Assembly: GCF_011764425.1 (NCBI RefSeq)
Contig: NZ_BLPF01000001.1
Coordinates: forward strand, 4,765,001 to 4,829,000
Direction: 5' to 3'
Length of the DNA stretch: 64,000 nt
Source of the DNA: Phytohabitans houttuyneae
GTDB taxonomy: Bacteria > Actinomycetota > Actinomycetes > Mycobacteriales > Micromonosporaceae
The notes beneath the pieces were generated by a model. That model ran no database searches. It had not been told where the DNA came from and worked only from the letters and a program-made list of their open reading frames with translations. Shown here piece by piece: positions 1 through 64,000 of the stretch; the stretch's first letter is position 1, and the number at the start of each line of letters is the position of its first letter. Position numbers and translations under genes: made by a program.

Positions 1-706
1 TCCCGGCGGGCAGCCGGTCGAGCATCTTGGTGATCTGCTGGCGCTGGCCGCTCACGAACGTGTCGACCGCGTCCAGCGGGGTCGCGTCGTGGCGTGCCAC
101 AGCAGCACTGTGCAGCAGCTTCGCGCCCTCGCGGGTGTCGCTGTCCATGTCGTCGAGCACGCCGGAGAATCCAGCGGTGTCGCCCACCGCGCCGGCCTCG
201 GCGAGGCGGGTGCGGGCGAAGTCGAGGAAGAGCTGTCCGCGGGTGACGTCCGAGCTGGCGAGTGCGAGCTGGGCCCGCTCGGTGGAGCGCTTGACTCCGT
301 ACAGAGCGTCGCCGGGCATCGCGTTTTCGCTGGCCGCGGACATGCCGGAGACGGCGATCGCGCCGACCGCCACACCGACGATCACGGCGCCACGGGCGCG
401 GATCCGCCGGCCGGTGAACCGGGGACGCGACTCGGTCGCGAAATCAGGCTCGGGCGCATCCACCGCGGTCACGCCGATCCCGTCCCGCTCCGCCTTGGCC
501 ACGAGCATCGCCCGCAGGCCGGTGCGGAAGTCCGGGTCGATCTCGACGTGCGGCTTTACGGCGACCAAGTGGTCACTGACCGCGATGAGCTCGGCAAGGC
601 CCTCGTCGGCACGGTCGCGTACGTGGTGCCGGCGACCGCCGCTGGCCTCGTCGAGAAGCTGCGCGAAGCGCTCGGCGCGCCGGCGGTAGAAGACGTTCGT
701 TGTCAC
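1..706 (-). CDS. RsbN-like anti-sigma factor (DUF5667-type membrane protein), C-terminus outside window
   Basis: The start is GTG at 706, preceded by a GGGAGGTG ribosome site; the gene runs off the left edge (235 codons visible). About 105 charged N-terminal residues precede one hydrophobic segment (core VIVGVAVGAIAVSGM), then an exported part beginning AASENAMPGDALYGVKR, which is typical of DUF5667 proteins. The gene lies 190 nt downstream of the BldN-type sigma gene on the same strand. In Streptomyces the gene after bldN encodes RsbN, a single-pass membrane anti-sigma factor with a cytoplasmic N-terminal domain. The same position and topology make this the probable anti-sigma partner; that role is inferred, not read from a catalytic motif. 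The long open frames on the opposite strand here are shadows. Confidence 0.7.
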   Translation of the reverse strand, partial: MTTNVFYRRRAERFAQLLDEASGGRRHHVRDRADEGLAELIAVSDHLVAVKPHVEIDPDFRTGLRAMLVAKAERDGIGVTAVDAPEPDFATESRPRFTGRRIRARGAVIVGVAVGAIAVSGMSAASENAMPGDALYGVKRSTERAQLALASSDVTRGQLFLDFARTRLAEAGAVGDTAGFSGVLDDMDSDTREGAKLLHSAAVARHDATPLDAVDTFVSGQRQQITKMLDRLPAG

Positions 707-829
707 CGCGGGCACCTCCCTTCGCTGGTCACGACTGCTCGATCGACGTCGTCGCCGATCGGTGCGACGGCAGCGGAAACCGCGGGATGGGCCAGGGGGA
801 TGTCAGCGCCACCGCCGGTCGCACCCATA

Positions 830-858
830 CAAACGCCGCGTGGGCACGACGGGTTACG
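830..858 (-). promoter_or_regulatory. Candidate BldN-type promoter for the anti-sigma gene
   Basis: On the reverse strand CGTAAC (858-853) is followed after 17 nt by CGTTTG (835-830), about 125 nt before the RsbN-like start. The hexamers resemble the CGTAAC / CGTTGA elements I associate with Streptomyces BldN promoters. The second hexamer is imperfect and the spacing is one nt longer than I recall. Confidence 0.3.
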
Positions 859-895
859 GGTACGCGGAAAGCGCCATTACGAAGAGTGAGGAGAG

Positions 896-1821
896 TCACG
901 GTTGGAACCCGTCCGGCAGGAGCCGGGCGAGTGCTCGTACCGCCCGGTACTGGAGGGCCTTGATGGCCCCTTCGTTCTTACCCATCGCCTGGGCGGTTTC
1001 GGCGACGGAGAAGCCTTGCAGGAAGCGGAGGACGATGCACTCCTGCTGCTCGGGGTTGAGCTGCTTGACGGCGGTCAGGAGGGCGACGTTGGTGATGTGG
1101 TCGACGACGGCGGCCTCGGGGCTGCCCTCGGGCCCGCGGTCCTCACGGTCGGCGTCCAGGACGTCGCCGGTGGTGACCTCGAGGCGGTAGCGCCCGGACT
1201 TGAAGTGGTCGGCGACAAGGTTGCGGGCGATCGTGACAAGCCAGGCGCCGAGGTCGCGGCCCTGCCAGGTGAAGCTGCCGATCCGCTTGAGGGCGCGCAG
1301 GAAGGTGTCGGAGGTGAGGTCTTCGGCGAGCTGGCGGTTGCCGACCCGGAAGTACACGAAGCGGAACACCGTGTCGACGTACCGGTCGTAGATCAGGCCG
1401 AACGCCTCCGACTCACCGGCCTGGGCCCGCTCGACCAGCGCCCACACCTCGGCGGCCGCGTCGGTGGGGTCGGGCCGGTCCGGAAACCTGGTCGGCGGTG
1501 CACTGCCCCCGCCGGGTGGCCCGGTCTCGACGGCCGGGAGCACCGCGGTGTCGGTGTCGCCCCCGAGCGGACGCCGGGATCCGCCGGGTTGTGCCCCGGC
1601 GCCGGCTGGGCCGGCATCGAGGGGCGCCCCGGCGCGGCGACACGGCCGCCCACCGGCTTGGCGTTGGAGCCCGGCACGTGGCGTCCGGGTGACTCGTTGA
1701 CATGGGGTGTGCGGTTGCGTGTGTGCCTGGTGCCCATGTCGTTCATGGCCAGGCGGAGCGTCCGCAGCCCGTCGGCGAGTGCCATCTGGGCGTACAGCTC
1801 CTGGTAGGTGTAGGCCGTCAC
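896..1821 (-). CDS. bldN: ECF RNA polymerase sigma factor, BldN type (frame interrupted at 1560-1564)
   Basis: The sigma core (215 aa from 1543) has region 2 (AEDLTSDTFLRALKRIGSF) and region 4 (FSVAETAQAMGKNEGAIKAL) and closely matches developmental sigma BldN as I recall it. GTG at 1821 behind GGAGGAGGGG is the best start, but its frame (start VTAYTYQELYAQMALADGL) differs from the sigma frame. Adding one G to the G5 run at 1560-1564 joins them as VRSGGDTDTAVLPAVETG, giving about 308 aa. The N-terminal extension would correspond to the BldN pro-sequence, which Streptomyces removes by proteolysis. The one-base defect matches eleven others in the window, so I read it as a sequence error. Neighbours are the anti-sigma candidate downstream and the Rex-hem region nearby, as in Streptomyces. 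Confidence 0.85.
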
Positions 1822-2282
1822 TGCCCCTCCTCCGTGACCCCGCGCAGCGCCATCATCGGGCATGTGCCGGGTCCGGCGCGGTCCCCTGGCAGCGGGACAG
1901 GATGCGCCATCGGGCGACACACACCCGTGAGGTGCTGGTGCGGTGCGTTAACGGGCACGGCGGCCTCCTCGGGGTGAGGGGTGTCGACTCACGGCAAAAG
2001 GGGTGAGCCGACCCAGAGATAATAGGGCCAACATCACCCACGTGTGCGGAGTCCGTTACACAGAGCCGAATTATTTACCGATCGTGGTCCAATCTGTCGC
2101 ACACCGTGTGCGGCGTCGGACACCCGACAGGGGTAAAGACGGCCCCCGTTCGGGTGACGGGAGGCGCGACACGCCGCGGGGAGGTCGCTTCCGCCTCCGG
2201 CGCCCGAACAGCCTCTGAGCCGCAGAGATGGGCACGAACTGAACATCAGCCGACACCCAAGTAAGGCGCGTCACATTAACCT
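1822..2282. other. Divergent intergenic region, bldN / acyl-CoA ligase
   Basis: This 461-bp gap separates two divergent genes and must hold the bldN promoter. It has a less GC-rich core around 2015-2100. Small open frames exist on both strands but lack convincing ribosome sites or coding character. I could not identify a specific operator. Confidence 0.5.
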
Positions 2283-3910
2283 GTGAGCGTGCCCGAACCA
2301 GTCGCCGTCGACGAAGCCGCCCGCAACCTGGCCGACTATGTGCGCCGCGCGGCGGGGGTGGGCGCCGACCGGCCGGCTCTGGTCCGTGGGGACGAGACCG
2401 TGACCTGGGGCGAGCTCGACGCCCGGGTGGACGCGGCGGCGCGCGGCCTGGGCGCGATCGCCGAGGCCGGCGCCAAGACGGCCTCGGCGACGGCGGGACA
2501 CCCGGCTCGCGTGGCGATCGCGCTGGGCAATACGCCCGATTTCGCGGTCGCGTTCTTCGGTGCGCTGCGCGCGGGGCTGTCGGTGGTGCCGATCAACCCG
2601 GACTTCACGGCACGCGAGCTGCGCCACGTGCTCTCCGACTCGGCGGCCGCCGCGCTTGTCTGCACGGCGCAGGTGCGCGACGCCGTCGAGGAGGTCCGGG
2701 TGAGCTGCCCGCGCTGTCGGCGGTACACGTGAATCTGCCGGATCTCGACGGCCCGCCGCCGGCCCGCGAGACCGGCGGTGACGATACCGCTCCCCTAAGA
2801 GCGGGGGGCTCCGACTTAGCCGTGCTGCTCTACACCTCGGGCACCGAGGGCAGCCCGAAGGGCGCGATGCTCTCCCACCGCGCGTTGATCGCCAACCATG
2901 CGCAGGTCGCCCGCGTGCCCTCGGTGATCGGGCCCGACGACGTTCTCCTGCTGACGGTGCCGCTTTTCCACGCCTACGGGCTGAATTCGGGGCTCGGCGC
3001 GGTGGCCTATCACGCCGCCTGCGGCGTGCTGGTGGAGCGGTTCGACCCGGCGTCCACGCTGGAGGCCATCGCCCGGCACGCGGTCACGGCCGTGGTCGGC
3101 GTCCCGTCGATGTATGTGGGGTGGGCCGCACGACCCGAGCTGAGCGGCGCGTTCGGCACGGTGCGGCTCGCCGTGTGCGGCGCGGCGCCGTTGGAGCCGG
3201 CCACCGCGGCGCGCATCAGCGACGCGACCGGGCGGCAGGTCTTCGTCGGGTACGGGTTGACCGAGGCCGCACCGGTCCTCACCACCACGTTGCTCAGCAG
3301 CGTGCCGAAGGTTGGCTCAATCGGGCAGCCCATTCCCGGCGTCGAGCTGCGACTCGTGGCGGCCGACGGCGGCGACATCTGGCGCGACGGCGTCGTCGAC
3401 CCCGACGCGGAAGACGAGCTGCTGGTCGAGCTTGAGTCGCCGGGCACCGATCCCGGCGAGATCGTGGTGCGCGGCGACAACCTCTTCTCCGGATACTGGC
3501 CGGACGGGCGGGACGGGCCGAGCGCGGAGGGGTGGTGGGCCACCGGCGACGTGGCGTACGCGGACGCCGATGGCGACCTCTTCCTGGTCGACCGGCTGGG
3601 TGAGCTGATCCTGGTCTCCGGCTTCAACGTCTACCCTCACGAGGTGGAGTTGGTGATCGAGGCCTGCCGCGGCGTGGCCGAGGCGGCGGTGCTCGGCGCG
3701 CCGCACCCGCAGACCGGGCAGACCGTGAAGGCGTTCGTGGTGCGCGAGCCGGACAGCGACCTGACCGTGGCCGAGCTGCGGCGGCACTGCGAGCGCAACC
3801 TGGCCCGGTTCAAATGCCCGACCACGATCCAGTTCGTGCCGTCGCTGCCGCACTCGCCCACCGGCAAGGTGCGCAAGACGTTGCTGCGCTCGGAGGCGGT
3901 CCATGACTGA
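2283..3910 (+). CDS. AMP-forming fatty-acid/acyl-CoA ligase, FadD type (frame interrupted at 2698-2700)
   Basis: An ANL-superfamily adenylating enzyme that activates a carboxylic acid as acyl-AMP and then acyl-CoA. Seen: the P-loop YTSGTEGSPKGAML, the A5-like GYGLTEAAPV, the hinge region DRLGELILVSGFNVYPHEVE and the C-terminal catalytic lysine in HSPTGKVRKTLL. The N-terminal 150 residues and the remainder lie in two frames. One extra G in the run at 2698-2700 fuses them (EEVRGELPALSAVHVNLPDL) into about 542 aa, normal for the family. The chain length of the substrate cannot be read. The GTG start at 2283 has no obvious ribosome site. The stop overlaps the next start by 8 nt, suggesting translational coupling with the glutaredoxin-like gene. 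Confidence 0.85.
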
Positions 3911-4151
3911 GGCCCGGCTGACCCTGATCACCCGCCCCGGCTGCCACCTCTGCGACGTCGCCAAGGAGGCGATCGAGCGGGTCACGGCGGCCACCGGCGA
4001 GCGGTGGGTCGAGGTCGACGTGGAGTCCGACCGCGAGCTTGAGGCGGAGTACGGCGACCGGGTGCCGGTGACCCTGCTCGACGGCAAGGAGCACGGCTAC
4101 TGGCGGGTCGAGGAGGAACGCCTTCTTCGTGACCTGAAGGCCGCCCATTAG
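3903..4151 (+). CDS. Glutaredoxin-family (DUF836-like) thiol protein
   Basis: An 82-aa protein of the small thioredoxin-fold group. The opening LTLITRPGCHLCDVAKEAIE carries a CHLC dithiol motif, and VPVTLLDGKEHGYW holds the cis-proline typical of glutaredoxins (VPV). It is likely a cytoplasmic disulfide/thiol exchange protein; in actinobacteria the partner may be mycothiol, which is inference. The start overlaps the end of the ligase gene. The stop TAG forms part of a TAGAGT hexamer that may serve as the -10 of the next gene. A glutaredoxin-like gene near rex is also what I recall from Streptomyces. Confidence 0.8.
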   Translation: MTEARLTLITRPGCHLCDVAKEAIERVTAATGERWVEVDVESDRELEAEYGDRVPVTLLDGKEHGYWRVEEERLLRDLKAAH

Positions 4152-4160
4152 AGTCGTCGG

Positions 4161-4802
4161 GTGGCGAGTACGCACCTGGTTTGGGACTGGAACGGTACCC
4201 TCCTCGACGACCTGCCGCTGGTCGTCTCCTCGACAAACGCGGCCTTCGCCAGCGTCTCGGCACCCGAGCTGAGCGCCGACGCGCACCGGGCCGCGTTTCG
4301 CCGGCCGGTGGCCGACTTCTACGCCGAGGTGCTGGGGCGGGCGCTGGAAGAGGGCGAGTTCGGCCGGCTCGACAAGATCTTCCACGATGCGTACCGGCTG
4401 GGCCTGACCAGCTGCGGGCTGGCGCAGGACGCCACGACCGCCATGTCCAGCTGGACCGGCACCCAGTCGCTGCTGTCCATGTGGTTTCACCACGAGCTCG
4501 TGCCCGAGGTCGAGCGGCGCGGCCTCACCGCCCTGCTGGCCCGGATCGACGGGCTGCCCGGCACGCTCGGCGGTGACCTCAAGGCCGAGCACCTCGCCCG
4601 CCACCTCTACGCGCTCGGCGTCGACGGCTCGTCCGCGGTCCTGATCGGCGACTCGGTCGACGACGCCGACGCTGCCGCCTCGGTCGGTGCCCGCTGCGTG
4701 CTCTACACGGGCGGGTTCACCGATCCGGCACGGCTGCGCGCGGTGGGCGTACCCGTCGCGGACTCCCTGGTCGAGGCCGTGCGCCTCGCCGCGGAGGCGT
4801 AG
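4161..4802 (+). CDS. HAD-superfamily phosphatase (phosphoglycolate phosphatase-like)
   Basis: A 213-aa haloacid-dehalogenase hydrolase. Motif I is LVWDWNGTLLDD, so the usual second Asp is Asn; motif IV appears as LIGDSVDDADAAASVGAR. A helical cap lies between (about residues 20-110). The family removes phosphate from small metabolites; the substrate is unknown. TAGAGT followed 6 nt later by the GTG start suggests a leaderless transcript in addition to read-through from the ligase/glutaredoxin genes. The Asn in motif I is common in some HAD subfamilies, so it does not by itself imply loss of activity. Confidence 0.8.
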   Translation: MASTHLVWDWNGTLLDDLPLVVSSTNAAFASVSAPELSADAHRAAFRRPVADFYAEVLGRALEEGEFGRLDKIFHDAYRLGLTSCGLAQDATTAMSSWTGTQSLLSMWFHHELVPEVERRGLTALLARIDGLPGTLGGDLKAEHLARHLYALGVDGSSAVLIGDSVDDADAAASVGARCVLYTGGFTDPARLRAVGVPVADSLVEAVRLAAEA

Positions 4803-4960
4803 CGGGCGCCGCCCGGGTCGCTGGTCGGCAACAGTGAGGAGCGAGTTGGCGCGGCGGCGTCCGGACGGAGCCGCTCCGCCGACGAAGTCTGGGTTTCGGA
4901 GTGGCGGAGGAAGACGTCGCCTTCAGCGCCGCACGAGCGATCGAACCGGAAAGGTTGATA

Positions 4961-4976
4961 GTAGGGAAAGCCCTAC
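4961..4976. promoter_or_regulatory. Operator-like inverted repeat upstream of two-component genes
   Basis: GTAGGG-AAAG-CCCTAC is a perfect 6-bp inverted repeat with a 4-nt spacer. It ends 46 nt before the TAGCGT hexamer that serves as -10 for the histidine kinase. The position suits an activator site, probably for the LuxR-type regulator encoded just downstream (inference). Confidence 0.55.
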
Positions 4977-5022
4977 CGCCAAGAGGCCAGCCGACGGGAT
5001 GGGAGCCAGCCGGCCCGATGCC

Positions 5023-5036
5023 TAGCGTCGATGACA
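5023..5036 (+). promoter_or_regulatory. Leaderless promoter of histidine kinase gene
   Basis: TAGCGT is followed by exactly 7 nt and then ATG at 5036, the spacing expected when transcription starts on the start codon. This decides the kinase start over the upstream in-frame codons. Confidence 0.6.
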
Positions 5037-6331
5037 TGACCACGACCACCGCACTCACGGGCGTCGGCGCCGAGCCGCGCGCCCGCCGTCCCATGCTCCG
5101 CCAGCTGGCGGTCGACTCCGGCTACGTCCTGCTGGGCTTCCCGATCGCGGTGGCCTCGTTCGTCGTGCTCATCACCGGCCTGGCCCTCGGCGTGGGCCTC
5201 GGCATCACCGTCATCGGCCTGCCGATCCTGGCCGGCGCGCTCTACGCGGCACGCGCGTTCGCCGACATGGAGCGGCTGCGCATGCCGCTTGTGCTGCGCC
5301 AGGACCGGGTCCGGCCGTACTACCGGACCGCTGAGGAGGGCGCCAGCGTCTGGCGCCGGGTGATCACGCCGATCATCGACACCCAGTCCTGGCTCGACCT
5401 GGCACACGGCATCATCAAGTTTCCGATCGCGCTCTTCTCGTTCATCGTCACGTTCACCTGGTGGGCCGGCGCGATAGGCGGCTGCCTCTACTGGTCGTAC
5501 GCCTGGGCGATTCCCAACGGCCCCGACGACCAGGACCTCGCCGAGCTGCTCGGGCTCGGCGACTCGATCGGCGCCCGCATCGCGATGTACAGCGCGTTCG
5601 GCCTCTTCTTCCTGATCACGCTCCCGGTCGTCGTGCGCGGTTGCGCGCTGCTGGAGGTGAGCTTCGGAAAGGCACTGCTCACCGGCGTGGCCGAGATGCG
5701 CAACCGGATCACGGTGCTGGAGGAGCAGAAGGCCGCGGCCGTCTCCGCCGAGGCCAACGCGCTGCGCCGGCTGGAGCGGGACATCCACGACGGTCCGCAG
5801 CAGCGGCTCGTGCGGCTGGCGATGGACCTGGGCCGGGCGCAGCAGCAGATGGAGACGGATCCCGAGGCGGCACGCCGCACGCTCGACGAGGCGCTCACCC
5901 AGACCCGGGACACGCTCGCCGAGCTGCGGGCGCTCTCCCGGGGCATCGCGCCGCCGATCCTGGTCGACCGTGGGCTGCCGAGCGCGCTCGCCGCCCTGGC
6001 CGCCCGTGGTGTGATCCCGGTCGACCTCACCATCGACCCGAAGCTCGGGCGGCTCGAGCCGTCGGTGGAGACCACGGCGTACTTCGTGGTGGCCGAGGCG
6101 CTGACCAACGTGGCCAAGCACAGCCGCGCCACCGAGTGCTGGGTGGTGGTCTCCCGGGTGGGTGACCACCTGAAGATCGACATCATCGACGACGGCGACG
6201 GCGGGGCGCACGTCTCCAAGGGGCACGGCCTGGCCGGCATCGGCGACCGCCTGCGGGCCAACGGCGGCACGCTCGACGTGGTGAGCCCTGCCGGCGGCCC
6301 GACCGAGGTGCGCGCCGAGTTGCCATGCTGA
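5036..6331 (+). CDS. Membrane sensor histidine kinase (NarL/DesK type)
   Basis: A 431-aa kinase. The N-terminal half has about four membrane segments (LGFPIAVASFVVLITGLALG, an adjacent GITVIGLPILAGAL, FSFIVTFTWWAGAIGGCLYW, FGLFFLITLPVVV). HisKA_3 phosphoacceptor: LERDIHDGPQQRLVRLAMDL (His near residue 256). HATPase: N-box EALTNVAKHSRA and G-box KGHGLAGIGDRL. It autophosphorylates and passes phosphate to the adjacent response regulator; the signal is unknown. The ATG at 5036 is chosen because of the leaderless promoter. The stop overlaps the regulator's first ATG. Confidence 0.88.
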   Translation: MTTTTALTGVGAEPRARRPMLRQLAVDSGYVLLGFPIAVASFVVLITGLALGVGLGITVIGLPILAGALYAARAFADMERLRMPLVLRQDRVRPYYRTAEEGASVWRRVITPIIDTQSWLDLAHGIIKFPIALFSFIVTFTWWAGAIGGCLYWSYAWAIPNGPDDQDLAELLGLGDSIGARIAMYSAFGLFFLITLPVVVRGCALLEVSFGKALLTGVAEMRNRITVLEEQKAAAVSAEANALRRLERDIHDGPQQRLVRLAMDLGRAQQQMETDPEAARRTLDEALTQTRDTLAELRALSRGIAPPILVDRGLPSALAALAARGVIPVDLTIDPKLGRLEPSVETTAYFVVAEALTNVAKHSRATECWVVVSRVGDHLKIDIIDDGDGGAHVSKGHGLAGIGDRLRANGGTLDVVSPAGGPTEVRAELPC

Positions 6332-6998
6332 GCGACGCCGAGCTACAAAGCCCCATGCGCGTCGTGATCGCCGACGACGCGGTCCTCCTCCGGGAGGGCC
6401 TCGTCCGGCTGCTGACCGAAAACGGCCACGATGTGGTCGCCGCCGTGGGTGACGGGGACAGCCTCGTCGAGGCCATCGAGGAGCACCGGCCGGACATCTC
6501 GATCGTGGACGTGCGCATGCCGCCCAGCCACACGGACGAGGGACTTCGCGCGGCGGTGACCGCGCGCGAGCGGGTGCCGCGCACGCCGATCCTGGTGCTG
6601 TCCCAGTACGTCGAGGTGTCGTACGCGGACGACCTGCTCGCCGACCGGGCCGGCGCGGTGGGCTACCTGCTCAAGGACCGGGTCGCGGCGATCGCCGAGT
6701 TTCTCGACGCGGTCGCCCGGGTGGCCTCCGGGGGACGGTGCTCGACCCGGAGGTCGTGAGCCAGCTGCTGGTGCGCCGGCGGCGTGACGACCCGCTGCGG
6801 GAGCTGACCCCGCGCGAGCGGGAGGTGCTGTCGTTGATGGCCGAGGGGCGTTCGAATACCGCGATCGCGCGCATTCTCGTGGTGAGCGACGGCGCTGTGG
6901 AAAAGCACGTGCGCAACATCTTCACCAAGCTTCAACTCCCTCCCGACGAGGAGCAGCACCGACGCGTATTGGCGGTGCTCGCGTACCTCGGCTCATGA
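6325..6998 (+). CDS. LuxR/NarL-family response regulator (frame interrupted at 6730-6734)
   Basis: The receiver domain begins MRVVIADDAVLLREGLVRLL, with the phosphorylated Asp in DISIVDVRMPP. The C-terminal HTH is ELTPREREVLSLMAEGRSN through VEKHVRNIFTKL. The two halves lie in different frames; one extra G in the G5 run at 6730-6734 restores ASGGTVLDPEVVSQLL, giving about 224 aa from 6325. ATG at 6355 is an alternative start (214 aa), exactly at the receiver fold. It is the cognate partner of the overlapping kinase and probably binds the inverted repeat at 4961-4976. I treat the frame break as a sequence error. Confidence 0.85.
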
Positions 6999-7020
6999 GC
7001 GGCTTGATCAAGATCGCGAT

Positions 7021-7049
7021 TTGTGCACGACTTCACAAGCGCCTAGTCT
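7021..7049 (+). promoter_or_regulatory. Rex operator and promoter of the rex-hem operon
   Basis: TTGTGCACGACTTCACAA at 7021-7038 matches the Rex consensus TTGTGAANNNNTTCACAA at all but one defined position. Its first hexamer TTGTGC doubles as -35, with TAGTCT (7044-7049) as -10 after 17 nt. Rex bound here would occlude RNA polymerase and be released by NADH, so the heme operon should be induced when NADH/NAD+ rises. Confidence 0.85.
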
Positions 7050-7124
7050 GTAAAGCCGTAGCGCCCCGCTAGCACAGCCCTCGGGAGCTGTCGACGGTGG
7101 GTTCCCCACGGAGCACGGAGTCTC

Positions 7125-7898
7125 ATGAGTCAGCAGCGCCCCGGCGGTCAGTCCGGGCAGCCCGGTGCGGTCCCGGCCCTTCCGGATCTGCCGGAGGCCA
7201 CAGTGGCCCGCCTTCCGGAATACCTGCGTGCGCTGCACAACCAGGCCGAGGCCGGCCACGACACCGTCTCCAGCGAAGGGCTGGCCAGCGCCGCCGGGGT
7301 CAACTCGGCGAAGCTGCGCAAGGACCTGTCGCACCTTGGGTCGTATGGGACTCGTGGGGTCGGCTACGACGTCGCGCTGCTCATCGAGCAGATCGAATAT
7401 GTGTTGGGCCTCACCCAGCGCCGGGCCGTCGCTCTCGTCGGCGTGGGTAATCTCGGTCACGCCCTGGCGGGCTACGCGGGCTTCGCGACCCGCGGTTTCC
7501 GGATCGCCGCCCTTTTCGACGCTGATCCATCTCGGGTGGGCGAGCGGATAAACGGGCTGGTCGTGCGCCACATTGAAGACCTCACGGAGATCGCCGCCGC
7601 CGAGTCGATCGCGATCGGCGTGATCGCGACTCCGGCGGGCGCCGCGCAGAGTGTCGCCGATCAGTTGGTCGCCGCGGGTGTTACGAGCATTCTCAACTTC
7701 GCTCCTTGCGTACTCTCGGTACCCGAGGGGGTCGACGTCCGCAAGGTCGACCTCGCGATCGAGCTGCAGATCCTTTCGTTCCACGAGCACCGAAAGGCAT
7801 CGCTCACCTCGTTGCCGGCCACCGGTCCCGCTGGTGGCCTCACGGCACTGCCGGGTGGGCTTTCCGCTACCGGCACCGAGGAGGCGGTCGGCACGTGA
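7125..7898 (+). CDS. rex: Redox-sensing transcriptional repressor Rex
   Basis: A 257-aa protein. The N-terminal winged helix (ARLPEYLRALHNQAEAG through GVNSAKLRKDLSHLGSYG) recognises operator DNA. The Rossmann domain (VALVGVGNLGHALAGYAGF) binds NADH/NAD+, and the C-terminal swap helix ends near FHEHRKASL. It senses the NADH/NAD+ ratio and represses respiratory and, here, heme genes. It is the first gene of the rex-hemA-hemC-hemD-hemB run, overlapping hemA by 4 nt. The operator at 7021 implies autoregulation. Length is normal for actinobacterial Rex, with a typical variable Gly/Thr-rich tail. Confidence 0.95.
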   Translation: MSQQRPGGQSGQPGAVPALPDLPEATVARLPEYLRALHNQAEAGHDTVSSEGLASAAGVNSAKLRKDLSHLGSYGTRGVGYDVALLIEQIEYVLGLTQRRAVALVGVGNLGHALAGYAGFATRGFRIAALFDADPSRVGERINGLVVRHIEDLTEIAAAESIAIGVIATPAGAAQSVADQLVAAGVTSILNFAPCVLSVPEGVDVRKVDLAIELQILSFHEHRKASLTSLPATGPAGGLTALPGGLSATGTEEAVGT

Positions 7899-9246
7899 AC
7901 CTCATCGTCGTAGGCGCGTCCTACCGCACGGCGCCGGTCTCGATCCTCGAGCACATCGCCGTCGCACCGGCCGACCTCGCCACGGCGCACGACCGGCTCC
8001 TCGCCCAGTCGTACGTGAGCGAGGCCGTCGTGCTCTCCACGTGCAACCGCGTAGAGGTGTACGCGGCGGTCAGCGGGTTCCACGGCGGCCTCGGCGAGAT
8101 CTGCGGCGTGCTCGGCGAGCGGGCCGGGCGCACGTCCGCCGACCTGGCCGACCACCTGTACGTGCACTACGGCGCCGCCGCCGTCCAGCACGCCTTCCGG
8201 GTCGCCAGCGGGCTCGACTCGATGGTCGTCGGCGAGGCGCAGATCCTGGGGCAGCTCCGCGAGGCGTACCAGGCGGCCATCGACCACGAGAGCACCGGGC
8301 GGCTGCTGCACGAGCTGATGCAGCAGGCCCTGCGGGTGGGCAAGCGGGCGCACACCGAGACCGGCATCGACCGCGCCGGCCAGAGCGTGGTGACCGCCGC
8401 GCTCGGCGTGGCCGCGTCCGCGCTCGCCGGCGACCACGAGTGCCTGCTCGGCGTCGACTGTGAGCACCCGGTCGCCGACCTGGCCGGCCGCCCGGCGCTG
8501 GTGATCGGCGCGGGCGCGATGGGTTCGCTTTCATTGGCCACGCTCGCGCGTTCCGGCGCCGGCCCGCTGACCGTGACCAACCGCGGCGCGGGGCGGGCCG
8601 AGCGGCTCGCCGCGGCGTATGGCGCCACCCCGGTGCCCTTCGCCGACCTGCCCGCCGCGATGGCCGGCGTCGACGTGGTGGTCACCGCCACCGCGTCGAC
8701 CGAGCACGTGCTGAGCCGCGAGGCGGTGGCCCGCGCGGTCGAAGGGCGCGATCGGCCGCTGGTCATCCTCGACCTGGCCGTCCCGCGCGACGTCGAGCCG
8801 GCCGCTGCCGACGTGCCGGGCGTCGTCGTGATCGACATCGACCGGCTCGCCGCCAGCCTGCGCACGGGTCCGGCCGCCGCCGACGAGGCCGCGGTCGAGG
8901 CGATCGTGGCCGCCGAGGTGGAGGCCTTCCTCGCCTGGATGCGGGGGCCGAGGTCGCGCCCACCGTCGCCGCGCTGCGCACCCGCGCCGACGACGTGGTG
9001 GCCGCCGAGCTGCGCCGGCTGACGCAGCGCCGTCCAGACCTGACCGACGAGCAGCGCGCCGACGTGGCACACACCGTGCACCGCGTCGTGCAGCGCCTGC
9101 TCCACTCGCCGACCGTCCGGGTGCGGCAGCTTGCCGCTGAGCCCGGTGGTGACCAGTACACCGCGCTGCTGCGCGAGCTGTTCGACCTTGAGGTGCCGCA
9201 GAGCGCCCAGGCCGGCGAGGTGCCCGATCTGGAGGACAAGCAGTGA
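7895..9246 (+). CDS. hemA: Glutamyl-tRNA reductase (frame interrupted at 8943-8947)
   Basis: Reduces glutamyl-tRNA to glutamate-1-semialdehyde, the first committed step of the C5 heme pathway. Seen: the catalytic Cys in [12 protein letters not shown] (residue about 50), the signature [20 protein letters not shown], and the NADPH domain beginning [21 protein letters not shown] at 7895 overlaps the rex stop (GTGA), with GAGGAGG 9 nt upstream. The C-terminal dimerisation part lies in another frame. One extra G in the G5 run at 8943-8947 rejoins it as [20 protein letters not shown], for about 450 aa. The end overlaps hemC by 4 nt. Confidence 0.92.
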
Positions 9247-10175
9247 CGTTGCGGCTCGGCACCCGGGGCAGCGCGCTTGCCCTGGCACAGTCCCAGCTTG
9301 TCGCCGACAGCCTGCGCGCGGCGACCGGCCGCGACGTGGAGCTGGTGGAGATCGTCACGGCCGGCGACCGGTCGAGTGCGCCGGTGCAGCAGCTCGGCGT
9401 GGGAGTTTTCGTCTCCGCCCTGCGCGACGCACTTGTCGCCAAGGAGATCGACTTCGCCGTCCACTCGTACAAGGACCTGCCCACCGCACAGGCCGAAGGG
9501 CTGCACATCGCGGCCGTACCGCCGCGGGAAGACCCGCGCGACGCGCTCGTGGCCAGCGATGGCCGCACGCTCGCGGAGCTGCCGCCCGGAGCCCGCGTGG
9601 GCACCGGCGCGCTGCGGCGGATGGCCCAGCTGCGCGCGCTCGGCCTCCAGCTTGAGGTCGTGCCGATCCGGGGCAACGTCGACACCCGGCTGCGCAAGGT
9701 CAGCGAGGGCGAGCTGGACGCCGTCGTGCTGGCCCGCGCCGGCATCGCACGACTCGGCCGCGCCGCCGAGATCACCGAGACTCTCGATCCGATGCTCATG
9801 CTGCCCGCCCCGGCTCAGGGTGCGCTTGCGGTGGAGTGCCGGATCGACGACGAAGACCTGGTCGAGCTGCTGGGGAGGCTCGACCACGCACCGACCCGTG
9901 CCGCGGTGACCGCGGAACGGGCGATGCTGGCCGCACTGGAGGCCGGGTGCAGCGCTCCAGTGGCCGCCTTCGCCGAGGTCGCCGAGGGCGACAACGGAGA
10001 AGAGATCTACCTGCGCGGTGCGGTGATCAGTCCGGATGGCACCCAAGACATCCGGCTGTCCCGCACCGGTACGCCCGCCGCCGCGGCGGAGATCGGACGG
10101 GCTCTCGCCGCCGATCTCGTCGAGAGTGGCGCCGAGACCCTAATTGGGAGCACAGAAAATGAGCCGCACCCGTAA
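9243..10175 (+). CDS. hemC: Hydroxymethylbilane synthase (porphobilinogen deaminase)
   Basis: Joins four porphobilinogens into hydroxymethylbilane. The protein has 310 aa. The N-terminal [20 protein letters not shown], the substrate loop [22 protein letters not shown] and the dipyrromethane-cofactor cysteine in [13 protein letters not shown] are all present. GTG at 9243 overlaps the hemA stop. It lies in the rex-hem operon; its last codons overlap the hemD start region by 17 nt. Confidence 0.95.
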
Positions 10176-11739
10176 GCCCGCAGGCCGGATTGCCTTCGTC
10201 GGGGCCGGTCCCGGCGACCCTGGCCTGCTGACCCGCCGGGCGCACGCCGCGCTTACAGACGCCGACCAGGTCATCTACGACCGGGGCGTCTCCGAGCCGC
10301 TGCTCGACGCGATCCGGGCGGAAGCCAAGAGCGACACCCAGTTCAGCCCGGCCGAGGGGGCGCCGGGCGACGTGGCCAAGGTCCTGATCTCCGCGGCGCG
10401 CTCCGGCCTGCAGGCGGTGCACCTGGTCGCCGGCGACCCGTTCGGCCACGACTCGGTCATCAAGGAGGTGCAGGCGGTCGCGCGCACCGCCGTGCACTTC
10501 GAGGTGGTGCCCGGAGTCGGCCAGGCCGAGGGCGTCGCCACCTACGCCGGCGTGCCACTGCCCGGCGTCCGCACCGCCGCCGACGTCGACGACGTGTCCA
10601 CCTTGGACTTCGAGGCGCTCGCCGCGGCCATCGCCCGCGGCTCCCTCGCGCTCGCGATCGACGCGGGTGACCTCGCCGCCGTCCGCGACGGCCTGCTCGC
10701 CGCCGGGGTGGACGGCGAGACGGCGGTCGGCGTCACCGGCGACGGCACCGGCGAGACGCAGTACACGACTTCGTCCAGTGTGGACAGCTTCGTGGCCGCC
10801 GCGCTCGGCTTCACCGGCCGCGTCGTGCTCACGCTGGGGCAGGGCGTCACCCACCGCGACAAGCTGAGCTGGTGGGAAAACCGCCCGCTGTACGGGTGGA
10901 AGGTGCTCGTGCCGCGCACCAAGGAGCAGGCCGGCGTGATGAGCGAGGCGCTCCGGGCGTACGGCGCGATCCCGTGCGAGGTGCCGACCATCGCGGTCGA
11001 GCCGCCGCGCACGCCGGCTCAGATGGAGCGGGCGGTCAAGGGCCTTGTCGACGGCCGGTACGCCTGGGTCGTCTTCACCTCCGTCAACGCGGTGCGCGCC
11101 GTGTGGGAAAAGTTTGCCGAGCACGGCCTCGACGCGCGCCACTTCGGCGGCGTGAAGATCGCCTGCATCGGCGAGGCGACGGCCGAGGCGGTGCGTGCGT
11201 TCGGCATCCAGCCGGAGCTCGTGCCGGCCGGTGAGCAGTCGAGCGAGGGCCTGCTGGCCGAGTTCTCGCCGCACGACGAGGTGCTCGACCCGGTGGGCCG
11301 GGTGCTGCTGCCGCGCGCCGACATCGCCACCGAGACGCTCGCCGCCGGTCTTGTCGAGCGCGGGTGGGAGGTCGACGACGTCACCGCGTACCGCACGGTC
11401 CGCGCGGCGCCGCCGCCCGCCGAGATCCGGGACGCGATTAAATCGGGCGGCTTCGATGCGGTTCTCTTCACGTCGTCCTCGACCGTGCGTAACCTGGTGG
11501 GTATCGCCGGCAAGCCGCACACCCGCACAGTGGTCGCCGTGATCGGTCCGAAGACGGCCGAGACGGCGACGGAGTTCGGCCTCCGGGTCGATGTCCAGCC
11601 CGCACACGCGTCCGTGCCAGACCTGGTCGAGGCCCTCGCCGGGTACGCCGTGGAGCTTCGTGAAAAGCTTGCCGCCATGCCGGCCAAGCAGCGCCGCGGC
11701 TCGAAGGTGCAGGGGCCCACTGCGCTGAGGTTCCGCTGA
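10159..11739 (+). CDS. hemD: Uroporphyrinogen-III synthase with N-terminal (degenerate) SUMT domain
   Basis: A 526-aa fusion. Residues about 10-245 resemble uroporphyrinogen-III C-methyltransferase ([35 protein letters not shown]), and residues about 255-505 are the HemD fold that closes hydroxymethylbilane with inversion of ring D. ATG at 10159 is chosen because GGGAG lies 8 nt upstream. In the SUMT half the glycine-rich GDPF(V)FGRG motif is reduced to GDPFGHD and other motifs are altered, so methyltransferase activity may be lost. Such fusions are usual in actinobacterial heme operons. The stop overlaps the hemB start by 1 nt. Confidence 0.92.
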
Positions 11740-12728
11740 TGCCTTTTCCCGACGTTCGGCCGCGGCGCCTGCGCCGCACGCCCGCGATTCGCCGGCTGGT
11801 CGAGGAGACCAAGCTGGCTCCGTCCGAGCTGATCCTCCCGATGTTCGTCAAGGAGGGTCTGACCGAGCCGCGCCCGATCGCCTCGATGCCCGGGGTCGTG
11901 CAGCACACGCGCGACTCGCTGCGCAAGGCCGTGGTCGAGGCGGCCCAGGCCGGCATCGGCGGCGTCATGCTCTTCGGGGTGCCGGCGACCGAGTCCAAGG
12001 ACGAGACCGGCTCGGCCGGCATCGACCCCGGCGGCATCCTCAACGCCGCCCTGCGCGACGTGGCCGCCGAGGTCGGTGACGCCACCGTGGTCATGAGCGA
12101 CCTCTGCCTCGACGAGTTCACCTCGCACGGTCACTGCGGCGTGCTCGCCGCGGACGGCACCGTCGACAACGACGCCACGCTGGCCATCTACGCCGAGATG
12201 GCGGTGGCACAGGCCGCCGCCGGCGCGGCCGTGGTCGGCCCGTCCGGCATGATGGACGGCCAGGTCGGCGTGGCGCGCAAGGCACTTGACGCCGCGGGCT
12301 ACCAGGACGTGGCGATCCTTGCCTACGCGGCCAAGTACGCGTCCGCCTTCTACGGCCCCTTCCGCGAGGCGGTGGAGTCCTCACTCGTCGGCGACCGCCG
12401 CACGTACCAGCAGGACCCGCCCAACCTCCGCGAGGCGCTGCGCGAGGTCGCACTGGACGTCGACGAGGGCGCCGACATCGTGATGGTCAAGCCGGCGCTG
12501 CCGTACCTCGACGTGATCTCCGCCGTCCACGCGTCCTTCGACGTCCCGGTCGCCGCCTACCAGATCTCCGGCGAGTTCGCGATGGTCGAGGCCGCCGCCG
12601 CCAACGGCTGGATCGACCGCGACCGCGCGATGCTGGAGACGCTGACGTCCATCCGCCGGGCTGGCGCCCAGATCATCCTGACCTACTGGGCCATGGACGC
12701 CGCCGCCGCTCTCCGCGCCCGCTACTAG
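11739..12728 (+). CDS. hemB: Porphobilinogen synthase (delta-aminolevulinate dehydratase)
   Basis: Condenses two 5-aminolevulinates to porphobilinogen. The 329-aa barrel shows the two active-site lysines ([15 protein letters not shown] and [13 protein letters not shown]). The metal loop reads [15 protein letters not shown]: two of the three zinc-site cysteines are kept and the middle one is Asp, intermediate between the Zn and Mg types. ATG overlaps the hemD stop (TGATG). It is the last gene of the operon; a dispersed repeat begins about 33 nt after its stop. Confidence 0.95.
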
Positions 12729-12760
12729 GGCGACCTCGGCGGCCCGGGAAGATCAAAGCC

Positions 12761-12840
12761 GAAGACGATCCGAGCTACCGCGATGCCCGTCGTGGTCCGG
12801 ACCGTTGCTCCCGCGGCCTCACCGCCCGCGGTCGCCGAGC
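12761..12840 (+). repeat. Dispersed 3'-end repeat, copy A
   Basis: The roughly 75-bp unit contains GTGGTCCGGACCGTTGCTCC and then GCGGCCTCACC. It matches copy B (13700-13776, reverse strand) and copy C (50371-50450). It starts 33 nt after the hemB stop, in the same orientation as hemB. A partial second echo (CCGCGGCCTCACCGCCCGCGG) follows at 12895-12915. Confidence 0.75.
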
Positions 12841-13034
12841 TCACCCCCAAAAGCTCGCAAGCGCTACGTCCTGGTGATCCGGGCCGCGCTGCTTCCGCGG
12901 CCTCACCGCCCGCGGCCGCGCAGTCATCTCCGGGTGCGGCTGGTGGTGGCCCGCGCTTGCTCAGCGCTGGTTGTCCCAGGGGCGCTCGCCACAAGGGCTG
13001 GCCATCCGTAGCTCAAGAAACTGGTAGCGGTTCC

Positions 13035-13056
13035 CTGGGCGCATTCGTGCGCCCAG
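13035..13056. repeat. Hairpin CTGGGCGC/GCGCCCAG
   Basis: A perfect 8-bp inverted repeat with a 6-nt loop inside the gene-free region. It could form a stable RNA stem, but no T-run follows and no function is evident. Confidence 0.5.
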
Positions 13057-13297
13057 GTTGAGAGCCCACCCGCGGCGCGCCCCTTCCAGCCAGACCGGTG
13101 GACCGGATGCCCAGCAGCGACGGAGCCAGGTGCCGAGCCCCGTAGCATTTCCGCTGTCTTCCCAGCTCACGGTGTCCGCGCCGTAAGTAGCCAGCTCTTT
13201 CCTACCCGTGCTTCTGCAGATGTGCGCGAGTCTGCCCGCAGTTCGGCACCGTCGTCGCGGTCTGTGATTGTCGATCAATTGGGGTCGGGTGTGAGCA

Positions 13298-13330
13298 TCG
13301 AAATCTTGGTGAGTAAGCGCGCGATTTCGA
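13298..13330. repeat. Inverted repeat TCGAAATC/GATTTCGA
   Basis: Perfect 8-bp arms are separated by 17 nt. The arms are A+T-richer than the surroundings. It could be an operator or a remnant of a mobile element end; nothing nearby decides between these. Confidence 0.4.
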
Positions 13331-13552
13331 CGCTAACTTGCCATGATCTGCTGGAGCAGGGCTTCTGGGTTGAGCTGGGCGACTGCGGAGGGTGAGGCGG
13401 CAACCGCGGGCACAGTGGCAGCTCACAGCTAACTCGGAGTCAGCGTCAAGAAGGCTCGCCCTGACCGCGAAAGCTTAGAGAGCCTCGGGGTCGAGGTAGG
13501 CGGATCCGTCCACAACCGAGCGGGTGGTCGCCTCTGCCGACGCCGATCTGGG

Positions 13553-13595
13553 TGACCGCAGGGGTGAACAAACGGTCTGGACCACGCTGGGTCCT
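13553..13595 (-). repeat. Degenerate dispersed repeat, copy D
   Basis: On the reverse strand GTGGTCCAGACCGT is followed by CACCCCTGCGG, matching the core of copies A-C with the middle part deleted or changed. Confidence 0.4.
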
Positions 13596-13624
13596 TGATC
13601 GGTGTCAACAAAGGCCCCGCAGAG

Positions 13625-13676
13625 GAGATCGTGGTCGTTTGGTGCCCCTGTAGGGGCAGCAGGCGTCCACGATCTC
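13625..13676. repeat. 52-nt interrupted palindrome
   Basis: The outer arms GAGATCGTGG and CCACGATCTC pair perfectly. The inner stem TGCCCC-TGTA-GGGGCA pairs as well, leaving two internal asymmetric loops. The double-stem layout is that of a REP/MITE-like dispersed palindrome or structured RNA. It lies between repeat copies B and D on the side downstream of the nuclease gene. Confidence 0.65.
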
Positions 13677-13699
13677 GACGGGACTCGGGGTTGGGCTTG

Positions 13700-13776
13700 C
13701 CCAGCGCGGAGGGGTGAGGCCGCGGGAGCGACGGTCTGGACCACGGCGGGCGTCGCGGTAGCCCGGATCTGTTTCG
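13700..13776 (-). repeat. Dispersed 3'-end repeat, copy B
   Basis: Read on the reverse strand it begins CGAAACAGATCCGGGCTACC and continues through GTGGTCCAGACCGTCGCTCC and GCGGCCTCACC, closely matching copies A and C. It lies about 140 nt beyond the stop of the reverse-strand nuclease gene, again oriented like the preceding gene. Confidence 0.75.
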
Positions 13777-13915
13777 AGTCGGATCTTCTGAACCGGGCTA
13801 CCACGATCGTACCGTCGCTGGTGCGGTGGCCACCAAACCTTGGCCGGCCTCGCCGGCACGGGTGACCAGCGGTCGAAGGCCGCCGGTCACCCGGTGAAGG
13901 TTAGTGGCCAGCGCG

Positions 13916-16900
13916 TTAGTCGTCGTTGACGATCGTGCCGTAGGCGATCGGGTCGCCGGTCCACTGGCCGGGCAGTGAGCCGACCAGCAGCGCCAGCTTT
14001 TCGTCGGGCTCGCGCTTGCGGTCGCCGTTGACCGACACCGTAAACGTGGCCGTCGTGCTGCCGGCCGCCATCACCGTGCAGCGGATCAGCGTGTCGAAGT
14101 CCGAGCCGGGCAGTGCCGTGACGCCCAGCGTGGCGGCGCACAGCACGATCGGCGTCGGCACCGGGCGGGAGGCCGTCACCGTGAAGGTCATCGGCGTCTC
14201 GCCTCGGTTGCCCTCGACCACCGATACGTCGCCGATGGAGAGCGTCGGCTTGGAGCGGAAGCGGGCCACCTGCGGGTCGTGGTCGCTGGAGCCGCGCGAG
14301 CCGTCACCGTCGTAGTTTGCCGCCCAGTCCGCGTTGACGTGGGCCGCCCGCATCTGCACCAGGTCCGCGCGGAGCGCGGGGCTGACGAAGAGGTGGTCGA
14401 GCGTCTGCGCCTGACCCTCGAAGACGTACGAGTACGCCGACTCGGGCTTGTCCGCGGCGAGGTCCTCCCACAGGTTGTGCAGCCCGGCGCCGTACAGCGG
14501 GCCGAGCTGGTCGGAGACCGGCTGCACCGGGTCGTCGGGGCGGGGGAAGACGTTCAGGTCGCCGCCGTACACCACGCGCGCGCCGGCACCGATGGCCGTC
14601 ACGATCGCGGCGCCGTACGCGGCCTGCTCGCGGCGCTGGCCGATGCGAGCGTCCGGAGTGGACGAGTAGTGGTTGCTGACCGCCCACACCGTGAACGTGT
14701 CCGACGATCCCGGCGCCGCCGCGACCGTGAACTTGCCCACCTGCGGCGCCCGCGTGAAGACGTCCGAGCCGTCCACGCCCGTGGAGGTGTCCACGTCGGC
14801 GGGGAGGTCGGCGTTGAGCACCTTCGGGTTCTGCACGTCCGTGTTGTACGCAAGCCCAGGTGCCCGGTACGACACCGTGGGCGCCGAGCCCAGCACCGGG
14901 TCGTCCGCGGTGGCCGGGGCGAGCGAGACCCGGTCGGTGCGGTAGAGGAACGCCGCCGTGATGCCTCGGTCGTCGGCACCGTCCCGGTCGTACGCCGCCG
15001 CGTAGGCGGGGCCGCCGGCCGCACGGATGCGCAGCGCCAGCTCCTGGAGCGTGTCGGGCGCACCGTCGGCGTTGTCCACCGCGCCGCAGACCAGCGAGCT
15101 ACCCGACACCGAGCAGATGTCCTGGTCCTCGGCCTCCTGCACCAGGATCAGGTCAGGCCCGTGGAGGTCCTTGATGATCTGGTCGGCGAGGTTGCCGAGC
15201 TGCGCCTGGTATTCCTCGTCGGAGGCCGGCACGTAGTCGAACGGCGGGCTCACCCCGGGACAGCCGGAGTTGCCCAGGAAGTCGCAGCCGTCGAACGGGT
15301 CGTCGCGGAAGTCGTACAGGTTTTCCACGTTGTACGTCGCCACAGCGAACTCGCGGTCCCGCGCGGCCGGCGACGGCGGCGCGTTGCCGGCCGGCGAGGT
15401 CCCGGAAGCAACAACGGCGGACGCCGCCTGCACGCCGTACTTCTCGAAGGAGAAGTAGAGGCCACCCACCGCGTCGTCGGTCAGCGTGTCGAACGTGTGC
15501 GCCGGCGGCAGCAGCGTCGTGTTGTCCCGCGCGGCCCACTTCACGCCCATGCTGCCGAGCATGATGCGCTCGCCGTTGCCGTCGTCGAAGAGCTGGCCGG
15601 GCACGTTGTCGCTCGGGTGCGCGTCGCGGAAGACCCGCCGGCCGAACGGGTTGCTCCGGTCGAGCAGCGCCGAGTCCTTGTCGACCAGCCACACCTCGGA
15701 GTCGGCGGTCGAGGCGAAGACGTCGCGCCCGCTGACGACGCCACTGCCGGCGCGTACCCGGATCTGCTGGCCCTCGTGCCGCTCCCAGAAGCGGTCGGCG
15801 GCGGCCAGGTCCAGCGGCGGCCGCGCGTCGGTGACCTCGACGTCCGTGACACCGGTGGCGAGCACACGCACCAGGGAGGCGCTGGAGAGCTGGGTCAGGT
15901 TGAAGAACTCCGAGACCCGCGCCCGCAGCACGACCTCGTCACCGACCACCGGCTCGTACCCGCCGATCAGCGAGGTGAACGAGCCCATGAACACGAAGAT
16001 GCCGTCCGACGTGAGGGGGTCACCGTCGTCAGCGCCGGCGCGGCTCTGCAGGAAGAAGCCGTACTGGTTGGCGCCCGCCGAGGTGCGGGCGAGCGTGCGC
16101 TGGGTGATCACGCCGCGGACGTCGTACAGCGTGCTGCTCGTCCCGTTGCCGGAAGCCGGCGCGAGCGGGGAGCGGTCCAGCTTGCCGTCCTCGGCGTCGG
16201 TGGTCTGCCCCTGCACCTCGCCGATCGAGAGCACGGTCGTTACCTGCACGGTGAAGCCGCAGGTGGCGGTGGTGCCGTCGGCGTCGGTGGAGGTGACCGT
16301 CACCGGGTACGAGCCGGCGGGCAGGTCCGCACCCGCGGTCACCACCGCGGTGGCGGTGCCGCCGGGCTCGGTGGCCGGCGTGAACGAGGTACGGGTGATC
16401 GACGCGTGCGGCGCGGCCACGGCCAGGTCGACGATCGTGTCGTCCGGGTCGGTCGCGGTCACCTCCCGGGTGGCGGCGACCCCCTGCGAGGTGGTCAGGG
16501 TGGCGCCGCAGGAGAGGGTGGCGGAGGCGCCGTACGCACCCAGGCCGTCGAAGGTGTCGATCGCGAAGCCCTCCCACTGCGCGGCAGGGTCGAAGGCGCC
16601 GCTCGGGTCGGTGTCCGGTGCCGTGACGCGGCGCAGCGTGTTGTCCGCCGTGCTGGTCAGGCCGGTGCCCCACTCGGTGCCCGGGTCGGAGCCGACCTGC
16701 CCGATCGCGTCGACGACCTCGGCGGCCGCGCCCTTGACAAGGACAACCGCGTCGTCACCGTTGAAGAGCCCGGAGCCCGTCGTCTGGTCGGCCTGGGCGA
16801 GGATCGCGGCCGAGGCGGAGGAGTGGGCGAAGACGAACACGTCGCCGGCCGCCACCGTGCCGGCCAGCGCGAAGTTTGTCGAGGTGGTGGCGCCGTTGAA

Positions 16901-17101
16901 GTACATGCGGAGCTGGTAGCCACCGGCGGCGAGGTCGACCGCGGCCCCCGTGCCGTTGTAGATCTCGATCGCCTTGTTGTTTGACGATCCTTCGATGTAT
17001 TCGGATATGAACAGGTCGCTCGGCGCGGCCGATGCCGGGGTCGGGGCGAGCCCGACCGAGGCAAGGGCTATCGCGGCCAGAGCGCACAAGCGGCGGCGCA
17101 T
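13916..17101 (-). CDS. Secreted multidomain endonuclease/exonuclease/phosphatase-family nuclease
   Basis: A 1061-aa exported protein. Signal peptide: MRRRLCALAAIALASVGLA... cleaved near ASA-AP. A lamin-tail domain (about 28-170, LFISEYIEGSSNNKAIEIYN) and an Ig-like segment follow. An OB-like region (about 290-480) as in ExeM/NucH nucleases precedes the EEP catalytic domain (about 580-945) with TYNVENLYDF, ILVQEAED, GGDLNVFP, TLDHLFVS and SDHDPQ, the metal and acid/base positions of the fold. A Calx-beta-like domain closes the protein. It probably degrades extracellular DNA. ATG at 17101 follows GGAGG closely. The 901-aa open frame on the opposite strand is a shadow. Confidence 0.9.
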   Translation of the reverse strand: MRRRLCALAAIALASVGLAPTPASAAPSDLFISEYIEGSSNNKAIEIYNGTGAAVDLAAGGYQLRMYFNGATTSTNFALAGTVAAGDVFVFAHSSASAAILAQADQTTGSGLFNGDDAVVLVKGAAAEVVDAIGQVGSDPGTEWGTGLTSTADNTLRRVTAPDTDPSGAFDPAAQWEGFAIDTFDGLGAYGASATLSCGATLTTSQGVAATREVTATDPDDTIVDLAVAAPHASITRTSFTPATEPGGTATAVVTAGADLPAGSYPVTVTSTDADGTTATCGFTVQVTTVLSIGEVQGQTTDAEDGKLDRSPLAPASGNGTSSTLYDVRGVITQRTLARTSAGANQYGFFLQSRAGADDGDPLTSDGIFVFMGSFTSLIGGYEPVVGDEVVLRARVSEFFNLTQLSSASLVRVLATGVTDVEVTDARPPLDLAAADRFWERHEGQQIRVRAGSGVVSGRDVFASTADSEVWLVDKDSALLDRSNPFGRRVFRDAHPSDNVPGQLFDDGNGERIMLGSMGVKWAARDNTTLLPPAHTFDTLTDDAVGGLYFSFEKYGVQAASAVVASGTSPAGNAPPSPAARDREFAVATYNVENLYDFRDDPFDGCDFLGNSGCPGVSPPFDYVPASDEEYQAQLGNLADQIIKDLHGPDLILVQEAEDQDICSVSGSSLVCGAVDNADGAPDTLQELALRIRAAGGPAYAAAYDRDGADDRGITAAFLYRTDRVSLAPATADDPVLGSAPTVSYRAPGLAYNTDVQNPKVLNADLPADVDTSTGVDGSDVFTRAPQVGKFTVAAAPGSSDTFTVWAVSNHYSSTPDARIGQRREQAAYGAAIVTAIGAGARVVYGGDLNVFPRPDDPVQPVSDQLGPLYGAGLHNLWEDLAADKPESAYSYVFEGQAQTLDHLFVSPALRADLVQMRAAHVNADWAANYDGDGSRGSSDHDPQVARFRSKPTLSIGDVSVVEGNRGETPMTFTVTASRPVPTPIVLCAATLGVTALPGSDFDTLIRCTVMAAGSTTATFTVSVNGDRKREPDEKLALLVGSLPGQWTGDPIAYGTIVNDD

Positions 17102-17123
17102 GCATCCTCCAGGCGTGACGGGA

Positions 17124-17149
17124 GATCAACGCACGTTAAGGCGTTGATC
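17124..17149. promoter_or_regulatory. Inverted repeat GATCAACGC/GCGTTGATC before the nuclease gene
   Basis: Perfect 9-bp arms are separated by 8 nt, 23 nt upstream of the nuclease start. It could be an operator for the nuclease gene or a terminator for the GNAT gene just upstream; no U-run is evident, so I favour an operator. Confidence 0.45.
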
Positions 17150-17184
17150 CGTCGCCCGTCTATCGCCTGGGTGTCATGTAGATG

Positions 17185-18189
17185 TCACGTTTTCGGATCG
17201 AGTCGGTGCAGGAGCTCCGGAACGTCCGCCCCGTACTCGTACCACTCCCGATCGGCCATGAATCCGAGCTCCGCGTTTACTTTCAGCATCGGCTCATTGT
17301 CCGGCGCATTCCACGTCTGGACCTCGGTCAGGCGGGGCTCGGCCGAGCGGAGCTCGACGAGCATGCGCGCCTTGAGGGCCCGGTCGATGCCGTACCCCCG
17401 GTGGTCGGGCACGACGATCGTGTCGTATTGATCGGCGCGGGTCGGGTGCTGCGCGGGCACGACCACCTCGGTCAGTCCCGCCACCGCACCGGTGCGCTCG
17501 TGGATCGCCAGCACGATGTACGGCTTCATGCCGCGGCGGTGCAGGCAGGCGAGGCTGTCGCGGAGCCGCTGCGGGTCATACGAGCTCGGGCGCAGGTCGA
17601 GGTCGCCGTCGTCGACGTCGCGCATGGCCGCCTTGGCCACCGCATACCCCTCGATCAGCTCATCCGGCGGCCCGCCCGGGAAATACTCCAGCCGGTAGCC
17701 ATTGCTGACGTTTCCGGCCGTCTCGCCCACCGCCAGCCAGTCCACCGTGGACAGCTTGAGCACGCTGCGCGTCTCCACGTACTCCCGGGCGAAGCCGAGC
17801 GACTCGTAGAACGTCACGGCGGGCGTGCCACCGACCACCTCGACACCGATCGCGGAAAAACCTTCGTCATAGACCCGGCGGACGACCTTGGTGAGCAGCG
17901 TGCGGGCCAGGCCGGTGCGGCGCTGCGACGGGTGGACGAAAAGCTCCACCACGCCGATGTCGCCGAGCAAAAGCACATTGGCATGGCCAGGAAGGTGGCC
18001 GGACTCGTCTTCGGCCACCCAGGAGATCCGCCGCTCGCCGGGCATGGTCTCCACCTGGTACTCCCGCAGGAACGAGTCCTGCCATGGGGGATCTTCGGGG
18101 AGGTCGGCCGCGAGCACGGCGTTGAGAGTGTCCAGCAGGGACTCGAACTCAGCCGGTGTCGCGGTCCGCGGATCCCACTCGCGCACCAT
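17185..18189 (-). CDS. GNAT-family N-acetyltransferase with tandem GNAT folds
   Basis: A protein of 334 aa from ATG 18189 (an in-frame start at 18243 would add 18 residues). The first GNAT half contains VVELFVHPSQRRTGLARTLL, the acetyl-CoA loop; the second has DTIVVPDHRGYGIDRALKAR. The two-domain layout resembles mycothiol-synthase-like acetyltransferases, but the substrate cannot be told. It lies alone between the transglycosylase and nuclease genes, all on the reverse strand. Confidence 0.75.
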   Translation of the reverse strand: MVREWDPRTATPAEFESLLDTLNAVLAADLPEDPPWQDSFLREYQVETMPGERRISWVAEDESGHLPGHANVLLLGDIGVVELFVHPSQRRTGLARTLLTKVVRRVYDEGFSAIGVEVVGGTPAVTFYESLGFAREYVETRSVLKLSTVDWLAVGETAGNVSNGYRLEYFPGGPPDELIEGYAVAKAAMRDVDDGDLDLRPSSYDPQRLRDSLACLHRRGMKPYIVLAIHERTGAVAGLTEVVVPAQHPTRADQYDTIVVPDHRGYGIDRALKARMLVELRSAEPRLTEVQTWNAPDNEPMLKVNAELGFMADREWYEYGADVPELLHRLDPKT

Positions 18190-18261
18190 CACCCGTACAG
18201 CTTGCCGCCAACCGAAGGTGAGGGGAAGGGCCTTGTTCTTCAAAGTGCCTGAGAGGTGACG

Positions 18262-19587
18262 CTACGTGCGGCTGCGACTCCCGTAGTCGTTTGCGGCGTC
18301 AAATACCGCTTGAGCGTAACGGCGCACGTCGTTATAGGAGAGGATCGCGTTCCACCAGTCAGTGGCGAGGTCCATGTTGCGACCGCCCTGGCACAGGTAG
18401 TTACCGGCGGCGAGGGCGGCGTCGTCGATGTCGTTGACGTCTTTGAGCCCGTCGTTGTCCGCGTCAATCTCGTGTTGCTTCCACGTCGACGGGATGAACT
18501 GCATCGCTCCGACCGCCCGGTCGTACGTGATGTCACCATCCAGCACACCGTCGTCGGTGTCGAGGATCCGCTGGGTGTCGCCGGTGCCGTCGAGCACCGG
18601 TCCGAGGATGCGCGGCGAGGACTCGCCGTCGTTGCCGAGCGTGGCGTTGTGCCGGCCGTGGTTTGACTCGATCTTGGCAATCGCCGCGAGGGTGGTCCAC
18701 TTGAGGTTGCACTCGGGCCGGGTCGTGTCGAGGACGAGCTCCGCGTAGCCGTACGCCTGGATGGCCACGTACGGGATGTCCAGCTTGGTGCCGGTCTGGT
18801 TGGCCCAGGCGGCGAGCACGTCGGCCGGGCGCGCGCCGGCCGGCGGCGCGGTGGTCACTGTCGCGCCGGGCGAGGGCGTGGCGCCCCCGATGATCGGCGC
18901 GCCGGTCGAGGGCAGCGGCGCCAGGCCGTCGGACAGCGTCGGCCCGGGCGTCACGTCGCCGCTCAGCGCCGCGCTCGGCTCCGCCTGCCGCGAGCCGGCG
19001 GTCATCGGGATCGCGATCGCTCCGGCACCCACCACCACGACCACCAGCACGAGCAGCAGCACCGCGGGCAGCGTCAGCCGCCCGCTCGGCCGCCCGGACC
19101 AGGCCCGCACGTCGCGGGCCACGTCGCGCGCCCGCGGCGCGCGCCGAAGACCATGAGCGAAACGCACCCGCCGCCGAGGTCCAGCAGGATTTTCCGGTAC
19201 GACCGCCGCGGCCGCTGCCACGGTGACCGTGGGCCGGTCGTCGGCCGGTGGTGCGGTGCCCGCCGCGGGGGCGGAAGGGGGCGCGGCGGGGGACGCCTCA
19301 CCCTTTTCCTCACCCGGTCGGGAGCTTGTCTCATCCGCCGCAGGGCCGCTCGTGTCGGCCGGCTTGGGGCGGGCCCAATCGGACTCCGGCTCCCGCTGCT
19401 CGGGCGCGGGCTTGTCCACGGTGGTCGCCGGCTCGTCCACCGCCGTCGCGGGCATGGGCTCCTCGGGTGCCGCACCGGAACTGCCCAGCGGCCCGGCCCA
19501 CTCAGGTGCCGCCGAACGCAGGGGCCGCGCGGATCCCGTGTCGCCGCTCCTTGCCTCCCCGTCCACCACGCGTCGAGTATGGCGCAT
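18262..19587 (-). CDS. Membrane-anchored lytic transglycosylase-like protein
   Basis: About 441 aa. A Pro/Ala/acid-rich, probably disordered cytoplasmic N-terminus (1-175) is followed by one membrane span (LTLPAVLLLVLVVVVVGAGA) and an SLT-like extracytoplasmic domain with the catalytic Glu in LAAIAKIESNHGRH, then AVGAMQFIPSTWKQHEIDA and AALAAGNYLCQGGRNMD. It likely cleaves peptidoglycan glycan strands. The start is uncertain: ATG 19587, or GTG 19569 positioned 6 nt after CATACT. Divergent from the zinc-ribbon gene at 19624. Confidence 0.8.
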   Translation of the reverse strand: MRHTRRVVDGEARSGDTGSARPLRSAAPEWAGPLGSSGAAPEEPMPATAVDEPATTVDKPAPEQREPESDWARPKPADTSGPAADETSSRPGEEKGEASPAAPPSAPAAGTAPPADDRPTVTVAAAAAVVPENPAGPRRRVRFAHGLRRAPRARDVARDVRAWSGRPSGRLTLPAVLLLVLVVVVVGAGAIAIPMTAGSRQAEPSAALSGDVTPGPTLSDGLAPLPSTGAPIIGGATPSPGATVTTAPPAGARPADVLAAWANQTGTKLDIPYVAIQAYGYAELVLDTTRPECNLKWTTLAAIAKIESNHGRHNATLGNDGESSPRILGPVLDGTGDTQRILDTDDGVLDGDITYDRAVGAMQFIPSTWKQHEIDADNDGLKDVNDIDDAALAAGNYLCQGGRNMDLATDWWNAILSYNDVRRYAQAVFDAANDYGSRSRT

Positions 19588-19610
19588 CGCGCCGGGTACC
19601 GGCTCGGTCG

Positions 19611-19624
19611 TACGCTGTCTTGCA
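19611..19624 (+). promoter_or_regulatory. Leaderless promoter of zinc-ribbon gene
   Basis: TACGCT, 7 nt, then ATG at 19624. The spacing fixes the start codon of the FmdB-type protein. Confidence 0.6.
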
Positions 19625-19851
19625 TGCCCCGGTACGAGTTCCGCTGCCGCGCCTGTGGTGACACTTTCGAGGTCAACCGCCCGATGACCGAGTCCGGCCA
19701 GCCCGCGACCTGCCCGCAGGGCCACGCCGACACCGTCAAGCTGCTGTCCACCGTCGCCTTCACAGGGCGTGGTGGCGGCTTCACTCCCAGTCCCGGTCCG
19801 GCCGCCTCCGGTGGCGGCGGATGCTGCGGCGGTGGCTGCGGCTGCGGGTAG
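19624..19851 (+). CDS. FmdB-family zinc-ribbon protein
   Basis: A 75-aa protein beginning MPRYEFRCRACGDTFEVNRP. A CxxC pair (CRAC) and a second metal half-site (TCPQGH) form the small zinc ribbon of the FmdB/CxxC_CXXC_SSSS family. The C-terminus is Gly/Cys-rich (GGGGCCGGGCGCG). The role is unknown. The start is set by the leaderless promoter. Confidence 0.8.
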   Translation: MPRYEFRCRACGDTFEVNRPMTESGQPATCPQGHADTVKLLSTVAFTGRGGGFTPSPGPAASGGGGCCGGGCGCG

Positions 19852-19862
19852 GTCCGGAAGTT

Positions 19863-19925
19863 GGGTCAGAACTGACCCCTCGTGCCACAACCCCTTCCGC
19901 TTGTCGTCGTTACGCCAGCCGTAAC
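19863..19925. promoter_or_regulatory. Two palindromes upstream of the cyclase-type regulator
   Basis: GGGTCAG-AA-CTGACCC (19863-19878) and GTTACG-CCAGC-CGTAAC (19909-19925) are perfect inverted repeats in the 232-bp gap before 20084. Either may be an operator, or the first may help terminate the zinc-ribbon gene. No regulator is assigned. Confidence 0.4.
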
Positions 19926-20083
19926 ACCCCCGACACACCCCTCTCGTTGGCTGCTGCTTGGTTGTGATCACCCCCCGGCTACGGCCGTGGGGGCAGGTCT
20001 GTACCGGCCGTTCCTACGATGTGCCAGGTTGCGGGGGTACGGGAGCATAAACCGCGACTTCCAGGGGGGCGGAGGTTCCACGC

Positions 20084-22837
20084 GTGCAGGCACACAACTT
20101 GCCGAGTGGCCTGGTGACATTCATGTTCACCGACATCGAGGGCTCGACCAGACTGGCCCGGATGCTCGGTGCGGGCTACCGTCCGGTGTTGAGTGAGCAC
20201 AGACGGTTGCTGCGCCGTACCTTGTCGGACAGCGACGGTACGGAGCTGTTCACCGAAGGCGACTCCTTCTTCGTGGCGTTTTCCGATGCGGGAGCGGCGA
20301 TCGAGGCTTGTGCGACGGCGCAGCGCGCGCTGGCTTCGCATGAGTGGCCCTCGCCGGAGTCCACGCCCAAGGTCCGCATGGGTTTGCACACCGGCGAGGC
20401 CGAGGCGGTCAACGGAGAGTACGCGAGCCCGGAGGTGCACCGCGCGGCCCGGATCGCCGCCGCGGCGCACGGTGGGCAGGTGCTCTGTTCCGAGGCCACG
20501 GCTCGGTACGCGGCGTCGCTGCCGCCCGAGGCGTCGCTGCTGGACCTGGGGCTGCACAGGCTGCGCGGCTTCGATGACCGTGAGCGGCTGTACCAGCTCG
20601 TCGCGCCGGGGCTGGAGCGGCAGTTCCCGCGCCCGCGCACGGCGGACGCGCTCGCGCACAACCTGCCGACTCAGGTGACCTCGTTCGTGGGACGGCACGC
20701 CGAGCGGGCGGAGCTTTCCACCCTGATGGCCGACCACCGTCTGGTGACAGCGGTCGGTGCGGGTGGTGCGGGCAAGACGCGGCTGGCGGTGGAGATGGCC
20801 GGCGGACTCGTCGACACGTACCAGGATGGGGTCTGGTTTGTCGATCTTGCTTCGGTGACCGACCCGGGCCTGGTGGCGTTCGCGATCGCCGCGGTGTTGG
20901 GGCTGCGGCCCGAGCCGGGCCGCCCGGTGGTCGACACGCTGGTGGAGTTCGCCGCGAGCCGGCGGATGCTGCTGGTGCTGGACACCTGCGACGCGCAGCT
21001 GTCGGCGGCGGCCGAGGTGATCTCGCGGCTGCTGACAGGCGGCGGTGGGATCCGGGTGCTGGCGACCAGCCGCGAGCCGTTCAACCTGCCGGGCGAGACG
21101 GTGTGGCGGATCCCGCCGCTATCGGTGACGCCGGGCCCGAGCGGTGGGCCGAGTGAGGCCGTGTCGCTGTTGCTGGACCGCACGGCGGCGGCGCGTGGCG
21201 GTCGGCGTGCTGAGCCGTCCGAGGCTGATGACCTGCAGCGGGTGGTGTCCCGGTTGGACGGCCTGCCGCTGGCGATCGAGCTGGCCGCGGCCCGGCTGCG
21301 GGTGCTGTCCGCCAGTCAGCTGGCCGAGCGGCTCGACGACGTGCTGGGCGCGCTGGACGCCGGCCGTGAGGACCCCGAGGGGACGTACGCCGGCGAGGGC
21401 CGGTGGGTGGCCAGCCAGCTCGCCACCGTCGACCTCGCCCAGGCGGGCGCGGCCCGGCGGGCGGCGGCGGCCATCCGTTCGGCGACACAGCGGCACGCGA
21501 CGATCCAGGCCACGGTGACGTGGTCGTACCGGACGTTGGGTCCGCGGGCGGCGCGGCTGCTGCGGTGGCTGTCGGTCTTCTCCGGGCCGGTCGACCTGCC
21601 CACGGTGGAGTGGCTGCTGGACGACGATCCGCTGGATCCGCTGTCGGTGCTGGTGGACAAGTCGATGATCCAGGCCGAGCCGCACGCCTCCGGCACCACG
21701 TACCGGATGCTCGACCCGATCCGGGCGTACGCGGCCCGGCGGCTGGCCGAGGCGGGCGAGGAGCGCGGTGCCCGGGACCGGCACGTCGCATGGTCGCTGC
21801 ACGCGCTGGAGAAGGCGCACCTGGGTCCGGACCACCGGCCGGTGACGCTCTCGCTGTACGCGCTGGACACGCTCGCCGACGAGATGCGCGCCGCGTTGCG
21901 CTGGTCGGCGACGGGTGGCAGTGCGCGCGGTGGGCTGCGGCTGGCCAGCGGGCTGGACCAGTGGTGGCGTGAGCGTGGCCTGGCGCGGGAGGGCCGGCTG
22001 TGGCTGTTCCGGCTGTACGGGCGGATCGCCGAGACCGGTGAGCCGATCCCGGAGGCCGAGCTCGCGGCGGCGTACCACATGCACTCGCTGCACGCCGGCG
22101 CCGACGGTGAGGTCGCCGAGGAGCTGCGCTTCTCGCAGCGGGCCGAGGCCGCGGCGCGGCAGGCCGGCGACGCGGGTCTGCTGGCCCGGGTGTTGACCGG
22201 GCGGGGTGGCTCGCTTGTCGACATGGGGCAGTACGACGACGCCGAGCGGGTGTCCCGTGAGGTGATCGCGTGGGCGGAGTCCAGCGGGGTGGCCAGCGAC
22301 GCGCTGCTGGCCGTCTACACGCTCGCCGAGCTGCTGTGGCGCCGCGGTGCCCTCGACGAGGCCGCCGACGTGCTGGCCGGGGCGCGTGCGTTGGAGGCGG
22401 CCCGTCCGGCCGAGCGGGGGCGGCGCAGCGTCGACTTCCTGCTGGGCATGGTCGCGCTCGGCCGTCGTGACCTGGTGGCCGCGCACGACCACCTGGTGGT
22501 GGCGTTGCGGTCCCGGATGACGTACGGCTATCACAGCCGGGCCTGCGACGCGATCTGCGCGATCGCGGTCCGTTGCGCGCTGGGCGGTGACGCGGTGACC
22601 GCGGCCCGCCTGTTCGGTGCGGCTCAGGCGACCCGTTCGGCGCTGCGCAGCACGCCCGGCCGGTTCGGCGCCTACTGGGCCGAGCGTCAGGCCGCGGTGC
22701 GCACCGCGCTCGGCGACTCCACGTTCGACGCGGCGTACGCCGAGGGTGGCGCGCTCACCGTCGACGAGGCCGCCGCACTCGCGCTCGGAGTCGACCACCC
22801 GGACATGGCCCTCGGCTCCCGCCGCTTCGCTGCCTGA
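20084..22837 (+). CDS. Class III nucleotidyl cyclase / NB-ARC-like ATPase / TPR regulator
   Basis: A 917-aa protein. The cyclase homology domain (about 5-190) has FMFTDIEGSTRLARML with the first metal Asp and ELFTEGDSFFVAF with the second. The STAND-type ATPase (about 200-480) has P-loop GAGGAGKTRLAVEMA and Walker-B-like LLVLDTCDAQL. The helical TPR-like remainder resembles actinobacterial AfsR/SARP-type or LuxR-type sensors. No N- or C-terminal HTH is visible, so output may be a cyclic nucleotide or protein contact rather than DNA binding. GTG start with GGAGG 9 nt upstream. A strong hairpin follows. Confidence 0.85.
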   Translation: MQAHNLPSGLVTFMFTDIEGSTRLARMLGAGYRPVLSEHRRLLRRTLSDSDGTELFTEGDSFFVAFSDAGAAIEACATAQRALASHEWPSPESTPKVRMGLHTGEAEAVNGEYASPEVHRAARIAAAAHGGQVLCSEATARYAASLPPEASLLDLGLHRLRGFDDRERLYQLVAPGLERQFPRPRTADALAHNLPTQVTSFVGRHAERAELSTLMADHRLVTAVGAGGAGKTRLAVEMAGGLVDTYQDGVWFVDLASVTDPGLVAFAIAAVLGLRPEPGRPVVDTLVEFAASRRMLLVLDTCDAQLSAAAEVISRLLTGGGGIRVLATSREPFNLPGETVWRIPPLSVTPGPSGGPSEAVSLLLDRTAAARGGRRAEPSEADDLQRVVSRLDGLPLAIELAAARLRVLSASQLAERLDDVLGALDAGREDPEGTYAGEGRWVASQLATVDLAQAGAARRAAAAIRSATQRHATIQATVTWSYRTLGPRAARLLRWLSVFSGPVDLPTVEWLLDDDPLDPLSVLVDKSMIQAEPHASGTTYRMLDPIRAYAARRLAEAGEERGARDRHVAWSLHALEKAHLGPDHRPVTLSLYALDTLADEMRAALRWSATGGSARGGLRLASGLDQWWRERGLAREGRLWLFRLYGRIAETGEPIPEAELAAAYHMHSLHAGADGEVAEELRFSQRAEAAARQAGDAGLLARVLTGRGGSLVDMGQYDDAERVSREVIAWAESSGVASDALLAVYTLAELLWRRGALDEAADVLAGARALEAARPAERGRRSVDFLLGMVALGRRDLVAAHDHLVVALRSRMTYGYHSRACDAICAIAVRCALGGDAVTAARLFGAAQATRSALRSTPGRFGAYWAERQAAVRTALGDSTFDAAYAEGGALTVDEAAALALGVDHPDMALGSRRFAA

Positions 22838-22846
22838 TCCACACGT

Positions 22847-22888
22847 GCGATCGGGGCTCTCCTCCAGCCGGAGGGGAGCCCCGATCGC
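22847..22888. terminator. Bidirectional terminator
   Basis: The 13-bp perfect arms GCGATCGGGGCTC and GAGCCCCGATCGC (22847-22859, 22876-22888) lie between two convergent genes. Confidence 0.8.
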
Positions 22889-22895
22889 GTGGTGG

Positions 22896-23417
22896 CTAGC
22901 GGACTGTCGCGCCCGCGGGCAGCAGCTTCGCCGCCTCGTTGATCTGCGCGGGGCTCACCGAGCCGCCACCGAAGATCGACACAGCCTGGTAGTACGTCCA
23001 GGCCAGCGCCAGGCAGGCGGGCCGCACCACCGAGTTGTACGTGGCGCACCGGCGCTTGAGGTCCTCGTAGAAGGCGCTGTCCAGCCGCGACTTGTTGGCC
23101 GGGAACTGGCCGATCGCCTTGTAGTTGCGGTAGCCGAAGTCGTGGCGCCAGCAGGACATGGTGAAGTTGAAGCCGAGGGGGTTGTCCGGGCTCGACGAGC
23201 AGTAGTCGGTCGACCAGTCGAACCCGTACGCCGCCCAGGCACCCTGGTTCTGGCGGGCCGAGTTCCAGGCGTTGTAGCTGGACGCGCTGGTCTGCGTCCA
23301 GCTGGACAGCACTTGCGGCTTGTCGGCTGGTGCTGCCATCGCCGGGCCCGCCAGCCCCAGCAGTGTGAGCAGGGCGGCGGGCACGGCGATGAGTAGGGTT
23401 GCGACCCGACGGGACAC
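22896..23417 (-). CDS. Secreted prokaryotic phospholipase A2
   Basis: A 173-aa protein. The signal peptide (LLIAVPAALLTLLGLAGPAMA-AP) precedes a small domain with the signature SCWRHDFGYRNY, the His-Asp catalytic/calcium region of bacterial PLA2 (Phospholip_A2_3), and RLDSAFYEDLKRRCAT carrying the second Asp. Cysteines are positioned for disulfides. It is expected to hydrolyse the sn-2 ester of phospholipids outside the cell. It sits downstream of the glycosidase-like exported gene on the same strand but is separately spaced (123 nt). Confidence 0.88.
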   Translation of the reverse strand: MSRRVATLLIAVPAALLTLLGLAGPAMAAPADKPQVLSSWTQTSASSYNAWNSARQNQGAWAAYGFDWSTDYCSSSPDNPLGFNFTMSCWRHDFGYRNYKAIGQFPANKSRLDSAFYEDLKRRCATYNSVVRPACLALAWTYYQAVSIFGGGSVSPAQINEAAKLLPAGATVR

Positions 23418-23540
23418 GTCTCCTCCAGGGGATGGCAGGGGAATCGAGCCCTGGTTACTGGTGAGTCAACCAAGGTGTCCACAGTGTCGGGGCATCGGCT
23501 TGCGTAAATCAATAACTATTTATGGACGCTGGTAAAACGC

Positions 23541-25136
23541 TTAGTGCAGGACCGGCCACGGCAGGCTGGGAGGGCTCTCGTTCCAGAGCCGGTCGAGCGC
23601 CGTGACGAAGTACGTGTACCGGGCGCCGGGCACCGCCGAGCCGTCCACATAGGAGGTGCCGCGGGTCGTGCCGACAAGGTGCGCCGCGTCCGCGAAGCCG
23701 CACCGTCCGGGGAGCGTGAGCCCGTCGAAGCGGTACACGGCGTATGACGTGGCCCGGCCCAGCGGCTGCTTCCAGCGCAGCGTGACCGCGCCATCGGCGG
23801 CCCGGGACGCGCCGGTCACCAGCGGAAACAGCAGTGGCTTGGCAGGCAGGTGCGGCATCTGCGGCACCAGCGCGGGCCGGGAGTAGTGCTCGGCGGCGTA
23901 GATGTCGGTGGCGCCGATCTTGTTCGCCCGTACCTGTACCGCGCTGAAGTGCACGTTGCCGTCCACTTCGGGGTAGTCGCGGTTGAAGGTCAGGTGGCGG
24001 GACATCTCGGCCGGGTCCTGCCATGGCGCCGGCTGCGCCGGGTCAGCGATCTTGTAGTCCGCCTGCCCGATGTAGAGGTGGACCCGCGTGCCCGCGACCA
24101 CGTCCGACCACCACGGCACCAGCTTGGCGTAGTCGGCGACGGCCAGCCCGATGTGCCAGTAGATCTGCGGGAGGATGTAGTCGATCCACTCCTCCTTGAC
24201 CCATTTGCGGGTGTCCGCGTAGATGGCGTCGTACGACTGGAGCCCATTGGTGTCGGAGCCGAGCGGATCGGTCGCCTTGTTGCGCCAGATGCCGAACGGG
24301 CTGATGCCGAACTTCACCCACGGCTTGGCCGCCTTGACCTTCGCGCCGAACTCCTGGACCAGCAGGTCGATGTTGTGCCGCCGCCAGTCCGCCTTGCTCG
24401 CGAAGTCGCCGCCGTACTGCGCGAACGTCGCGTCGTCCGCGAAGTCCTGCCCCGCCGCCGGATACGGGTAGAAGTAGTCGTCGAAGTGCACACCGTCGAT
24501 GTCGTACCGCACCACCGCGTCGAGCATCGCCCGCTGTACGAAGTCGCGTACCGCGGGGATGCCCGGGTTGTAGTAGAGCCGCGAGCCGGCCGCGTTGACC
24601 GGGTAGGGCACCGCCCAGTCCGGGTGCTGCCGGGCGGGGTGGTTGGGCGCGAGCTTGGTGACGTCCGGCCCGGCACCCTGCGGCATCGAGATCCGGTACG
24701 GGTTGAACCAGGCGTGGAACTCGAGGTTGCGCGCGTGTGCCTCGCCGACCAGGAACTCCAGTGGGTCCCAGCCGGGCGAGACGCCGTCCCGGGCGCCGGT
24801 GAGCCACTCCGACCACGGCTCGTACGGCGACGGCCAGAACGCGTCGGCGGTGGGTCGCACCTGCACGATCACCGCGTTGTGGTTCAGTCGCTGGGCGAGG
24901 TCGAGCCAGGCGCGGTACTCCGCCTTGAGCTTCTCCTCGCTATGCCCGGGTGCGCTGGGCCAGTCGATGTTGGTGACGCTCGCGATCCACATCGCCCGGA
25001 ACTGCCGCGTGGGCGTGGCCGGGTTGGTCGCGCAGGTGGTGGTGGTTGTCGTGGCGGCGCTCGCGGGTGCCGCCGGCGCCACGAGCCCGCCGGCGATGAC
25101 CAGCGCCGCTATCAGCGCGGCCGAGGTTTTCCTCAT
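23541..25136 (-). CDS. Secreted glycoside-hydrolase-like protein (GHL10/DUF187 family)
   Basis: 531 aa from ATG 25136 (MRKTSAALIAALVIAGGLV signal peptide). The catalytic barrel region starts RQFRAMWIASVTNIDWPS and includes NAVIVQVRPTADAFWPS, EFHAWFNPYRIS, YDIDGVHFDDYFYPYP and IDYILPQIYWHIGLAVADY, characteristic of GHL10 proteins related to GH10-type hydrolases. A fibronectin-III-like C-terminal domain (about 435-531) follows. The substrate is unknown; the cell-envelope glycan of other bacteria is one possibility. The longer in-frame start at 25196 is rejected because it precedes the signal peptide. Confidence 0.85.
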   Translation of the reverse strand: MRKTSAALIAALVIAGGLVAPAAPASAATTTTTTCATNPATPTRQFRAMWIASVTNIDWPSAPGHSEEKLKAEYRAWLDLAQRLNHNAVIVQVRPTADAFWPSPYEPWSEWLTGARDGVSPGWDPLEFLVGEAHARNLEFHAWFNPYRISMPQGAGPDVTKLAPNHPARQHPDWAVPYPVNAAGSRLYYNPGIPAVRDFVQRAMLDAVVRYDIDGVHFDDYFYPYPAAGQDFADDATFAQYGGDFASKADWRRHNIDLLVQEFGAKVKAAKPWVKFGISPFGIWRNKATDPLGSDTNGLQSYDAIYADTRKWVKEEWIDYILPQIYWHIGLAVADYAKLVPWWSDVVAGTRVHLYIGQADYKIADPAQPAPWQDPAEMSRHLTFNRDYPEVDGNVHFSAVQVRANKIGATDIYAAEHYSRPALVPQMPHLPAKPLLFPLVTGASRAADGAVTLRWKQPLGRATSYAVYRFDGLTLPGRCGFADAAHLVGTTRGTSYVDGSAVPGARYTYFVTALDRLWNESPPSLPWPVLH

Positions 25137-25274
25137 GGTCCGGTCCCTTCGACAACATTCGCCGTCATGGCGGATGGAGTAGAAGGAAATTTTCACAATG
25201 GCCGCGCTGAGCGCAAGAGCGAAGCGGGGGTTTTCCCCGATGCGGCGGTTGCGGGCGAGGGGGACCCTGGGTCT

Positions 25275-25514
25275 ATGGGACGTTTCTTGGCCTGGACCGC
25301 GGTGGGTGTCGTCGCCGTTGTGGCAGTGGGCTGGCTCGCGATCGCGCTGCTCAAGGCGCTGCTGGGCGTAGCCGTTTACCTGATCGTGGGCGCGGCCGTG
25401 GTCGGCGGCGGTGTCTACCTGTACCAGAAGGGCAAGCGGGCCATCTCCCGCGACCAGCGGATGCGTAACCGCATCGAGGCGGCGACGATCACGTACCGCC
25501 AGCGCAACCGCTGA
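25275..25514 (+). CDS. Small membrane protein
   Basis: A 79-aa protein starting MGRFLAWTAVGVVAVVAVGW, with two hydrophobic segments (the second LLGVAVYLIVGAAVVGGGVY) and a basic C-terminus (KGKRAISRDQRMRNRIEAAT). I do not recognise a family. It is divergent from the GHL10-like gene and ends just before a strong bidirectional terminator, which supports it being a real transcription unit. Confidence 0.6.
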   Translation: MGRFLAWTAVGVVAVVAVGWLAIALLKALLGVAVYLIVGAAVVGGGVYLYQKGKRAISRDQRMRNRIEAATITYRQRNR

Positions 25515-25520
25515 AAACGA

Positions 25521-25555
25521 AAGGCTCCGCTCCCTGGGGGTGGGAGCGGAGCCTT
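25521..25555. terminator. Bidirectional terminator
   Basis: Perfect 14-bp arms AAGGCTCCGCTCCC and GGGAGCGGAGCCTT with a 7-nt loop sit between the convergent small membrane gene and korB. Confidence 0.85.
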
Positions 25556-25566
25556 CGACATGAGCC

Positions 25567-26601
25567 TTAGATGATCGTCCAGGTGTCGCCGCTGGTCAGG
25601 AGGCTGGCGAGCTGCTCCTCGGGCGTGCCGGTGGCCTTTGCCTTGGCCGCCTCGAGCTGGCTCTGCACCAGGTTGTCGTAGGACGGCCGGGAGACGTTGC
25701 GGAAGACCCCGATCGGGGTGTTGCGCAGATCCAGGCCGGGCAGGCGGGAGAGGGCGAAGGCGTAGGCCGGCTCGGCCACGGTGGCGTCGTGCACGACGAT
25801 CTCGCCGGGCGCGACCGTCGCCGTCTCCCGCACCTCCAGGCCGAAGCCGCCGGGCGGGTGCACGACGCAGAACTGCCCGTCCTTGCCGAACGTGATCGGC
25901 TGCCCGTGCTCCAGGTGGATCAGGTAGTCGTCGCGGGTGCCGGCGTCCTTGAGCTCGTCGAACGCCCCGTCGTTGAAGATGTTGCAGTTTTGGTAGATCT
26001 CGACGAACGCGGAGCCGTTGTGCTCGGCGGCCGCGCGCAGCACCGACTGGAGGTGCTTGCGGTCGGAGTCGATCGTCCGCGCCACGAATGTCGCCTCCGC
26101 GCCCAGCGCCAGCGACAGCGGGTTGAACGGCGAGTCCGCCGAACCGGCCGGCGTCGACTTCGTGACCTTTCCGAGCTCCGACGTCGGCGAGTACTGCCCC
26201 TTGGTCAGGCCGTAGATCCGGTTGTTGAAGAGCAGGATCTTGAGGTTGACGTTGCGCCGGAGGGCGTGGATGAGGTGGTTGCCGCCGATCGAGAGCGCGT
26301 CGCCGTCGCCGGTCACCACCCACACCGAGAGGTCGGGCCGGGTGGCCGAGAGGCCGGTGGCGATGGCCGGAGCGCGGCCGTGGATCGAGTGCATCCCGTA
26401 CGTGTTCATGTAGTACGGGAAGCGGGACGAGCAGCCGATCCCGGAGACGAAGACGATCCGCTCGCGCGGGATGTTGAGCTCCGGCATGAACGACTGCACG
26501 GCCGCGAGGATCGCGTAGTCACCGCAGCCGGGGCACCAGCGCACCTCCTGGTCGGACTTGAAGTCCTTCATGGTGAGCTTGAGTGCGACTGGCTCAGGCA
26601 T
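25567..26601 (-). CDS. korB: 2-oxoacid:ferredoxin oxidoreductase, beta subunit
   Basis: 344 aa. The thiamine-diphosphate motif VVTGDGDALSIGGNH ... LLFNNRIYGLTKGQ and the iron-sulfur cysteines (WCPGCGDY, GIGCSSRF, YQNCNIFND) identify the beta subunit of 2-oxoglutarate or related 2-oxoacid:ferredoxin oxidoreductase. With KorA it decarboxylates the oxoacid to acyl-CoA and reduces ferredoxin, supplying an alternative TCA step in many actinobacteria. The start overlaps the korA stop by 8 nt. Confidence 0.93.
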   Translation of the reverse strand: MPEPVALKLTMKDFKSDQEVRWCPGCGDYAILAAVQSFMPELNIPRERIVFVSGIGCSSRFPYYMNTYGMHSIHGRAPAIATGLSATRPDLSVWVVTGDGDALSIGGNHLIHALRRNVNLKILLFNNRIYGLTKGQYSPTSELGKVTKSTPAGSADSPFNPLSLALGAEATFVARTIDSDRKHLQSVLRAAAEHNGSAFVEIYQNCNIFNDGAFDELKDAGTRDDYLIHLEHGQPITFGKDGQFCVVHPPGGFGLEVRETATVAPGEIVVHDATVAEPAYAFALSRLPGLDLRNTPIGVFRNVSRPSYDNLVQSQLEAAKAKATGTPEEQLASLLTSGDTWTII

Positions 26602-28441
26602 TCTTAACCACTTCTTCCAGCATGGTCTCCAGCTCGGCGGCGGTGAAGGGCAGGCCGCGGACCTGGTTGTACGGGATGGCGTCGACGAGGTAGCGGGCCC
26701 GGATGACGTGGGCGAGCTGGCCCAGGTTCATCTCCGGGATGACCACGCGGTCGTACCGGCGGAGCACCTCGCCGACGTTGCGCGGCATCGGGGCGAGGTG
26801 GCGCAGGTGTGCCTGGGCCACCGACTGGCCGCGCTGGCGCAGCGCCCGGCAGGCGGCGCCGATCGGTCCGTACGTCGAGCCCCAGCCGAGCACCAGCACC
26901 CGCGCGTCACCGTCGGGGTCTTCGACCTCCAGGTCGGGCACCTCGATCGCCTCGATGCGGGCGGCCCTGGTGCGCACCATGAAGTCGTGGTTTGCCGGGT
27001 CGTACGAGATGTCGCCGGTCTTGTCCGCCTTTTCCAGGCCGCCGATCCGGTGCTCGAGCCCCGGAGTGCCCGGGATCGCCCACGGCCGGGCGAGCGTCTG
27101 CGGGTCGCGCAGGTACGGCAGGAAGGTGCTGCCGTCCTCGCCGTTGGGCTGGGTGGCGAACTCGACCTGGAGGTCGGGCAGCGAGTCGACGTCGGGCAGC
27201 AGCCACGGCTCCGAGCCGTTTGCCACGTAGTTGTCGGAGAGAAGGATCACCGGCGTGCGGTGGGTCAGCGCGATCCGGGCCGCCTCGATCGCCGCGTGGA
27301 AGCAGTCGGAGGGGGAGCGCGGCGCGATGACCGCCACCGGCGCCTCGCCGTGCCGCCCGAACAGGGCCATGTTGAGGTCGGCCTGCTCGGTCTTGGTCGG
27401 CATGCCCGTCGAGGGGCCGGCCCGCTGCACGTCCACCACGACGAGCGGCAGCTCCAGCGCCACCGCGAGCGAGATCGTCTCGCCCTTGAGGGCCACGCCC
27501 GGGCCGCTCGTGGTGGTGATGCCGAGCGCGCCACCGTACGCCGCGCCGAGGGTGGCACCGATCGCCGCGATCTCGTCTTCGGCCTGCATGGTCGTGATGC
27601 CGAAGCGCTTGTGCTTGCTCAGCTCGTGCAGGATGTCCGAGGCCGGCGTGATCGGGTAGGCGCCCAGGAAGACCGGCAGCTTGGAGCGCACACCCGCGGC
27701 GATGATGCCGAGTGCGAGGGCCGCGTTGCCGGTGATGTTGCGGTACGTGCCCGGCGGCATCTTTGCCGGCTTCACCTCGTACCGGACGCTGAAGTCCTCG
27801 GTCGTCTCGCCGAAGTTCCACCCCGCCTTGAAGGCGGCGATGTTGGCCGCGACAAGCTCCGGGCGGGCCGCGAACTTGCGCTCCAGGAAGCGGATCGTCG
27901 ACTCGTACGGCCGGGAGTACATCCAGGAGAGCAGGCCCAGCGCGAACATGTTCTTGGCGCGCTCGGCGTCCTTCTTCGACACGTCGTGCTCGGCCAGGGC
28001 GCGCACCGTCATGCTCGTCAGCCCCACGGGGTGCACCGCGTAGCCGTCGAGCGAGCCGTCATCCAGCGGGCTGGCCGCGTAGCCGACCTTCGCCAGGTTG
28101 CGCTTGGTGAACTCGTCGGTGTTGACGATGATGTCCGCACCCCGCGGCAGGTCGCCGATGTTGGCCTTGAGGGCCGCCGGGTTCATCGCCACCAGCACGT
28201 TTGGCGCGTCACCCGGGGTGAGGATGTCGTAGTCCGCGAAGTGCACCTGGAAGCTCGAGACCCCGGGCAACGTGCCGGCAGGGGCACGGATCTCCGCCGG
28301 GAAGTTGGGCAACGTCGAGATGTCATTGCCGAGCTGAGCGGTCTCCGAGGTAAAACGATCACCGGTGAGCTGCATGCCGTCGCCTGAGTCGCCAGCGAAC
28401 CGGATGACCACCCGATCCAGCTGGCGGACCTGTTTGGTCAC
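26594..28441 (-). CDS. korA: 2-oxoacid:ferredoxin oxidoreductase, alpha subunit (gamma-alpha fusion)
   Basis: 615 aa from GTG 28441, chosen because AGGAGG lies 10 nt upstream; an in-frame start at 28522 would add 27 low-complexity residues. The N-terminal gamma domain (VIRFAGDSGDGMQLTGDRF) is fused to the alpha domain with AYPITPASDILHELSKHKRF, MQAEDEIAAIGATLGAAYGG and TTTSGPGVALKGETISLA. Forms the heterodimer with KorB. The upstream divergent gene is an orphan nuoA, which suggests a link to ferredoxin- or NADH-dependent respiration. Confidence 0.93.
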   Translation of the reverse strand: MTKQVRQLDRVVIRFAGDSGDGMQLTGDRFTSETAQLGNDISTLPNFPAEIRAPAGTLPGVSSFQVHFADYDILTPGDAPNVLVAMNPAALKANIGDLPRGADIIVNTDEFTKRNLAKVGYAASPLDDGSLDGYAVHPVGLTSMTVRALAEHDVSKKDAERAKNMFALGLLSWMYSRPYESTIRFLERKFAARPELVAANIAAFKAGWNFGETTEDFSVRYEVKPAKMPPGTYRNITGNAALALGIIAAGVRSKLPVFLGAYPITPASDILHELSKHKRFGITTMQAEDEIAAIGATLGAAYGGALGITTTSGPGVALKGETISLAVALELPLVVVDVQRAGPSTGMPTKTEQADLNMALFGRHGEAPVAVIAPRSPSDCFHAAIEAARIALTHRTPVILLSDNYVANGSEPWLLPDVDSLPDLQVEFATQPNGEDGSTFLPYLRDPQTLARPWAIPGTPGLEHRIGGLEKADKTGDISYDPANHDFMVRTRAARIEAIEVPDLEVEDPDGDARVLVLGWGSTYGPIGAACRALRQRGQSVAQAHLRHLAPMPRNVGEVLRRYDRVVIPEMNLGQLAHVIRARYLVDAIPYNQVRGLPFTAAELETMLEEVVKNA

Positions 28442-28607
28442 TGACCCCTGACCTCCTTGCGAGCCGGCAGCGGCGAGGTGGCACCCGGGTGTGCGCGTCC
28501 CCGCCTTGATTTGTCCACCCATGAGCGTACGTCGAACGACTCAAGTCATCCTTAACCAGTCCGCCGGATGAGACCCCTAGACAAGGCGCGTAAGCAAGAT
28601 CACGCGG

Positions 28608-28621
28608 TACGCTGCGGGCCG
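28608..28621 (+). promoter_or_regulatory. Leaderless promoter of orphan nuoA
   Basis: TACGCT, 7 nt, then GTG at 28621. Confidence 0.6.
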
Positions 28622-28998
28622 TGGACGGTTATCTGGGTTCGTACGCGACACTCGGGTTACTGCTGCTCGCGGCCGTTCTGGTGTTCGTCGGGGCGTTTTC
28701 CGCCAACCGCCTGCTCAGCCCGGCCAGCCCAGCCGAGCCCGCCGGCAAGCGCGAGGCGTACGAGTGCGGCGTCGACCCGGTCGGCGGTGACTGGGCACAA
28801 GCCCAGATCCGTTATTACGTTTATGCATATCTATATGTGCTCTTTGCGGTCGAGAGCGTGTTCCTCTTTCCGTGGGCGGTGATCTTCGACCGCCCCGGCT
28901 TCGGCATGGTCACCGTCGTGGAGATGGCGATCTTCGTCGCGGTGCTGGCGCTCGGCATCCTCTACGCCTGGCGCAAGCGAATCCTCCGCTGGACGTGA
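28621..28998 (+). CDS. nuoA: NADH-quinone oxidoreductase subunit A, stand-alone
   Basis: A 125-aa protein with three membrane spans. The conserved loop REAYECGVDPVGGDWAQAQI and YVYAYLYVLFAVESVFLFPW are typical NuoA. Normally nuoA begins a 13-14-gene complex I operon, but the next gene here is a reverse-strand dihydropteroate-synthase-like gene and no other nuo gene is in view. In Streptomyces a second, partial nuo cluster lies close to korAB as I recall it, so this may be its only survivor. Function without partners is unclear; it may serve in a complex whose other subunits are encoded elsewhere. Confidence 0.88.
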   Translation: MDGYLGSYATLGLLLLAAVLVFVGAFSANRLLSPASPAEPAGKREAYECGVDPVGGDWAQAQIRYYVYAYLYVLFAVESVFLFPWAVIFDRPGFGMVTVVEMAIFVAVLALGILYAWRKRILRWT

Positions 28999-29097
28999 CC
29001 TGGTCCGAGTAGGGCATTCCGGACAAACCTGCCATGACCGCGCGAGCTCTTCCAGATTGCGAACTTCTTGCCGCTCAGGTCGGGAGGCGCTCCTGCT

Positions 29098-29964
29098 CTA
29101 GGCGAGTGCGCGGCGGGAGACGGCCGGCGGGCGGTCGCCCCTGATCGACGCGACCATGTCGAGGACCTGGCGGGTGGGGCGCACCTGGTGGGCGCGGAAG
29201 ACGCGTGCGCCGAGCCAGGCTGACACCGCGGTCGCCGCGAGCGTGCCGGAGAGCCGTTCGGGCACGGGCAGGTCAAGCGTCTCGCCGACGAAGTCCTTGT
29301 TCGAGAGCGCGACAAGCACCGGCCACCCGGTGTCGACGAGCTCGCCCAGCCGCCGGGTCAGCTCCAGCGAGTGACGGGTGGTCTTGCCGAAGTCGTGCGC
29401 CGGGTCGATGAGGATGCCATCGGGGCGTACGCCCAGGTCACGGGCGCGCTCCGCGAGGTGCGTGACGGTCGAGACGGCGTCCGCCACCACGTCGTCGAAC
29501 GCGGGCCGGTGCGGGCGGGTGCGCGGCCGCAGTCCGCCGGCGTGCGCGCAGACGAGACCGGCCCCGGTCGCCGCGGCCACCTCGGCGAGCGCCGGGTCGG
29601 CACCGGCCCAGGTGTCGTTGATCAGGCCGGCGCCGGCCGCCACCGCCTCCCGGGCGACCTCGGCCCGCCAGGTGTCGATCGAGATCACCAGGTCGGGGTG
29701 CTCCGCGTGCACGGCGGTGATCGTGCCGACGGTACGGCGGATCTCCTCGGCCACGTCGACCTCGGCGCCCGGACCCGCCTTGACCCCGCCGATGTCCACG
29801 ATCTGCGCGCCCTCCTCGACCGCCTGGTCGACCGCGCGGAGGGCCGCGTCCGGGGAAAAGGTCGAGCCCCGGTCGAAGAACGAGTCGGGAGTGCGGTTGA
29901 CAATGGCCATCACGACCAGCTCACCGGGCCCGAAAACCCGTCCACCAAGGCGCAGATCGTCCAC
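29098..29964 (-). CDS. Dihydropteroate synthase-family protein (FolP2-like)
   Basis: 288 aa from GTG 29964, which stands exactly 7 nt after TAAGTT (29977-29972), a leaderless arrangement; an in-frame start at 30030 is less likely. The barrel has VVMAIVNRTPDSFFDRG, AQIVDIGGVKAGPGAEV, LVISIDTWRAEVAREA, AGLINDTWAG, and the late LVALSNKDFVGETLDLP. The order with DivIVA-like, tag and DUF3117 genes parallels mycobacterial folP2-Rv1209-tagA-Rv1211. FolP2-type proteins may lack full dihydropteroate synthase activity, so folate synthesis is not assured. Confidence 0.85.
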   Translation of the reverse strand: MDDLRLGGRVFGPGELVVMAIVNRTPDSFFDRGSTFSPDAALRAVDQAVEEGAQIVDIGGVKAGPGAEVDVAEEIRRTVGTITAVHAEHPDLVISIDTWRAEVAREAVAAGAGLINDTWAGADPALAEVAAATGAGLVCAHAGGLRPRTRPHRPAFDDVVADAVSTVTHLAERARDLGVRPDGILIDPAHDFGKTTRHSLELTRRLGELVDTGWPVLVALSNKDFVGETLDLPVPERLSGTLAATAVSAWLGARVFRAHQVRPTRQVLDMVASIRGDRPPAVSRRALA

Positions 29965-30028
29965 GTGATGAAACTTAGACCGGGGTGGCGGGGTCGCCCG
30001 GCTCGGCCAGGCGTGCCACGATCGGTCC

Positions 30029-30730
30029 ATGGGTCAGGTACTCCTCCTCGTGGTCGTGGCGTTGACCGTCGCCGCTGTCGTTTTCGGGGTCACCGTGCTG
30101 GTGACCGGCGGTGATTCGGGCTTGGGCACCGCCGAGCCAGATGGCCGCGCGATGCCGCTGCCGGCCACTCGCCCATTGGTAGAGGCTGATGTGTCGGCGG
30201 TCCGGTTCGACACGACGGTGCGCGGCTACCGCATGGCCCAGGTTGACCAGGCGCTGCGCCGGGCGGCCTACGACATCGGATACAAGGACGAGCTCATCGG
30301 CGTGCTGGAGGCCGAGGTCATCGCGCTGCGCGAGGGCCGCGCGAGCGACGCCGAAACGCTGCGCCGGGCCCGTGAGGCGGCCCTGGTGCCGGCCGGCGCG
30401 GGTTACGGCAACGCCTCGCCGGGCCTGGTCGACCTCGGCGAGGTGACCCCGCCGCGGAAGGAGACCGGCGGCGAGGAGAGCGACGAGGTCGAGGGCGTGG
30501 CGACGGCGACTGCCGCGGCGGTGCCCGGCCCGGTGGTCACGGGCGCGGCGGTGACGGCCGACGAGGTGCTCAGCGACGACACCGACGACGAGGTCGACAC
30601 CGACGCCACCGATCCCGCGGAAGCCGAGGCCGGCGATGCCGGGGCGGTCGAAGATGGCGAGGACGAGCCGGATGACGCCACCGACTCGGACGCCCGGCGC
30701 ACGCTCCCCGACCGGGACGAGAGGGCATGA
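30029..30730 (+). CDS. DivIVA-domain membrane protein
   Basis: 233 aa. One N-terminal membrane span (LLLVVVALTVAAVVFGVTVL) is followed by a DivIVA-like segment, VRFDTTVRGYRMAQVDQALR through LEAEVIALREGRA (coiled-coil), then a long acidic low-complexity tail (many DD/DE pairs). It resembles the protein between folP2 and tagA in mycobacteria. It probably localises at the membrane or pole; its role is unknown. Ends by overlapping the SRPBCC gene (4 nt). Confidence 0.78.
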   Translation: MGQVLLLVVVALTVAAVVFGVTVLVTGGDSGLGTAEPDGRAMPLPATRPLVEADVSAVRFDTTVRGYRMAQVDQALRRAAYDIGYKDELIGVLEAEVIALREGRASDAETLRRAREAALVPAGAGYGNASPGLVDLGEVTPPRKETGGEESDEVEGVATATAAAVPGPVVTGAAVTADEVLSDDTDDEVDTDATDPAEAEAGDAGAVEDGEDEPDDATDSDARRTLPDRDERA

Positions 30731-31209
30731 GCGAGGAAGACCTACGCTCCGCGGCCGAACCGGGTTCGGGCGAGGTCACCGCCACGGTGATCGTCAACGC
30801 GCCGGCCGACGCGGTCTTCAAGGCGTTCACGGCGTGGGAGCGGCAGTCCGACTGGATCCCGTTCACCAAGGTGCGCGTGGTGGAAGGTGACGGCGGCGAG
30901 GGCAGCCTTGTCGAGGCGGTCACGATGATCGGGCCGGCGACGCTGCGCGACGAGATGCGCGTCGTACGGGTCGACCCGCCCTACGAGGTGCGTGTCGTGC
31001 ACTGCGGCCGCCTCCTGCGCGGCCCTGGCGTCCTGCGCTGCACGCCGATGGGTGAGGGCCGCACGCAAGTGGTGTGGCACGAGTGGTTTCACCTGCCCGG
31101 CGGCGTCGCGGGGCGTGTAGCGTGGCCGGTGCTGTGGCCAGGCTCCAAGGTGAGCCTGACCCAGGCGTTGAAAAAGTTCGCCCGGCTTGTGGAGGCGGGA
31201 AAAATCTGA
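30727..31209 (+). CDS. SRPBCC-fold protein (polyketide cyclase/START-like)
   Basis: A 160-aa protein. VTATVIVNAPADAVFKAFTAW, DEMRVVRVDPPYEVRVVH and TQVVWHEWFHLPG fit the helix-grip fold that binds small hydrophobic ligands. The ligand is unknown. It sits between the DivIVA-like gene (overlap 4 nt) and tag (overlap 1 nt), so the three are probably co-transcribed. Confidence 0.75.
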   Translation: MSEEDLRSAAEPGSGEVTATVIVNAPADAVFKAFTAWERQSDWIPFTKVRVVEGDGGEGSLVEAVTMIGPATLRDEMRVVRVDPPYEVRVVHCGRLLRGPGVLRCTPMGEGRTQVVWHEWFHLPGGVAGRVAWPVLWPGSKVSLTQALKKFARLVEAGKI

Positions 31210-31781
31210 TGTCCGACCTCGTGATCGGGGCCGATGGGCTACCCCGTTGCGGGTGGGGCGGGCGCACTGCTGAGTACATCGCGTACCACGACGACGAGTG
31301 GGGCCGGCCGGTGCGCACGGACGACGGCCTGTACGAGAAGGTCACGCTGGAGGCCTTTCAGTCCGGGCTGTCCTGGCTGATCATCCTGCGCAAGCGGGAG
31401 TCGTTCCGGGCCGCGTTCGACAACTTCCACATCGAGACCGTCGCCAAGTACGGCGAGGCCGATGTGACCCGCCTGCTCGCCGACGCGGGCATCGTGCGCA
31501 ACAGGGCGAAGGTGGAGGCGGCCATCCAGAACGCCCGCGCCGCCCTCGACCTGCCCGACGGCCTGGCATCGCTGCTGTGGTCGTTCGCGCCGGCGCCGCG
31601 CACCCGCCGCCCGAGGTCGTTTGCCGAGGTGCCCGCGCTGACGCCCGAGTCGACCGCGATGGCCAAGGCGCTGAAGAAGAGCGGGTTCCGCTTCGTGGGC
31701 CCCACGACGGCGTACGCGCTGATGCAGGCGACCGGCATGGTCGACGACCACCTCGACGGGTGTCACGTCACGCTCCCGTGA
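31209..31781 (+). CDS. tag: DNA-3-methyladenine glycosylase I
   Basis: 190 aa. Excises 3-methyladenine from alkylated DNA. The family zinc ligands are visible: PRCGW, IAYHDDEW near the start, and HLDGC at the end. EAFQSGLSWLIILRKRESF is the diagnostic substrate-pocket stretch. The ATG overlaps the preceding stop (TGATG). Confidence 0.93.
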   Translation: MSDLVIGADGLPRCGWGGRTAEYIAYHDDEWGRPVRTDDGLYEKVTLEAFQSGLSWLIILRKRESFRAAFDNFHIETVAKYGEADVTRLLADAGIVRNRAKVEAAIQNARAALDLPDGLASLLWSFAPAPRTRRPRSFAEVPALTPESTAMAKALKKSGFRFVGPTTAYALMQATGMVDDHLDGCHVTLP

Positions 31782-31793
31782 TGGGATGGCGGG

Positions 31794-32366
31794 ATGGGGC
31801 ACTGGGCGGTGGTCATCTCGGATGAGCGGCACGAGGCGGAGCGGCTCTTCCACCACGACACGCTGGAGCTGACCGGCTTTGACGGGCCCCGCCCGGCGCC
31901 CGGTGACGACGTGCTGGTGGTGGCCGGAAAGGAGCCGCCCGCAGTGGTGGCACTCGGTCGGGTGCAGCTGGTGATGCCCGAGCGCGACCCCGACGACCCG
32001 GCGCCCGGCGATGATGATGAGCCGCTCGTCGTGACGTACACGCGAAGGGCCTTCGACGAGCCCGTGCCGGCCGAGCGGCTCGCGCTGACGCGGCCGGTGG
32101 CCCCGGTCGACCCGGAGACGTTTCGGGCGATCTCCGGCAGGCTCCAGCCGGCCGCCGACCGCACCACCTGGATGGTCAGCCTCGACCTGCCGATCGAGGC
32201 GTCCACCCCGGCGGAGGCGGTCCGGGTCTTCTGGTCGTACGTGATGGAGCTCGGCCCCCGCGAACTGCCCGCGTTTGTCTCACCGGCCGGCGACGAGCTG
32301 GCGATGCAGGCGTTCGTGCTGGGTGAGCAGGCCAACCTCGACCCCGAAGAGGACGACGAGGACTGA
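31794..32366 (+). CDS. Conserved hypothetical protein, acidic
   Basis: A 190-aa protein starting MGHWAVVISDERHEAERLFH. It has a beta-rich N-terminal part (DDVLVVAGKEPPAVVALGRV) and an acidic end (DPEEDDED). The N-terminal pattern is vaguely like PUA/EVE-type domains, but I cannot assign it. It follows tag by 12 nt and ends one base before the convergent enoyl-CoA hydratase gene. Confidence 0.6.
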   Translation: MGHWAVVISDERHEAERLFHHDTLELTGFDGPRPAPGDDVLVVAGKEPPAVVALGRVQLVMPERDPDDPAPGDDDEPLVVTYTRRAFDEPVPAERLALTRPVAPVDPETFRAISGRLQPAADRTTWMVSLDLPIEASTPAEAVRVFWSYVMELGPRELPAFVSPAGDELAMQAFVLGEQANLDPEEDDED

Positions 32367-32367
32367 C

Positions 32368-33159
32368 CTAGCGGCCCTCGAACGCCGGCTTTTCCTTGGC
32401 CACGAAGGCGGCCGTCGCGTTGCGGTGGTCGGCGGTGGCGCCGCAGATCGACTGGGCCTGCGCCTCCGCGGCGAGCGCGTCCGCGAGCGTGCCCGCGTCA
32501 CCGACGGAGAGCTGGCGCTTGATCGCTCCGTACGCCACCGTGGGGCCCGACGCCAGCCGCGCGGCAAGCTCCTGGGCCGTGGCCAGCACCTGCTCGTCGT
32601 CGTCGACCAGGCGGGTGAGCAGGCCCAGCCGCTGCGCCTCGGCGGCGGGCACCGGCTCGGCGAGCATGAGCAGCTCGATCGCCTTGGCGTGACCGACGAG
32701 GCGGGGCAGTGACCAGGAGACGCCGGTGTCGCCGGCGAGCCCCACGTTGGCGAAGGCCATCAGAAACGTGGTCTTGGGCCCGCCGATCCTGAAGTCGGCG
32801 AGCAGCGCCAGTGAGGCGCCGGCGCCGGCCGCCGTGCCGCGCACGGCCGCGATGACCGGCTTGGGCAGGCCGGCAAGGCGCGCGGCGATCGGGTTGTAGT
32901 GGGCGACCACGGTGCCGAGCGGGTCGGTGGTGCCCGTCTCGAGGGTGGCCACGTGCTCGCGGAGGTCCTGCCCCACGCAGAAGGCCCGCCCCGCGCCGGC
33001 CAGCACCACCGCCCGGACCGTCCGGTCGCGCTCCAGCTCGCCCAGCGCGTCCCGGAGCGCCTCCTTGAGGGCGGTGTCGAGGGAGTTGAGCGACTCCGGC
33101 CGGTTGAGCGTGACCGTGGCGACGGCACCGTCACGCTCGACGAGAAGTGGTTCGGTCAC
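32368..33159 (-). CDS. Enoyl-CoA hydratase/isomerase (crotonase family)
   Basis: 263 aa from GTG 33159. Crotonase fold: VATVTLNRPESLNSLDTALK, the oxyanion-hole stretch GAGRAFCVGQDLREHV and AAVRGTAAGAGASLALLADF, and AEPVPAAEAQRLGLLTRLVD. It is probably a PaaG/PaaF-like step in phenylacetyl-CoA or fatty-acid breakdown, judged from the PaaX regulator translated just before it (4-nt overlap). The exact reaction is not readable. Confidence 0.85.
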   Translation of the reverse strand: MTEPLLVERDGAVATVTLNRPESLNSLDTALKEALRDALGELERDRTVRAVVLAGAGRAFCVGQDLREHVATLETGTTDPLGTVVAHYNPIAARLAGLPKPVIAAVRGTAAGAGASLALLADFRIGGPKTTFLMAFANVGLAGDTGVSWSLPRLVGHAKAIELLMLAEPVPAAEAQRLGLLTRLVDDDEQVLATAQELAARLASGPTVAYGAIKRQLSVGDAGTLADALAAEAQAQSICGATADHRNATAAFVAKEKPAFEGR

Positions 33160-33962
33160 GGTTGCGCGCCTTTCTTCTGGTCCAAGCAAAGATCCACGTA
33201 CCGGTCGGCCGCCGGCCGCAGCCGCGCGGCGTGGCGGTCGAAGAAGGCCGCCGCGCTGGTGCCCGCCCAGCGCTCGGGGAGCAGGGCCGGCGGCAGCTGC
33301 GGGTCCCGGAACAGAAAGGTACGCCAGGCGTGCACGAGCCGGAATCGTGCCGCGTAGGCCTCCTCGTCGCTGCTGCGCGTGGTGACCTGGCCCAGGGCCT
33401 CGCGCTGCTCGCCGACAAACCGCTCGTACGCCGCGCCGATCTCGCCGAGGTCCCAGGCCCGGCGGACCACGCCCATCGCGCCGGGGCCGCCCATGGCGTG
33501 GCTGGCACTGAACCGCTCGTGCCGGATGCCGGACTCGTTGAGCAGCCCGTCGACGTCTTCGCCGGGGCGGGGCGCGACCCAGGTGCGTTCGTCCAGCGAG
33601 CCGTACCCGAGGAAGGACAGGTTGGCCGCCAGCCGCTGCCGGTCGCGGCGGGACGCGGGAGGCTCCAGGACGATCAGATCGAAGCGCCCGTCCCAGCTGA
33701 TCTTGCCGGTGCGGTAGATCCGGGAAGCCGCCTCGTCGAGCCGGCGGGCGGCTTTGGGAGTCAGCAGGTACCCGGGGCCGGCCGAAAGCCGTAGCGGATG
33801 AAGCCACCCTTGACGGACCATACGGGACACCGCCGTGCGCACCGCGGGGGGCGCGATCCCGAGTGGAGAAAGCAGCCTGACCAGGGCGGCGACGGGTGCC
33901 CGCCCGCCCCTGGGGCGAAGGTAGTCGCCGTAGAGGTCAAATAGCGCCGACCGTGCCTGCAT
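33156..33962 (-). CDS. PaaX-family transcriptional repressor
   Basis: A 268-aa protein. The N-terminal winged helix (SALFDLYGDYLRPRGGRAPV through PPAVRTAVSRMVRQGWL) and the PaaX core and C-terminal region (KISWDGRFDLIVLEPPASRR, EAYAARFRLVHAWRTFLFRD) match regulators that respond to phenylacetyl-CoA. It is first in a two-gene unit with the enoyl-CoA hydratase. A palindrome just upstream suggests autoregulation. Confidence 0.88.
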   Translation of the reverse strand: MQARSALFDLYGDYLRPRGGRAPVAALVRLLSPLGIAPPAVRTAVSRMVRQGWLHPLRLSAGPGYLLTPKAARRLDEAASRIYRTGKISWDGRFDLIVLEPPASRRDRQRLAANLSFLGYGSLDERTWVAPRPGEDVDGLLNESGIRHERFSASHAMGGPGAMGVVRRAWDLGEIGAAYERFVGEQREALGQVTTRSSDEEAYAARFRLVHAWRTFLFRDPQLPPALLPERWAGTSAAAFFDRHAARLRPAADRYVDLCLDQKKGAQP

Positions 33963-33972
33963 GACGGGACAT

Positions 33973-34011
33973 TGTGACAGCCGCCTTCACGATAAACTAG
34001 ATGTTGTCACA
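33973..34011. promoter_or_regulatory. Candidate PaaX operator/promoter
   Basis: TGTGACA (33973-33979) and TGTCACA (34005-34011) are inverted 7-bp arms flanking an A+T-rich stretch that includes TAGTTT on the reverse strand, a possible -10 for paaX. The spacing of 25 nt suits a dimer spanning the promoter. Confidence 0.5.
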
Positions 34012-34154
34012 TCAATCCGGCTTCAGTTTGGGCTCAGCGGGTTTCATCAGGGAAAATCGTTGGTCGGCACCGCGGGCCGTGAGCGCGGTGACGCTGACGG
34101 AGTGGCTGTGGGGAGACTCACCGACCCAGGTGTAGAGGTCTGAGGGGAGACAAG

Positions 34155-34322
34155 ATGGCGGCGATGAAGCCGCGGACGGGCGATGGTCCGCTGGAGGTCA
34201 CCAAGGAGGGCCGGGGCATCGTTATGCGGGTTCCGCTGGAGGGTGGTGGCCGACTCGTCGTCGAGATGACTCCCGACGAGGCGAACGCGCTCGGGGACGC
34301 GTTGAAGGCCGCCGCCGGATAA
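34155..34322 (+). CDS. DUF3117 small conserved protein
   Basis: A 55-aa protein starting MAAMKPRTGDGPLEVTKEGR, then GIVMRVPLEGGGRLVVEMT. It is nearly invariant across actinobacteria (DUF3117, Rv1211-like); its function is unknown. GGGGAG lies 6 nt upstream of the ATG. A hairpin follows immediately, so it can be made as a short monocistronic message. Confidence 0.92.
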   Translation: MAAMKPRTGDGPLEVTKEGRGIVMRVPLEGGGRLVVEMTPDEANALGDALKAAAG

Positions 34323-34337
34323 CTGCCAGTTCCGAAA

Positions 34338-34371
34338 GGCCCGCCGGTGCGGCTGTCCGTGCCGGCGGGTC
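34338..34371 (+). terminator. Terminator-like hairpin after DUF3117
   Basis: CCCGCCGG (34340-34347) and CCGGCGGG (34362-34369) pair with a 14-nt loop, and a short T-containing stretch (TCTCTCTGT) follows. Confidence 0.6.
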
Positions 34372-34399
34372 TCTCTGTCGTAAACCTGGAGGTAGCACC

Positions 34400-35851
34400 G
34401 TGACGGCCATCCGCCTCGCGGCTGAGTCGGGCGCCGCGCGCGCCGTCGCCCTGGCCGTTTACGCCCCGGATGGTGGGCCGGTGCTGCCGCTGATCGCGTA
34501 CGACCTGCCTGAGGACGCCCGCGCGGAGGCTGCGGAGCTGCTGGGCGACCTCGACGGCGACGCGGGGGTGACGCGGGCGCTGCGCCGCCCTCTGCGTACC
34601 CCCGAGCACCTCCTCCTGGTAAACGCCGGCTCCGGCGACGAAAGCGGCTGGCGGGCCGCTGGGGCGGCCGTGAGCAGGGCGTTCGCGGATGAGATGTCGA
34701 TCACGATAGCCATGCCGGCCGATGTCTCGCCGGAGGCCGTCCGCGGGTTCTCCGAAGGGCTGCTGCTGGCGGCGTACCGCTTCTCGATGCGGGACGAGCC
34801 GGCCGCCGAGCGCGACGTGACCGTGGTGGTCGGCGACCCCGAGCGGTACACCGAGGCGCTCGCCACCGCGCGGGCCACGGCCGACGCCACCCGACTGGCC
34901 CGCGACCTCACCAACACCCCTTCGTCACTGAAAAACCCGGCCTGGTTTGCCGACCAGGTGGTAGGGGCGGTCGGCGGGCGGCCCGGCCTGAGCGTCACGG
35001 TGCGCGAGCCGGAGCAGCTCGCTTCCGAGGGCTTCGGCGGCATCCTGGCGGTGGGTGCCGGTTCGGCCAGCCCACCCCGCTTCGTCGAGCTCTCCTGGCA
35101 TCCGGAGGGCGCCGTGACGCACGTGGTGCTGGTCGGCAAGGGCATCACGTTCGACACCGGCGGTATCTCGATCAAGCCGGTCGACGGCATGAAGCTCATG
35201 CGCAAGGACATGGGCGGCGCCGCGTCGGTCATCGCGGCCACGCTGGGTGCCGCTGCCCTGGACCTGCCGGTACGCGTCACCGCGCTCGCCCCGCTCGCGG
35301 AAAATCTGCTGAGCGGCTCGGCGTTCCGCCCCGGCGACATCGTGCGCCACTACGGCGGGGTCACGAGCGAGACGACAAACTCCGACGCCGAGGGCCGGCT
35401 GGTGCTGGCCGACGCGCTCGCGTACGCCATCGAGCACCTCTCGCCCGACCTGCTGATCGACCTCGCGACCCTGACCGGCGCGAACGCCGTGGCCCTCGGC
35501 AAGCGCACCGCGGCGCTCTACAGCGAGAGCGACGAGCTGGCCGCCGCCCTGATCGGCGCCGCCGAAGAGGCTGGCGAGCAGGCGTGGCGGATGCCGCTGG
35601 CGGCCGACTACGTGGAGTACCTCGGCAGCGACGTCGCCGACCTTTACAGCGCGCCGGACCGCGGCGCCGGCTCGGTGACCGCCGCCCTGTTCCTGCGCGA
35701 GTTCGTGGGCGACCTGCGGGATCGCTGGGTGCACGTGGACATGTCGGCGCCGTCCTGGTCGGACAGCGCCGACGGGGTACTGGCGAAGGGCGCGACCGGC
35801 TGGGGCGTACGGACGCTGATGCGCTGGCTCGCCACCCTGCCCGCGGCGTAG
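34400..35851 (+). CDS. pepA: Leucyl aminopeptidase (M17)
   Basis: 483 aa. Cytosolic two-metal aminopeptidase removing N-terminal residues from peptides. Metal and active-site motifs: VVLVGKGITFDTGGISIKP, MRKDMGGAASV and TTNSDAEGRLVLADALAY (the family signature is NTDAEGRL; here Thr is Ser). GTG start with GGAGG about 9 nt upstream. It ends 9 nt before the convergent O-methyltransferase gene with no clear terminator between. Confidence 0.93.
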   Translation: MTAIRLAAESGAARAVALAVYAPDGGPVLPLIAYDLPEDARAEAAELLGDLDGDAGVTRALRRPLRTPEHLLLVNAGSGDESGWRAAGAAVSRAFADEMSITIAMPADVSPEAVRGFSEGLLLAAYRFSMRDEPAAERDVTVVVGDPERYTEALATARATADATRLARDLTNTPSSLKNPAWFADQVVGAVGGRPGLSVTVREPEQLASEGFGGILAVGAGSASPPRFVELSWHPEGAVTHVVLVGKGITFDTGGISIKPVDGMKLMRKDMGGAASVIAATLGAAALDLPVRVTALAPLAENLLSGSAFRPGDIVRHYGGVTSETTNSDAEGRLVLADALAYAIEHLSPDLLIDLATLTGANAVALGKRTAALYSESDELAAALIGAAEEAGEQAWRMPLAADYVEYLGSDVADLYSAPDRGAGSVTAALFLREFVGDLRDRWVHVDMSAPSWSDSADGVLAKGATGWGVRTLMRWLATLPAA

Positions 35852-35860
35852 ACCGCGGCG

Positions 35861-36517
35861 TCAGGCGTGCTTGACGGCGGCGAGTAGGCCGTCGCCGGCG
35901 GGGAGCAGCGCCGGTATCCACTCCTCGCTCTCCCGCACCGCCTTCACCACCTCGCGGATCGTCACGGTGTCGAGGTCGCGCGCGGCCGGGTCGCCGATGC
36001 GGCCGCCGGCCAGCGCGCCGTTGAGCGCGAGCACGCCCGCCGGGCGGAGCAGCCGGAGGGCGGCGTCGACGCAGGCGCCGAACTCAGCGGGGTCGGCGTC
36101 CACAAAGATCATGTCGTACGCGCCGTCGGCCAGCCGGGGGAGCACGTCCAGCGCGCGGCCGGCGATGATCCGGGTGCGCGAGGGCGCGAAGCCCGCCTCC
36201 TGGAATATCCGCCGCGCGATGCGCTGGTGCTCGCTTTCCAGGTCGATCGTCGTCAACACTCCGTCTGGCCTCATGCCGCGCAGCAGCCACACGCCGCTCA
36301 CGCCGGTGCCGGTGCCGATCTCGACCACCGCTCGGGCACCACCGGCCGCCGCGAGCAGCCGCAGTGCGGCCCCCGCGCCGGGCGCGACCGGCTCCAGCCC
36401 CACCTCACGGGCGAGCGTGCGCGCGGTCTGCAGGACGATGTCCTCGGCGACGTACCCCTCGGCGAACTGGAGTGCCTGAGTGGTCGACAGACCACCGAAG
36501 CGTGCGACCGTGGCGAT
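35861..36517 (-). CDS. Class I O-methyltransferase-family protein with ATC start
   Basis: 218 aa from ATC 36517, which lies 6 nt after AGGAGG; no ATG, GTG or TTG suits the upstream coding sequence (IATVARFGGLSTTQALQFAE, then GYVAEDIVLQTARTLAREVG). The first conventional start, at 36403, would remove 38 conserved-looking residues. SAM site: VVEIGTGTGVSGVWLLRGM and DGVLTTIDLESEHQRIA. The metal region reads FVDADPAEF and VLALNGALAGG, where the usual second metal ligands (D-N of LDNAL) are changed. It is the counterpart of Rv1220c, upstream of and divergent from htrA. Confidence 0.8.
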   Translation of the reverse strand: MATVARFGGLSTTQALQFAEGYVAEDIVLQTARTLAREVGLEPVAPGAGAALRLLAAAGGARAVVEIGTGTGVSGVWLLRGMRPDGVLTTIDLESEHQRIARRIFQEAGFAPSRTRIIAGRALDVLPRLADGAYDMIFVDADPAEFGACVDAALRLLRPAGVLALNGALAGGRIGDPAARDLDTVTIREVVKAVRESEEWIPALLPAGDGLLAAVKHA

Positions 36518-36716
36518 GGTGGACCTCCTGCTGCGGGGATGTCGGTCGGGGTATGCCGGGTGTCGGTCGAGGTATCAGCCTACGGGCGCGGGTATCGCAA
36601 CGGGACCCGGCGCATCGGCTGAATGCTTCCGTTCCTATCCTTCCCACCCACCCGCCCCATCTCTGATATCCGTGCCATCCTGGATGAACCGAAGTACCGA
36701 CTGGGAGGCAGCGAAC

Positions 36717-38018
36717 GTGACGGACGGCTGGCACTGGCACCAGCCCGACGGCACCGCGACGCCGGCGACTTCGTCGCCGTCGGCGAGGCCGCCGGTGACC
36801 CCTCATGCTGCCGGTTCACCCTGGTGGTCCGACGCTCTGGGCGACCCCTGGCGCGACCCGCGCGCACCGGCCGCCGTGGTCCTGCCGACGCCGCCGAGTC
36901 CGGGCGCCGCACCCGAGCCGGTCACCGACCCGGCCGCCGCGTCGCGGCGCGGCCTGACATCGGTGCTGTTGATCGCGATCTTCTCGGCGCTGCTCGCCGG
37001 CGCGCTCGGCGGCTCCCTTGGGTACGCGCTCGCCCTGCGCGGGGGAGTCGGCGGGGGCACCGTGCTGGGCAGCGGGCCAAACGGCGAGGCGCCTGCGGTC
37101 GCCCAGCGCCCACCGGACTCGCTCGCGGGCGTGGCCGAGCGGGTGGCGCCCAGCGTCGTGACCGTCCGCGCGGCCACCAAGGGAGGGACCAGCATCGGGT
37201 CCGGCTTCGTGGCCACCGCCGACGGGTACGTGATCACGAACGACCACGTCGTCGAAGGCGCGACGGGCGGCGCCACGGTCGTCTTCAACGACGGCGCGAC
37301 CGCCTCCGGCTCGATCGTGGGACATGACGCGGAATCGGACATAGCGGTCATCAAGGTGTCGCGGCCCAACCTCGTACCAGTCGAGTTCGGTGACTCGGAG
37401 GCCATCGCGGTCGGCGACCCGGTGCTCGCGTTCGGGTCGCCGCTCGCGCTCGCCAACACCGTTACCGCCGGCATCGTCAGCGCGCTCGACCGGACGATCC
37501 AGTCCGGCGAGCCAGGCGGCCAGGTGCGCTACTACGCGGCCATCCAGACCGATGCCGCGGTCAACCAGGGCAACTCCGGTGGTCCGCTGGTCGACAGCGG
37601 CGGCCGGGTCGTGGGCGTCAACTCGGTGATCAAGTCGCTGGCGGCCGACGAGGAGCAGGCCGGCAACATCGGCCTCGCGTTCGCCATCCCGATCAACCAG
37701 GCCAAGCGGGTGGCCCAGGACATCATCGACACCGGCAAGGCGCGCCGGACGGTCATCGGCGCCCAGGTGGACGGCAGTGGCCGCAACCCGGGCGGAGGCG
37801 CCCGCCTCACCGCCGTCGACGCCGGTGGCCCCGCGGCCGCCTCCGGGCTCCGCGCCGGCGACGTGGTCACCAAGCTCGACGGACGGCCGGTCGAGCAGGC
37901 CACCGACCTGATCGCCCTCGTCCGCAAGTACGCTCCGGGCGCGGTGGTCACCGTCGAGTACCGCAGGGGCAGTTCAAAGCAGAATGCGTCAGTGACGCTG
38001 GCGGCGGATGCGAAGTAG
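36717..38018 (+). CDS. htrA: HtrA/DegP-family membrane serine protease with PDZ domain
   Basis: 433 aa from GTG 36717 (GGGAGG 9 nt upstream). A proline-rich cytoplasmic N-terminus is followed by a membrane span (LLIAIFSALLAGALGGSLGY) and a trypsin-like protease domain with His in YVITNDHVVEG, Asp in ESDIAVIKVSRP and Ser in VNQGNSGGPLVD, then a PDZ domain (GLRAGDVVTKLDGRPVEQAT). It degrades misfolded exported proteins. In mycobacteria this position follows sigE-rseA, which are missing here. Confidence 0.93.
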   Translation: MTDGWHWHQPDGTATPATSSPSARPPVTPHAAGSPWWSDALGDPWRDPRAPAAVVLPTPPSPGAAPEPVTDPAAASRRGLTSVLLIAIFSALLAGALGGSLGYALALRGGVGGGTVLGSGPNGEAPAVAQRPPDSLAGVAERVAPSVVTVRAATKGGTSIGSGFVATADGYVITNDHVVEGATGGATVVFNDGATASGSIVGHDAESDIAVIKVSRPNLVPVEFGDSEAIAVGDPVLAFGSPLALANTVTAGIVSALDRTIQSGEPGGQVRYYAAIQTDAAVNQGNSGGPLVDSGGRVVGVNSVIKSLAADEEQAGNIGLAFAIPINQAKRVAQDIIDTGKARRTVIGAQVDGSGRNPGGGARLTAVDAGGPAAASGLRAGDVVTKLDGRPVEQATDLIALVRKYAPGAVVTVEYRRGSSKQNASVTLAADAK

Positions 38019-38077
38019 GGTTTCCCTGTTGCCGGCGGGGGTCCTCGGCCGCCGGCGCGTGGAGAGGGGTCCCTGGC

Positions 38078-38494
38078 GTGTTCGAAAACCTCAACTGGTG
38101 GGAGATCGGCGCCCTCCTGCTGCTCGCGCTGCTCATCTTCGGTGACAAGCTGCCCAACGTGATCTCCGACGGCCTTCGCATGGTGCGCAACCTGCGCAAC
38201 ATGGCCCGAAACGCCACCGGCGACCTCAGTCGGGAGCTGGGCACGGACATCCAGCTCGAAGACCTGCACCCCAAGGCGTTCATCCGCAAGCACCTGCTCA
38301 GTGAGGAAGACGAGGAGGCGCTGCGCAAGCCGCTGCGGGGGATCTACGACACCGTCAAGACCGACCTCAACGGCGTCAAGGACGAGATCAAGGACGTGGC
38401 CGCCTCGGCCGACATCCGCACGCCGGCCAGCACGCCCGCGCCCGCGTCGACCCCGGCCACGCGGCAGCACCGCTTCGACGTCGACGCGACCTGA
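38078..38494 (+). CDS. tatB: Sec-independent (Tat) translocase subunit TatB
   Basis: A 138-aa protein. The N-terminal membrane helix (WWEIGALLLLALLIFGDKLP) carries the characteristic Glu before it and the GDKLP hinge after it, followed by an amphipathic helix (DGLRMVRNLRNMARNATGDL) and a variable acidic/proline tail. It works with TatA/C to export folded proteins. It follows htrA as in mycobacteria; both are probably in the same envelope-quality-control unit. GTG start at 38078. Confidence 0.92.
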   Translation: MFENLNWWEIGALLLLALLIFGDKLPNVISDGLRMVRNLRNMARNATGDLSRELGTDIQLEDLHPKAFIRKHLLSEEDEEALRKPLRGIYDTVKTDLNGVKDEIKDVAASADIRTPASTPAPASTPATRQHRFDVDAT

Positions 38495-38513
38495 GCGCCC
38501 GCCCCTACACGAT

Positions 38514-39655
38514 CTAGCGGGACGGGCGGAGCCCCAGCGGCCTGCCCACCAGCGACTCGCGGCGCACCGCCAAGCGGTCGGCCACCTGCCGCAACGCGAC
38601 AGAAGCGGGCGCTTCCGGCGCATCCAGCACGATCGGTCGACCCGCGTCGCCGGCCTCCCGCACGCGGGTGTCGAGCGGGATCTGGCCCAGCAGCGGCACC
38701 TGGGCGCCCATCACGCGGGTCAGCGACTCGGCCACGGTGGCACCGCCGCCCGCGCCGAAGATCTCCATCCGCTCGCCGTTGGGCAGCTCCAGCCACGACA
38801 TGTTTTCCACCACACCGACCAGGCGCTGGTGGGTCTGCAGCGCGATCGCGCCGGCCCGCTCGGCCACTTCGGCGGCCGCGGTCTGCGGGGTGGTCACCAC
38901 CAGGATCTCGGCGTTGGGCAGCAGCTGCGCCAGCGAGATCGCCACGTCGCCGGTGCCCGGGGCAGGTCGAGCAGCAGCACGTCGAGATCGCCCCAGTACA
39001 CGTCGGCGAGGAACTGCTGGAGGGCCCGGTGCAGCATCGGCCCGCGCCAGACGACCGCCGCGTTGCCGGCGGTGAACATGCCGATCGAGATGACCTTCAC
39101 ACCGTGCGCCTGCGGCGGCATGATCATGTCTTCCACCCGGGTGGGCTTGCCGTCCGCGCCGAGCATGCGGGGCACCGAGTGCCCGTAGATGTCCGCGTCG
39201 ACCACGCCGACCGAGAGGCCGCGGGCGGCCAGCGCGGCCGCCAGGTTGACCGTCACGCTGGACTTGCCGACGCCGCCCTTGCCGCTTGCCACCGCGTACA
39301 CCCGGGTGCGCGCGCCTGGCTGGGCAAACGGGATCACCGGCTCGGGCGTGGCGCCGCCACGCAGCCGGGTCTGCAACTCCTGCCGCTGCTCCGTGCTCAT
39401 CACGCCGAAGTCGATCTCGACGGCTGTCACGCCCGGCACCGCGCTCACCGCGGCCGTGATGTCGGTGCGGAGCTTGTCGCGCAACGGGCACCCAGCGACC
39501 GTGAGCAGCAACTCGACCTTTACCGCGCCGGACTCGTCGACGGTGGCCGAACGGACCATGCCGAGATCGGTGATCGGCCGGCGGATCTCCGGGTCGTCGA
39601 CGGTGGCGAGAGCGGCCTGCACCGCTTCCTCGATGGTGCTTACCGGTGCGGACAT
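38514..39655 (-). CDS. mrp: Mrp/ApbC-family iron-sulfur carrier ATPase (frame interrupted at 38959-38962)
   Basis: About 380 aa. The N-terminal DUF59/MIP18-like domain (EAVQAALATVDDPEIRRPIT) precedes the deviant Walker A (VASGKGGVGKSSVTVNLAAAL) and GVVDADIYGHSVPRML. It binds and transfers Fe-S clusters. ATG 39655 stands 7 nt after TAGCAT, a leaderless start. The frame breaks at LLLDLP; one extra C in the C4 run (reverse strand) restores DLPPGTGDVAISLAQLLPNA, and the second part encodes the rest without other damage. I treat the break as a sequence error. Confidence 0.9.
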
Positions 39656-39806
39656 GTACGCCATGCTACGTCGACCGAAACCGCCGCCCGGCAGGCCTCG
39701 GCGCCCAAAGGCGTGCATTTTAAGTCACTCGTCGGCCCTGTGTGGTCTTTTTGGATATTGTCGGTTTCCGGCTGGACTCCGTACCCCTCCAGGTGCGACG
39801 ATCGTT

Positions 39807-39931
39807 GAAGAACGCCGCGCGCCTGGCCCCTTGGGGCGCGCGGCGCCACCCTTTCCAGGACACGCGCGAAGAACGCCGCCCGCCCGGCCACAGCGCCTCA
39901 GTGCGGGCGCGCGGCGCCACCCTTTCCAGGC
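39807..39931. repeat. Tandem pair of hairpin-forming repeats
   Basis: Two units each start GAAGAACGCCGC (39807, 39868) and end with an identical 24-bp block whose core is GCGCCACCCTTTCCAGG (the two 24-mers lie at 39836-39859 and 39907-39930). Within each unit G+C arms pair (for example GCCGCGCG with CGCGCGGC around 39814-39844). They lie between the DUF1003 gene and the mrp promoter on the reverse strand. Confidence 0.7.
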
Positions 39932-39949
39932 CAAGCGTGAGAACGCCGA

Positions 39950-40501
39950 TCAGGGGGCGTCGCTGTCCAGCTCGTCATACGGCTCGGACGGCACCTTCTT
40001 CTTCGTGGCCTTGCGGGCACGTTTCTGCGACTCCGCGATTTCCTCGCCGAGCCGCTGCAGCTCGGAACGGACGAAGTCGCGGGTCGCGACCTCCCCAAGT
40101 GCGATCCGCAGCGCCGCGATCTCGCGCGCCAGGTACTCCGTGTCCGCCTTCTGCATCTCCGCCCGCCGCCGATCCTGCTCCAAGGCCACGCGGTCGCGGT
40201 CGGCCTGCCTGTTCTGCGCGAGCAGGATCAGCGGCGCCGCGTACGACGCCTGCAGCGACAGCACCAGCGTCAGGAACGTGAACGTGTACGGGTCGAAGCG
40301 CAGGCTCGCCGGCGCCAGCGCGTTCCAGCCGATCCACAGCAGGATCACCACGGTCATGTAGACCAGGAACTTCGCCGTGCCCATGTACCGGGCGATGCCC
40401 TCCGACCACTGCCCGAACGACTCCGGGTTGAAGCGCGGCAAGCGGACCCGGCGCGGCTCGCGGGGCTGGTCCAAACGGCCGGGGCGGTGTGTGTCAGCCA
40501 C
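39950..40501 (-). CDS. DUF1003 membrane protein
   Basis: 183 aa from GTG 40501 (GGGAGG 5 nt upstream). Two membrane segments (FLVYMTVVILLWIGWNALAP and FLTLVLSLQASYAAPLILLA) and the DUF1003 signature APLILLAQNRQADRDRVALE precede a long charged coiled-coil C-terminus. Corresponds in position to Rv1231c. The start overlaps the stop of the CBS gene by 8 nt, so the two are probably translationally coupled. Function unknown. Confidence 0.82.
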   Translation of the reverse strand: MADTHRPGRLDQPREPRRVRLPRFNPESFGQWSEGIARYMGTAKFLVYMTVVILLWIGWNALAPASLRFDPYTFTFLTLVLSLQASYAAPLILLAQNRQADRDRVALEQDRRRAEMQKADTEYLAREIAALRIALGEVATRDFVRSELQRLGEEIAESQKRARKATKKKVPSEPYDELDSDAP

Positions 40502-41756
40502 CGTCGCCTCCCGGCGGGGTGTCCCGGTCACGCCAGTCCGGCGGCAGGGAGTGGTCGAGGACGTCGTCGACGGTGACCGCGCCGACCAGCCGGTTGGCGC
40601 TGTCCACCACCGGCAGCGCGACAAGGTCGTACGTCGCCATCCGCCGGGTCACCTCCACCAGCGGCGTCTCCGGCCGTAGCGGGTCGATGCCGCTGTCCAG
40701 CACCCCACCGAGTATCTCGGCGGGCGGCTCCCGGAGCAGCCGCTGGAAGTGCACGATGCCCAGATATCGCCCGGTGGGGGTGGCCATCGGCGCGCGGGTG
40801 ACGAAGATCTGCGCGGCCACGGCGGGCGGCAGCTGCGGCTCGCGGATGCGGGCCAGCGCCTCGGCCACCGTGCTGTCCGGGGTGAGGATCACCGGCTCCG
40901 ACGTCATCACGCTGCCGGCCGTCCCCTTCTGGTACTTCATCAGCTGGCGGACCGGATCGGCCTCCTCCGGCTCCATCAGCTCGAAGAGCACCTCCTGCTC
41001 GGCGCGGGGTAGCTCGGCGAGCAGGTCGGCCGCGTCGTCCGGGTCCATCTCCTCCAGCACGTCGGCCGCCCGCTCACGGTCGAGCGCGGCGAGGATGCCC
41101 ACCTGGTCGTGCTCGGGCAGCTCACCCAGCACGTCGGCGAGGCGTTCGTCGTCGAGGGCGGCGGCCACCTCGTTGCGCCGCCCGTCGGTCATGTCCTGCA
41201 GCGCGTTGGCCAGGTCGGCGGGGCGCATGCCTTCGAGCAGCGCGAGCAGGTTGGCCGTACCCTGCGTGTCCGGTACCCCGATCAACCCGCGCGCCCGCGC
41301 CCAGTCGACCTCGCGCAGGTGCCCGCGGCGGCGGGTGAGGCGGCCGGTCTGCTCGCGCACGGCGACGCGTACCAGCGACCACTCGCCGCCCCGGTTGGCC
41401 TCCATCGCCACGTCGACGACGACGCCCGGCACCTCGTCCGGCTCGATCGTGACGCGCCGGTCCAGCAGGTCTTCGAGCACCAGTAGCTCGTTTGGGCGCT
41501 TTTCGAAGCGGCGCAGGTTGAGCGTGCCGGTGCCGAGCTCCACGGCGTCCGTGTCGATCGAGGTGACGCGACCCATCGGCAGGAAGATGCGGCGGCGCAG
41601 CGGCATCTCCGCCACCAGGCCGACGACCTGCGGTGGCCGGTTGGTGGTGCGCAGCCGCACAACCGCGTCCCGGACCCGACCGACCTGGTCACCGTTCGGG
41701 TCGAACACGGGGAGCCCGGCGAGCCGGGCGACGTACACCCTGGTCGCCGTGGTCAC
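40494..41756 (-). CDS. MgtE N-domain / CBS-domain protein without transport domain
   Basis: 420 aa. An N-terminal PRC-barrel-like part (LPVFDPNGDQVGRVRDAVVR) is followed by the MgtE intracellular superhelical domain (NLLALLEGMRPADLANALQD) with repeated DPDDAADLLAELP-type motifs, then a CBS pair (TSEPVILTPDSTVAEALARI ... ALPVVDSANRLVGAVTVDDV). The membrane part of MgtE channels is absent, so it may act as a free Mg2+/nucleotide sensor. Counterpart of Rv1232c. TACGCT 6 nt before GTG 41756 suggests a leaderless start. Confidence 0.85.
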   Translation of the reverse strand: MTTATRVYVARLAGLPVFDPNGDQVGRVRDAVVRLRTTNRPPQVVGLVAEMPLRRRIFLPMGRVTSIDTDAVELGTGTLNLRRFEKRPNELLVLEDLLDRRVTIEPDEVPGVVVDVAMEANRGGEWSLVRVAVREQTGRLTRRRGHLREVDWARARGLIGVPDTQGTANLLALLEGMRPADLANALQDMTDGRRNEVAAALDDERLADVLGELPEHDQVGILAALDRERAADVLEEMDPDDAADLLAELPRAEQEVLFELMEPEEADPVRQLMKYQKGTAGSVMTSEPVILTPDSTVAEALARIREPQLPPAVAAQIFVTRAPMATPTGRYLGIVHFQRLLREPPAEILGGVLDSGIDPLRPETPLVEVTRRMATYDLVALPVVDSANRLVGAVTVDDVLDHSLPPDWRDRDTPPGGDGG

Positions 41757-41788
41757 CTGCTCAGCGTAGTGCCATAGGCTGCGGAGGC

Positions 41789-42640
41789 ATGTCGACCTTG
41801 GACTACCAGATCGTGGACGTGTTCACCGACCGGGCTTTCGCGGGCAACCCGCTCGCCGTGGTCTTCGGCGCTCATGAGCTGGCCACCGAGCAGCTGCTGG
41901 CCATCGCGCGGGAGTTCAACCTCTCGGAGACCGTGTTCATCCTGCCGCCCACCGACCCGGACGCGGCCACCTACCGCGCGCGGATCTTCACGCCGAAGGT
42001 GGAGCTGCCGTTCGCCGGTCATCCCAGCGTCGGCGCGGCCGTCGTACAGGCCGGCGGGCCAGGGCGGGTGATCCAGGAGTGCGGCGCCGGCCTGCTGCCG
42101 ATCGAGGTGACCGCGGACGGCCGGGCCACGCTCACCGGCGGCGTACCCTCGATCGGTCCCGAACTCGACCCCGCGCCCCTGCTCGCCGTCGCCGGCCTGA
42201 CCGCGGCGGACTTCGTCGGCCCGGCGCCGCGGATGGCTGGGTGCGGCATCGAGTTCCCGTACCTGGCCGTGCGTCCGGACGCCGTCGCCCGTGCGGTGCT
42301 CGACCATGGCGCTGCGGTTCGCGAGGGTATCGACGACGTGCTGATCGTCGGGTGGGACGCGGCCACGAGCCGCGCGCACGTGCGGATGTTCGGCCCCGGC
42401 GTCGGCGTGGTGGAGGATCCGGCCACCGGCTCGGCCGCGCTCGGGCTCGGCGTGTGGCTCGTGGCGAACGGGCTGCTGCCCGGCGAGGGCGTGTCGCCGT
42501 ACACGGTGCTCCAGGGCACCGAGATCCAACGTCCGTCCACACTGGAGTGCACGGTGGCGGCCGAGGGTGGCGTGGCGGTGCGGGCGACCGTGACCGGTCA
42601 GGTCGTGCCGGTAGCTGAGGGCCGGATCACGATCCCCTGA
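41789..42640 (+). CDS. PhzF-family isomerase/epimerase-like protein
   Basis: A 283-aa protein from ATG 41789. The diaminopimelate-epimerase-like double fold shows YQIVDVFTDRAFAGNPLAVV, LSETVFILPP with the catalytic-region Glu, FTPKVELPFAGHPSVGAA and VVEDPATGSAALGLG. PhzF relatives isomerise small acids; the substrate here is unknown. Divergent from the CBS gene; convergent with the PNPOx-like gene. Confidence 0.88.
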   Translation: MSTLDYQIVDVFTDRAFAGNPLAVVFGAHELATEQLLAIAREFNLSETVFILPPTDPDAATYRARIFTPKVELPFAGHPSVGAAVVQAGGPGRVIQECGAGLLPIEVTADGRATLTGGVPSIGPELDPAPLLAVAGLTAADFVGPAPRMAGCGIEFPYLAVRPDAVARAVLDHGAAVREGIDDVLIVGWDAATSRAHVRMFGPGVGVVEDPATGSAALGLGVWLVANGLLPGEGVSPYTVLQGTEIQRPSTLECTVAAEGGVAVRATVTGQVVPVAEGRITIP

Positions 42641-42643
42641 GGC

Positions 42644-43129
42644 TCAGCGCCGGGCGCCGCGGACGCGGTGCAGGCGGAAGGGGCGCTTCGCCGGCCGCGC
42701 GGCAGGCGACTCGCGCGGCGGCGCCGCCTCGGACGCGTCGCCCGGCTCCTCCGGGTCGCCGGCGGGCACCAGCCGGTTGACGCTGCACTCGGCGGCCCAC
42801 CGCTCGACCAGGGCGGTGGCGGTGCCGGGCGCGTTCAGCCGCTTGGCGGCGAGCTGGGGCGCCACGGTGGTCCACTCCTCGCTGCGCGGGTCGACGCGGG
42901 TGACCTCGGCCGGCCACGTCACGATCCGCCCGCCGTGGTCGCCGCGCAGGCTCACCCGCGCCTCCTCCGCGTAGGCGAGGCCGGGCGCGTCCTGCTCGCC
43001 CCGGCCGCTCACGATGTAGAGCGCGTCGTCGATCGGCATGCACCACAGCGCGAGGGCCGGGCCGCCGTCGACGGACACCCACGCGACGGCCGCCTTCTTC
43101 AACGCCTCGCTCACCAGCGGATCCGCCAT
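42644..43129 (-). CDS. Pyridoxamine-phosphate-oxidase-fold (flavin-binding) protein
   Basis: 161 aa from ATG 43129. The split-barrel pattern (VAWVSVDGGPALALWCMPID through DDALYIVSGRGEQDAPGLAY, EARVSLRGDHGGRIVTWPAE) matches actinobacterial PNPOx/F420-like proteins. A proline/arginine-rich tail follows. The cofactor and substrate are unknown. It sits between the PhzF-like and HAD genes. Confidence 0.65.
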   Translation of the reverse strand: MADPLVSEALKKAAVAWVSVDGGPALALWCMPIDDALYIVSGRGEQDAPGLAYAEEARVSLRGDHGGRIVTWPAEVTRVDPRSEEWTTVAPQLAAKRLNAPGTATALVERWAAECSVNRLVPAGDPEEPGDASEAAPPRESPAARPAKRPFRLHRVRGARR

Positions 43130-43156
43130 ATGGGCATCATGCCGCAAAGTCGTGCG

Positions 43157-43858
43157 TCAGCCGACCGGCACCGGCGTACGGTCGACCATCCGTACCAGCT
43201 CCCACAGCGCGGTAACCGTCGGACCGGCCCACTCCGGCTCGGGGTTGAAGACGAGGTGGTGCGAGAGGTCGGGCGCGTCGAGCCGCACGGCGGTCATCCC
43301 GAGCTCGACCGCCCCGGTCAGCTCCTGGCTGCCGCCGTCGCCGACATAAAGGCACTCGCTCGGTGGCGCGCCCAACCGCGCGCACGCCTCCAGGTAGATC
43401 GCGTGGTGCGGCTTGCACGCTCCGATCTGGACGGAGTACGCGCAGGCGTCCAGCAGGCCGGCCACCGGCAACGCGGGCAGCAGCTCCGGCAGCTCGTGGG
43501 TGCAGTCGCTCACGACCGCCGTACGCAGGCCGCGATGGCGCAGCGCGCGCAGTGTCGCCACCGCGTCCGGGCGCAGCACGGTGTCGGCACTCATCGCGGC
43601 CCACCGGGCGGCCAGCGCGGTCCGCACCCGTCGCCGCGAGGGCCAGACGCCGACCTGCACCGCAAGCCAGCGCATCGTCTCCTCCGCCGAGCCGTACCCA
43701 CCTCGGGCACGGTCGTAGTACGAGCGGTCGAGCACCTCGACCAGCGCGTCCGGGTCGCAGCCCAGGGCCTCCGCGACCGCCCTGTGCGCGGGGCCTCGCC
43801 GCACAGAAATGGTCAAGGTCCCAAAAAAATCAAAAAGCACCGCACGGTACGCGGACAC
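43157..43858 (-). CDS. HAD-superfamily hydrolase
   Basis: A 233-aa protein. Motif I RAVLFDFFGTLTIS (D-F-F-G-T), motif II VVSDCTHEL, lysine in GACKPHHAIYLEAC and motif IV CLYVGDGGSQELTGAVELG. The layout is that of haloacid-dehalogenase/phosphoglycolate-phosphatase-like enzymes with an alpha-helical cap. The substrate is unknown. It lies 27 nt upstream of the PNPOx-like gene on the same strand. Confidence 0.85.
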   Translation of the reverse strand: MSAYRAVLFDFFGTLTISVRRGPAHRAVAEALGCDPDALVEVLDRSYYDRARGGYGSAEETMRWLAVQVGVWPSRRRVRTALAARWAAMSADTVLRPDAVATLRALRHRGLRTAVVSDCTHELPELLPALPVAGLLDACAYSVQIGACKPHHAIYLEACARLGAPPSECLYVGDGGSQELTGAVELGMTAVRLDAPDLSHHLVFNPEPEWAGPTVTALWELVRMVDRTPVPVG

Positions 43859-43997
43859 GATGAATCAGCCTCCAATGTGTCCTCTGAGCATTCCGGGGCA
43901 CGGATCGGGCGAGCGTATCTGGATCACGACGGAGGAACTGTCAGCCACTGTTAGTAATGAGATCACTGCAACAAGTTACGTGTGAGGATAAACCACC

Positions 43998-44912
43998 GTG
44001 CATCACCGCCTTGATCCCCTCACGCTGGCGGCGATCGGGCTCGCCGTGGTCGCCGTCTCCTCGTCGGCACCCCTCATCGCGTACGCGGCCGCACCCGCCC
44101 TCGCCATCGCCTTCTGGCGCAACTTCCTCGCCGTCGGCGTGCTGGGTCCCGCCGCACTCGTGAGCCGCCGTGCGGAGCTGCGGGACATGATCACCGGCGA
44201 CCGCCGGCGGGAGCTGCGGTACAGCGCGCTGGCCGGCCTCGCGCTCGCCGCACACTTCGCCACCTGGATGCCGAGCGCCCAGCTCACCTCGGTGGCCACC
44301 GCGACCGCACTCGTCGCCACCCAGCCGGTATGGCAGGGGCTGCTCGCGCTCGCACAGGGGCGGCGCCTGCCGCCGACCACCTGGATCGGGATCGGCATCG
44401 CGGTCACCGGCGCGATCATCGCCACCGGAGCCGACGTCGGCTCCTCCGGCCGTGCGCTCGCCGGCGACCTGCTGGCGCTGGCCGGCGCGGTTTCGATCGC
44501 CGTTTACACCTCGCTCGGGGAGCGGGCCCGCACGACGCTGACCACCACCGCGTACACCCTCGTCTGCTACTCGGTCTGCGCCGCCACGATGCTGGTCGTC
44601 TGCCTGGTCGGCGGCGTCCAACTCGGCGGGTACGGCCACACGACCTGGCTCGCCATCCTCGGCATCGTGCTGGGGGCGCAGCTGCTGGGGCACTCGATGT
44701 TCAACTACGCGCTGCACAAGGTCTCCGCGACCACGGTCAGCATGCTGGTGCTGCTCGAGGTGCCCGGCTCGGCGCTGATCGCCTGGCTCTGGCTGGGGCA
44801 GGTGCCGCGCGCCGCCGCGTACCCCGGCCTCGCCCTGCTCGTCGCGGGCGTCGCAGTGGTCGTGCTCGGCAGCGCGCGGACGCTCCGCCGCCCCGCGGAG
44901 CCGGTGGTGTGA
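43998..44912 (+). CDS. EamA/DMT-family transporter
   Basis: A 304-aa protein with about ten membrane helices in two EamA repeats (first from LAAIGLAVVAVSSSAPLIAY, second from LAGDLLALAGAVSIAVYTSL). Conserved features include AIAFWRNFLAVG and the late ATTVSMLVLLEVPGSALIAW. It probably exports a metabolite or amino acid; the substrate is unknown. GTG start with GAGG about 10 nt upstream. Confidence 0.87.
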   Translation: MHHRLDPLTLAAIGLAVVAVSSSAPLIAYAAAPALAIAFWRNFLAVGVLGPAALVSRRAELRDMITGDRRRELRYSALAGLALAAHFATWMPSAQLTSVATATALVATQPVWQGLLALAQGRRLPPTTWIGIGIAVTGAIIATGADVGSSGRALAGDLLALAGAVSIAVYTSLGERARTTLTTTAYTLVCYSVCAATMLVVCLVGGVQLGGYGHTTWLAILGIVLGAQLLGHSMFNYALHKVSATTVSMLVLLEVPGSALIAWLWLGQVPRAAAYPGLALLVAGVAVVVLGSARTLRRPAEPVV

Positions 44913-45014
44913 CCGCGCGGGTGAGAGATCTTCCACAGGTTGGTTCTCGCCGGTCGGCGGCCGACGTTACCGTTGGGTAGTCACGCACCTTACCGATCGC
45001 TAAGGAGCCGTCCG

Positions 45015-45969
45015 ATGGTCGCAGCTGGACGCCCGCGCCGCTCCTGCCTGGCGGTGCCGGGTTCGAGCGTGAAGATGCTTGAGAAGGCTCGGGTTTGCCG
45101 GCGGATCAGGTGTTTTTGGATTTGGAGGATGCGGTCGCGCCGTTGGCGAAGCCGGATGCGCGTAAGAACGTGGTGGCGGCGTTGAACGAGGGTGACTGGG
45201 GTGGGCGGACGCGGGTGGTGCGGGTCAATGATTTGACGACGCCGTGGACGTATCGGGATGTGGTGGAGGTGGTCGAGGGGCGGGGGCGAGCCTTGACTGT
45301 GTGATGTTGCCGAAGGTGCAGTCGGCGTCTCATGTGCAGTGGCTGGATTTGACGTTGACGCAGATCGAGAAGGCGTTGGGTTTGGAGGTGGGGCGGATCG
45401 GGATCGAGGCGCAGATCGAGAATGCGGCTGGTCTGGTGAATGTGGATGCGATCGCGGGGGCTTCGCCTCGGGTGGAGACGGTGATTTTCGGGCCGGCGGA
45501 TTTCATGGCGAGTGTCAACATGCGTTCGTTGGTGGTGGGTGCGTTGATTCCGGAGTATCCGGGGGATCCGTATCACTACATCCTGATGCGGATCTTGATG
45601 GCTGCGCGGATGCATGACAAGCAGGCGATCGATGGCCCGTTCCTGCAGATCCGGGATGTGGATGGGTTTCGTGAGGTGGCGAAGCGGTCGGCGGCGTTGG
45701 GGTTTGACGGTAAGTGGGTGTTGCACCCGGGTCAGATCGACGCGGCGAACGAGGTGTACTCGCCGGCTCAGGCGGATTATGACCATGCCGAGTTGATCCT
45801 GGACGCGTACGAGTTCTACACGTCGGAGGCGGGTGGCCGGCTGGGTGCGGTGATGCTCGGTGACGAGATGATCGACGAGGCGTCGCGGAAGATGGCGTTG
45901 GTCATCGCGGCCAAGGGGCGCGCGGCCGGGATGAGCCGCACGACCTCCTTCACACCACCCGAGGGCTGA
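45015..45969 (+). CDS. CitE-family acyl-CoA lyase (malyl/citramalyl-CoA lyase type; frame interrupted twice)
   Basis: About 318 aa once one G is added at 45091-45093 (KARGLPADQVFLDLEDAVAP) and one at 45277-45286 (VEVVEGAGASLDCVMLPKVQ). ATG 45015 has AAGGAG 7 nt upstream. The HpcH/HpaI-citrate-lyase barrel shows the metal ligands in LDLEDAVAP, IGIEAQIENAAGL and VIFGPADFMASV. It probably cleaves or forms malyl-, methylmalyl- or citramalyl-CoA. Third-codon bases from about 45090 to 45800 are G/T-rich (TTG, GAT, GCG, GTG), unlike the C-rich flanks of the same gene, which suggests recombination with a foreign homologue. Confidence 0.85.
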
Positions 45970-45972
45970 GCC

Positions 45973-46407
45973 TCAGTACGTCGTGCCGCTCTCGCTGTTG
46001 ATCGCGAGAATGATGATGACGACGTAGAAGGCGATGACCAGCACGAGCAGTCCGGTCAGGATCCAGCCGACGATGATGCCGGCCAGCGCCAGGCCGTCGC
46101 CCCCCTCGCCGCGCTCGCGGATCTGCTTGCGCGCGATGTGGCCGAGGATGGCACCCACCGGCGCGCTGATGCACGTCGCGATGCCGGCCAGTGAGCAGAC
46201 CAGCGCGGCGATCGCCATGCCGTTGGTGGGCGGCGACGGCGGGTACGGGGCGTACCCCGGGTACATCGGCGCCGCGTACCCCTGCGGAGGTGCGGCGTAC
46301 CCCTGTGGGATCGGCTGGCCGCTCACGGGGTAGCCCGGGTCCTGCGGCTGTCCGGCCTGAGACGGCCAGGAAGGATCGCTCCAGTTACCGGGCTGTTGGT
46401 ACGTCAT
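45973..46407 (-). CDS. DUF4190-type membrane protein (paralogue 1)
   Basis: A 144-aa protein. The Pro/Gly/Tyr/Gln-rich cytoplasmic N-terminus (many GYA and PGY repeats) is followed by [20 protein letters not shown], a short loop [20 protein letters not shown] and a second membrane region ([20 protein letters not shown]). Typical of DUF4190 proteins, function unknown. A paralogue lies at 48423-48982 with the SDR gene and an IS between them. Confidence 0.82.
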
Positions 46408-46500
46408 CGCGATCTCCGTGGTAGGGGGTGGCCGTCAGGGTAGTCGCACCCGACCACTCCTTGGGGTACCCCCGTCGTTGCCCATGTCGGACGGACCGGG

Positions 46501-46514
46501 CAGGATCGCGGGCA
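46501..46514 (+). promoter_or_regulatory. Leaderless promoter of SDR gene
   Basis: CAGGAT, 7 nt, then ATG at 46514. Confidence 0.45.
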
Positions 46515-47311
46515 TGGACGACGACGCGACCACCCCTGTGCCCGACTACGGCTCGCTCCGCCTCGACGGTCGGGTTGCGCTGGTCACCGGCGCAGGCAGC
46601 GCGGACGGTATCGGGTACGCGACCGCCCGCAGGCTTGTCGACCTCGGCGCGCGGGTGGCGATCGTGTCGACCACGCGCCGCATCCACGAGCGCGCGTCAG
46701 AGCTGAGCGCCACCGGGTTCGTCGCCGACCTGACAGACGAGTCCGAGGTGGGAGCGCTGGCCGACGCGATCGCCGAGCAGCTGGGCGACGTCGAGGTGCT
46801 GGTCAACAACGCCGGCCTCGCCAGCCGCACCAGCCCGGAGGTGCTGCGGCCGGTCGCGCAGCTCACGTTCGACGAGTGGCGTGCCGAGATCGACCGCAAC
46901 CTGACCACGGCGTTCCTGTGCAGCAGGGCGTTCATCGGCGGTATGGCCGAGCGTGGCTGGGGACGCATCGTCAACCTCGCCGCCACCGCCGGCCCGATCA
47001 ACGCGCTGCCCACCGAAGCGGCGTACGCGGCGGCCAAGGCCGGCGTGGTCGGGCTCACCCGGGCGCTGGCCATGGAGATGGTCGCCGACGGCGTGACGGT
47101 AAACGCGGTCGCGCCGGGCACGATCTACACCGCGGCGTCCACGGTGGCCGAGCTCAAGCAGGGTCTGGGCACGCCGATCGGGCGGCCGGGCACGCCGGAC
47201 GAGGTCGCCGCCGCCATCACGTTCCTCTGCTCGCCCGCCGCGTCGTACATCACCGGGCAGATGCTCGTCGTCGACGGGGGCAACAGCGTGCGCGAGGCGC
47301 AGTTCCGCTAG
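46514..47311 (+). CDS. Short-chain dehydrogenase/reductase
   Basis: A 265-aa Rossmann-fold oxidoreductase. The cofactor loop is [20 protein letters not shown], with NNAGLASR, the catalytic region [11 protein letters not shown] ... [14 protein letters not shown] (Tyr and Lys of YxxxK present) and VVDGGNSV near the end. The Ser of the usual catalytic triad appears as Ala/Thr (NLAATAG), so activity may be altered. The stop TAG lies inside the CTAG target of an IS982-family element that begins immediately after it. Confidence 0.87.
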
Positions 47312-48339
47312 ACGATCTATTCCAAGGGGGGTACGGGGCAGCAAGCGAAGACGAGGGCGTCCATGATCGACGTTGCTGAGCAACGATGACCATGGAGGCC
47401 ACGTGCACGTCGATCTGGACACCCTCGCCACCGCACTGTACGTGAAGATCGACGACGAGTTGAAGGCGTCCCCGCAGCTCAACCGGTACCGACCTACGGT
47501 CGGCATCGACCCGAAGATCACCGATGCGGAACTGATCACCGTCGCGGTGCTGCAGGTGCTGCTCGGCCACCACCACGAGACCCGGTGGCTACGCCGGGCC
47601 CGCAAGGACATCGGGCACCTGTTCCCGTACCTGCCCAAACAGCCCGGCTACAACAAACGCCTACGTGCCCTGACCACCCAACTGGCACACCTGATCGCGC
47701 TGCTGGCCGCCGACACCGACCTGTGGCACCACCCGATCCGCCTGGCCGACTCCACCCCAGTGCAGTGCGGCACCTCCCGCACCACCACCCAAAACTCCGA
47801 CCTGGCCGGCTGGGCCGGATACGGCTACTGCGCCTCCCACTCCCGCAGATTCTGGGGCCTGCGCCTACACCTGGTCACCACCGTGCACGGCCTACCCGTC
47901 GCATTCGCCCTGACCAACCCGAAGGCCGACGAGCGTGACGTACTGGTCGACCTGATCTGTTTGCAACCGGCCATGTTCCACCACCCCGACGGTCTGATCC
48001 TGGTCGTGGACAAGGGCTACCGCGACCGCCGTACCGAAGACTGGCTCAACGAAGCCACCATCGAGGTCATCCGGCCCGCGTACCGCACCGACCCGCCACG
48101 ACCCGGAAAGACCCTGCTCCGCGCCGTCCGGCAGAACATCGAGTCGGTCAACGACACCCTCAAAGACCAACTCAACCTCGAACGCCACGGCGGCCGAACC
48201 CCCGCCGGCGTCGCCATCCGCGTCCTGCAACGCCTCCTCGCCCTGACCGCAGCCATCTGGCATAACTGGCACACCGGCCAACCGATCATGCGCTCACTGA
48301 CCGCCTACGACCACTGACCCCTTGGAATAGATCGTCTAG
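47308..48339 (+). mobile_element. IS982-family insertion sequence with CTAG target duplication
   Basis: The element spans 47312-48335 (1024 bp). Its ends are perfect 18-bp inverted repeats: ACGATCTATTCCAAGGGG at 47312-47329 and its complement at 48318-48335. Both sides are flanked by CTAG (47308-47311, 48336-48339), consistent with a 4-bp duplication, although CTAG is itself palindromic and could instead extend the terminal repeats to 22 bp. The reconstructed target contains the SDR stop codon, and the insertion recreated it. The transposase frame is intact, so the element looks recent. Confidence 0.9.
47403..48317 (+). CDS. IS982-family transposase
   Basis: 304 aa from GTG 47403 (GGAGG 4 nt upstream; TTG 47373 is a longer alternative). 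Family stretches: KITDAELITVAVLQVLLGHH, FPYLPKQPGYNKRLRAL, the first catalytic Asp in RLADSTPVQCG, GWAGYGYCASHSRRFWGLRL, the second Asp in LVVDKGYRDR, and the Glu in RQNIESVNDTLKDQL: a complete DDE triad. The stop immediately precedes the right inverted repeat. Confidence 0.93.
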   Translation: MHVDLDTLATALYVKIDDELKASPQLNRYRPTVGIDPKITDAELITVAVLQVLLGHHHETRWLRRARKDIGHLFPYLPKQPGYNKRLRALTTQLAHLIALLAADTDLWHHPIRLADSTPVQCGTSRTTTQNSDLAGWAGYGYCASHSRRFWGLRLHLVTTVHGLPVAFALTNPKADERDVLVDLICLQPAMFHHPDGLILVVDKGYRDRRTEDWLNEATIEVIRPAYRTDPPRPGKTLLRAVRQNIESVNDTLKDQLNLERHGGRTPAGVAIRVLQRLLALTAAIWHNWHTGQPIMRSLTAYDH

Positions 48340-48375
48340 GCCCGTGGCGGCGCCCCCGGCTGGCAAGGTCCGAGC

Positions 48376-48394
48376 CGAGGAGCGCAGCGACGAG
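48376..48394 (+). repeat. Short dispersed motif, copy 1
   Basis: CGAGGAGCGCAGCGACGAG occurs here and in inverse orientation at 56833-56851, where it forms the loop of a hairpin. Both copies are intergenic. Confidence 0.55.
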
Positions 48395-48422
48395 CCCGGA
48401 CCGCGCCGGCGGCCGGAGCCGG

Positions 48423-48982
48423 TCAGTACGTGGTGCCGCTGCCGTCACCGCTGGCGATGGCAGCGATCACGCCGATGCAGCAGAAGGCCAGCGTCACACC
48501 GGTGAAGATGTAGCTGAGCACGAGACCGGCGGTGGCCAGGCCACTGCCCTGCTCGCCGCGCTCCTTGATCTGCTTCTTCGCGATGTGGCCGAGCACGATG
48601 CCCACCGGAGCGAAGACGAACGCGAACACCAGCGACAGGATCGCCATCACGTTCGTGCTGCTCGACTGGGCCGGGTAGCCGGTCGTCGGGTACTGCGGCG
48701 AGCCGTATCCCTGAGCGCCGTACTGCGGAGTGCTGTACTGCCCCCCGTACGGCTGGCTCCCGTACTCCTGACCCGAGTACGGCTGCCCGGTGTAGGGCTG
48801 GCCGCTGTACGGCGCGGCGGGCGAGCCAGGCTGGCTGCCGTAGGACGGCCCGGAGATCCGGGCGGCTGGCTGCCGTACGGCGCGGCCGGGGACCCGGGCT
48901 GCTGCGCACCGTACGGATCCGAGTACGGCTGCTGCGGCTGATTAGGGTCGTAAGGCTGGTGCGGCTGGTACGGGTCGGTCAT
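48423..48982 (-). CDS. DUF4190-type membrane protein (paralogue 2; frame interrupted at 48847-48853)
   Basis: About 186 aa. ATG 48982 (MTDPYQPHQPYDPNQPQQPY) begins a Gln/Pro/Tyr/Gly-rich N-terminus. One extra G or C near 48850 lets it continue in a second frame (PSYGSQPGSPAAPYSGQPY) into the membrane half (MAILSLVFAFVFAPVGIVLG, HIAKKQIKERGEQGSGLATA, GLVLSYIFTGVTLAFCCIGV). The C-terminal half closely resembles paralogue 1 (45973-46407). Function unknown. The break fits the window-wide homopolymer pattern. Confidence 0.8.
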
Positions 48983-49077
48983 TCTGTTTGCCTCCTTGTC
49001 CCCCGGCACGCTACTAGGCCCGGTGAACCTTTTCACACACGTCCCGCGGCGCCGTCGATCGGAGCATACTGAGCAAG

Positions 49078-49104
49078 CGTTCAGTTACCAGCCGGTAACG
49101 AACG
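49078..49104. promoter_or_regulatory. Palindromic operator upstream of acyl-CoA dehydrogenase gene
   Basis: GTTACC-AGCC-GGTAAC (49084-49099) is a perfect inverted repeat extended by CGTT/AACG flanks (one-base asymmetry). CATACT lies just upstream as a possible -10. A TetR-type repressor is a common choice for such sites (inference). Confidence 0.5.
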
Positions 49105-49136
49105 GGACCCGGAAATGACAGGATCCGGAGGCACCC

Positions 49137-50332
49137 ATGGCCCGCCTCGCCCAGACGCCCGGTCTGACCGACGTCCAGCGCGCCATTCTGGAAACCGTTC
49201 GCGAGTTCGCCGATAAGGAGATCATCCCGCACGCACAGCGGTTGGAGCACGCGGATGAGTATCCAGCTGACATCGTCGACGGCATGCGGGAGATGGGACT
49301 CTTCGGTCTCACGATCGCCGAGGAGCACGGCGGGCTGGGCGAGTCGCTGCTCACGTACGCGCTCGTGGTGGAGGAGCTGTCCCGCGGCTGGATGTCGATC
49401 TCCGGGATCGTCAACACGCACTTCATCGTCGCGTACCTCATCTCGCACCACGGCACCCCGAGCAGAAGGCCGCCCTGCTGCCGCGGATGGCGACCGGCGA
49501 GGTGCGCGGCGCGTTCTCCATGTCGGAGCCCGGCTGCGGCTCGGACGTGGCGGCCATCCGCTCCAAGGCGGTCCGCGACGGCGCCGACTATGTCCTCAAT
49601 GGACAGAAGATGTGGCTGACCAACGGCGCGTACTCCTCCGTCGTCGCCACGCTCGTAAAGACGGAGACCGGCGCCGAGTCCGTGTACGGCAACATGACGA
49701 CCTTCCTGCTGGAGAAGGAGCCCGGCTTCGGCGAGACCGCGCCCGGCCTCACCATCCCCGCAAAGATCGACAAGATGGGCTACAAGGGCGTCGAGACCAC
49801 CGAGATGATCCTCGACGGCGTGCGCGTACCACCATCCACTGTGCTCGGTGGCGAGGCCGGCGTGGGCCGCGGCTTCTACCAGATGATGGACGGCATCGAG
49901 GTGGGCCGCGTCAACGTGGCCGCGCGCGCCTGCGGCATCTCCATCCGCGCTTTCGAACTCGCCGTCGCGTACGCCCAGCAGCGCCAGACCTTCGGCGCGC
50001 CGCTGGCCAAGCACCAGGCGATCGCGTTCAAGCTCGCCGAGATGGGTACGAAGATCGAGGCGGCGCACGCCCTGATGGTCAACGCCGCCCGCCTCAAGGA
50101 CTCCGGCGCCCGCAACGACGTCGAGGCCGGCATGGCCAAGCTGCTCGCGTCCGAGTACTGCGCCGAGGTGGTGCAGGAGGCGTTCCGCATCCACGGCGGC
50201 TACGGCTACTCCAAGGAGTACGAGATCGAGCGCCTCATGCGCGAAGCGCCGTTCCTGCTGATCGGCGAAGGCACCTCGGAGATCCAGAAGACGATCATTT
50301 CGCGCGGCCTGCTCAAGGAGTACCGCGCCTGA
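49137..50332 (+). CDS. Acyl-CoA dehydrogenase (frame interrupted at 49456-49459)
   Basis: About 398 aa once a C is added to the C4 run (ISHHGTPEQKAALLPRMATG). FAD acyl-CoA dehydrogenase signatures: AFSMSEPGCGSDVAAIRSKA, YVLNGQKMWLTNGAYSSVVA, AVAYAQQRQTFGAPLAKHQA and IHGGYGYSKEYEIERLMREA. The catalytic base is expected at the Glu of LIGEGTSEIQKTII. ATG 49137 has GGAGG 5 nt upstream. It resembles the dehydrogenase of actinobacterial ethylmalonyl-CoA gene sets (methylsuccinyl-CoA type), but specificity cannot be fixed from motifs. A repeat copy begins about 38 nt after the stop. Confidence 0.87.
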
Positions 50333-50370
50333 CGACCCGCGACCTTCTCGGCCTTCAGAAGCCTTAACCC

Positions 50371-50450
50371 CGAAACAGATGCGAGCTACCGCGATGTCCG
50401 CGGTGGTCCGGACCGTTGCTCCCGCGGCCTCACCCTCCGCGGTCGGCCAA
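50371..50450 (+). repeat. Dispersed 3'-end repeat, copy C
   Basis: Starts CGAAACAGATGCGAGCTACC and continues through GTGGTCCGGACCGTTGCTCC to GCGGCCTCACC, nearly identical to copies A and B. It lies about 38 nt after the acyl-CoA dehydrogenase stop and in its orientation. Confidence 0.75.
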
Positions 50451-50501
50451 CTCCTTAGCGGCCGCCGCCAAGAGGCAAGGGCCGCGGGAGGAACGGGTCT
50501 C

Positions 50502-51140
50502 CTAGCCGCGTTCCTTCTTCTCCTTCTCGTCGCAGGCGATGCCGTTGCCGTCCTTGTCGAGCTTGGCCGAATAGCCAGGGTCGCCCGGATAGAGCGGCGC
50601 CGCGCCAGCCTGACGGGCCTTGTTGCAGTTCTGGTAGTACACCGTCGTGGGCGTCTGTGGCGCGGCCGAAGCGGAGGTGGGGGCCGAGGCGCCCACCTGG
50701 GCGGCGGCGGTGGTCGGGTTGGCGCCGGGCGCTGTCGTGGAGATCTCTGGCGGGGAGCCGGACTTGCCCCCGGCCGGTGGCACGCGCTCGGCCGGCGCGC
50801 CGCGTCCCGTCGACGGTGGTGGCTGGATCGCCGGCTCGGGCACCTCGCGCGTGGGGCCCTGCGGCGCCTGTGCCAAGGGTGCGGGGTTGGCGAGCACCAC
50901 CCCGAAGACCGTGGTGCCGAGCGCGAGCGCGACCACGAGCGCCACCACGAACAGCACGAACCTGCGCCGGCTGCCCCTCCTCCCCGCGCGCGACGACGGA
51001 CCGGGCAGGGGCGTCGAGTCGGGCACCGGCCGGCCCTTGCGGAGCGGGCGGTAGTGCGCGGATGCCTGGTTGGCCCGCCCGTAGATCGCCGCGCGCCGCT
51101 GCTGCTGCTGCGACGGCTCGTCGGCTGGCGGGAACGTCAC
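50502..51140 (-). CDS. Membrane-anchored excalibur calcium-binding-domain protein
   Basis: 212 aa from GTG 51140, which stands 7 nt after TAAAAC (51153-51148), a leaderless start. A basic N-terminus is followed by one membrane span (FVLFVVALVVALALGTTVFG), a Pro/Ala/Thr-rich linker and a C-terminal excalibur domain (VYYQNCNKARQAGAAPLYPG, then DKDGNGIACD with the calcium-type DxDxDGxxCE-like loop). It is probably an extracytoplasmic calcium-dependent structural or cell-wall-associated protein. Partner unknown. Confidence 0.85.
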   Translation of the reverse strand: MTFPPADEPSQQQQRRAAIYGRANQASAHYRPLRKGRPVPDSTPLPGPSSRAGRRGSRRRFVLFVVALVVALALGTTVFGVVLANPAPLAQAPQGPTREVPEPAIQPPPSTGRGAPAERVPPAGGKSGSPPEISTTAPGANPTTAAAQVGASAPTSASAAPQTPTTVYYQNCNKARQAGAAPLYPGDPGYSAKLDKDGNGIACDEKEKKERG

Positions 51141-51214
51141 CCGAAGAGTTTTACATGTACGAACGGCACAGATGGGGCCGATCCACCACCGCGCTGTCAA
51201 AAACCTGATCGACG

Positions 51215-52038
51215 TCAAGGTTGGAGATCCAACGCGGCGACCAAGCGGTCGAGCTCCTGCCGCGTGCCGATCTCGGCCCGGTGCTGGGGATTGTCGACGT
51301 AGTGGCGGATCGCGCCGGCCAGAAAAGCGCCGTCGACGGCGAGCCAGCGGTGGAGGATTCGCACCACGTACGCGCCGTACTCAGGTGACTGCCTGCGCAC
51401 CAGCAGTGAGATCTGCCGAGGCTTTTCCACCGGCGCCGGCGGCCCGCTCGCGAGCACGGCTTCCCAGCGCACCAGCTGGGTGCGCAGGCTTCGCACGAGC
51501 AGCCCGCCCGGCCGCAGCTCCACCCGCGGGCCGCGGAAGAGCGTCCAGCCCGCGACCGTAAAGATCACGGCGACGGTCGCCAGCGTCTGCGCCCAGCCGG
51601 CCGCCGAGATGCTCACCTCGCCGTCGGGCGCGCGGTCGGTGGCCAAGCCGTTGCCTGCCAGAAACATCAACATGATGACGAACGGCCCCACCATCCACGG
51701 CGAGGTCGGCGTCACGAACGCCGGGCGCCCGCGATCCGGGCCGAGCAGCAGCGTCCTCGGTGCCGGTCGCGGCCGTGGACACAGCCGGGTGAAGGCGAGC
51801 AATGGTACGGCCAGCGCCGTCACCGCGCCGGCCGCGTAGACCACGAACGCGGGCATGAAGCTCAGCCGCCAGGACATCGGCTCGATGCCGAACTCCACGA
51901 CCACCCGCAGCGCGAACGCGCCGAGCCCGAGCAGCAACGCCGTCGCCTGGACGTTGCTCACGCTGGTGGTCAGATCCTCCCGGACATGTCGGGTCACGAG
52001 ATCTCCGGACCGGGCGAGGGGGTGGCCGGGACGGTCAT
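51215..52038 (-). CDS. Membrane protein with C-terminal PH-like region (frame interrupted at 52010-52014)
   Basis: About 274 aa. ATG 52038 stands 7 nt after TACCCT, but its frame closes soon. One extra G or C at 52010-52014 joins it (SPGSGDLVTRHVREDLTTSV) to the long frame. Four hydrophobic segments (ATALLLGLGAFALRVVVEFG; AFVVYAAGAVTALAVPLLAF; MVGPFVIMLMFLAGNGLATD; TLATVAVIFTVAGWTLFRG) precede a soluble C-terminal part resembling a bacterial PH domain (VELRPGGLLVRSLRTQLVRW). Function unknown. Same strand as the CoA-binding-protein gene but separated by 64 nt. Confidence 0.68.
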
Positions 52039-52102
52039 GCTTCGCAGGGTAGGAAAACCTCTCGTCCGGCGCGAGTCCGGTTTTGTGCGACTCCGGCACG
52101 GC

Positions 52103-52516
52103 TTAGGCGACCGGGCGTCGGGTGAGCTGGCCCAATGCGCGCTCGACCGCCAGGCAGCGGTCCTCCACGTAGTCGATCCCGGCCGCCGTGGCGATGCGCC
52201 GTGCCTCGGCCGAGACGATGTCGAGCTGCAGCCACACGGCCGGTGCCCCGATCGCGACCGCCTGGCGCACCACGTCGACCGCGTCGTGTGCCGGGCGGAA
52301 CACGTCGACAAGATCGACCTTCTCCGGGATGTCGGCGAGCGTCCGGTACACCTTCTCGCCGAACAGCTCGTCCGCGAACGGGTTGACCGGAATGATCCGC
52401 CAGCCGTGGCGCTGCATCTGCAACGGCACGGTGTGTGACGGCTTTTCGGGGTCGCGGGACGCCCCGACCACCGCGATGACCGCGGCTTCCGCCAGGATCT
52501 GCTGAGGGCTTCGCAC
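52103..52516 (-). CDS. CoA-binding protein (YccU-like)
   Basis: A 137-aa single Rossmann domain. AAVIAVVGASRDPEKPSHTV, RIIPVNPFADELFGEKVYRT and VDVFRPAHDAVDVVRQAVAI are the CoA-binding features shared with succinyl-CoA synthetase alpha N-domains. The role of stand-alone proteins of this type is not settled. Ends 64 nt before the PH-like membrane gene. Confidence 0.88.
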   Translation of the reverse strand: MRSPQQILAEAAVIAVVGASRDPEKPSHTVPLQMQRHGWRIIPVNPFADELFGEKVYRTLADIPEKVDLVDVFRPAHDAVDVVRQAVAIGAPAVWLQLDIVSAEARRIATAAGIDYVEDRCLAVERALGQLTRRPVA

Positions 52517-52540
52517 GTTCCGACGATAGCTCGACCTCGA

Positions 52541-53746
52541 TCACGCTCTTGGGGTGCGGCCGCCGGCGCGGTCGAGGACGTCGGTGGCCAGCCTGTGCAG
52601 CGGGTGCTCGGGCGGTACCGCGTGCAGGATGCTCCGCGCGATCTCGGTAGCCGCGGTGGCGTCGCCCTCGTCGCCGCCGCGCTCGTACCGCTCGAGATGG
52701 GTCGCGCCGACGTCGAGGATGCGCTCGAGGTAGTCCATGTGCTCGGGCGCCGTCGCCTCCACCGCCGCGTGGGCCGTGCGCAGCGCCTCGGCCAGATCCC
52801 CGGCGTCGCGGGTGGCCTCGTAACGCGCGCGGTACGCCTGGTGCAGCCCGCTGAGCCGCGTGCCGAGGCCGGGGTCGTCGGGCGTGGTCGTGTCCACCGC
52901 GGTCCGCATCTCGGCCAGTGCCGTGTCGAGCTCGGCGGGATCCTGTGACACGTACGCGTACCGCAGCAGCCGCGCCCGCCCGAGGTTGGACAGGTACATC
53001 GGGCGGTCCTCGTGGTCCGCGGCGGCGGCGTCCAGCGCCTTCCGGTACGACTCGACGGCCGCGTCCAGGTCACTGATGTCCATAGTGGACACGAAGCGGG
53101 CCTGGAGAAAGCCGGCGAGCGTGCTGAGCCTGTTGGTGTACCTCGCGTCGTACGGCGCGGTCTCCCTGATCACCGCCTGGGCCGTCGTGATCGCCTCGCT
53201 GAGGTCGGCGACATCGCCGGTGCGGCCGAAGCGCAGGTGCTGCGCCTCCGCGAGGTTCATCCGGAGGGTCAGGCTTTCCGACCAGTCCCGGCACTCGCGG
53301 ATCGCGTGCCGCGTGGCGGTGACGACCCCGTCGATCTCGTCGAGCGCCGACCCGGCGAACGCGTGCACGGCGACGCGCCGCGGGCGCAGCCGCGCCGGCT
53401 CCTGCGGCACCTGGGCAAGCTTGCGCAGCTGCTCGGCCAGGTCGGGCACCCAGTCGTGCACCTGCGCCAGCAACGACTCTGCCTGCTCACGGTCCACAGT
53501 GTCGGGCCGGGCGACGTCGCGCGCGTGGTGCAGCAGGCCGGCCGCGTGGTACGCGTGTATCCACGGCAGCGCACCCTCGCCGCGGGGATATCCGGTCTCG
53601 TCGATCACCGCCAGCAGCGCCCGGGCGTCGCGCACGCCTGCTTGATCGAGAATGTCCTCTGCGTCGCCGCTGTTGACGTACCGATTGACCCTGGCCCGAA
53701 CCGCGGCGAGAAGCTCATCCGGCGGAAGCACAGTCAAGTAGAGCAT
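52541..53746 (-). CDS. TPR-repeat protein, unknown function
   Basis: A 401-aa helical protein. Repeats such as LSEAITTAQAVIRETAPYDA, AVESYRKALDAAAADHEDRP and AEALRTAHAAVEATAPEHMD are typical of tetratricopeptide arrays in actinobacterial CHAT/AAA partner proteins, but no catalytic or DNA-binding domain is attached. It begins 7 nt after the radical SAM stop and is likely co-transcribed with it. Confidence 0.75.
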   Translation of the reverse strand: MLYLTVLPPDELLAAVRARVNRYVNSGDAEDILDQAGVRDARALLAVIDETGYPRGEGALPWIHAYHAAGLLHHARDVARPDTVDREQAESLLAQVHDWVPDLAEQLRKLAQVPQEPARLRPRRVAVHAFAGSALDEIDGVVTATRHAIRECRDWSESLTLRMNLAEAQHLRFGRTGDVADLSEAITTAQAVIRETAPYDARYTNRLSTLAGFLQARFVSTMDISDLDAAVESYRKALDAAAADHEDRPMYLSNLGRARLLRYAYVSQDPAELDTALAEMRTAVDTTTPDDPGLGTRLSGLHQAYRARYEATRDAGDLAEALRTAHAAVEATAPEHMDYLERILDVGATHLERYERGGDEGDATAATEIARSILHAVPPEHPLHRLATDVLDRAGGRTPRA

Positions 53747-53753
53747 CCACCGG

Positions 53754-55660
53754 CTACATGAGGGTTAACTGCTCCGGCTCGGGCGGGGGCGGTGGTGACT
53801 CGGTCTGGCGGGCCTCGGCCGGCTCGGCGCGCTCCAGACCGTGCCGCCGGGCGGCCATGCGGACCCGGGCGGTGACCTCGCGCTGGTATTCCTTCGGCAG
53901 GTAGGAGCCGCGCCCGTACAGCCGGCGGTAGTGCGGGGCCAGTGCCGGAAACTCGCGGGTCAACCACGCCGCGTACCACTCGCGGGCGCCCGGCCGCAGG
54001 TGCAGCGGGATCGGTGTGATGCTGGCCGCGCCGGACGCCGCAATCGCCGCGACCGTGGCCTCGATCGAGTCGTCGGTGTCGGTGAGGCCGGGCAGGATCG
54101 GCGCCATCAGCACGCTCACCCGGAAGCCGGCGTCGGTGAGCGTGCGCACCGCGTCGAGCCGCCGCCGCGGGCTGGGCGTGCCCGACTCGACCGAACGCCA
54201 CAGCCGCTCGTCGACGAAACCGACCGACATCGCGACGCCCACCTGCGTCACCTCGGCCGCCTGCCGGAGCAGCGGCAGGTCGCGCAGGATGAGCGTGCCC
54301 TTGGTGAGGATCGAGAACGGGTTGGCGAAGTCGCGCAGCGCCGACAGGATCCGTGGCATCAGCTTGTATCGCCCCTCGGCCCGCTGGTACGGGTCGACGT
54401 TTGTGCCCATCGCGATGTGCTCGCCGCGCCACTTGGGTGCGGCCAGCTCACGCCGCACCAGCTCACCCGCGTTGATCTTGACGACGACCTTGGTGTCGAA
54501 GTCGTGCCCGGCGTCGAGGTCCAGGTAGGTGTGCGTGCTGCGGGCGAAGCAGTTGTGGCTGACCACGCCGTTGGCGATGAAGTCGCCGGTGCCGGTGGTG
54601 ATGTCGTAGAGCGGGAGGTCGACGCCGAGCGGCTCGACCGAGAGCACGTCGAGCCGCGTGTCCGACCCGACCGGCAGGCCCGCGATCGAGCGCTTGCGGC
54701 CGATCGCCGGGTCGACGAGATGGCAGAAGCGCATGTGCTCGGTGAGCCCGCCGCGCAGCCGGACCGCCGTGCCGGACTCCTCCGGCCGCGCGTCGAACCC
54801 GAACCTGGCGAGCGCCGCGGCGACCGCGTCGAGGGTCTCCTTGTCGTCGCTGCGGATGCGCAGCTCGTCGCCGTCGCGGCTGCCGTCGGAGTCGAAGATG
54901 CCGGCCAGGAGGCCCTTGCACCACTCGTCGCCGGCACGCTCGGGCCAGCGGACCAGGTCGCGGATCGCCTCGATCGTCGCGGCGCCGAAGCCGGCCAGGT
55001 AGTCGAGCGAGCGGTCGACCGCCTCCGGCACGTACGTCGCCAGATGTGCGTCGCCGCGGATCATGCCGCTCAGGTAGCCCCGCCGGTAGTCCGCCGAGTC
55101 CTTGGGCCCCTCCACGAACTGCCCGGTGCCCATGAACCGGTCGCCCGCGACAACGCCGCCGACCACGTGCTGCCAGCCCCGCTCGGTGAGAAACCGGTGG
55201 TCGCCGCTCGCGATCAGCTGCGTGCCGTCGGCGAGCGTGACCCGGTGGGCCGGCTTGGTGGTGCTCCAGTGCGCGAGGACGGTCGTCACCGTGTACCGCC
55301 GGGAGGCGCCGACCGGGACCGTGCCGTAGATCGCGTCGCCCACCTTGAGGTCGCGCAGGGGACGGGTGGTGCCGTCGGCCATCAGGATCGGCGTGTCACC
55401 GGCCAGGCAGTAGCTGCACGCGTGGCTGCACCCGCGGTACGGATTGATCGTCCACTGGAACGCCATGCGGGACGAGCCGGGCACCCTGTTGATGATGCTC
55501 TTGGCGCGCACCTCGAAGAAGGTCATGCCGGCGAAGCCCGGCGTGTCGAAGGTGCGCGCCACCGCGTCGGGAGGCAGCGCCAGCGGCAGGGGTGGAGCCG
55601 CTGGCGCCGGCCCGTCCGGGACCTCTCCGTCGGGGGAGCCGACAGATTGTCCCAGCGCAT
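53754..55660 (-). CDS. Rv2578c-family radical SAM protein, intein-interrupted (frame interrupted near 55639)
   Basis: About 635 aa including a 286-aa intein. ATG 55660 begins MRWDNLS, the usual Rv2578c-type N-terminus. One extra G at 55639-55640 continues into GSPDGEVPDG and the main frame, consistent with the other homopolymer losses. After splicing, [27 protein letters not shown] carries the radical SAM CxxxCxxC motif; further family features are VVVKINAGELVRRELAAPKW, MGTNVDPYQRAEGRYKLMPR and FSILTKGTLILRDLP. The substrate is unknown. Seven nt upstream of the TPR gene. Confidence 0.87.
54552..55409 (-). other. Intein with LAGLIDADG endonuclease domain
   Basis: 286 residues, from Cys (CLAGDTPILMADGTTRPLRD) to the C-terminal GVVSHN before the +1 extein Cys. 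Splicing block A is the N-terminal Cys-led stretch, block B is LIASGDHRFLTERGW, and block F/G is PLYDITTGTGDFIANGVVSHN-C. Two endonuclease motifs are visible (YLSGMIRGDAHL and LLAGIFDSDGS). The insertion splits the [4Fe-4S] motif: CSHACSY | C, so the third cluster cysteine is the splicing nucleophile. Without splicing the enzyme could not bind its cluster. Confidence 0.92.
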
Positions 55661-55700
55661 GCGGCCTATTCGAACACGCGTACGAGCCGAGCGCAAGCAA

Positions 55701-56723
55701 CTACGGGCGTGGCGCGCCGGTGCTGTCGCGGCGGACCAGCTCGGCGCCGACCTGCTCGATGCGGGGTGCGATGTGGCCCGACGGCTCCTCCAGCGCGAGC
55801 GTCATCGCCCGCGCGCCCATGTCGACAAGCGGCAGCCGCACGGTGGTCAGCGCGGGGGTCACGTCACGCGCGATCGGCATGTCGTCGAAGCCGATCACGC
55901 TCACCTCGCCGGGCACCGCGATGCCGCGGGAGCGCAGCAGCGACAGCGCGCCGATGGCCATCGAGTCGTTGAGCGCGGCCAGGGCGGTAAGGCCGGGCTC
56001 GGTGTCCAGAAGGGCCGCGGTCGCCTCCGCGCCGCTGGTGCGGTCGAAGTCCGCGTACGCCACGAGGTTGGCCGGCAGCTTGCGACCGTGCTCCCGGGCG
56101 GCGCGGCGGAGGCCGGCGAGCCGGTCGGTCGTGGTGGTGAGCTGTTTGGGGCCGGCGATCACGCCGATGTGCTCGTGGCCCAGCTCGTACAGGTGGCTGG
56201 CGAGCAGGTAGCCGCCCATCTCGTTGTCCGGCACGACCGCGTCGCCGGCGTGCTCGTGCCGGCCGATCACGGCGACCCGGCCGCCGGTGCTCTCGTACAC
56301 CCGGAGCTTGCCGTCGAGCGCCTTCGTGAAGTCTTCGTCGTGGTACCCGGAGCCGGCCAGCACGATCGCGGCGACCTGGTGCGCGCGGAGCAGCTCGACG
56401 TACTCCAGCTCCTTGACCGGGTCGCGGTAGCTGTTGCAGATGATGACCAGCCGGCCGTGCGCCGTGGCGACCCGCTGGAGGCCGCGGGTGATCTCCGCGA
56501 AGTACGGGTCGGAGACGTCGTGCACGATCACGCCGATGGCCGTGCGGTGCGAGCGGGCGAGGAGCTGTGCGTGCGCGTTCGGCACGTACTGCAGCTCCTC
56601 GACGGCGGCCAGCACGCGCTCGCGCAGCGCGTCGGTGACCGGCTTCGAACTGCCGTTGATGATCCGTGACGCGGTGGCCGGCGATACGCCAGCGCGCCGC
56701 GCGACATCGGCCAGCGTTGCCAT
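55701..56723 (-). CDS. LacI-family transcriptional regulator
   Basis: 340 aa from ATG 56723 (GGAGG 6 nt upstream). N-terminal HTH: MATLADVARRAGVSPATASR followed by IINGSSKPVT; the ligand domain is RTAIGVIVHDVSDPYFAEIT ... VSVIGFDDMPIARDVTPALT. Divergent from an oxidoreductase/isomerase pair, with a GGAAAGCGCTTACC operator in front of that pair. It probably represses them until a sugar or polyol binds. Confidence 0.9.
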   Translation of the reverse strand: MATLADVARRAGVSPATASRIINGSSKPVTDALRERVLAAVEELQYVPNAHAQLLARSHRTAIGVIVHDVSDPYFAEITRGLQRVATAHGRLVIICNSYRDPVKELEYVELLRAHQVAAIVLAGSGYHDEDFTKALDGKLRVYESTGGRVAVIGRHEHAGDAVVPDNEMGGYLLASHLYELGHEHIGVIAGPKQLTTTTDRLAGLRRAAREHGRKLPANLVAYADFDRTSGAEATAALLDTEPGLTALAALNDSMAIGALSLLRSRGIAVPGEVSVIGFDDMPIARDVTPALTTVRLPLVDMGARAMTLALEEPSGHIAPRIEQVGAELVRRDSTGAPRP

Positions 56724-56823
56724 CCGAGTCCTCCGCCCCACGCGCCCGCGGCGCCCGCCCACGGCACCCCAGAGCTCTGCCTACAGCGCTCGCGTTCGCT
56801 CGCTGCGGCCCTGACTGCCGGCG

Positions 56824-56861
56824 CGGTCCACCCTCGTCGCTGCGCTCCTCGGGGTGGACCT
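56824..56861. repeat. Hairpin in lacI/oxidoreductase intergenic region
   Basis: GGTCCACCC (56825-56833) pairs with GGGTGGACC (56852-56860). The loop carries the inverse copy of the 19-bp motif CGAGGAGCGCAGCGACGAG (56833-56851). It lies in the transcribed-leader/promoter interval of the divergent genes. Confidence 0.6.
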
Positions 56862-56961
56862 CGCCGGCCCCAGGTCCATTTGCCGAATGAGAATACCGTG
56901 GACCTGCCCATATATAGGAAAGGCCTTGCAGCGCAACAGCGACGGCCAGTACCGTGATCGA

Positions 56962-56975
56962 GGAAAGCGCTTACC
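56962..56975. promoter_or_regulatory. LacI-type operator
   Basis: GGAAAGCGCTTACC is a near-perfect palindrome of the TGNAARCGCTTNCA type, 21 nt before the oxidoreductase start, probably overlapping its transcription start. Confidence 0.7.
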
Positions 56976-56996
56976 TCAGAACGATTGGACCTCCGC

Positions 56997-58142
56997 ATGG
57001 CCCGCAGGACGATCGGCATCGCGCTCAACGGCGTGACCGGCCGGATGGGATATCGGCAGCATCTGGTGCGGTCGCTGCTCGCGATCCGCGAGCAGGGCGG
57101 GCTGCCGCTGCGCGACGGCACCCGGCTCTGGCCGGAGCCGGTCCTGGTGGGCCGGAGCGAGACCAAGCTCCGCGAGATCGCCGATCGGCACGGCCTCACC
57201 GAGTGGACCACCGACCTGACGGCCGCGCTGGCCCGGCCCGACGTGCAGATCTACTTCGACTCGCAGGTCACGGCCCAGCGGGAAAAGGCGCTGCGTGCCG
57301 CGATCGACGCCGGCAAGCACATCTACACCGAAAAGCCGATCGCCGAAGACCTGGCCACCGCCGTCGACCTCGCCCGCCTCGCCGACGCCGCGCACATCAA
57401 GCACGGCGTGGTGCAGGACAAGCTCTTCCTGCCCGGCCTGCGCAAGCTGGCCCGCCTCGTCGAGGGCGGCTTCTTCGGCCGCATCCTGTCGGTGCGCGGC
57501 GAGTTCGGCTACTGGGTCTTCGAGGGCGACTGGCAGGCCGCCCAGCGTCCTTCGTGGAACTACCGGGCCGCCGACGGAGGCGGGATCACCGTGGACATGT
57601 TCCCGCACTGGCACTACGTGCTGGAGCAGATCTTCGGCTCGGTCAAGGCGGTGACCGCGCACGTCACGACGCACATCGACCGCCGGTGGGACGAGGCCGG
57701 CGAGGGATACGACGCGACCGCCGACGACGCGGCCTACGGGATCTTCGAGATCGAGGGCGGCATCGTCGCGCAGATCAACTCCTCGTGGGCGGTGCGGGTC
57801 TACCGCGACGAGCTCGTGGAGTTTCAGGTGGACGGCACCGAGGGCAGCGCGGTCGCCGGCCTGCGCAACTGCCGCATCCAGCACCGCGCGACCACGCCCA
57901 AGCCGGTGTGGAACCCGGACCTGCCGGCCACCGAGGACTTCCGCGCGCAGTGGCAGGTCGTGCCGGACAACGATGAGTTCGACAACGGGTTCAAGGCGCA
58001 GTGGGAGCTCTTCCTGCGGCACGTGGTCGAAGACGCGCCCTACACCTGGGACCTGTGGGCCGGCGCGCGTGGCGTCCAGCTCGCCGAGCTGGGCCTGCAG
58101 TCCGCCCGCGAGGGGCGCCGCATCGAGATCCCCGAGCTGTGA
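56997..58142 (+). CDS. Gfo/Idh/MocA-family oxidoreductase
   Basis: 381 aa from ATG 56997 (an in-frame start at 56985 adds 4 residues). The NAD(P)-binding N-terminus is RTIGIALNGVTGRMGYRQHL, with the EKPI loop in HIYTEKPIAEDLATAVDLAR and the catalytic-region GGGITVDMFPHWHYVLEQIF. Sugar or inositol dehydrogenases of this type oxidise a ring or C1 hydroxyl. It is regulated with the following isomerase by the divergent LacI protein. Confidence 0.88.
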   Translation: MARRTIGIALNGVTGRMGYRQHLVRSLLAIREQGGLPLRDGTRLWPEPVLVGRSETKLREIADRHGLTEWTTDLTAALARPDVQIYFDSQVTAQREKALRAAIDAGKHIYTEKPIAEDLATAVDLARLADAAHIKHGVVQDKLFLPGLRKLARLVEGGFFGRILSVRGEFGYWVFEGDWQAAQRPSWNYRAADGGGITVDMFPHWHYVLEQIFGSVKAVTAHVTTHIDRRWDEAGEGYDATADDAAYGIFEIEGGIVAQINSSWAVRVYRDELVEFQVDGTEGSAVAGLRNCRIQHRATTPKPVWNPDLPATEDFRAQWQVVPDNDEFDNGFKAQWELFLRHVVEDAPYTWDLWAGARGVQLAELGLQSAREGRRIEIPEL

Positions 58143-58144
58143 GC

Positions 58145-58161
58145 GAGCGAGTTGGCGCGGC
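58145..58161 (+). repeat. 17-bp motif shared with 4839-4855
   Basis: GAGCGAGTTGGCGCGGC occurs here, between oxidoreductase and isomerase genes, and again at 4839-4855 before the two-component genes. Confidence 0.45.
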
Positions 58162-58162
58162 T

Positions 58163-58966
58163 GTGAGCCGCTTCTCGTTCAACCAGGCGACGGCCAACCG
58201 GTGGCCGATCCCCGACCTGGTCGCCGGCTGCGTCGAGGCCGGCGTGACACGCGTGGGGCTGTGGCGCGAGCAGGTCGCGGAGTTCGGCCTGGAGAAGACC
58301 GCGGCGCTCGTGAAAGACGCCGGGCTCGAGGTCACGTCGCTGTGCCGCGGTGGTTTCTTCAACAAGCCCGATTGGTACCCGGAAAACGTTCGCGCCATCG
58401 AGGAGGCGCGCGTATTGGGGGCGCCGGTGCTGGTGCTGGTCTCGGGCGGGCTGCCGCCCGGCAGCCGTGACATCGACGCGGCCCGCCGGCACATCGGCGA
58501 CTCGATCGGCCGCCTGGTGCCGGCCACTGTGGAGGCCGGCGTCCAGCTCGCGATCGAGCCGCTGCACCCGATGTTCGCCTCGGACCGGTGCGCGGTCTCG
58601 ACACTCGGGCAGGCGCTGGGCCTCGCCGCGCCGTACCCGGCCGACGCGGTCGGCGTCGTCGTCGACACGTACCACGTCTGGTGGGACGACACGGTGTGGG
58701 CCCAGATCGAGCGGGCCGGTCGCGAGGGGCGGATCGCCTGCTTCCAGGCCGCCGACTGGATCACCCCGCTGCCCGAAGGCGTGCTGCTGGGGCGGGGCCT
58801 GCCGGGTGAGGGCTGCGTCGAGCTGCGCCGCTTCCGCGAGGCGGTCGACGCCACCGGCTTCACCGGGCCGGTCGAGGTCGAGGTCTTCAACGCCGACCTC
58901 TGGGCCCGCCCCGGCGCGGAGATCCTCGCCGACACGATCGCGGCGTACGAAGAACACGTGGCCTGA
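58163..58966 (+). CDS. Sugar phosphate isomerase/epimerase (TIM barrel)
   Basis: 267 aa from GTG 58163 (GTG 58139, overlapping the previous stop, is an alternative adding eight residues encoded by a short repeat). The AP-endonuclease-2-like barrel shows VTRVGLWREQVAEFGLEKTA, VQLAIEPLHPMFASDRCAVS (Glu), VGVVVDTYHVWWDD (Asp/His) and FTGPVEVEVFNADLW (Glu), the divalent-metal residues of xylose-isomerase-like epimerases. Works with the preceding oxidoreductase, probably in sugar or inositol breakdown. Confidence 0.87.
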   Translation: MSRFSFNQATANRWPIPDLVAGCVEAGVTRVGLWREQVAEFGLEKTAALVKDAGLEVTSLCRGGFFNKPDWYPENVRAIEEARVLGAPVLVLVSGGLPPGSRDIDAARRHIGDSIGRLVPATVEAGVQLAIEPLHPMFASDRCAVSTLGQALGLAAPYPADAVGVVVDTYHVWWDDTVWAQIERAGREGRIACFQAADWITPLPEGVLLGRGLPGEGCVELRRFREAVDATGFTGPVEVEVFNADLWARPGAEILADTIAAYEEHVA

Positions 58967-58981
58967 CCGCCGCCGCATGCA

Positions 58982-59017
58982 CAGAGGGCGCTCCTCAATG
59001 GCGAGGGGCGCCCTCTG
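58982..59017. terminator. Bidirectional terminator
   Basis: CAGAGGGCGC (58982-58991) and GCGCCCTCTG (59008-59017) form a perfect 10-bp stem between the convergent isomerase and thioredoxin genes. Confidence 0.8.
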
Positions 59018-59032
59018 CGGTGGGCGGTGACG

Positions 59033-59395
59033 TCAGTGGTTGTGCGCGGCGAGCTTCTTGCGGACGTCGTCCATGTCGAGCGCCTGGACCTGCTCGATCA
59101 GGGACTCGAGCGCCGACTCGGGCAGCGCACCCGGCTGCGCGAACACGATCACGCCGTCGCGGATGGCCATGATGGTCGGGATCGAGCGGATGTCGAACTT
59201 GGCCGCGAGCTCCTGCTGCGCCTCGGTGTCGACCTTGCCGAACACGATGTCCTCGTGCTTTTCCGACGAGCGCTCATAGATTGGCGCAAACCGGACGCAC
59301 GGACCACACCAGCTGGCCCAGAAGTCGACCAGCACGGTGCCGTCCTGGCTGGTCACCTCGTCGAAGTTCGCCGTGGTCAGCTCAACGGTCGCCAT
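59033..59395 (-). CDS. Thioredoxin
   Basis: A 120-aa thioredoxin fold with the active site VDFWASWCGPCVRFAPIYER and the cis-Pro loop IRSIPTIMAIRDG. Cytoplasmic dithiol reductase. Single-gene unit between a terminator and a long A+T-richer intergenic region. Confidence 0.93.
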   Translation of the reverse strand: MATVELTTANFDEVTSQDGTVLVDFWASWCGPCVRFAPIYERSSEKHEDIVFGKVDTEAQQELAAKFDIRSIPTIMAIRDGVIVFAQPGALPESALESLIEQVQALDMDDVRKKLAAHNH

Positions 59396-59918
59396 TTGAT
59401 CTCTCCGATCGCGGGGATTTGCCTACGCGTACTGAAACCTAGCGGGGCGAGCCAGCATTCCCGACGAATCGGACACGCGGCGCGGCGTGGCGGGTCTCAC
59501 CAGGGGTTCTTCGGGTCCTCACGCGGGGCACCGAGACAGTGACGAACGGCGATGATCGACGCGTTACCTATGGTGATGGGAGCGATTCCATCAGTTTACG
59601 TGCCTGTAACAGGGAAACGGTCGAAGATGCTGGATAGCGCGGGCGACGAAGATCGGTAACGCAAGGTCACAAGTCGCTCGACTCTCACGGACTGTAATGT
59701 TACAAAAGCATAACTGTGACCTGCGTCTCCCACTGAAACCTTTCTCCAGTGCGAGTTGCACGGCAAAATCGACTCATCAAGCGTGGGCGGCGGGTGCCGG
59801 GGAGGGCCCCGCCGCTCATTGCGTCCGGGGTAGTTTTCGGCTTCGCGACCCGGGCCTCCGGCTTAACCATCGATAAGGCATCCTTTCCCTACGCGTAGGT
59901 GGCGTATGGGAGGCGTGG
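59396..59918. other. 523-bp intergenic region with unusual composition
   Basis: It is divergent between thioredoxin and MaoC genes, much longer than needed for two promoters, and clearly A+T-richer between about 59530 and 59780. GGTCACA (59664-59670 region) and TGTGACC (59716-59722 region) form distant inverted arms, and GTTACA/TGTAAC-like pieces recur. No coding frame is convincing. A regulatory RNA or a multi-site regulatory region is possible. Confidence 0.45.
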
Positions 59919-60437
59919 ATGCAGTTCGGCCGGTATTACGAGGAGTTCGAGGTCGGCGCTGTGTACCGGCACTGGCCGGGCAAGACAGTCACGGAGTACG
60001 ACGACCACCTGTTCTGCCTGCTCACCATGAACCACCACCCGCTGCACCTGGACGCCCACTACGCCGAGACGTCCACGCACTTCAAGCGCAACGTGGTGGT
60101 CGGCAACTACATCTACTCCCTGCTCCTTGGCATGTCCGTCGCCGACGTGAGCGGGAAGGCCATCGCCAACCTCGAGGTCGAGTCGCTGCGCCACGTCGCT
60201 CCGACCTTCCACGGCGACACGATCTACGGCGAGACGACCGTGCTGGACAAGCGCGAGTCGACCTCCAAGTCCGACCGCGGCGTGGTCTCGGTCGAGACGA
60301 AGGGGTACAAGCAGGACGGGACCCTGGTCTGCGTGTTCCGGCGGCGGGTGATGGTGCCGAAGAGGGAGTACACAGCGGCCGCGGTGCTCGCCGGCGCGGA
60401 CCCGGACCGGCCCAGCTTTCCTGAGCCGAAGGCCTGA
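59919..60437 (+). CDS. MaoC-family dehydratase (mesaconyl-CoA-hydratase-like)
   Basis: A 172-aa hot-dog-fold hydratase. MNHHPLHLDAHYAETSTHFK carries the catalytic Asp/His region (NHHPLHLDA), and VVVGNYIYSLLLGMSVADVS and TFHGDTIYGETTVLDKRES match beta-methylmalyl-CoA/mesaconyl-CoA hydratases. With the CitE-type lyase (45015) and the acyl-CoA dehydrogenase (49137) it could serve the ethylmalonyl-CoA pathway, though these genes are scattered. Confidence 0.85.
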   Translation: MQFGRYYEEFEVGAVYRHWPGKTVTEYDDHLFCLLTMNHHPLHLDAHYAETSTHFKRNVVVGNYIYSLLLGMSVADVSGKAIANLEVESLRHVAPTFHGDTIYGETTVLDKRESTSKSDRGVVSVETKGYKQDGTLVCVFRRRVMVPKREYTAAAVLAGADPDRPSFPEPKA

Positions 60438-60587
60438 CGAGCGAGCCGGAAGGCTATGGCCCTGCCTGCGACGGCGGATGAGCGCCGAGCGGTCGAGCAC
60501 GGCCGGCCTGGTCGACACACGTAAGCCCAAGGTCGCAAGGCGCGCATCCCGGCAAAACTGGGCATATGCTGACCTCGGGAGGTCGCT

Positions 60588-61124
60588 ATGCCGAGCCAAT
60601 CCGCTTCCGGAGACCCGACACCCATGGCCGCCGGGAGACGCGGCCAGGTCGCCGCGATGGCTTTCCCGCCAGGCGAGTGGGAGCTGCTGACGCATCTGCC
60701 CGCCCGCGTGATCGTGGCCGCCACGTCAGCCGAGCCGGACGCCCCGCGCCGTACGGTCGCCGAGGGCCTCGCGGGCCTTGACGCGATCGCCGCGGGACGC
60801 GCGTTCGACAGCGACCTGGTGCGGGCGGTGGTTTCCGCGATCTACGCCGAGGCCGACGACGACCGCCCGGCCGCCGAGGAGTTCACCGACCGCGCCGCCG
60901 GCCTCGCCGAGGTGCTGGAGGCGTGCCGGCGGGCGACCGCAGTGCTGTCCGCGCGGGCCGATCCGGCCGACTCCGCGGCGTACCGCCAGTGGGTCCAGTC
61001 GGTCGCCGCCCGGGTGTGCGGCGCGGCCCGTTCCGGCGGGGTGCTGGGCTTGGGCGGCGAGAAGGTGAGTGCCGCCGAGCGCCGGTTCCTGGACGATCTG
61101 GCGGTCGCGCTCGCGCTGCGTTGA
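60588..61124 (+). CDS. Hypothetical helical protein
   Basis: A 178-aa protein from ATG 60588 (GGGAGG 5-6 nt upstream). FPPGEWELLTHLPARVIVAA, AEPDAPRRTVAEGLAGLDAI and VSAAERRFLDDLAVALALR suggest a helical bundle rich in Ala/Arg/Asp. No family recognised. It lies 53 nt before the RNA methyltransferase gene on the same strand. Confidence 0.6.
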   Translation: MPSQSASGDPTPMAAGRRGQVAAMAFPPGEWELLTHLPARVIVAATSAEPDAPRRTVAEGLAGLDAIAAGRAFDSDLVRAVVSAIYAEADDDRPAAEEFTDRAAGLAEVLEACRRATAVLSARADPADSAAYRQWVQSVAARVCGAARSGGVLGLGGEKVSAAERRFLDDLAVALALR

Positions 61125-61176
61125 CGCACCGAGCCGCCCGTCCGGCTGGGCGGCCGGGTGTTGCCCGTACCCTCTG

Positions 61177-61860
61177 ATGACCGTGAGCGGCGATGAGCAT
61201 GAGGTCGGGGTCGGACCCTGGCCCGGTGCGTGGCCAGCCGATCCGCGTTTCGACCCGGACCTGCTTGCGCACGGTGACCGGCGGAACGTGGTGGATCGCT
61301 ACCGGTACTGGCGGCGCGAGGCGGTCGTGGCCGATCTCGACGAGCGCCGGCACGGCTTCCACGTGGCGATCGAAAACTGGCAGCACGACCTGAACATCGG
61401 GACGGTGGTGCGCAACGCCAACGCGTTCCTCGCGGCGGAGGTGCACATCGTCGGGCGGCGTCGATGGAACCGCCGGGGTGCGATGGTGACGGACCGCTAC
61501 CAGCACGTACGCCACCACGAGACGATCGAGGAGTTCGTCGCCTGGGCACACGCGCACGACCTGCCCGTGGTGGGTATCGACAACCTGCCCGGGGCACACC
61601 CGCTGGAGGCGGTGACGCTGCCCCGGCAGTGCGCGCTGCTGTTCGGCCAGGAGGGCCCGGGCCTCTCCGACGTCGCGCGCGCCTCCTGCGACCAGGTTTT
61701 CTCGATCGCCCAGTACGGCTCCACCCGCTCGATCAACGCGGGCGTGGCCAGCGGAATCGCCATGCACGCGTGGATCCGGGCACACGCCGGTCCGCCCCCG
61801 GAAGACACGCCGCCACCGTCTGGAGACCTTGACGGGGAGGCTGCGAGCCCCGCACCGTAG
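61177..61860 (+). CDS. TrmH/SpoU-family RNA 2'-O-methyltransferase
   Basis: A 227-aa SPOUT methyltransferase. Motif 1: HDLNIGTVVRNANAFLAAEV; motif 2: CALLFGQEGPGLSD; motif 3: QYGSTRSINAGVASGIAMHA. It methylates ribose in tRNA or rRNA; the target is unknown. TACCCT at 61168-61173 may be the -10 of a very short leader; GTG 61183 is an alternative start. Confidence 0.9.
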   Translation: MTVSGDEHEVGVGPWPGAWPADPRFDPDLLAHGDRRNVVDRYRYWRREAVVADLDERRHGFHVAIENWQHDLNIGTVVRNANAFLAAEVHIVGRRRWNRRGAMVTDRYQHVRHHETIEEFVAWAHAHDLPVVGIDNLPGAHPLEAVTLPRQCALLFGQEGPGLSDVARASCDQVFSIAQYGSTRSINAGVASGIAMHAWIRAHAGPPPEDTPPPSGDLDGEAASPAP

Positions 61861-61876
61861 GGAGGTGGGCGTTGCG

Positions 61877-62566
61877 GTGAGTTGCCCCAGATGTGGCGGT
61901 CCGGTGCGACCGCCGGACCTGATGCACACCGATTGGCGGTGTGACGACGACGGCCCGGTGCCGCCACTGCACGTGGCCGAGCACGTGAGCGCCGACATCG
62001 TGTCGAGCATGCTGGCGGCGGTGCAGAAGGCGCAGGAGGCCTGCGACCGGCCGCCGGTGCCCGTCTGGTGCCCCTGGCCCCTCCCTCCGGGCTGGATGAT
62101 GACCGGCGCGGCCTGGGCGGGCGACGACCGCACCGGCGTGCGCGCCACCGCCGTGGCCTGCAGCGGACCGTCCCCGCTGCGTGGCGGGCCGGCCGACCTC
62201 ATGTTCGTGGCGGAGGAGCCGGGCGTGGGCCTGGGCAACCGTTACGGCGGCCTTCCAGGGCTCGACCCGGGCGCGCTGATCGCCGACGCGCTCGGCGACG
62301 AGGGTCTGCCCGCGGGCGACCACGGTGGACCGCACGCGAAGATCAAAGTGGGCGGTCATCCGACTCCACTGTGGTCCGTGAAGTCGCCGACGGATCGGTG
62401 CGCCTATGCCGGAGAAGCCCGGGGAATGTGGCTGTATGCGATAGCCTGGCCAGCGAGTGCGGGTTACCTCCTCGCGGAGCATGTCGTGCTGCACGACCTC
62501 TCCGAGTGGTTGCCGCCCGAGCTCGTGTACGGCGCACCATCGCCGTACATGCACGGGAGAGCGTGA
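61877..62566 (+). CDS. Conserved actinobacterial protein with N-terminal zinc-ribbon-like Cys pair
   Basis: 229 aa from GTG 61877. It begins VSCPRCGGPVRPPDLMHTDW; CPRC and a later WRC/H residue could bind a metal. The remainder (VPPLHVAEHVSADIVSSMLA, GPHAKIKVGGHPTPLWSVKS, GMWLYAIAWPASAGYLLAEH) is a conserved actinobacterial family of unknown role (DUF6758-like as I recall it). Located between the RNA methyltransferase and small membrane protein genes. Confidence 0.7.
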   Translation: MSCPRCGGPVRPPDLMHTDWRCDDDGPVPPLHVAEHVSADIVSSMLAAVQKAQEACDRPPVPVWCPWPLPPGWMMTGAAWAGDDRTGVRATAVACSGPSPLRGGPADLMFVAEEPGVGLGNRYGGLPGLDPGALIADALGDEGLPAGDHGGPHAKIKVGGHPTPLWSVKSPTDRCAYAGEARGMWLYAIAWPASAGYLLAEHVVLHDLSEWLPPELVYGAPSPYMHGRA

Positions 62567-62668
62567 ATGCGTTTTCCAGTATTGGATCAACACGTACAGA
62601 CGCTCGACTGATACTCTGGGTACTGCCGACACCGGCTCGGCGGCGCAGTGCGGAGGGACGGCCCGCAA

Positions 62669-62827
62669 ATGGTCAAGAAGATCCTCACCTGGGGCGGCAT
62701 CGCGTTCCTGCTGTTCTTCATCGCGTACCGGCCAGATTCAGCGGCTGACGTGTTCCAGTCTTTGGGCAGCACGGTCGCCGACATTGGTCAGGGCCTTGGT
62801 GACTTCGTCACGAGCCTGATCGCATAG
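62669..62827 (+). CDS. Small membrane protein, 52 aa
   Basis: From ATG 62669 with GGAGGG 11 nt upstream. It begins MVKKILTWGGIAFLLFFIAY, a membrane helix, then RPDSAADVFQSLGSTVADIG. Similar tiny proteins commonly sit just before PH-domain membrane genes in Micromonosporaceae (from memory). It ends 6 nt before the next start, so the two are probably co-translated. Confidence 0.7.
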   Translation: MVKKILTWGGIAFLLFFIAYRPDSAADVFQSLGSTVADIGQGLGDFVTSLIA

Positions 62828-62833
62828 TCGTCC

Positions 62834-63687
62834 ATGGGCAGCGCACCGGGCGGACCCCCGACGACCCTGACGAGCCCGATCGAATTCATCGCCAGCGCGA
62901 TACCGAGCCCATCCCACGTACTCCGCGTGACGATGGCCCCGGCTACAGCGATGACGCAGGGTTCTCCACTGGCCCCTCCTATTCGGACGGCCCCTCCTAC
63001 TCGGAGGGCGTCGGATACGCGGACAGTGGTCGCGGTGGCTACCTGCCCCCGGAGTTTTCCGAGGACGAGTTGGCCGGCCTGCGCACCGATGCCGCGGGCA
63101 TGCCGATCGGGCCACGGCGTGTGTTGCCGCTGGAAGACGAGCCAAGCTCGCTGGTCGCCCGATACCTCTTCCCGACGGAGCGCTACCGCGGGGAGTGGAA
63201 GCGGCACTGGATCCACCTGACCACGCCGCTGCTGATCGGCACCGCCGCGACGTTCGCACTCGGTTACCTGTCCGGCTTCCTGGCCCGGCAGGACGTCCGC
63301 GGCCTCACCACGGCGGCGGTGATCGTCTGGTTCGCCGTCATGGGCTGGGTGGCGTGGCAGGTCGGCGACTGGTATTTCGACCGGTTCATCCTGACCAACA
63401 AGCGGGTCATGGTGGTCAACGGCATCATCACCCGCAAGGTCGGCATGATGCCGCTACTGCGCGTCACCGACATGAAGTATGAACAGTCGCCACTCGGGCG
63501 GATGCTCAACTACGGCACATTTGTGCTCGAGTCGGCCGGTCAAGACCAGGCGCTGCGCGAGGTAAAGCACTTGCCCAACCCCAACGAGCTCTATCTCCGC
63601 GTGGTCGAGGAGATGTACGAGCCGCAGGCGGTCGAGGCGCGTCTCGGCAAGGCCGACGATGACATCAAGGCCGACGACGGGGCCTGA
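62834..63687 (+). CDS. PH-domain (bPH2-like) membrane protein (frame interrupted at 62855-62859)
   Basis: About 284 aa once a C is added to the C5 run: MGSAPGGPP then DDPDEPDRIHRQRDTEPIPR joins a Tyr/Gly/Ser-rich cytoplasmic part (GFSTGPSYSDGPSYSEGVGY). Two membrane spans (TTPLLIGTAATFALGYLSGF; AAVIVWFAVMGWVAWQVGDW) precede the bPH2 domain (FILTNKRVMVVNGIITRKVG, MMPLLRVTDMKYEQSPLGRM, LNYGTFVLESAGQDQALREV). Function unknown. Confidence 0.85.
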
Positions 63688-63745
63688 TCTGCGCTCATTC
63701 GCAATCGCCTAACGCCGGTTTAGCCATCCGTGCCATGGTCCTTGC

Positions 63746-63768
63746 CCGAAGGCTGTGACAACCTTCGG
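63746..63768. promoter_or_regulatory. Hairpin upstream of SigE-family sigma gene
   Basis: CCGAAGG (63746-63752) and CCTTCGG (63762-63768) flank CTGTGACAA, 29 nt before the sigma start. It may be part of an autoregulated sigma promoter or an operator. Confidence 0.35.
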
Positions 63769-63796
63769 GAGGGCACCTATCACGGGGAGGCGATGA

Positions 63797-64000
63797 GTGT
63801 CGGCCGCCAGGCAGGAAATGGAGGAGGAGTTCCGCGAGTTCGTCGCGGCTCGCTCCGCCGCCCTGCTTCGCACGGCCTACCTGCTCGCCGGTGACTGGGC
63901 CACGGCCGAGGACCTCCTGCAGACCGCGCTCACCAAGACGTACCTGGCGTGGAAGCGGCTGGGCGAGATCGAGGCCGTCGAGCCGTACGCCCGGCGTGTC
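63797..64000 (+). CDS. SigE-family (SAM-like) RNA polymerase sigma factor, N-terminal part
   Basis: 68 codons are visible from GTG 63797 (GGGGAGG 6 nt upstream); the rest is beyond the window. MEEEFREFVAARSAALLRTA, YLLAGDWATAEDLLQTALTK and TYLAWKRLGEIEAVEPYARR are region 2 of the actinobacterial SigE-type sigma factors often paired with a downstream membrane anti-sigma. ATG 63818 is an alternative start. Confidence 0.87.
   Translation, partial: MSAARQEMEEEFREFVAARSAALLRTAYLLAGDWATAEDLLQTALTKTYLAWKRLGEIEAVEPYARRV

Follow-up and report, generated by a model that had tools for sequence, protein, structure and literature searches.

In Phytohabitans houttuyneae, an intein with a shortened endonuclease interrupts an Rv2578c-family radical SAM enzyme at its third cluster cysteine

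MoaA is a radical SAM enzyme. The intein in the MoaA of the archaeon P. abyssi has, according to passages of two reviews (PMC3922620, PMC10663303), a native disulfide between the extein residue Cys-3 and the first intein residue, Cys1, which controls splicing; the same passages make known a Cys-3 to Cys1 disulfide in an engineered DnaE intein as well. The SufB intein of Mycobacterium tuberculosis sits in an iron–sulfur assembly protein, and passages of PMC8891592 propose that metal-chelating extein residues matter there, but SufB is a cluster scaffold protein rather than a radical SAM enzyme. Among structurally solved LAGLIDADG inteins, PI-SceI and TliVMA combine a Hint splicing domain with a LAGLIDADG insert. 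The NCBIfam model NF038136, named “intein-containing Rv2578c family radical SAM protein”, indicates by its existence that an intein in this host family is known to curators. No title or abstract on an intein of an Rv2578c-family radical SAM protein was found in the literature searched, and a term search of the papers naming Rv2578c found no mention of an intein.

The locus described here shares features with each of these systems. Like the P. abyssi MoaA intein, for which redox-blocked splicing is reported in the passages cited above, it lies in a radical SAM enzyme and has the Cys-3/Cys1 pair; that intein, however, is archaeal and belongs to a different enzyme, and both it and SufB are likened to our case by description, not by sequence. 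Like PI-SceI and TliVMA, it has a predicted Hint domain with a LAGLIDADG insert, although it is about 45 residues short relative to its own full-length relatives. It has the same host family as NF038136, the window intein differing by its shortened endonuclease region. The intein is real and widespread, of a catalogued kind, with a similar case described in an archaeon; its wider host range and the idea of a decoy motif, both set out below, were not found stated in the literature searched.

The window, i.e., the whole 64,000-nucleotide stretch of P. houttuyneae DNA that was analysed, carries the gene on its minus strand. An intein-containing Rv2578c-family radical SAM precursor occupies the open frame 53754–55700 (648 codons when counted from a TTG, the true start being unsure), with its stop at 53754. 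The precursor scores 845.6 bits with NF038136 (cut-off 700), 511.1 with NF038135, the NCBIfam model of the Rv2578c radical SAM family (cut-off 430), and 47.7 with Pfam Radical_SAM (cut-off 29.5), and the gene is of the kind already catalogued as NF038136. Its C-extein has one match in the P. houttuyneae genome (74/74 first-look candidates scored), so the assembly holds no intein-free copy.

The intein itself spans 286 residues, from Cys1 to Asn286 (54552–55409, minus strand; precursor residues 98–383), and is recognised by its sequence, profiles, predicted fold and fold matches. Its first residues are CLAGDTP and its last GVVSHN; the next residue is Cys, and the flanks are CSHACSY on the N side and CFARSTHTY on the C side. 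The N-extein end CSHACSY (55410–55430, minus strand) contains two of the cluster cysteines, Cys-7 as the first and Cys-3 as the second, while the C-extein (53757–54551, minus strand) opens with the codon 54549–54551 for the +1 Cys, which is the third. The CX3CX2C cluster motif is thus split between its second and third cysteines and, by sequence, is reconstituted once the exteins are joined. The initial annotation had described a 286-residue insert running from Cys to Ser-His-Asn and splitting [16 protein letters not shown], and this is what the minus strand contains, with scores above the cut-offs of NF038136 and of two intein end models, TIGR01445 (26.1 bits vs. 24.5) and TIGR01443 (19 vs. 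15.6). Pfam LAGLIDADG_3 is also exceeded (30.5 bits vs. 22.5), but Pfam Intein_splicing, at 23.2 bits, is below its cut-off of 35.8.

Structure prediction of the intein (20 rows) gave a mean pLDDT of 94.1. The predicted fold matches solved PI-SceI and TliVMA best, its splicing part matches NpuDnaB and Mtu RecA, and a Hint fold, as belongs to class 1 inteins, is predicted. Of the class 1 residues, Cys1, the block F Asp, the penultimate His, the terminal Asn and Cys+1 are present. The C-terminal splicing blocks (54552–54608, minus strand) hold Asp269 of block F, His285 and Asn286, and block B reads Ser68-Gly-Asp-His71 (55197–55208, minus strand), where the usual TXXH starts with Thr. Judged by these residues, the insert is a class 1 intein, for which autocatalytic splicing would be expected, though the Ser in block B weighs against it.

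Among the first 30 loci fetched, the exact insertion codon is occupied in 18, by inserts of 143–379 residues, and precisely empty in 12, which shows that the insert is no fixed part of the enzyme. A larger set of 168 loci, of which 4 were unparsed by our pattern (leaving 164) and 11 more, filled at this site, were lost to a stricter flank pattern, was reduced to 153 loci and 135 distinct rows: 12 scarless empty and 123 filled, the window included. The ratio 123/135 is not an occupancy rate, as most loci were fetched using the intein or a filled precursor as query. All 123 distinct filled loci have Cys1, a His-Asn end and Cys+1 at this insertion site. On an extein tree of 81 of the 135 rows, including the 12 empty ones, no fewer than eight changes between filled and empty are required, gain and loss being indistinguishable there.

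Three of the six genomes of the genus are filled (G000, G001 and G003). In the order sample, the precursor matched 303/397 genomes (E 1e-10) and the intein profile 96/397 (E 1e-15), both counts including at least two genomes (G116 and G183) with an orphan intein only; in the phylum sample, the intein was matched in 37/396 genomes and NF038135 in 149/396, 45 of them above its cut-off. The species collection yielded at least 579 stretches encoding relatives of the intein, from which 80 loci were kept. Genus g4 has the intein in 20/60 gene-bearing genomes. In three genera chosen after data inspection, g65, g46 and g91, it is present in 13/13, 7/7 and 4/4 of the gene-bearing genomes listed; 21 of the 24 were read, and all of those measure 292–305 residues.

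Some matches fall outside this pattern of filled and empty alleles. The orphans of G116 and G183 are intein-like frames of 301 residues (L171:1809-2711 and L172:1824-2726) that have lost the block B His and the terminal His-Asn; the C-extein is absent anywhere in these genomes (0/2), so the orphan frame seems to have outlived the host gene. At L173 (genome G278), an Rv2578c-type gene has its frame broken inside the intein, giving two open frames, unless this is a sequencing error. The window's own genome has two matches of the intein N-terminal type (6/6 candidates scored), the only other one (L170, G000:C2:1694321-1694527) being inside a 2380-residue open frame and perhaps representing the Hint domain of a large protein.

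Splicing residues and endonuclease have had different fates. Cys-7, Cys-3, Tyr-1, Cys1, His71, Asp269, His285, Asn286 and Cys+1 are kept in 123/123 distinct filled loci, although the search pattern itself partly demanded Cys1, Cys+1 and the flanking cysteines. The proposal that the +1 extein residue is the third cluster cysteine holds for all of them. Position 68 of block B is Ser in 116/123 and Gly in 7/123, and never the Thr of the usual TXXH. By size classes defined within this analysis, there are 7 mini, 46 mid and 70 full forms, and the splicing residues are conserved in the mini and mid forms too. The two LAGLIDADG-type motifs that had been noticed are both there, LSGMIRGDA at 55047–55073 and LAGIFDSDG at 54882–54908 (minus strand), but they are 53 residues apart, against a mode of 98 in the 70 full-length relatives, which leaves about 45 residues missing between them. 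The deletion pattern varies by lineage, with two gaps in the window and, in L072 relative to its sister L085, a single missing block of about 50 residues. Both acids that we take to be canonical for LAGLIDADG endonucleases are found in 64/70 full, 16/46 mid and 0/7 mini forms; the window retains them as Asp120 and Asp175. Its endonuclease is nevertheless probably inactive and unable to home, a reading for which the inter-motif deletion is the sole ground. Invariant splicing residues together with such varied losses indicate that the residues for splicing persist while the endonuclease decays repeatedly.

The same intein lineage was also found at the same site in PA0069-type enzymes of other phyla. 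Five carriers lie outside Actinomycetota, all metagenome-assembled: L110 and L121 (Myxococcota by NCBI rank), L116 and L138 (Pseudomonadota) and L120 (Omnitrophota). With seven actinobacterial rows they form a PA0069-hosted set of 12, of which 11 exceed the PA0069 profile cut-off of 360 (369–487 bits) and L110 is just below it (355.7). With rows outside this set counted as Rv2578c-type without scanning each, median intein identity is 53.6% between host types (1248 pairs) and 53.8% within Rv2578c hosts (5356 pairs), whereas extein identity falls from 58.1% within Rv2578c hosts to 35.3% between host types; unchanged intein identity beside falling extein identity is what transfer would lead one to expect. 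Extein and intein identity correlate at 0.39 within and 0.16 between host types. Host type changes once on the extein tree and three times on a quick intein tree, but in a test on 70 rows (58 full-length inteins besides the 12 from PA0069 hosts) keeping those 12 together as one clade was not rejected (p-AU 0.887) and had the better likelihood, so the idea of several transfers was dropped. Our claim from these sequence comparisons is that at least one transfer would have taken place between Rv2578c and PA0069 hosts. NF038136 excludes the related hosts: against its cut-off of 700, the 12 PA0069-type proteins score 471–508 bits and two viral-contig proteins 185 and 233.

Those viral-contig proteins come from IMG/VR. 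Related inteins of 345–346 residues occur on contigs L175, L176 and L177, again at this cysteine, here within an NPY-GCX3CX2C motif; L176 and L177 are alike as compared, and L175 is distinct. Their hosts are divergent, with Radical_SAM scores of 23.4 bits (L175) and 12.8 bits (L176) against the cut-off of 29.5, and the L176 extein aligns to other exteins across 26–33 residues only; they are probably radical SAM proteins. It is possible that viral contigs represent a reservoir or a vehicle for the intein. Four of the seven viral-contig loci bear inteins or intein-like stretches in other proteins. Among the seven phage records matched, no intein was found in a radical SAM gene, and in six the match falls in terminase genes. 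In the seventh, of phage Rctr197k (L182:1292-4561; KX853510.1, Rctr197k_024), the gene is annotated “radical SAM protein-like”, a name that may derive from similarity to the intein; by our reading it encodes a helicase-like protein that contains an intein, and we rejected it as a radical SAM carrier. A plasmid match, H8, has no annotated gene at its position.

We consider it very probable that the window holds a class 1 intein with past homing and a dead endonuclease, retained mainly because its precise loss is rare. From the residues present we infer a standard splicing chemistry: the gene would be translated as one precursor, Cys1 would attack the Tyr-1 peptide bond, the extein would move to Cys+1, and Asn286 would cyclise while the exteins join to give the cluster motif [11 protein letters not shown]. 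The element would have spread earlier by homing among radical SAM genes by means of its LAGLIDADG endonuclease; with the loss of about 45 inter-motif residues, homing was probably lost as well, and the splicing residues would remain under strict selection. The choice of site may be explained by the third-cysteine codon, which falls where the target is most conserved and supplies the +1 nucleophile, and retention mainly by the rarity of precise loss at a catalytic cysteine.

Two alternatives would leave no spliced enzyme. It is hardly conceivable that the insert belongs to the enzyme as an ordinary domain that does not splice: many relatives have it (the 96/397 genomes of the order sample), but exact empty sites occur in 12/30 loci, a Hint fold is predicted and TIGR01445 and TIGR01443 are above cut-off. 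The empty alleles rule such a domain out, and the choice of an intein over a conserved non-intein domain, made in the initial annotation, stands. The other alternative is a degraded intein in an incipient pseudogene, with splicing or expression already lost, for which the start of the gene can be cited. The conserved family start, an ATG beginning MRWDNLS (55658–55660, minus strand), is out of frame with the gene body; it is probably the reason why the gene end had been placed at 55660, which is indeed the first base of that start codon but not of a codon in the body frame, open to 55700. Of 30 loci, 27 have an in-frame MRW or VRW start; in L001 and L012 it lies in another frame, and in L021 it was not seen. 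The break is at a run of five C in the window (55632–55636, minus strand) and in L012, an empty allele in the sister species G002; the run is six C long in four further genomes of the genus (G001, G003, G004 and G005, i.e., L008, L002, L017 and L011). A break of this kind makes normal expression of the gene less probable, and the shortened endonuclease and the decay at related loci (the L173 frame break; L171 and L172 without splicing residues) point the same way. However, precursor residues 22–648 are 89% identical to the G003 relative with no internal stop, the splicing residues are intact, and besides the TTG at 55700 there are in-frame start candidates at 55562 (GTG) and 55526 (ATG). The five-C run is common to two species, which favours a real change and speaks against a decaying gene, although it may be a sequencing error in both genomes. 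We therefore regard the pseudogene as very unlikely.

A third alternative accepts splicing and makes it conditional. The unspliced precursor reads CSHACSYC, i.e., Cys1 lies three residues past Cys-3 and completes CX3CX2C, as any Cys1 intein would if inserted just ahead of the third Cys in such a motif. The proposal that cluster assembly depends on splicing is therefore right for the native chain, which needs splicing, but not for the motif as such, already complete in the precursor; with Cys1 at the proper spacing, cluster binding before splicing is possible. Control of splicing by redox state or metal is plausible on this arrangement: a Cys-3 to Cys1 disulfide, or a metal or [4Fe-4S] cluster on Cys-7, Cys-3 and Cys1, would block splicing until the conditions are right for a radical SAM enzyme, which is oxygen-labile. 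The three cysteines are present, and Cys-3 is placed next to Cys1 in the MoaA-type redox-trap arrangement, in 123/123 distinct filled loci; the P. abyssi MoaA intein offers the native precedent described above; the fold matches include 3nzm, the structure of a DnaE intein with a redox trap in its N-extein; metals, zinc included, inhibit bacterial inteins according to a passage of PMC10663303; and in g65, g46 and g91 every listed genome with the gene has kept an intein of shortened or mini form. On the other hand, the enzyme itself demands Cys-3, which is present in 12/12 empty alleles, so its position is no sign of selection for gating. Many relatives lack the intein, among them 3/6 genomes of the genus and 40/60 gene-bearing genomes of g4, and a passage of PMC12924846 reports that a Streptomyces relative loses the host gene without significant fitness effect, so that a vital switch is not obvious from that account. 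A conserved cysteine sensor within the intein was ruled out, since no extra cysteine is universal among the 123 filled loci (the best occurs in 76). A redox- or metal-gated switch is thus a tentative possibility that we think rather unlikely. In a broader form, one mobile lineage would be specialised for the third cluster cysteine of Rv2578c, PA0069 and viral proteins, and its decoy CX3CX2C would gate splicing by binding a metal or cluster or by forming a disulfide, making the MoaA case general across several phyla; we hold this to be unlikely.

With filled and empty alleles in one genus, and full, shortened and mini forms at one position, nature offers here a clean test of the idea that inteins at catalytic cysteines work as switches. 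If the decoy binds a cluster or forms a disulfide, an ordinary and widespread element would place the making of an enzyme under the control of iron–sulfur state. If it does neither, the intein would be a well-sampled selfish element stranded where exit is hard.
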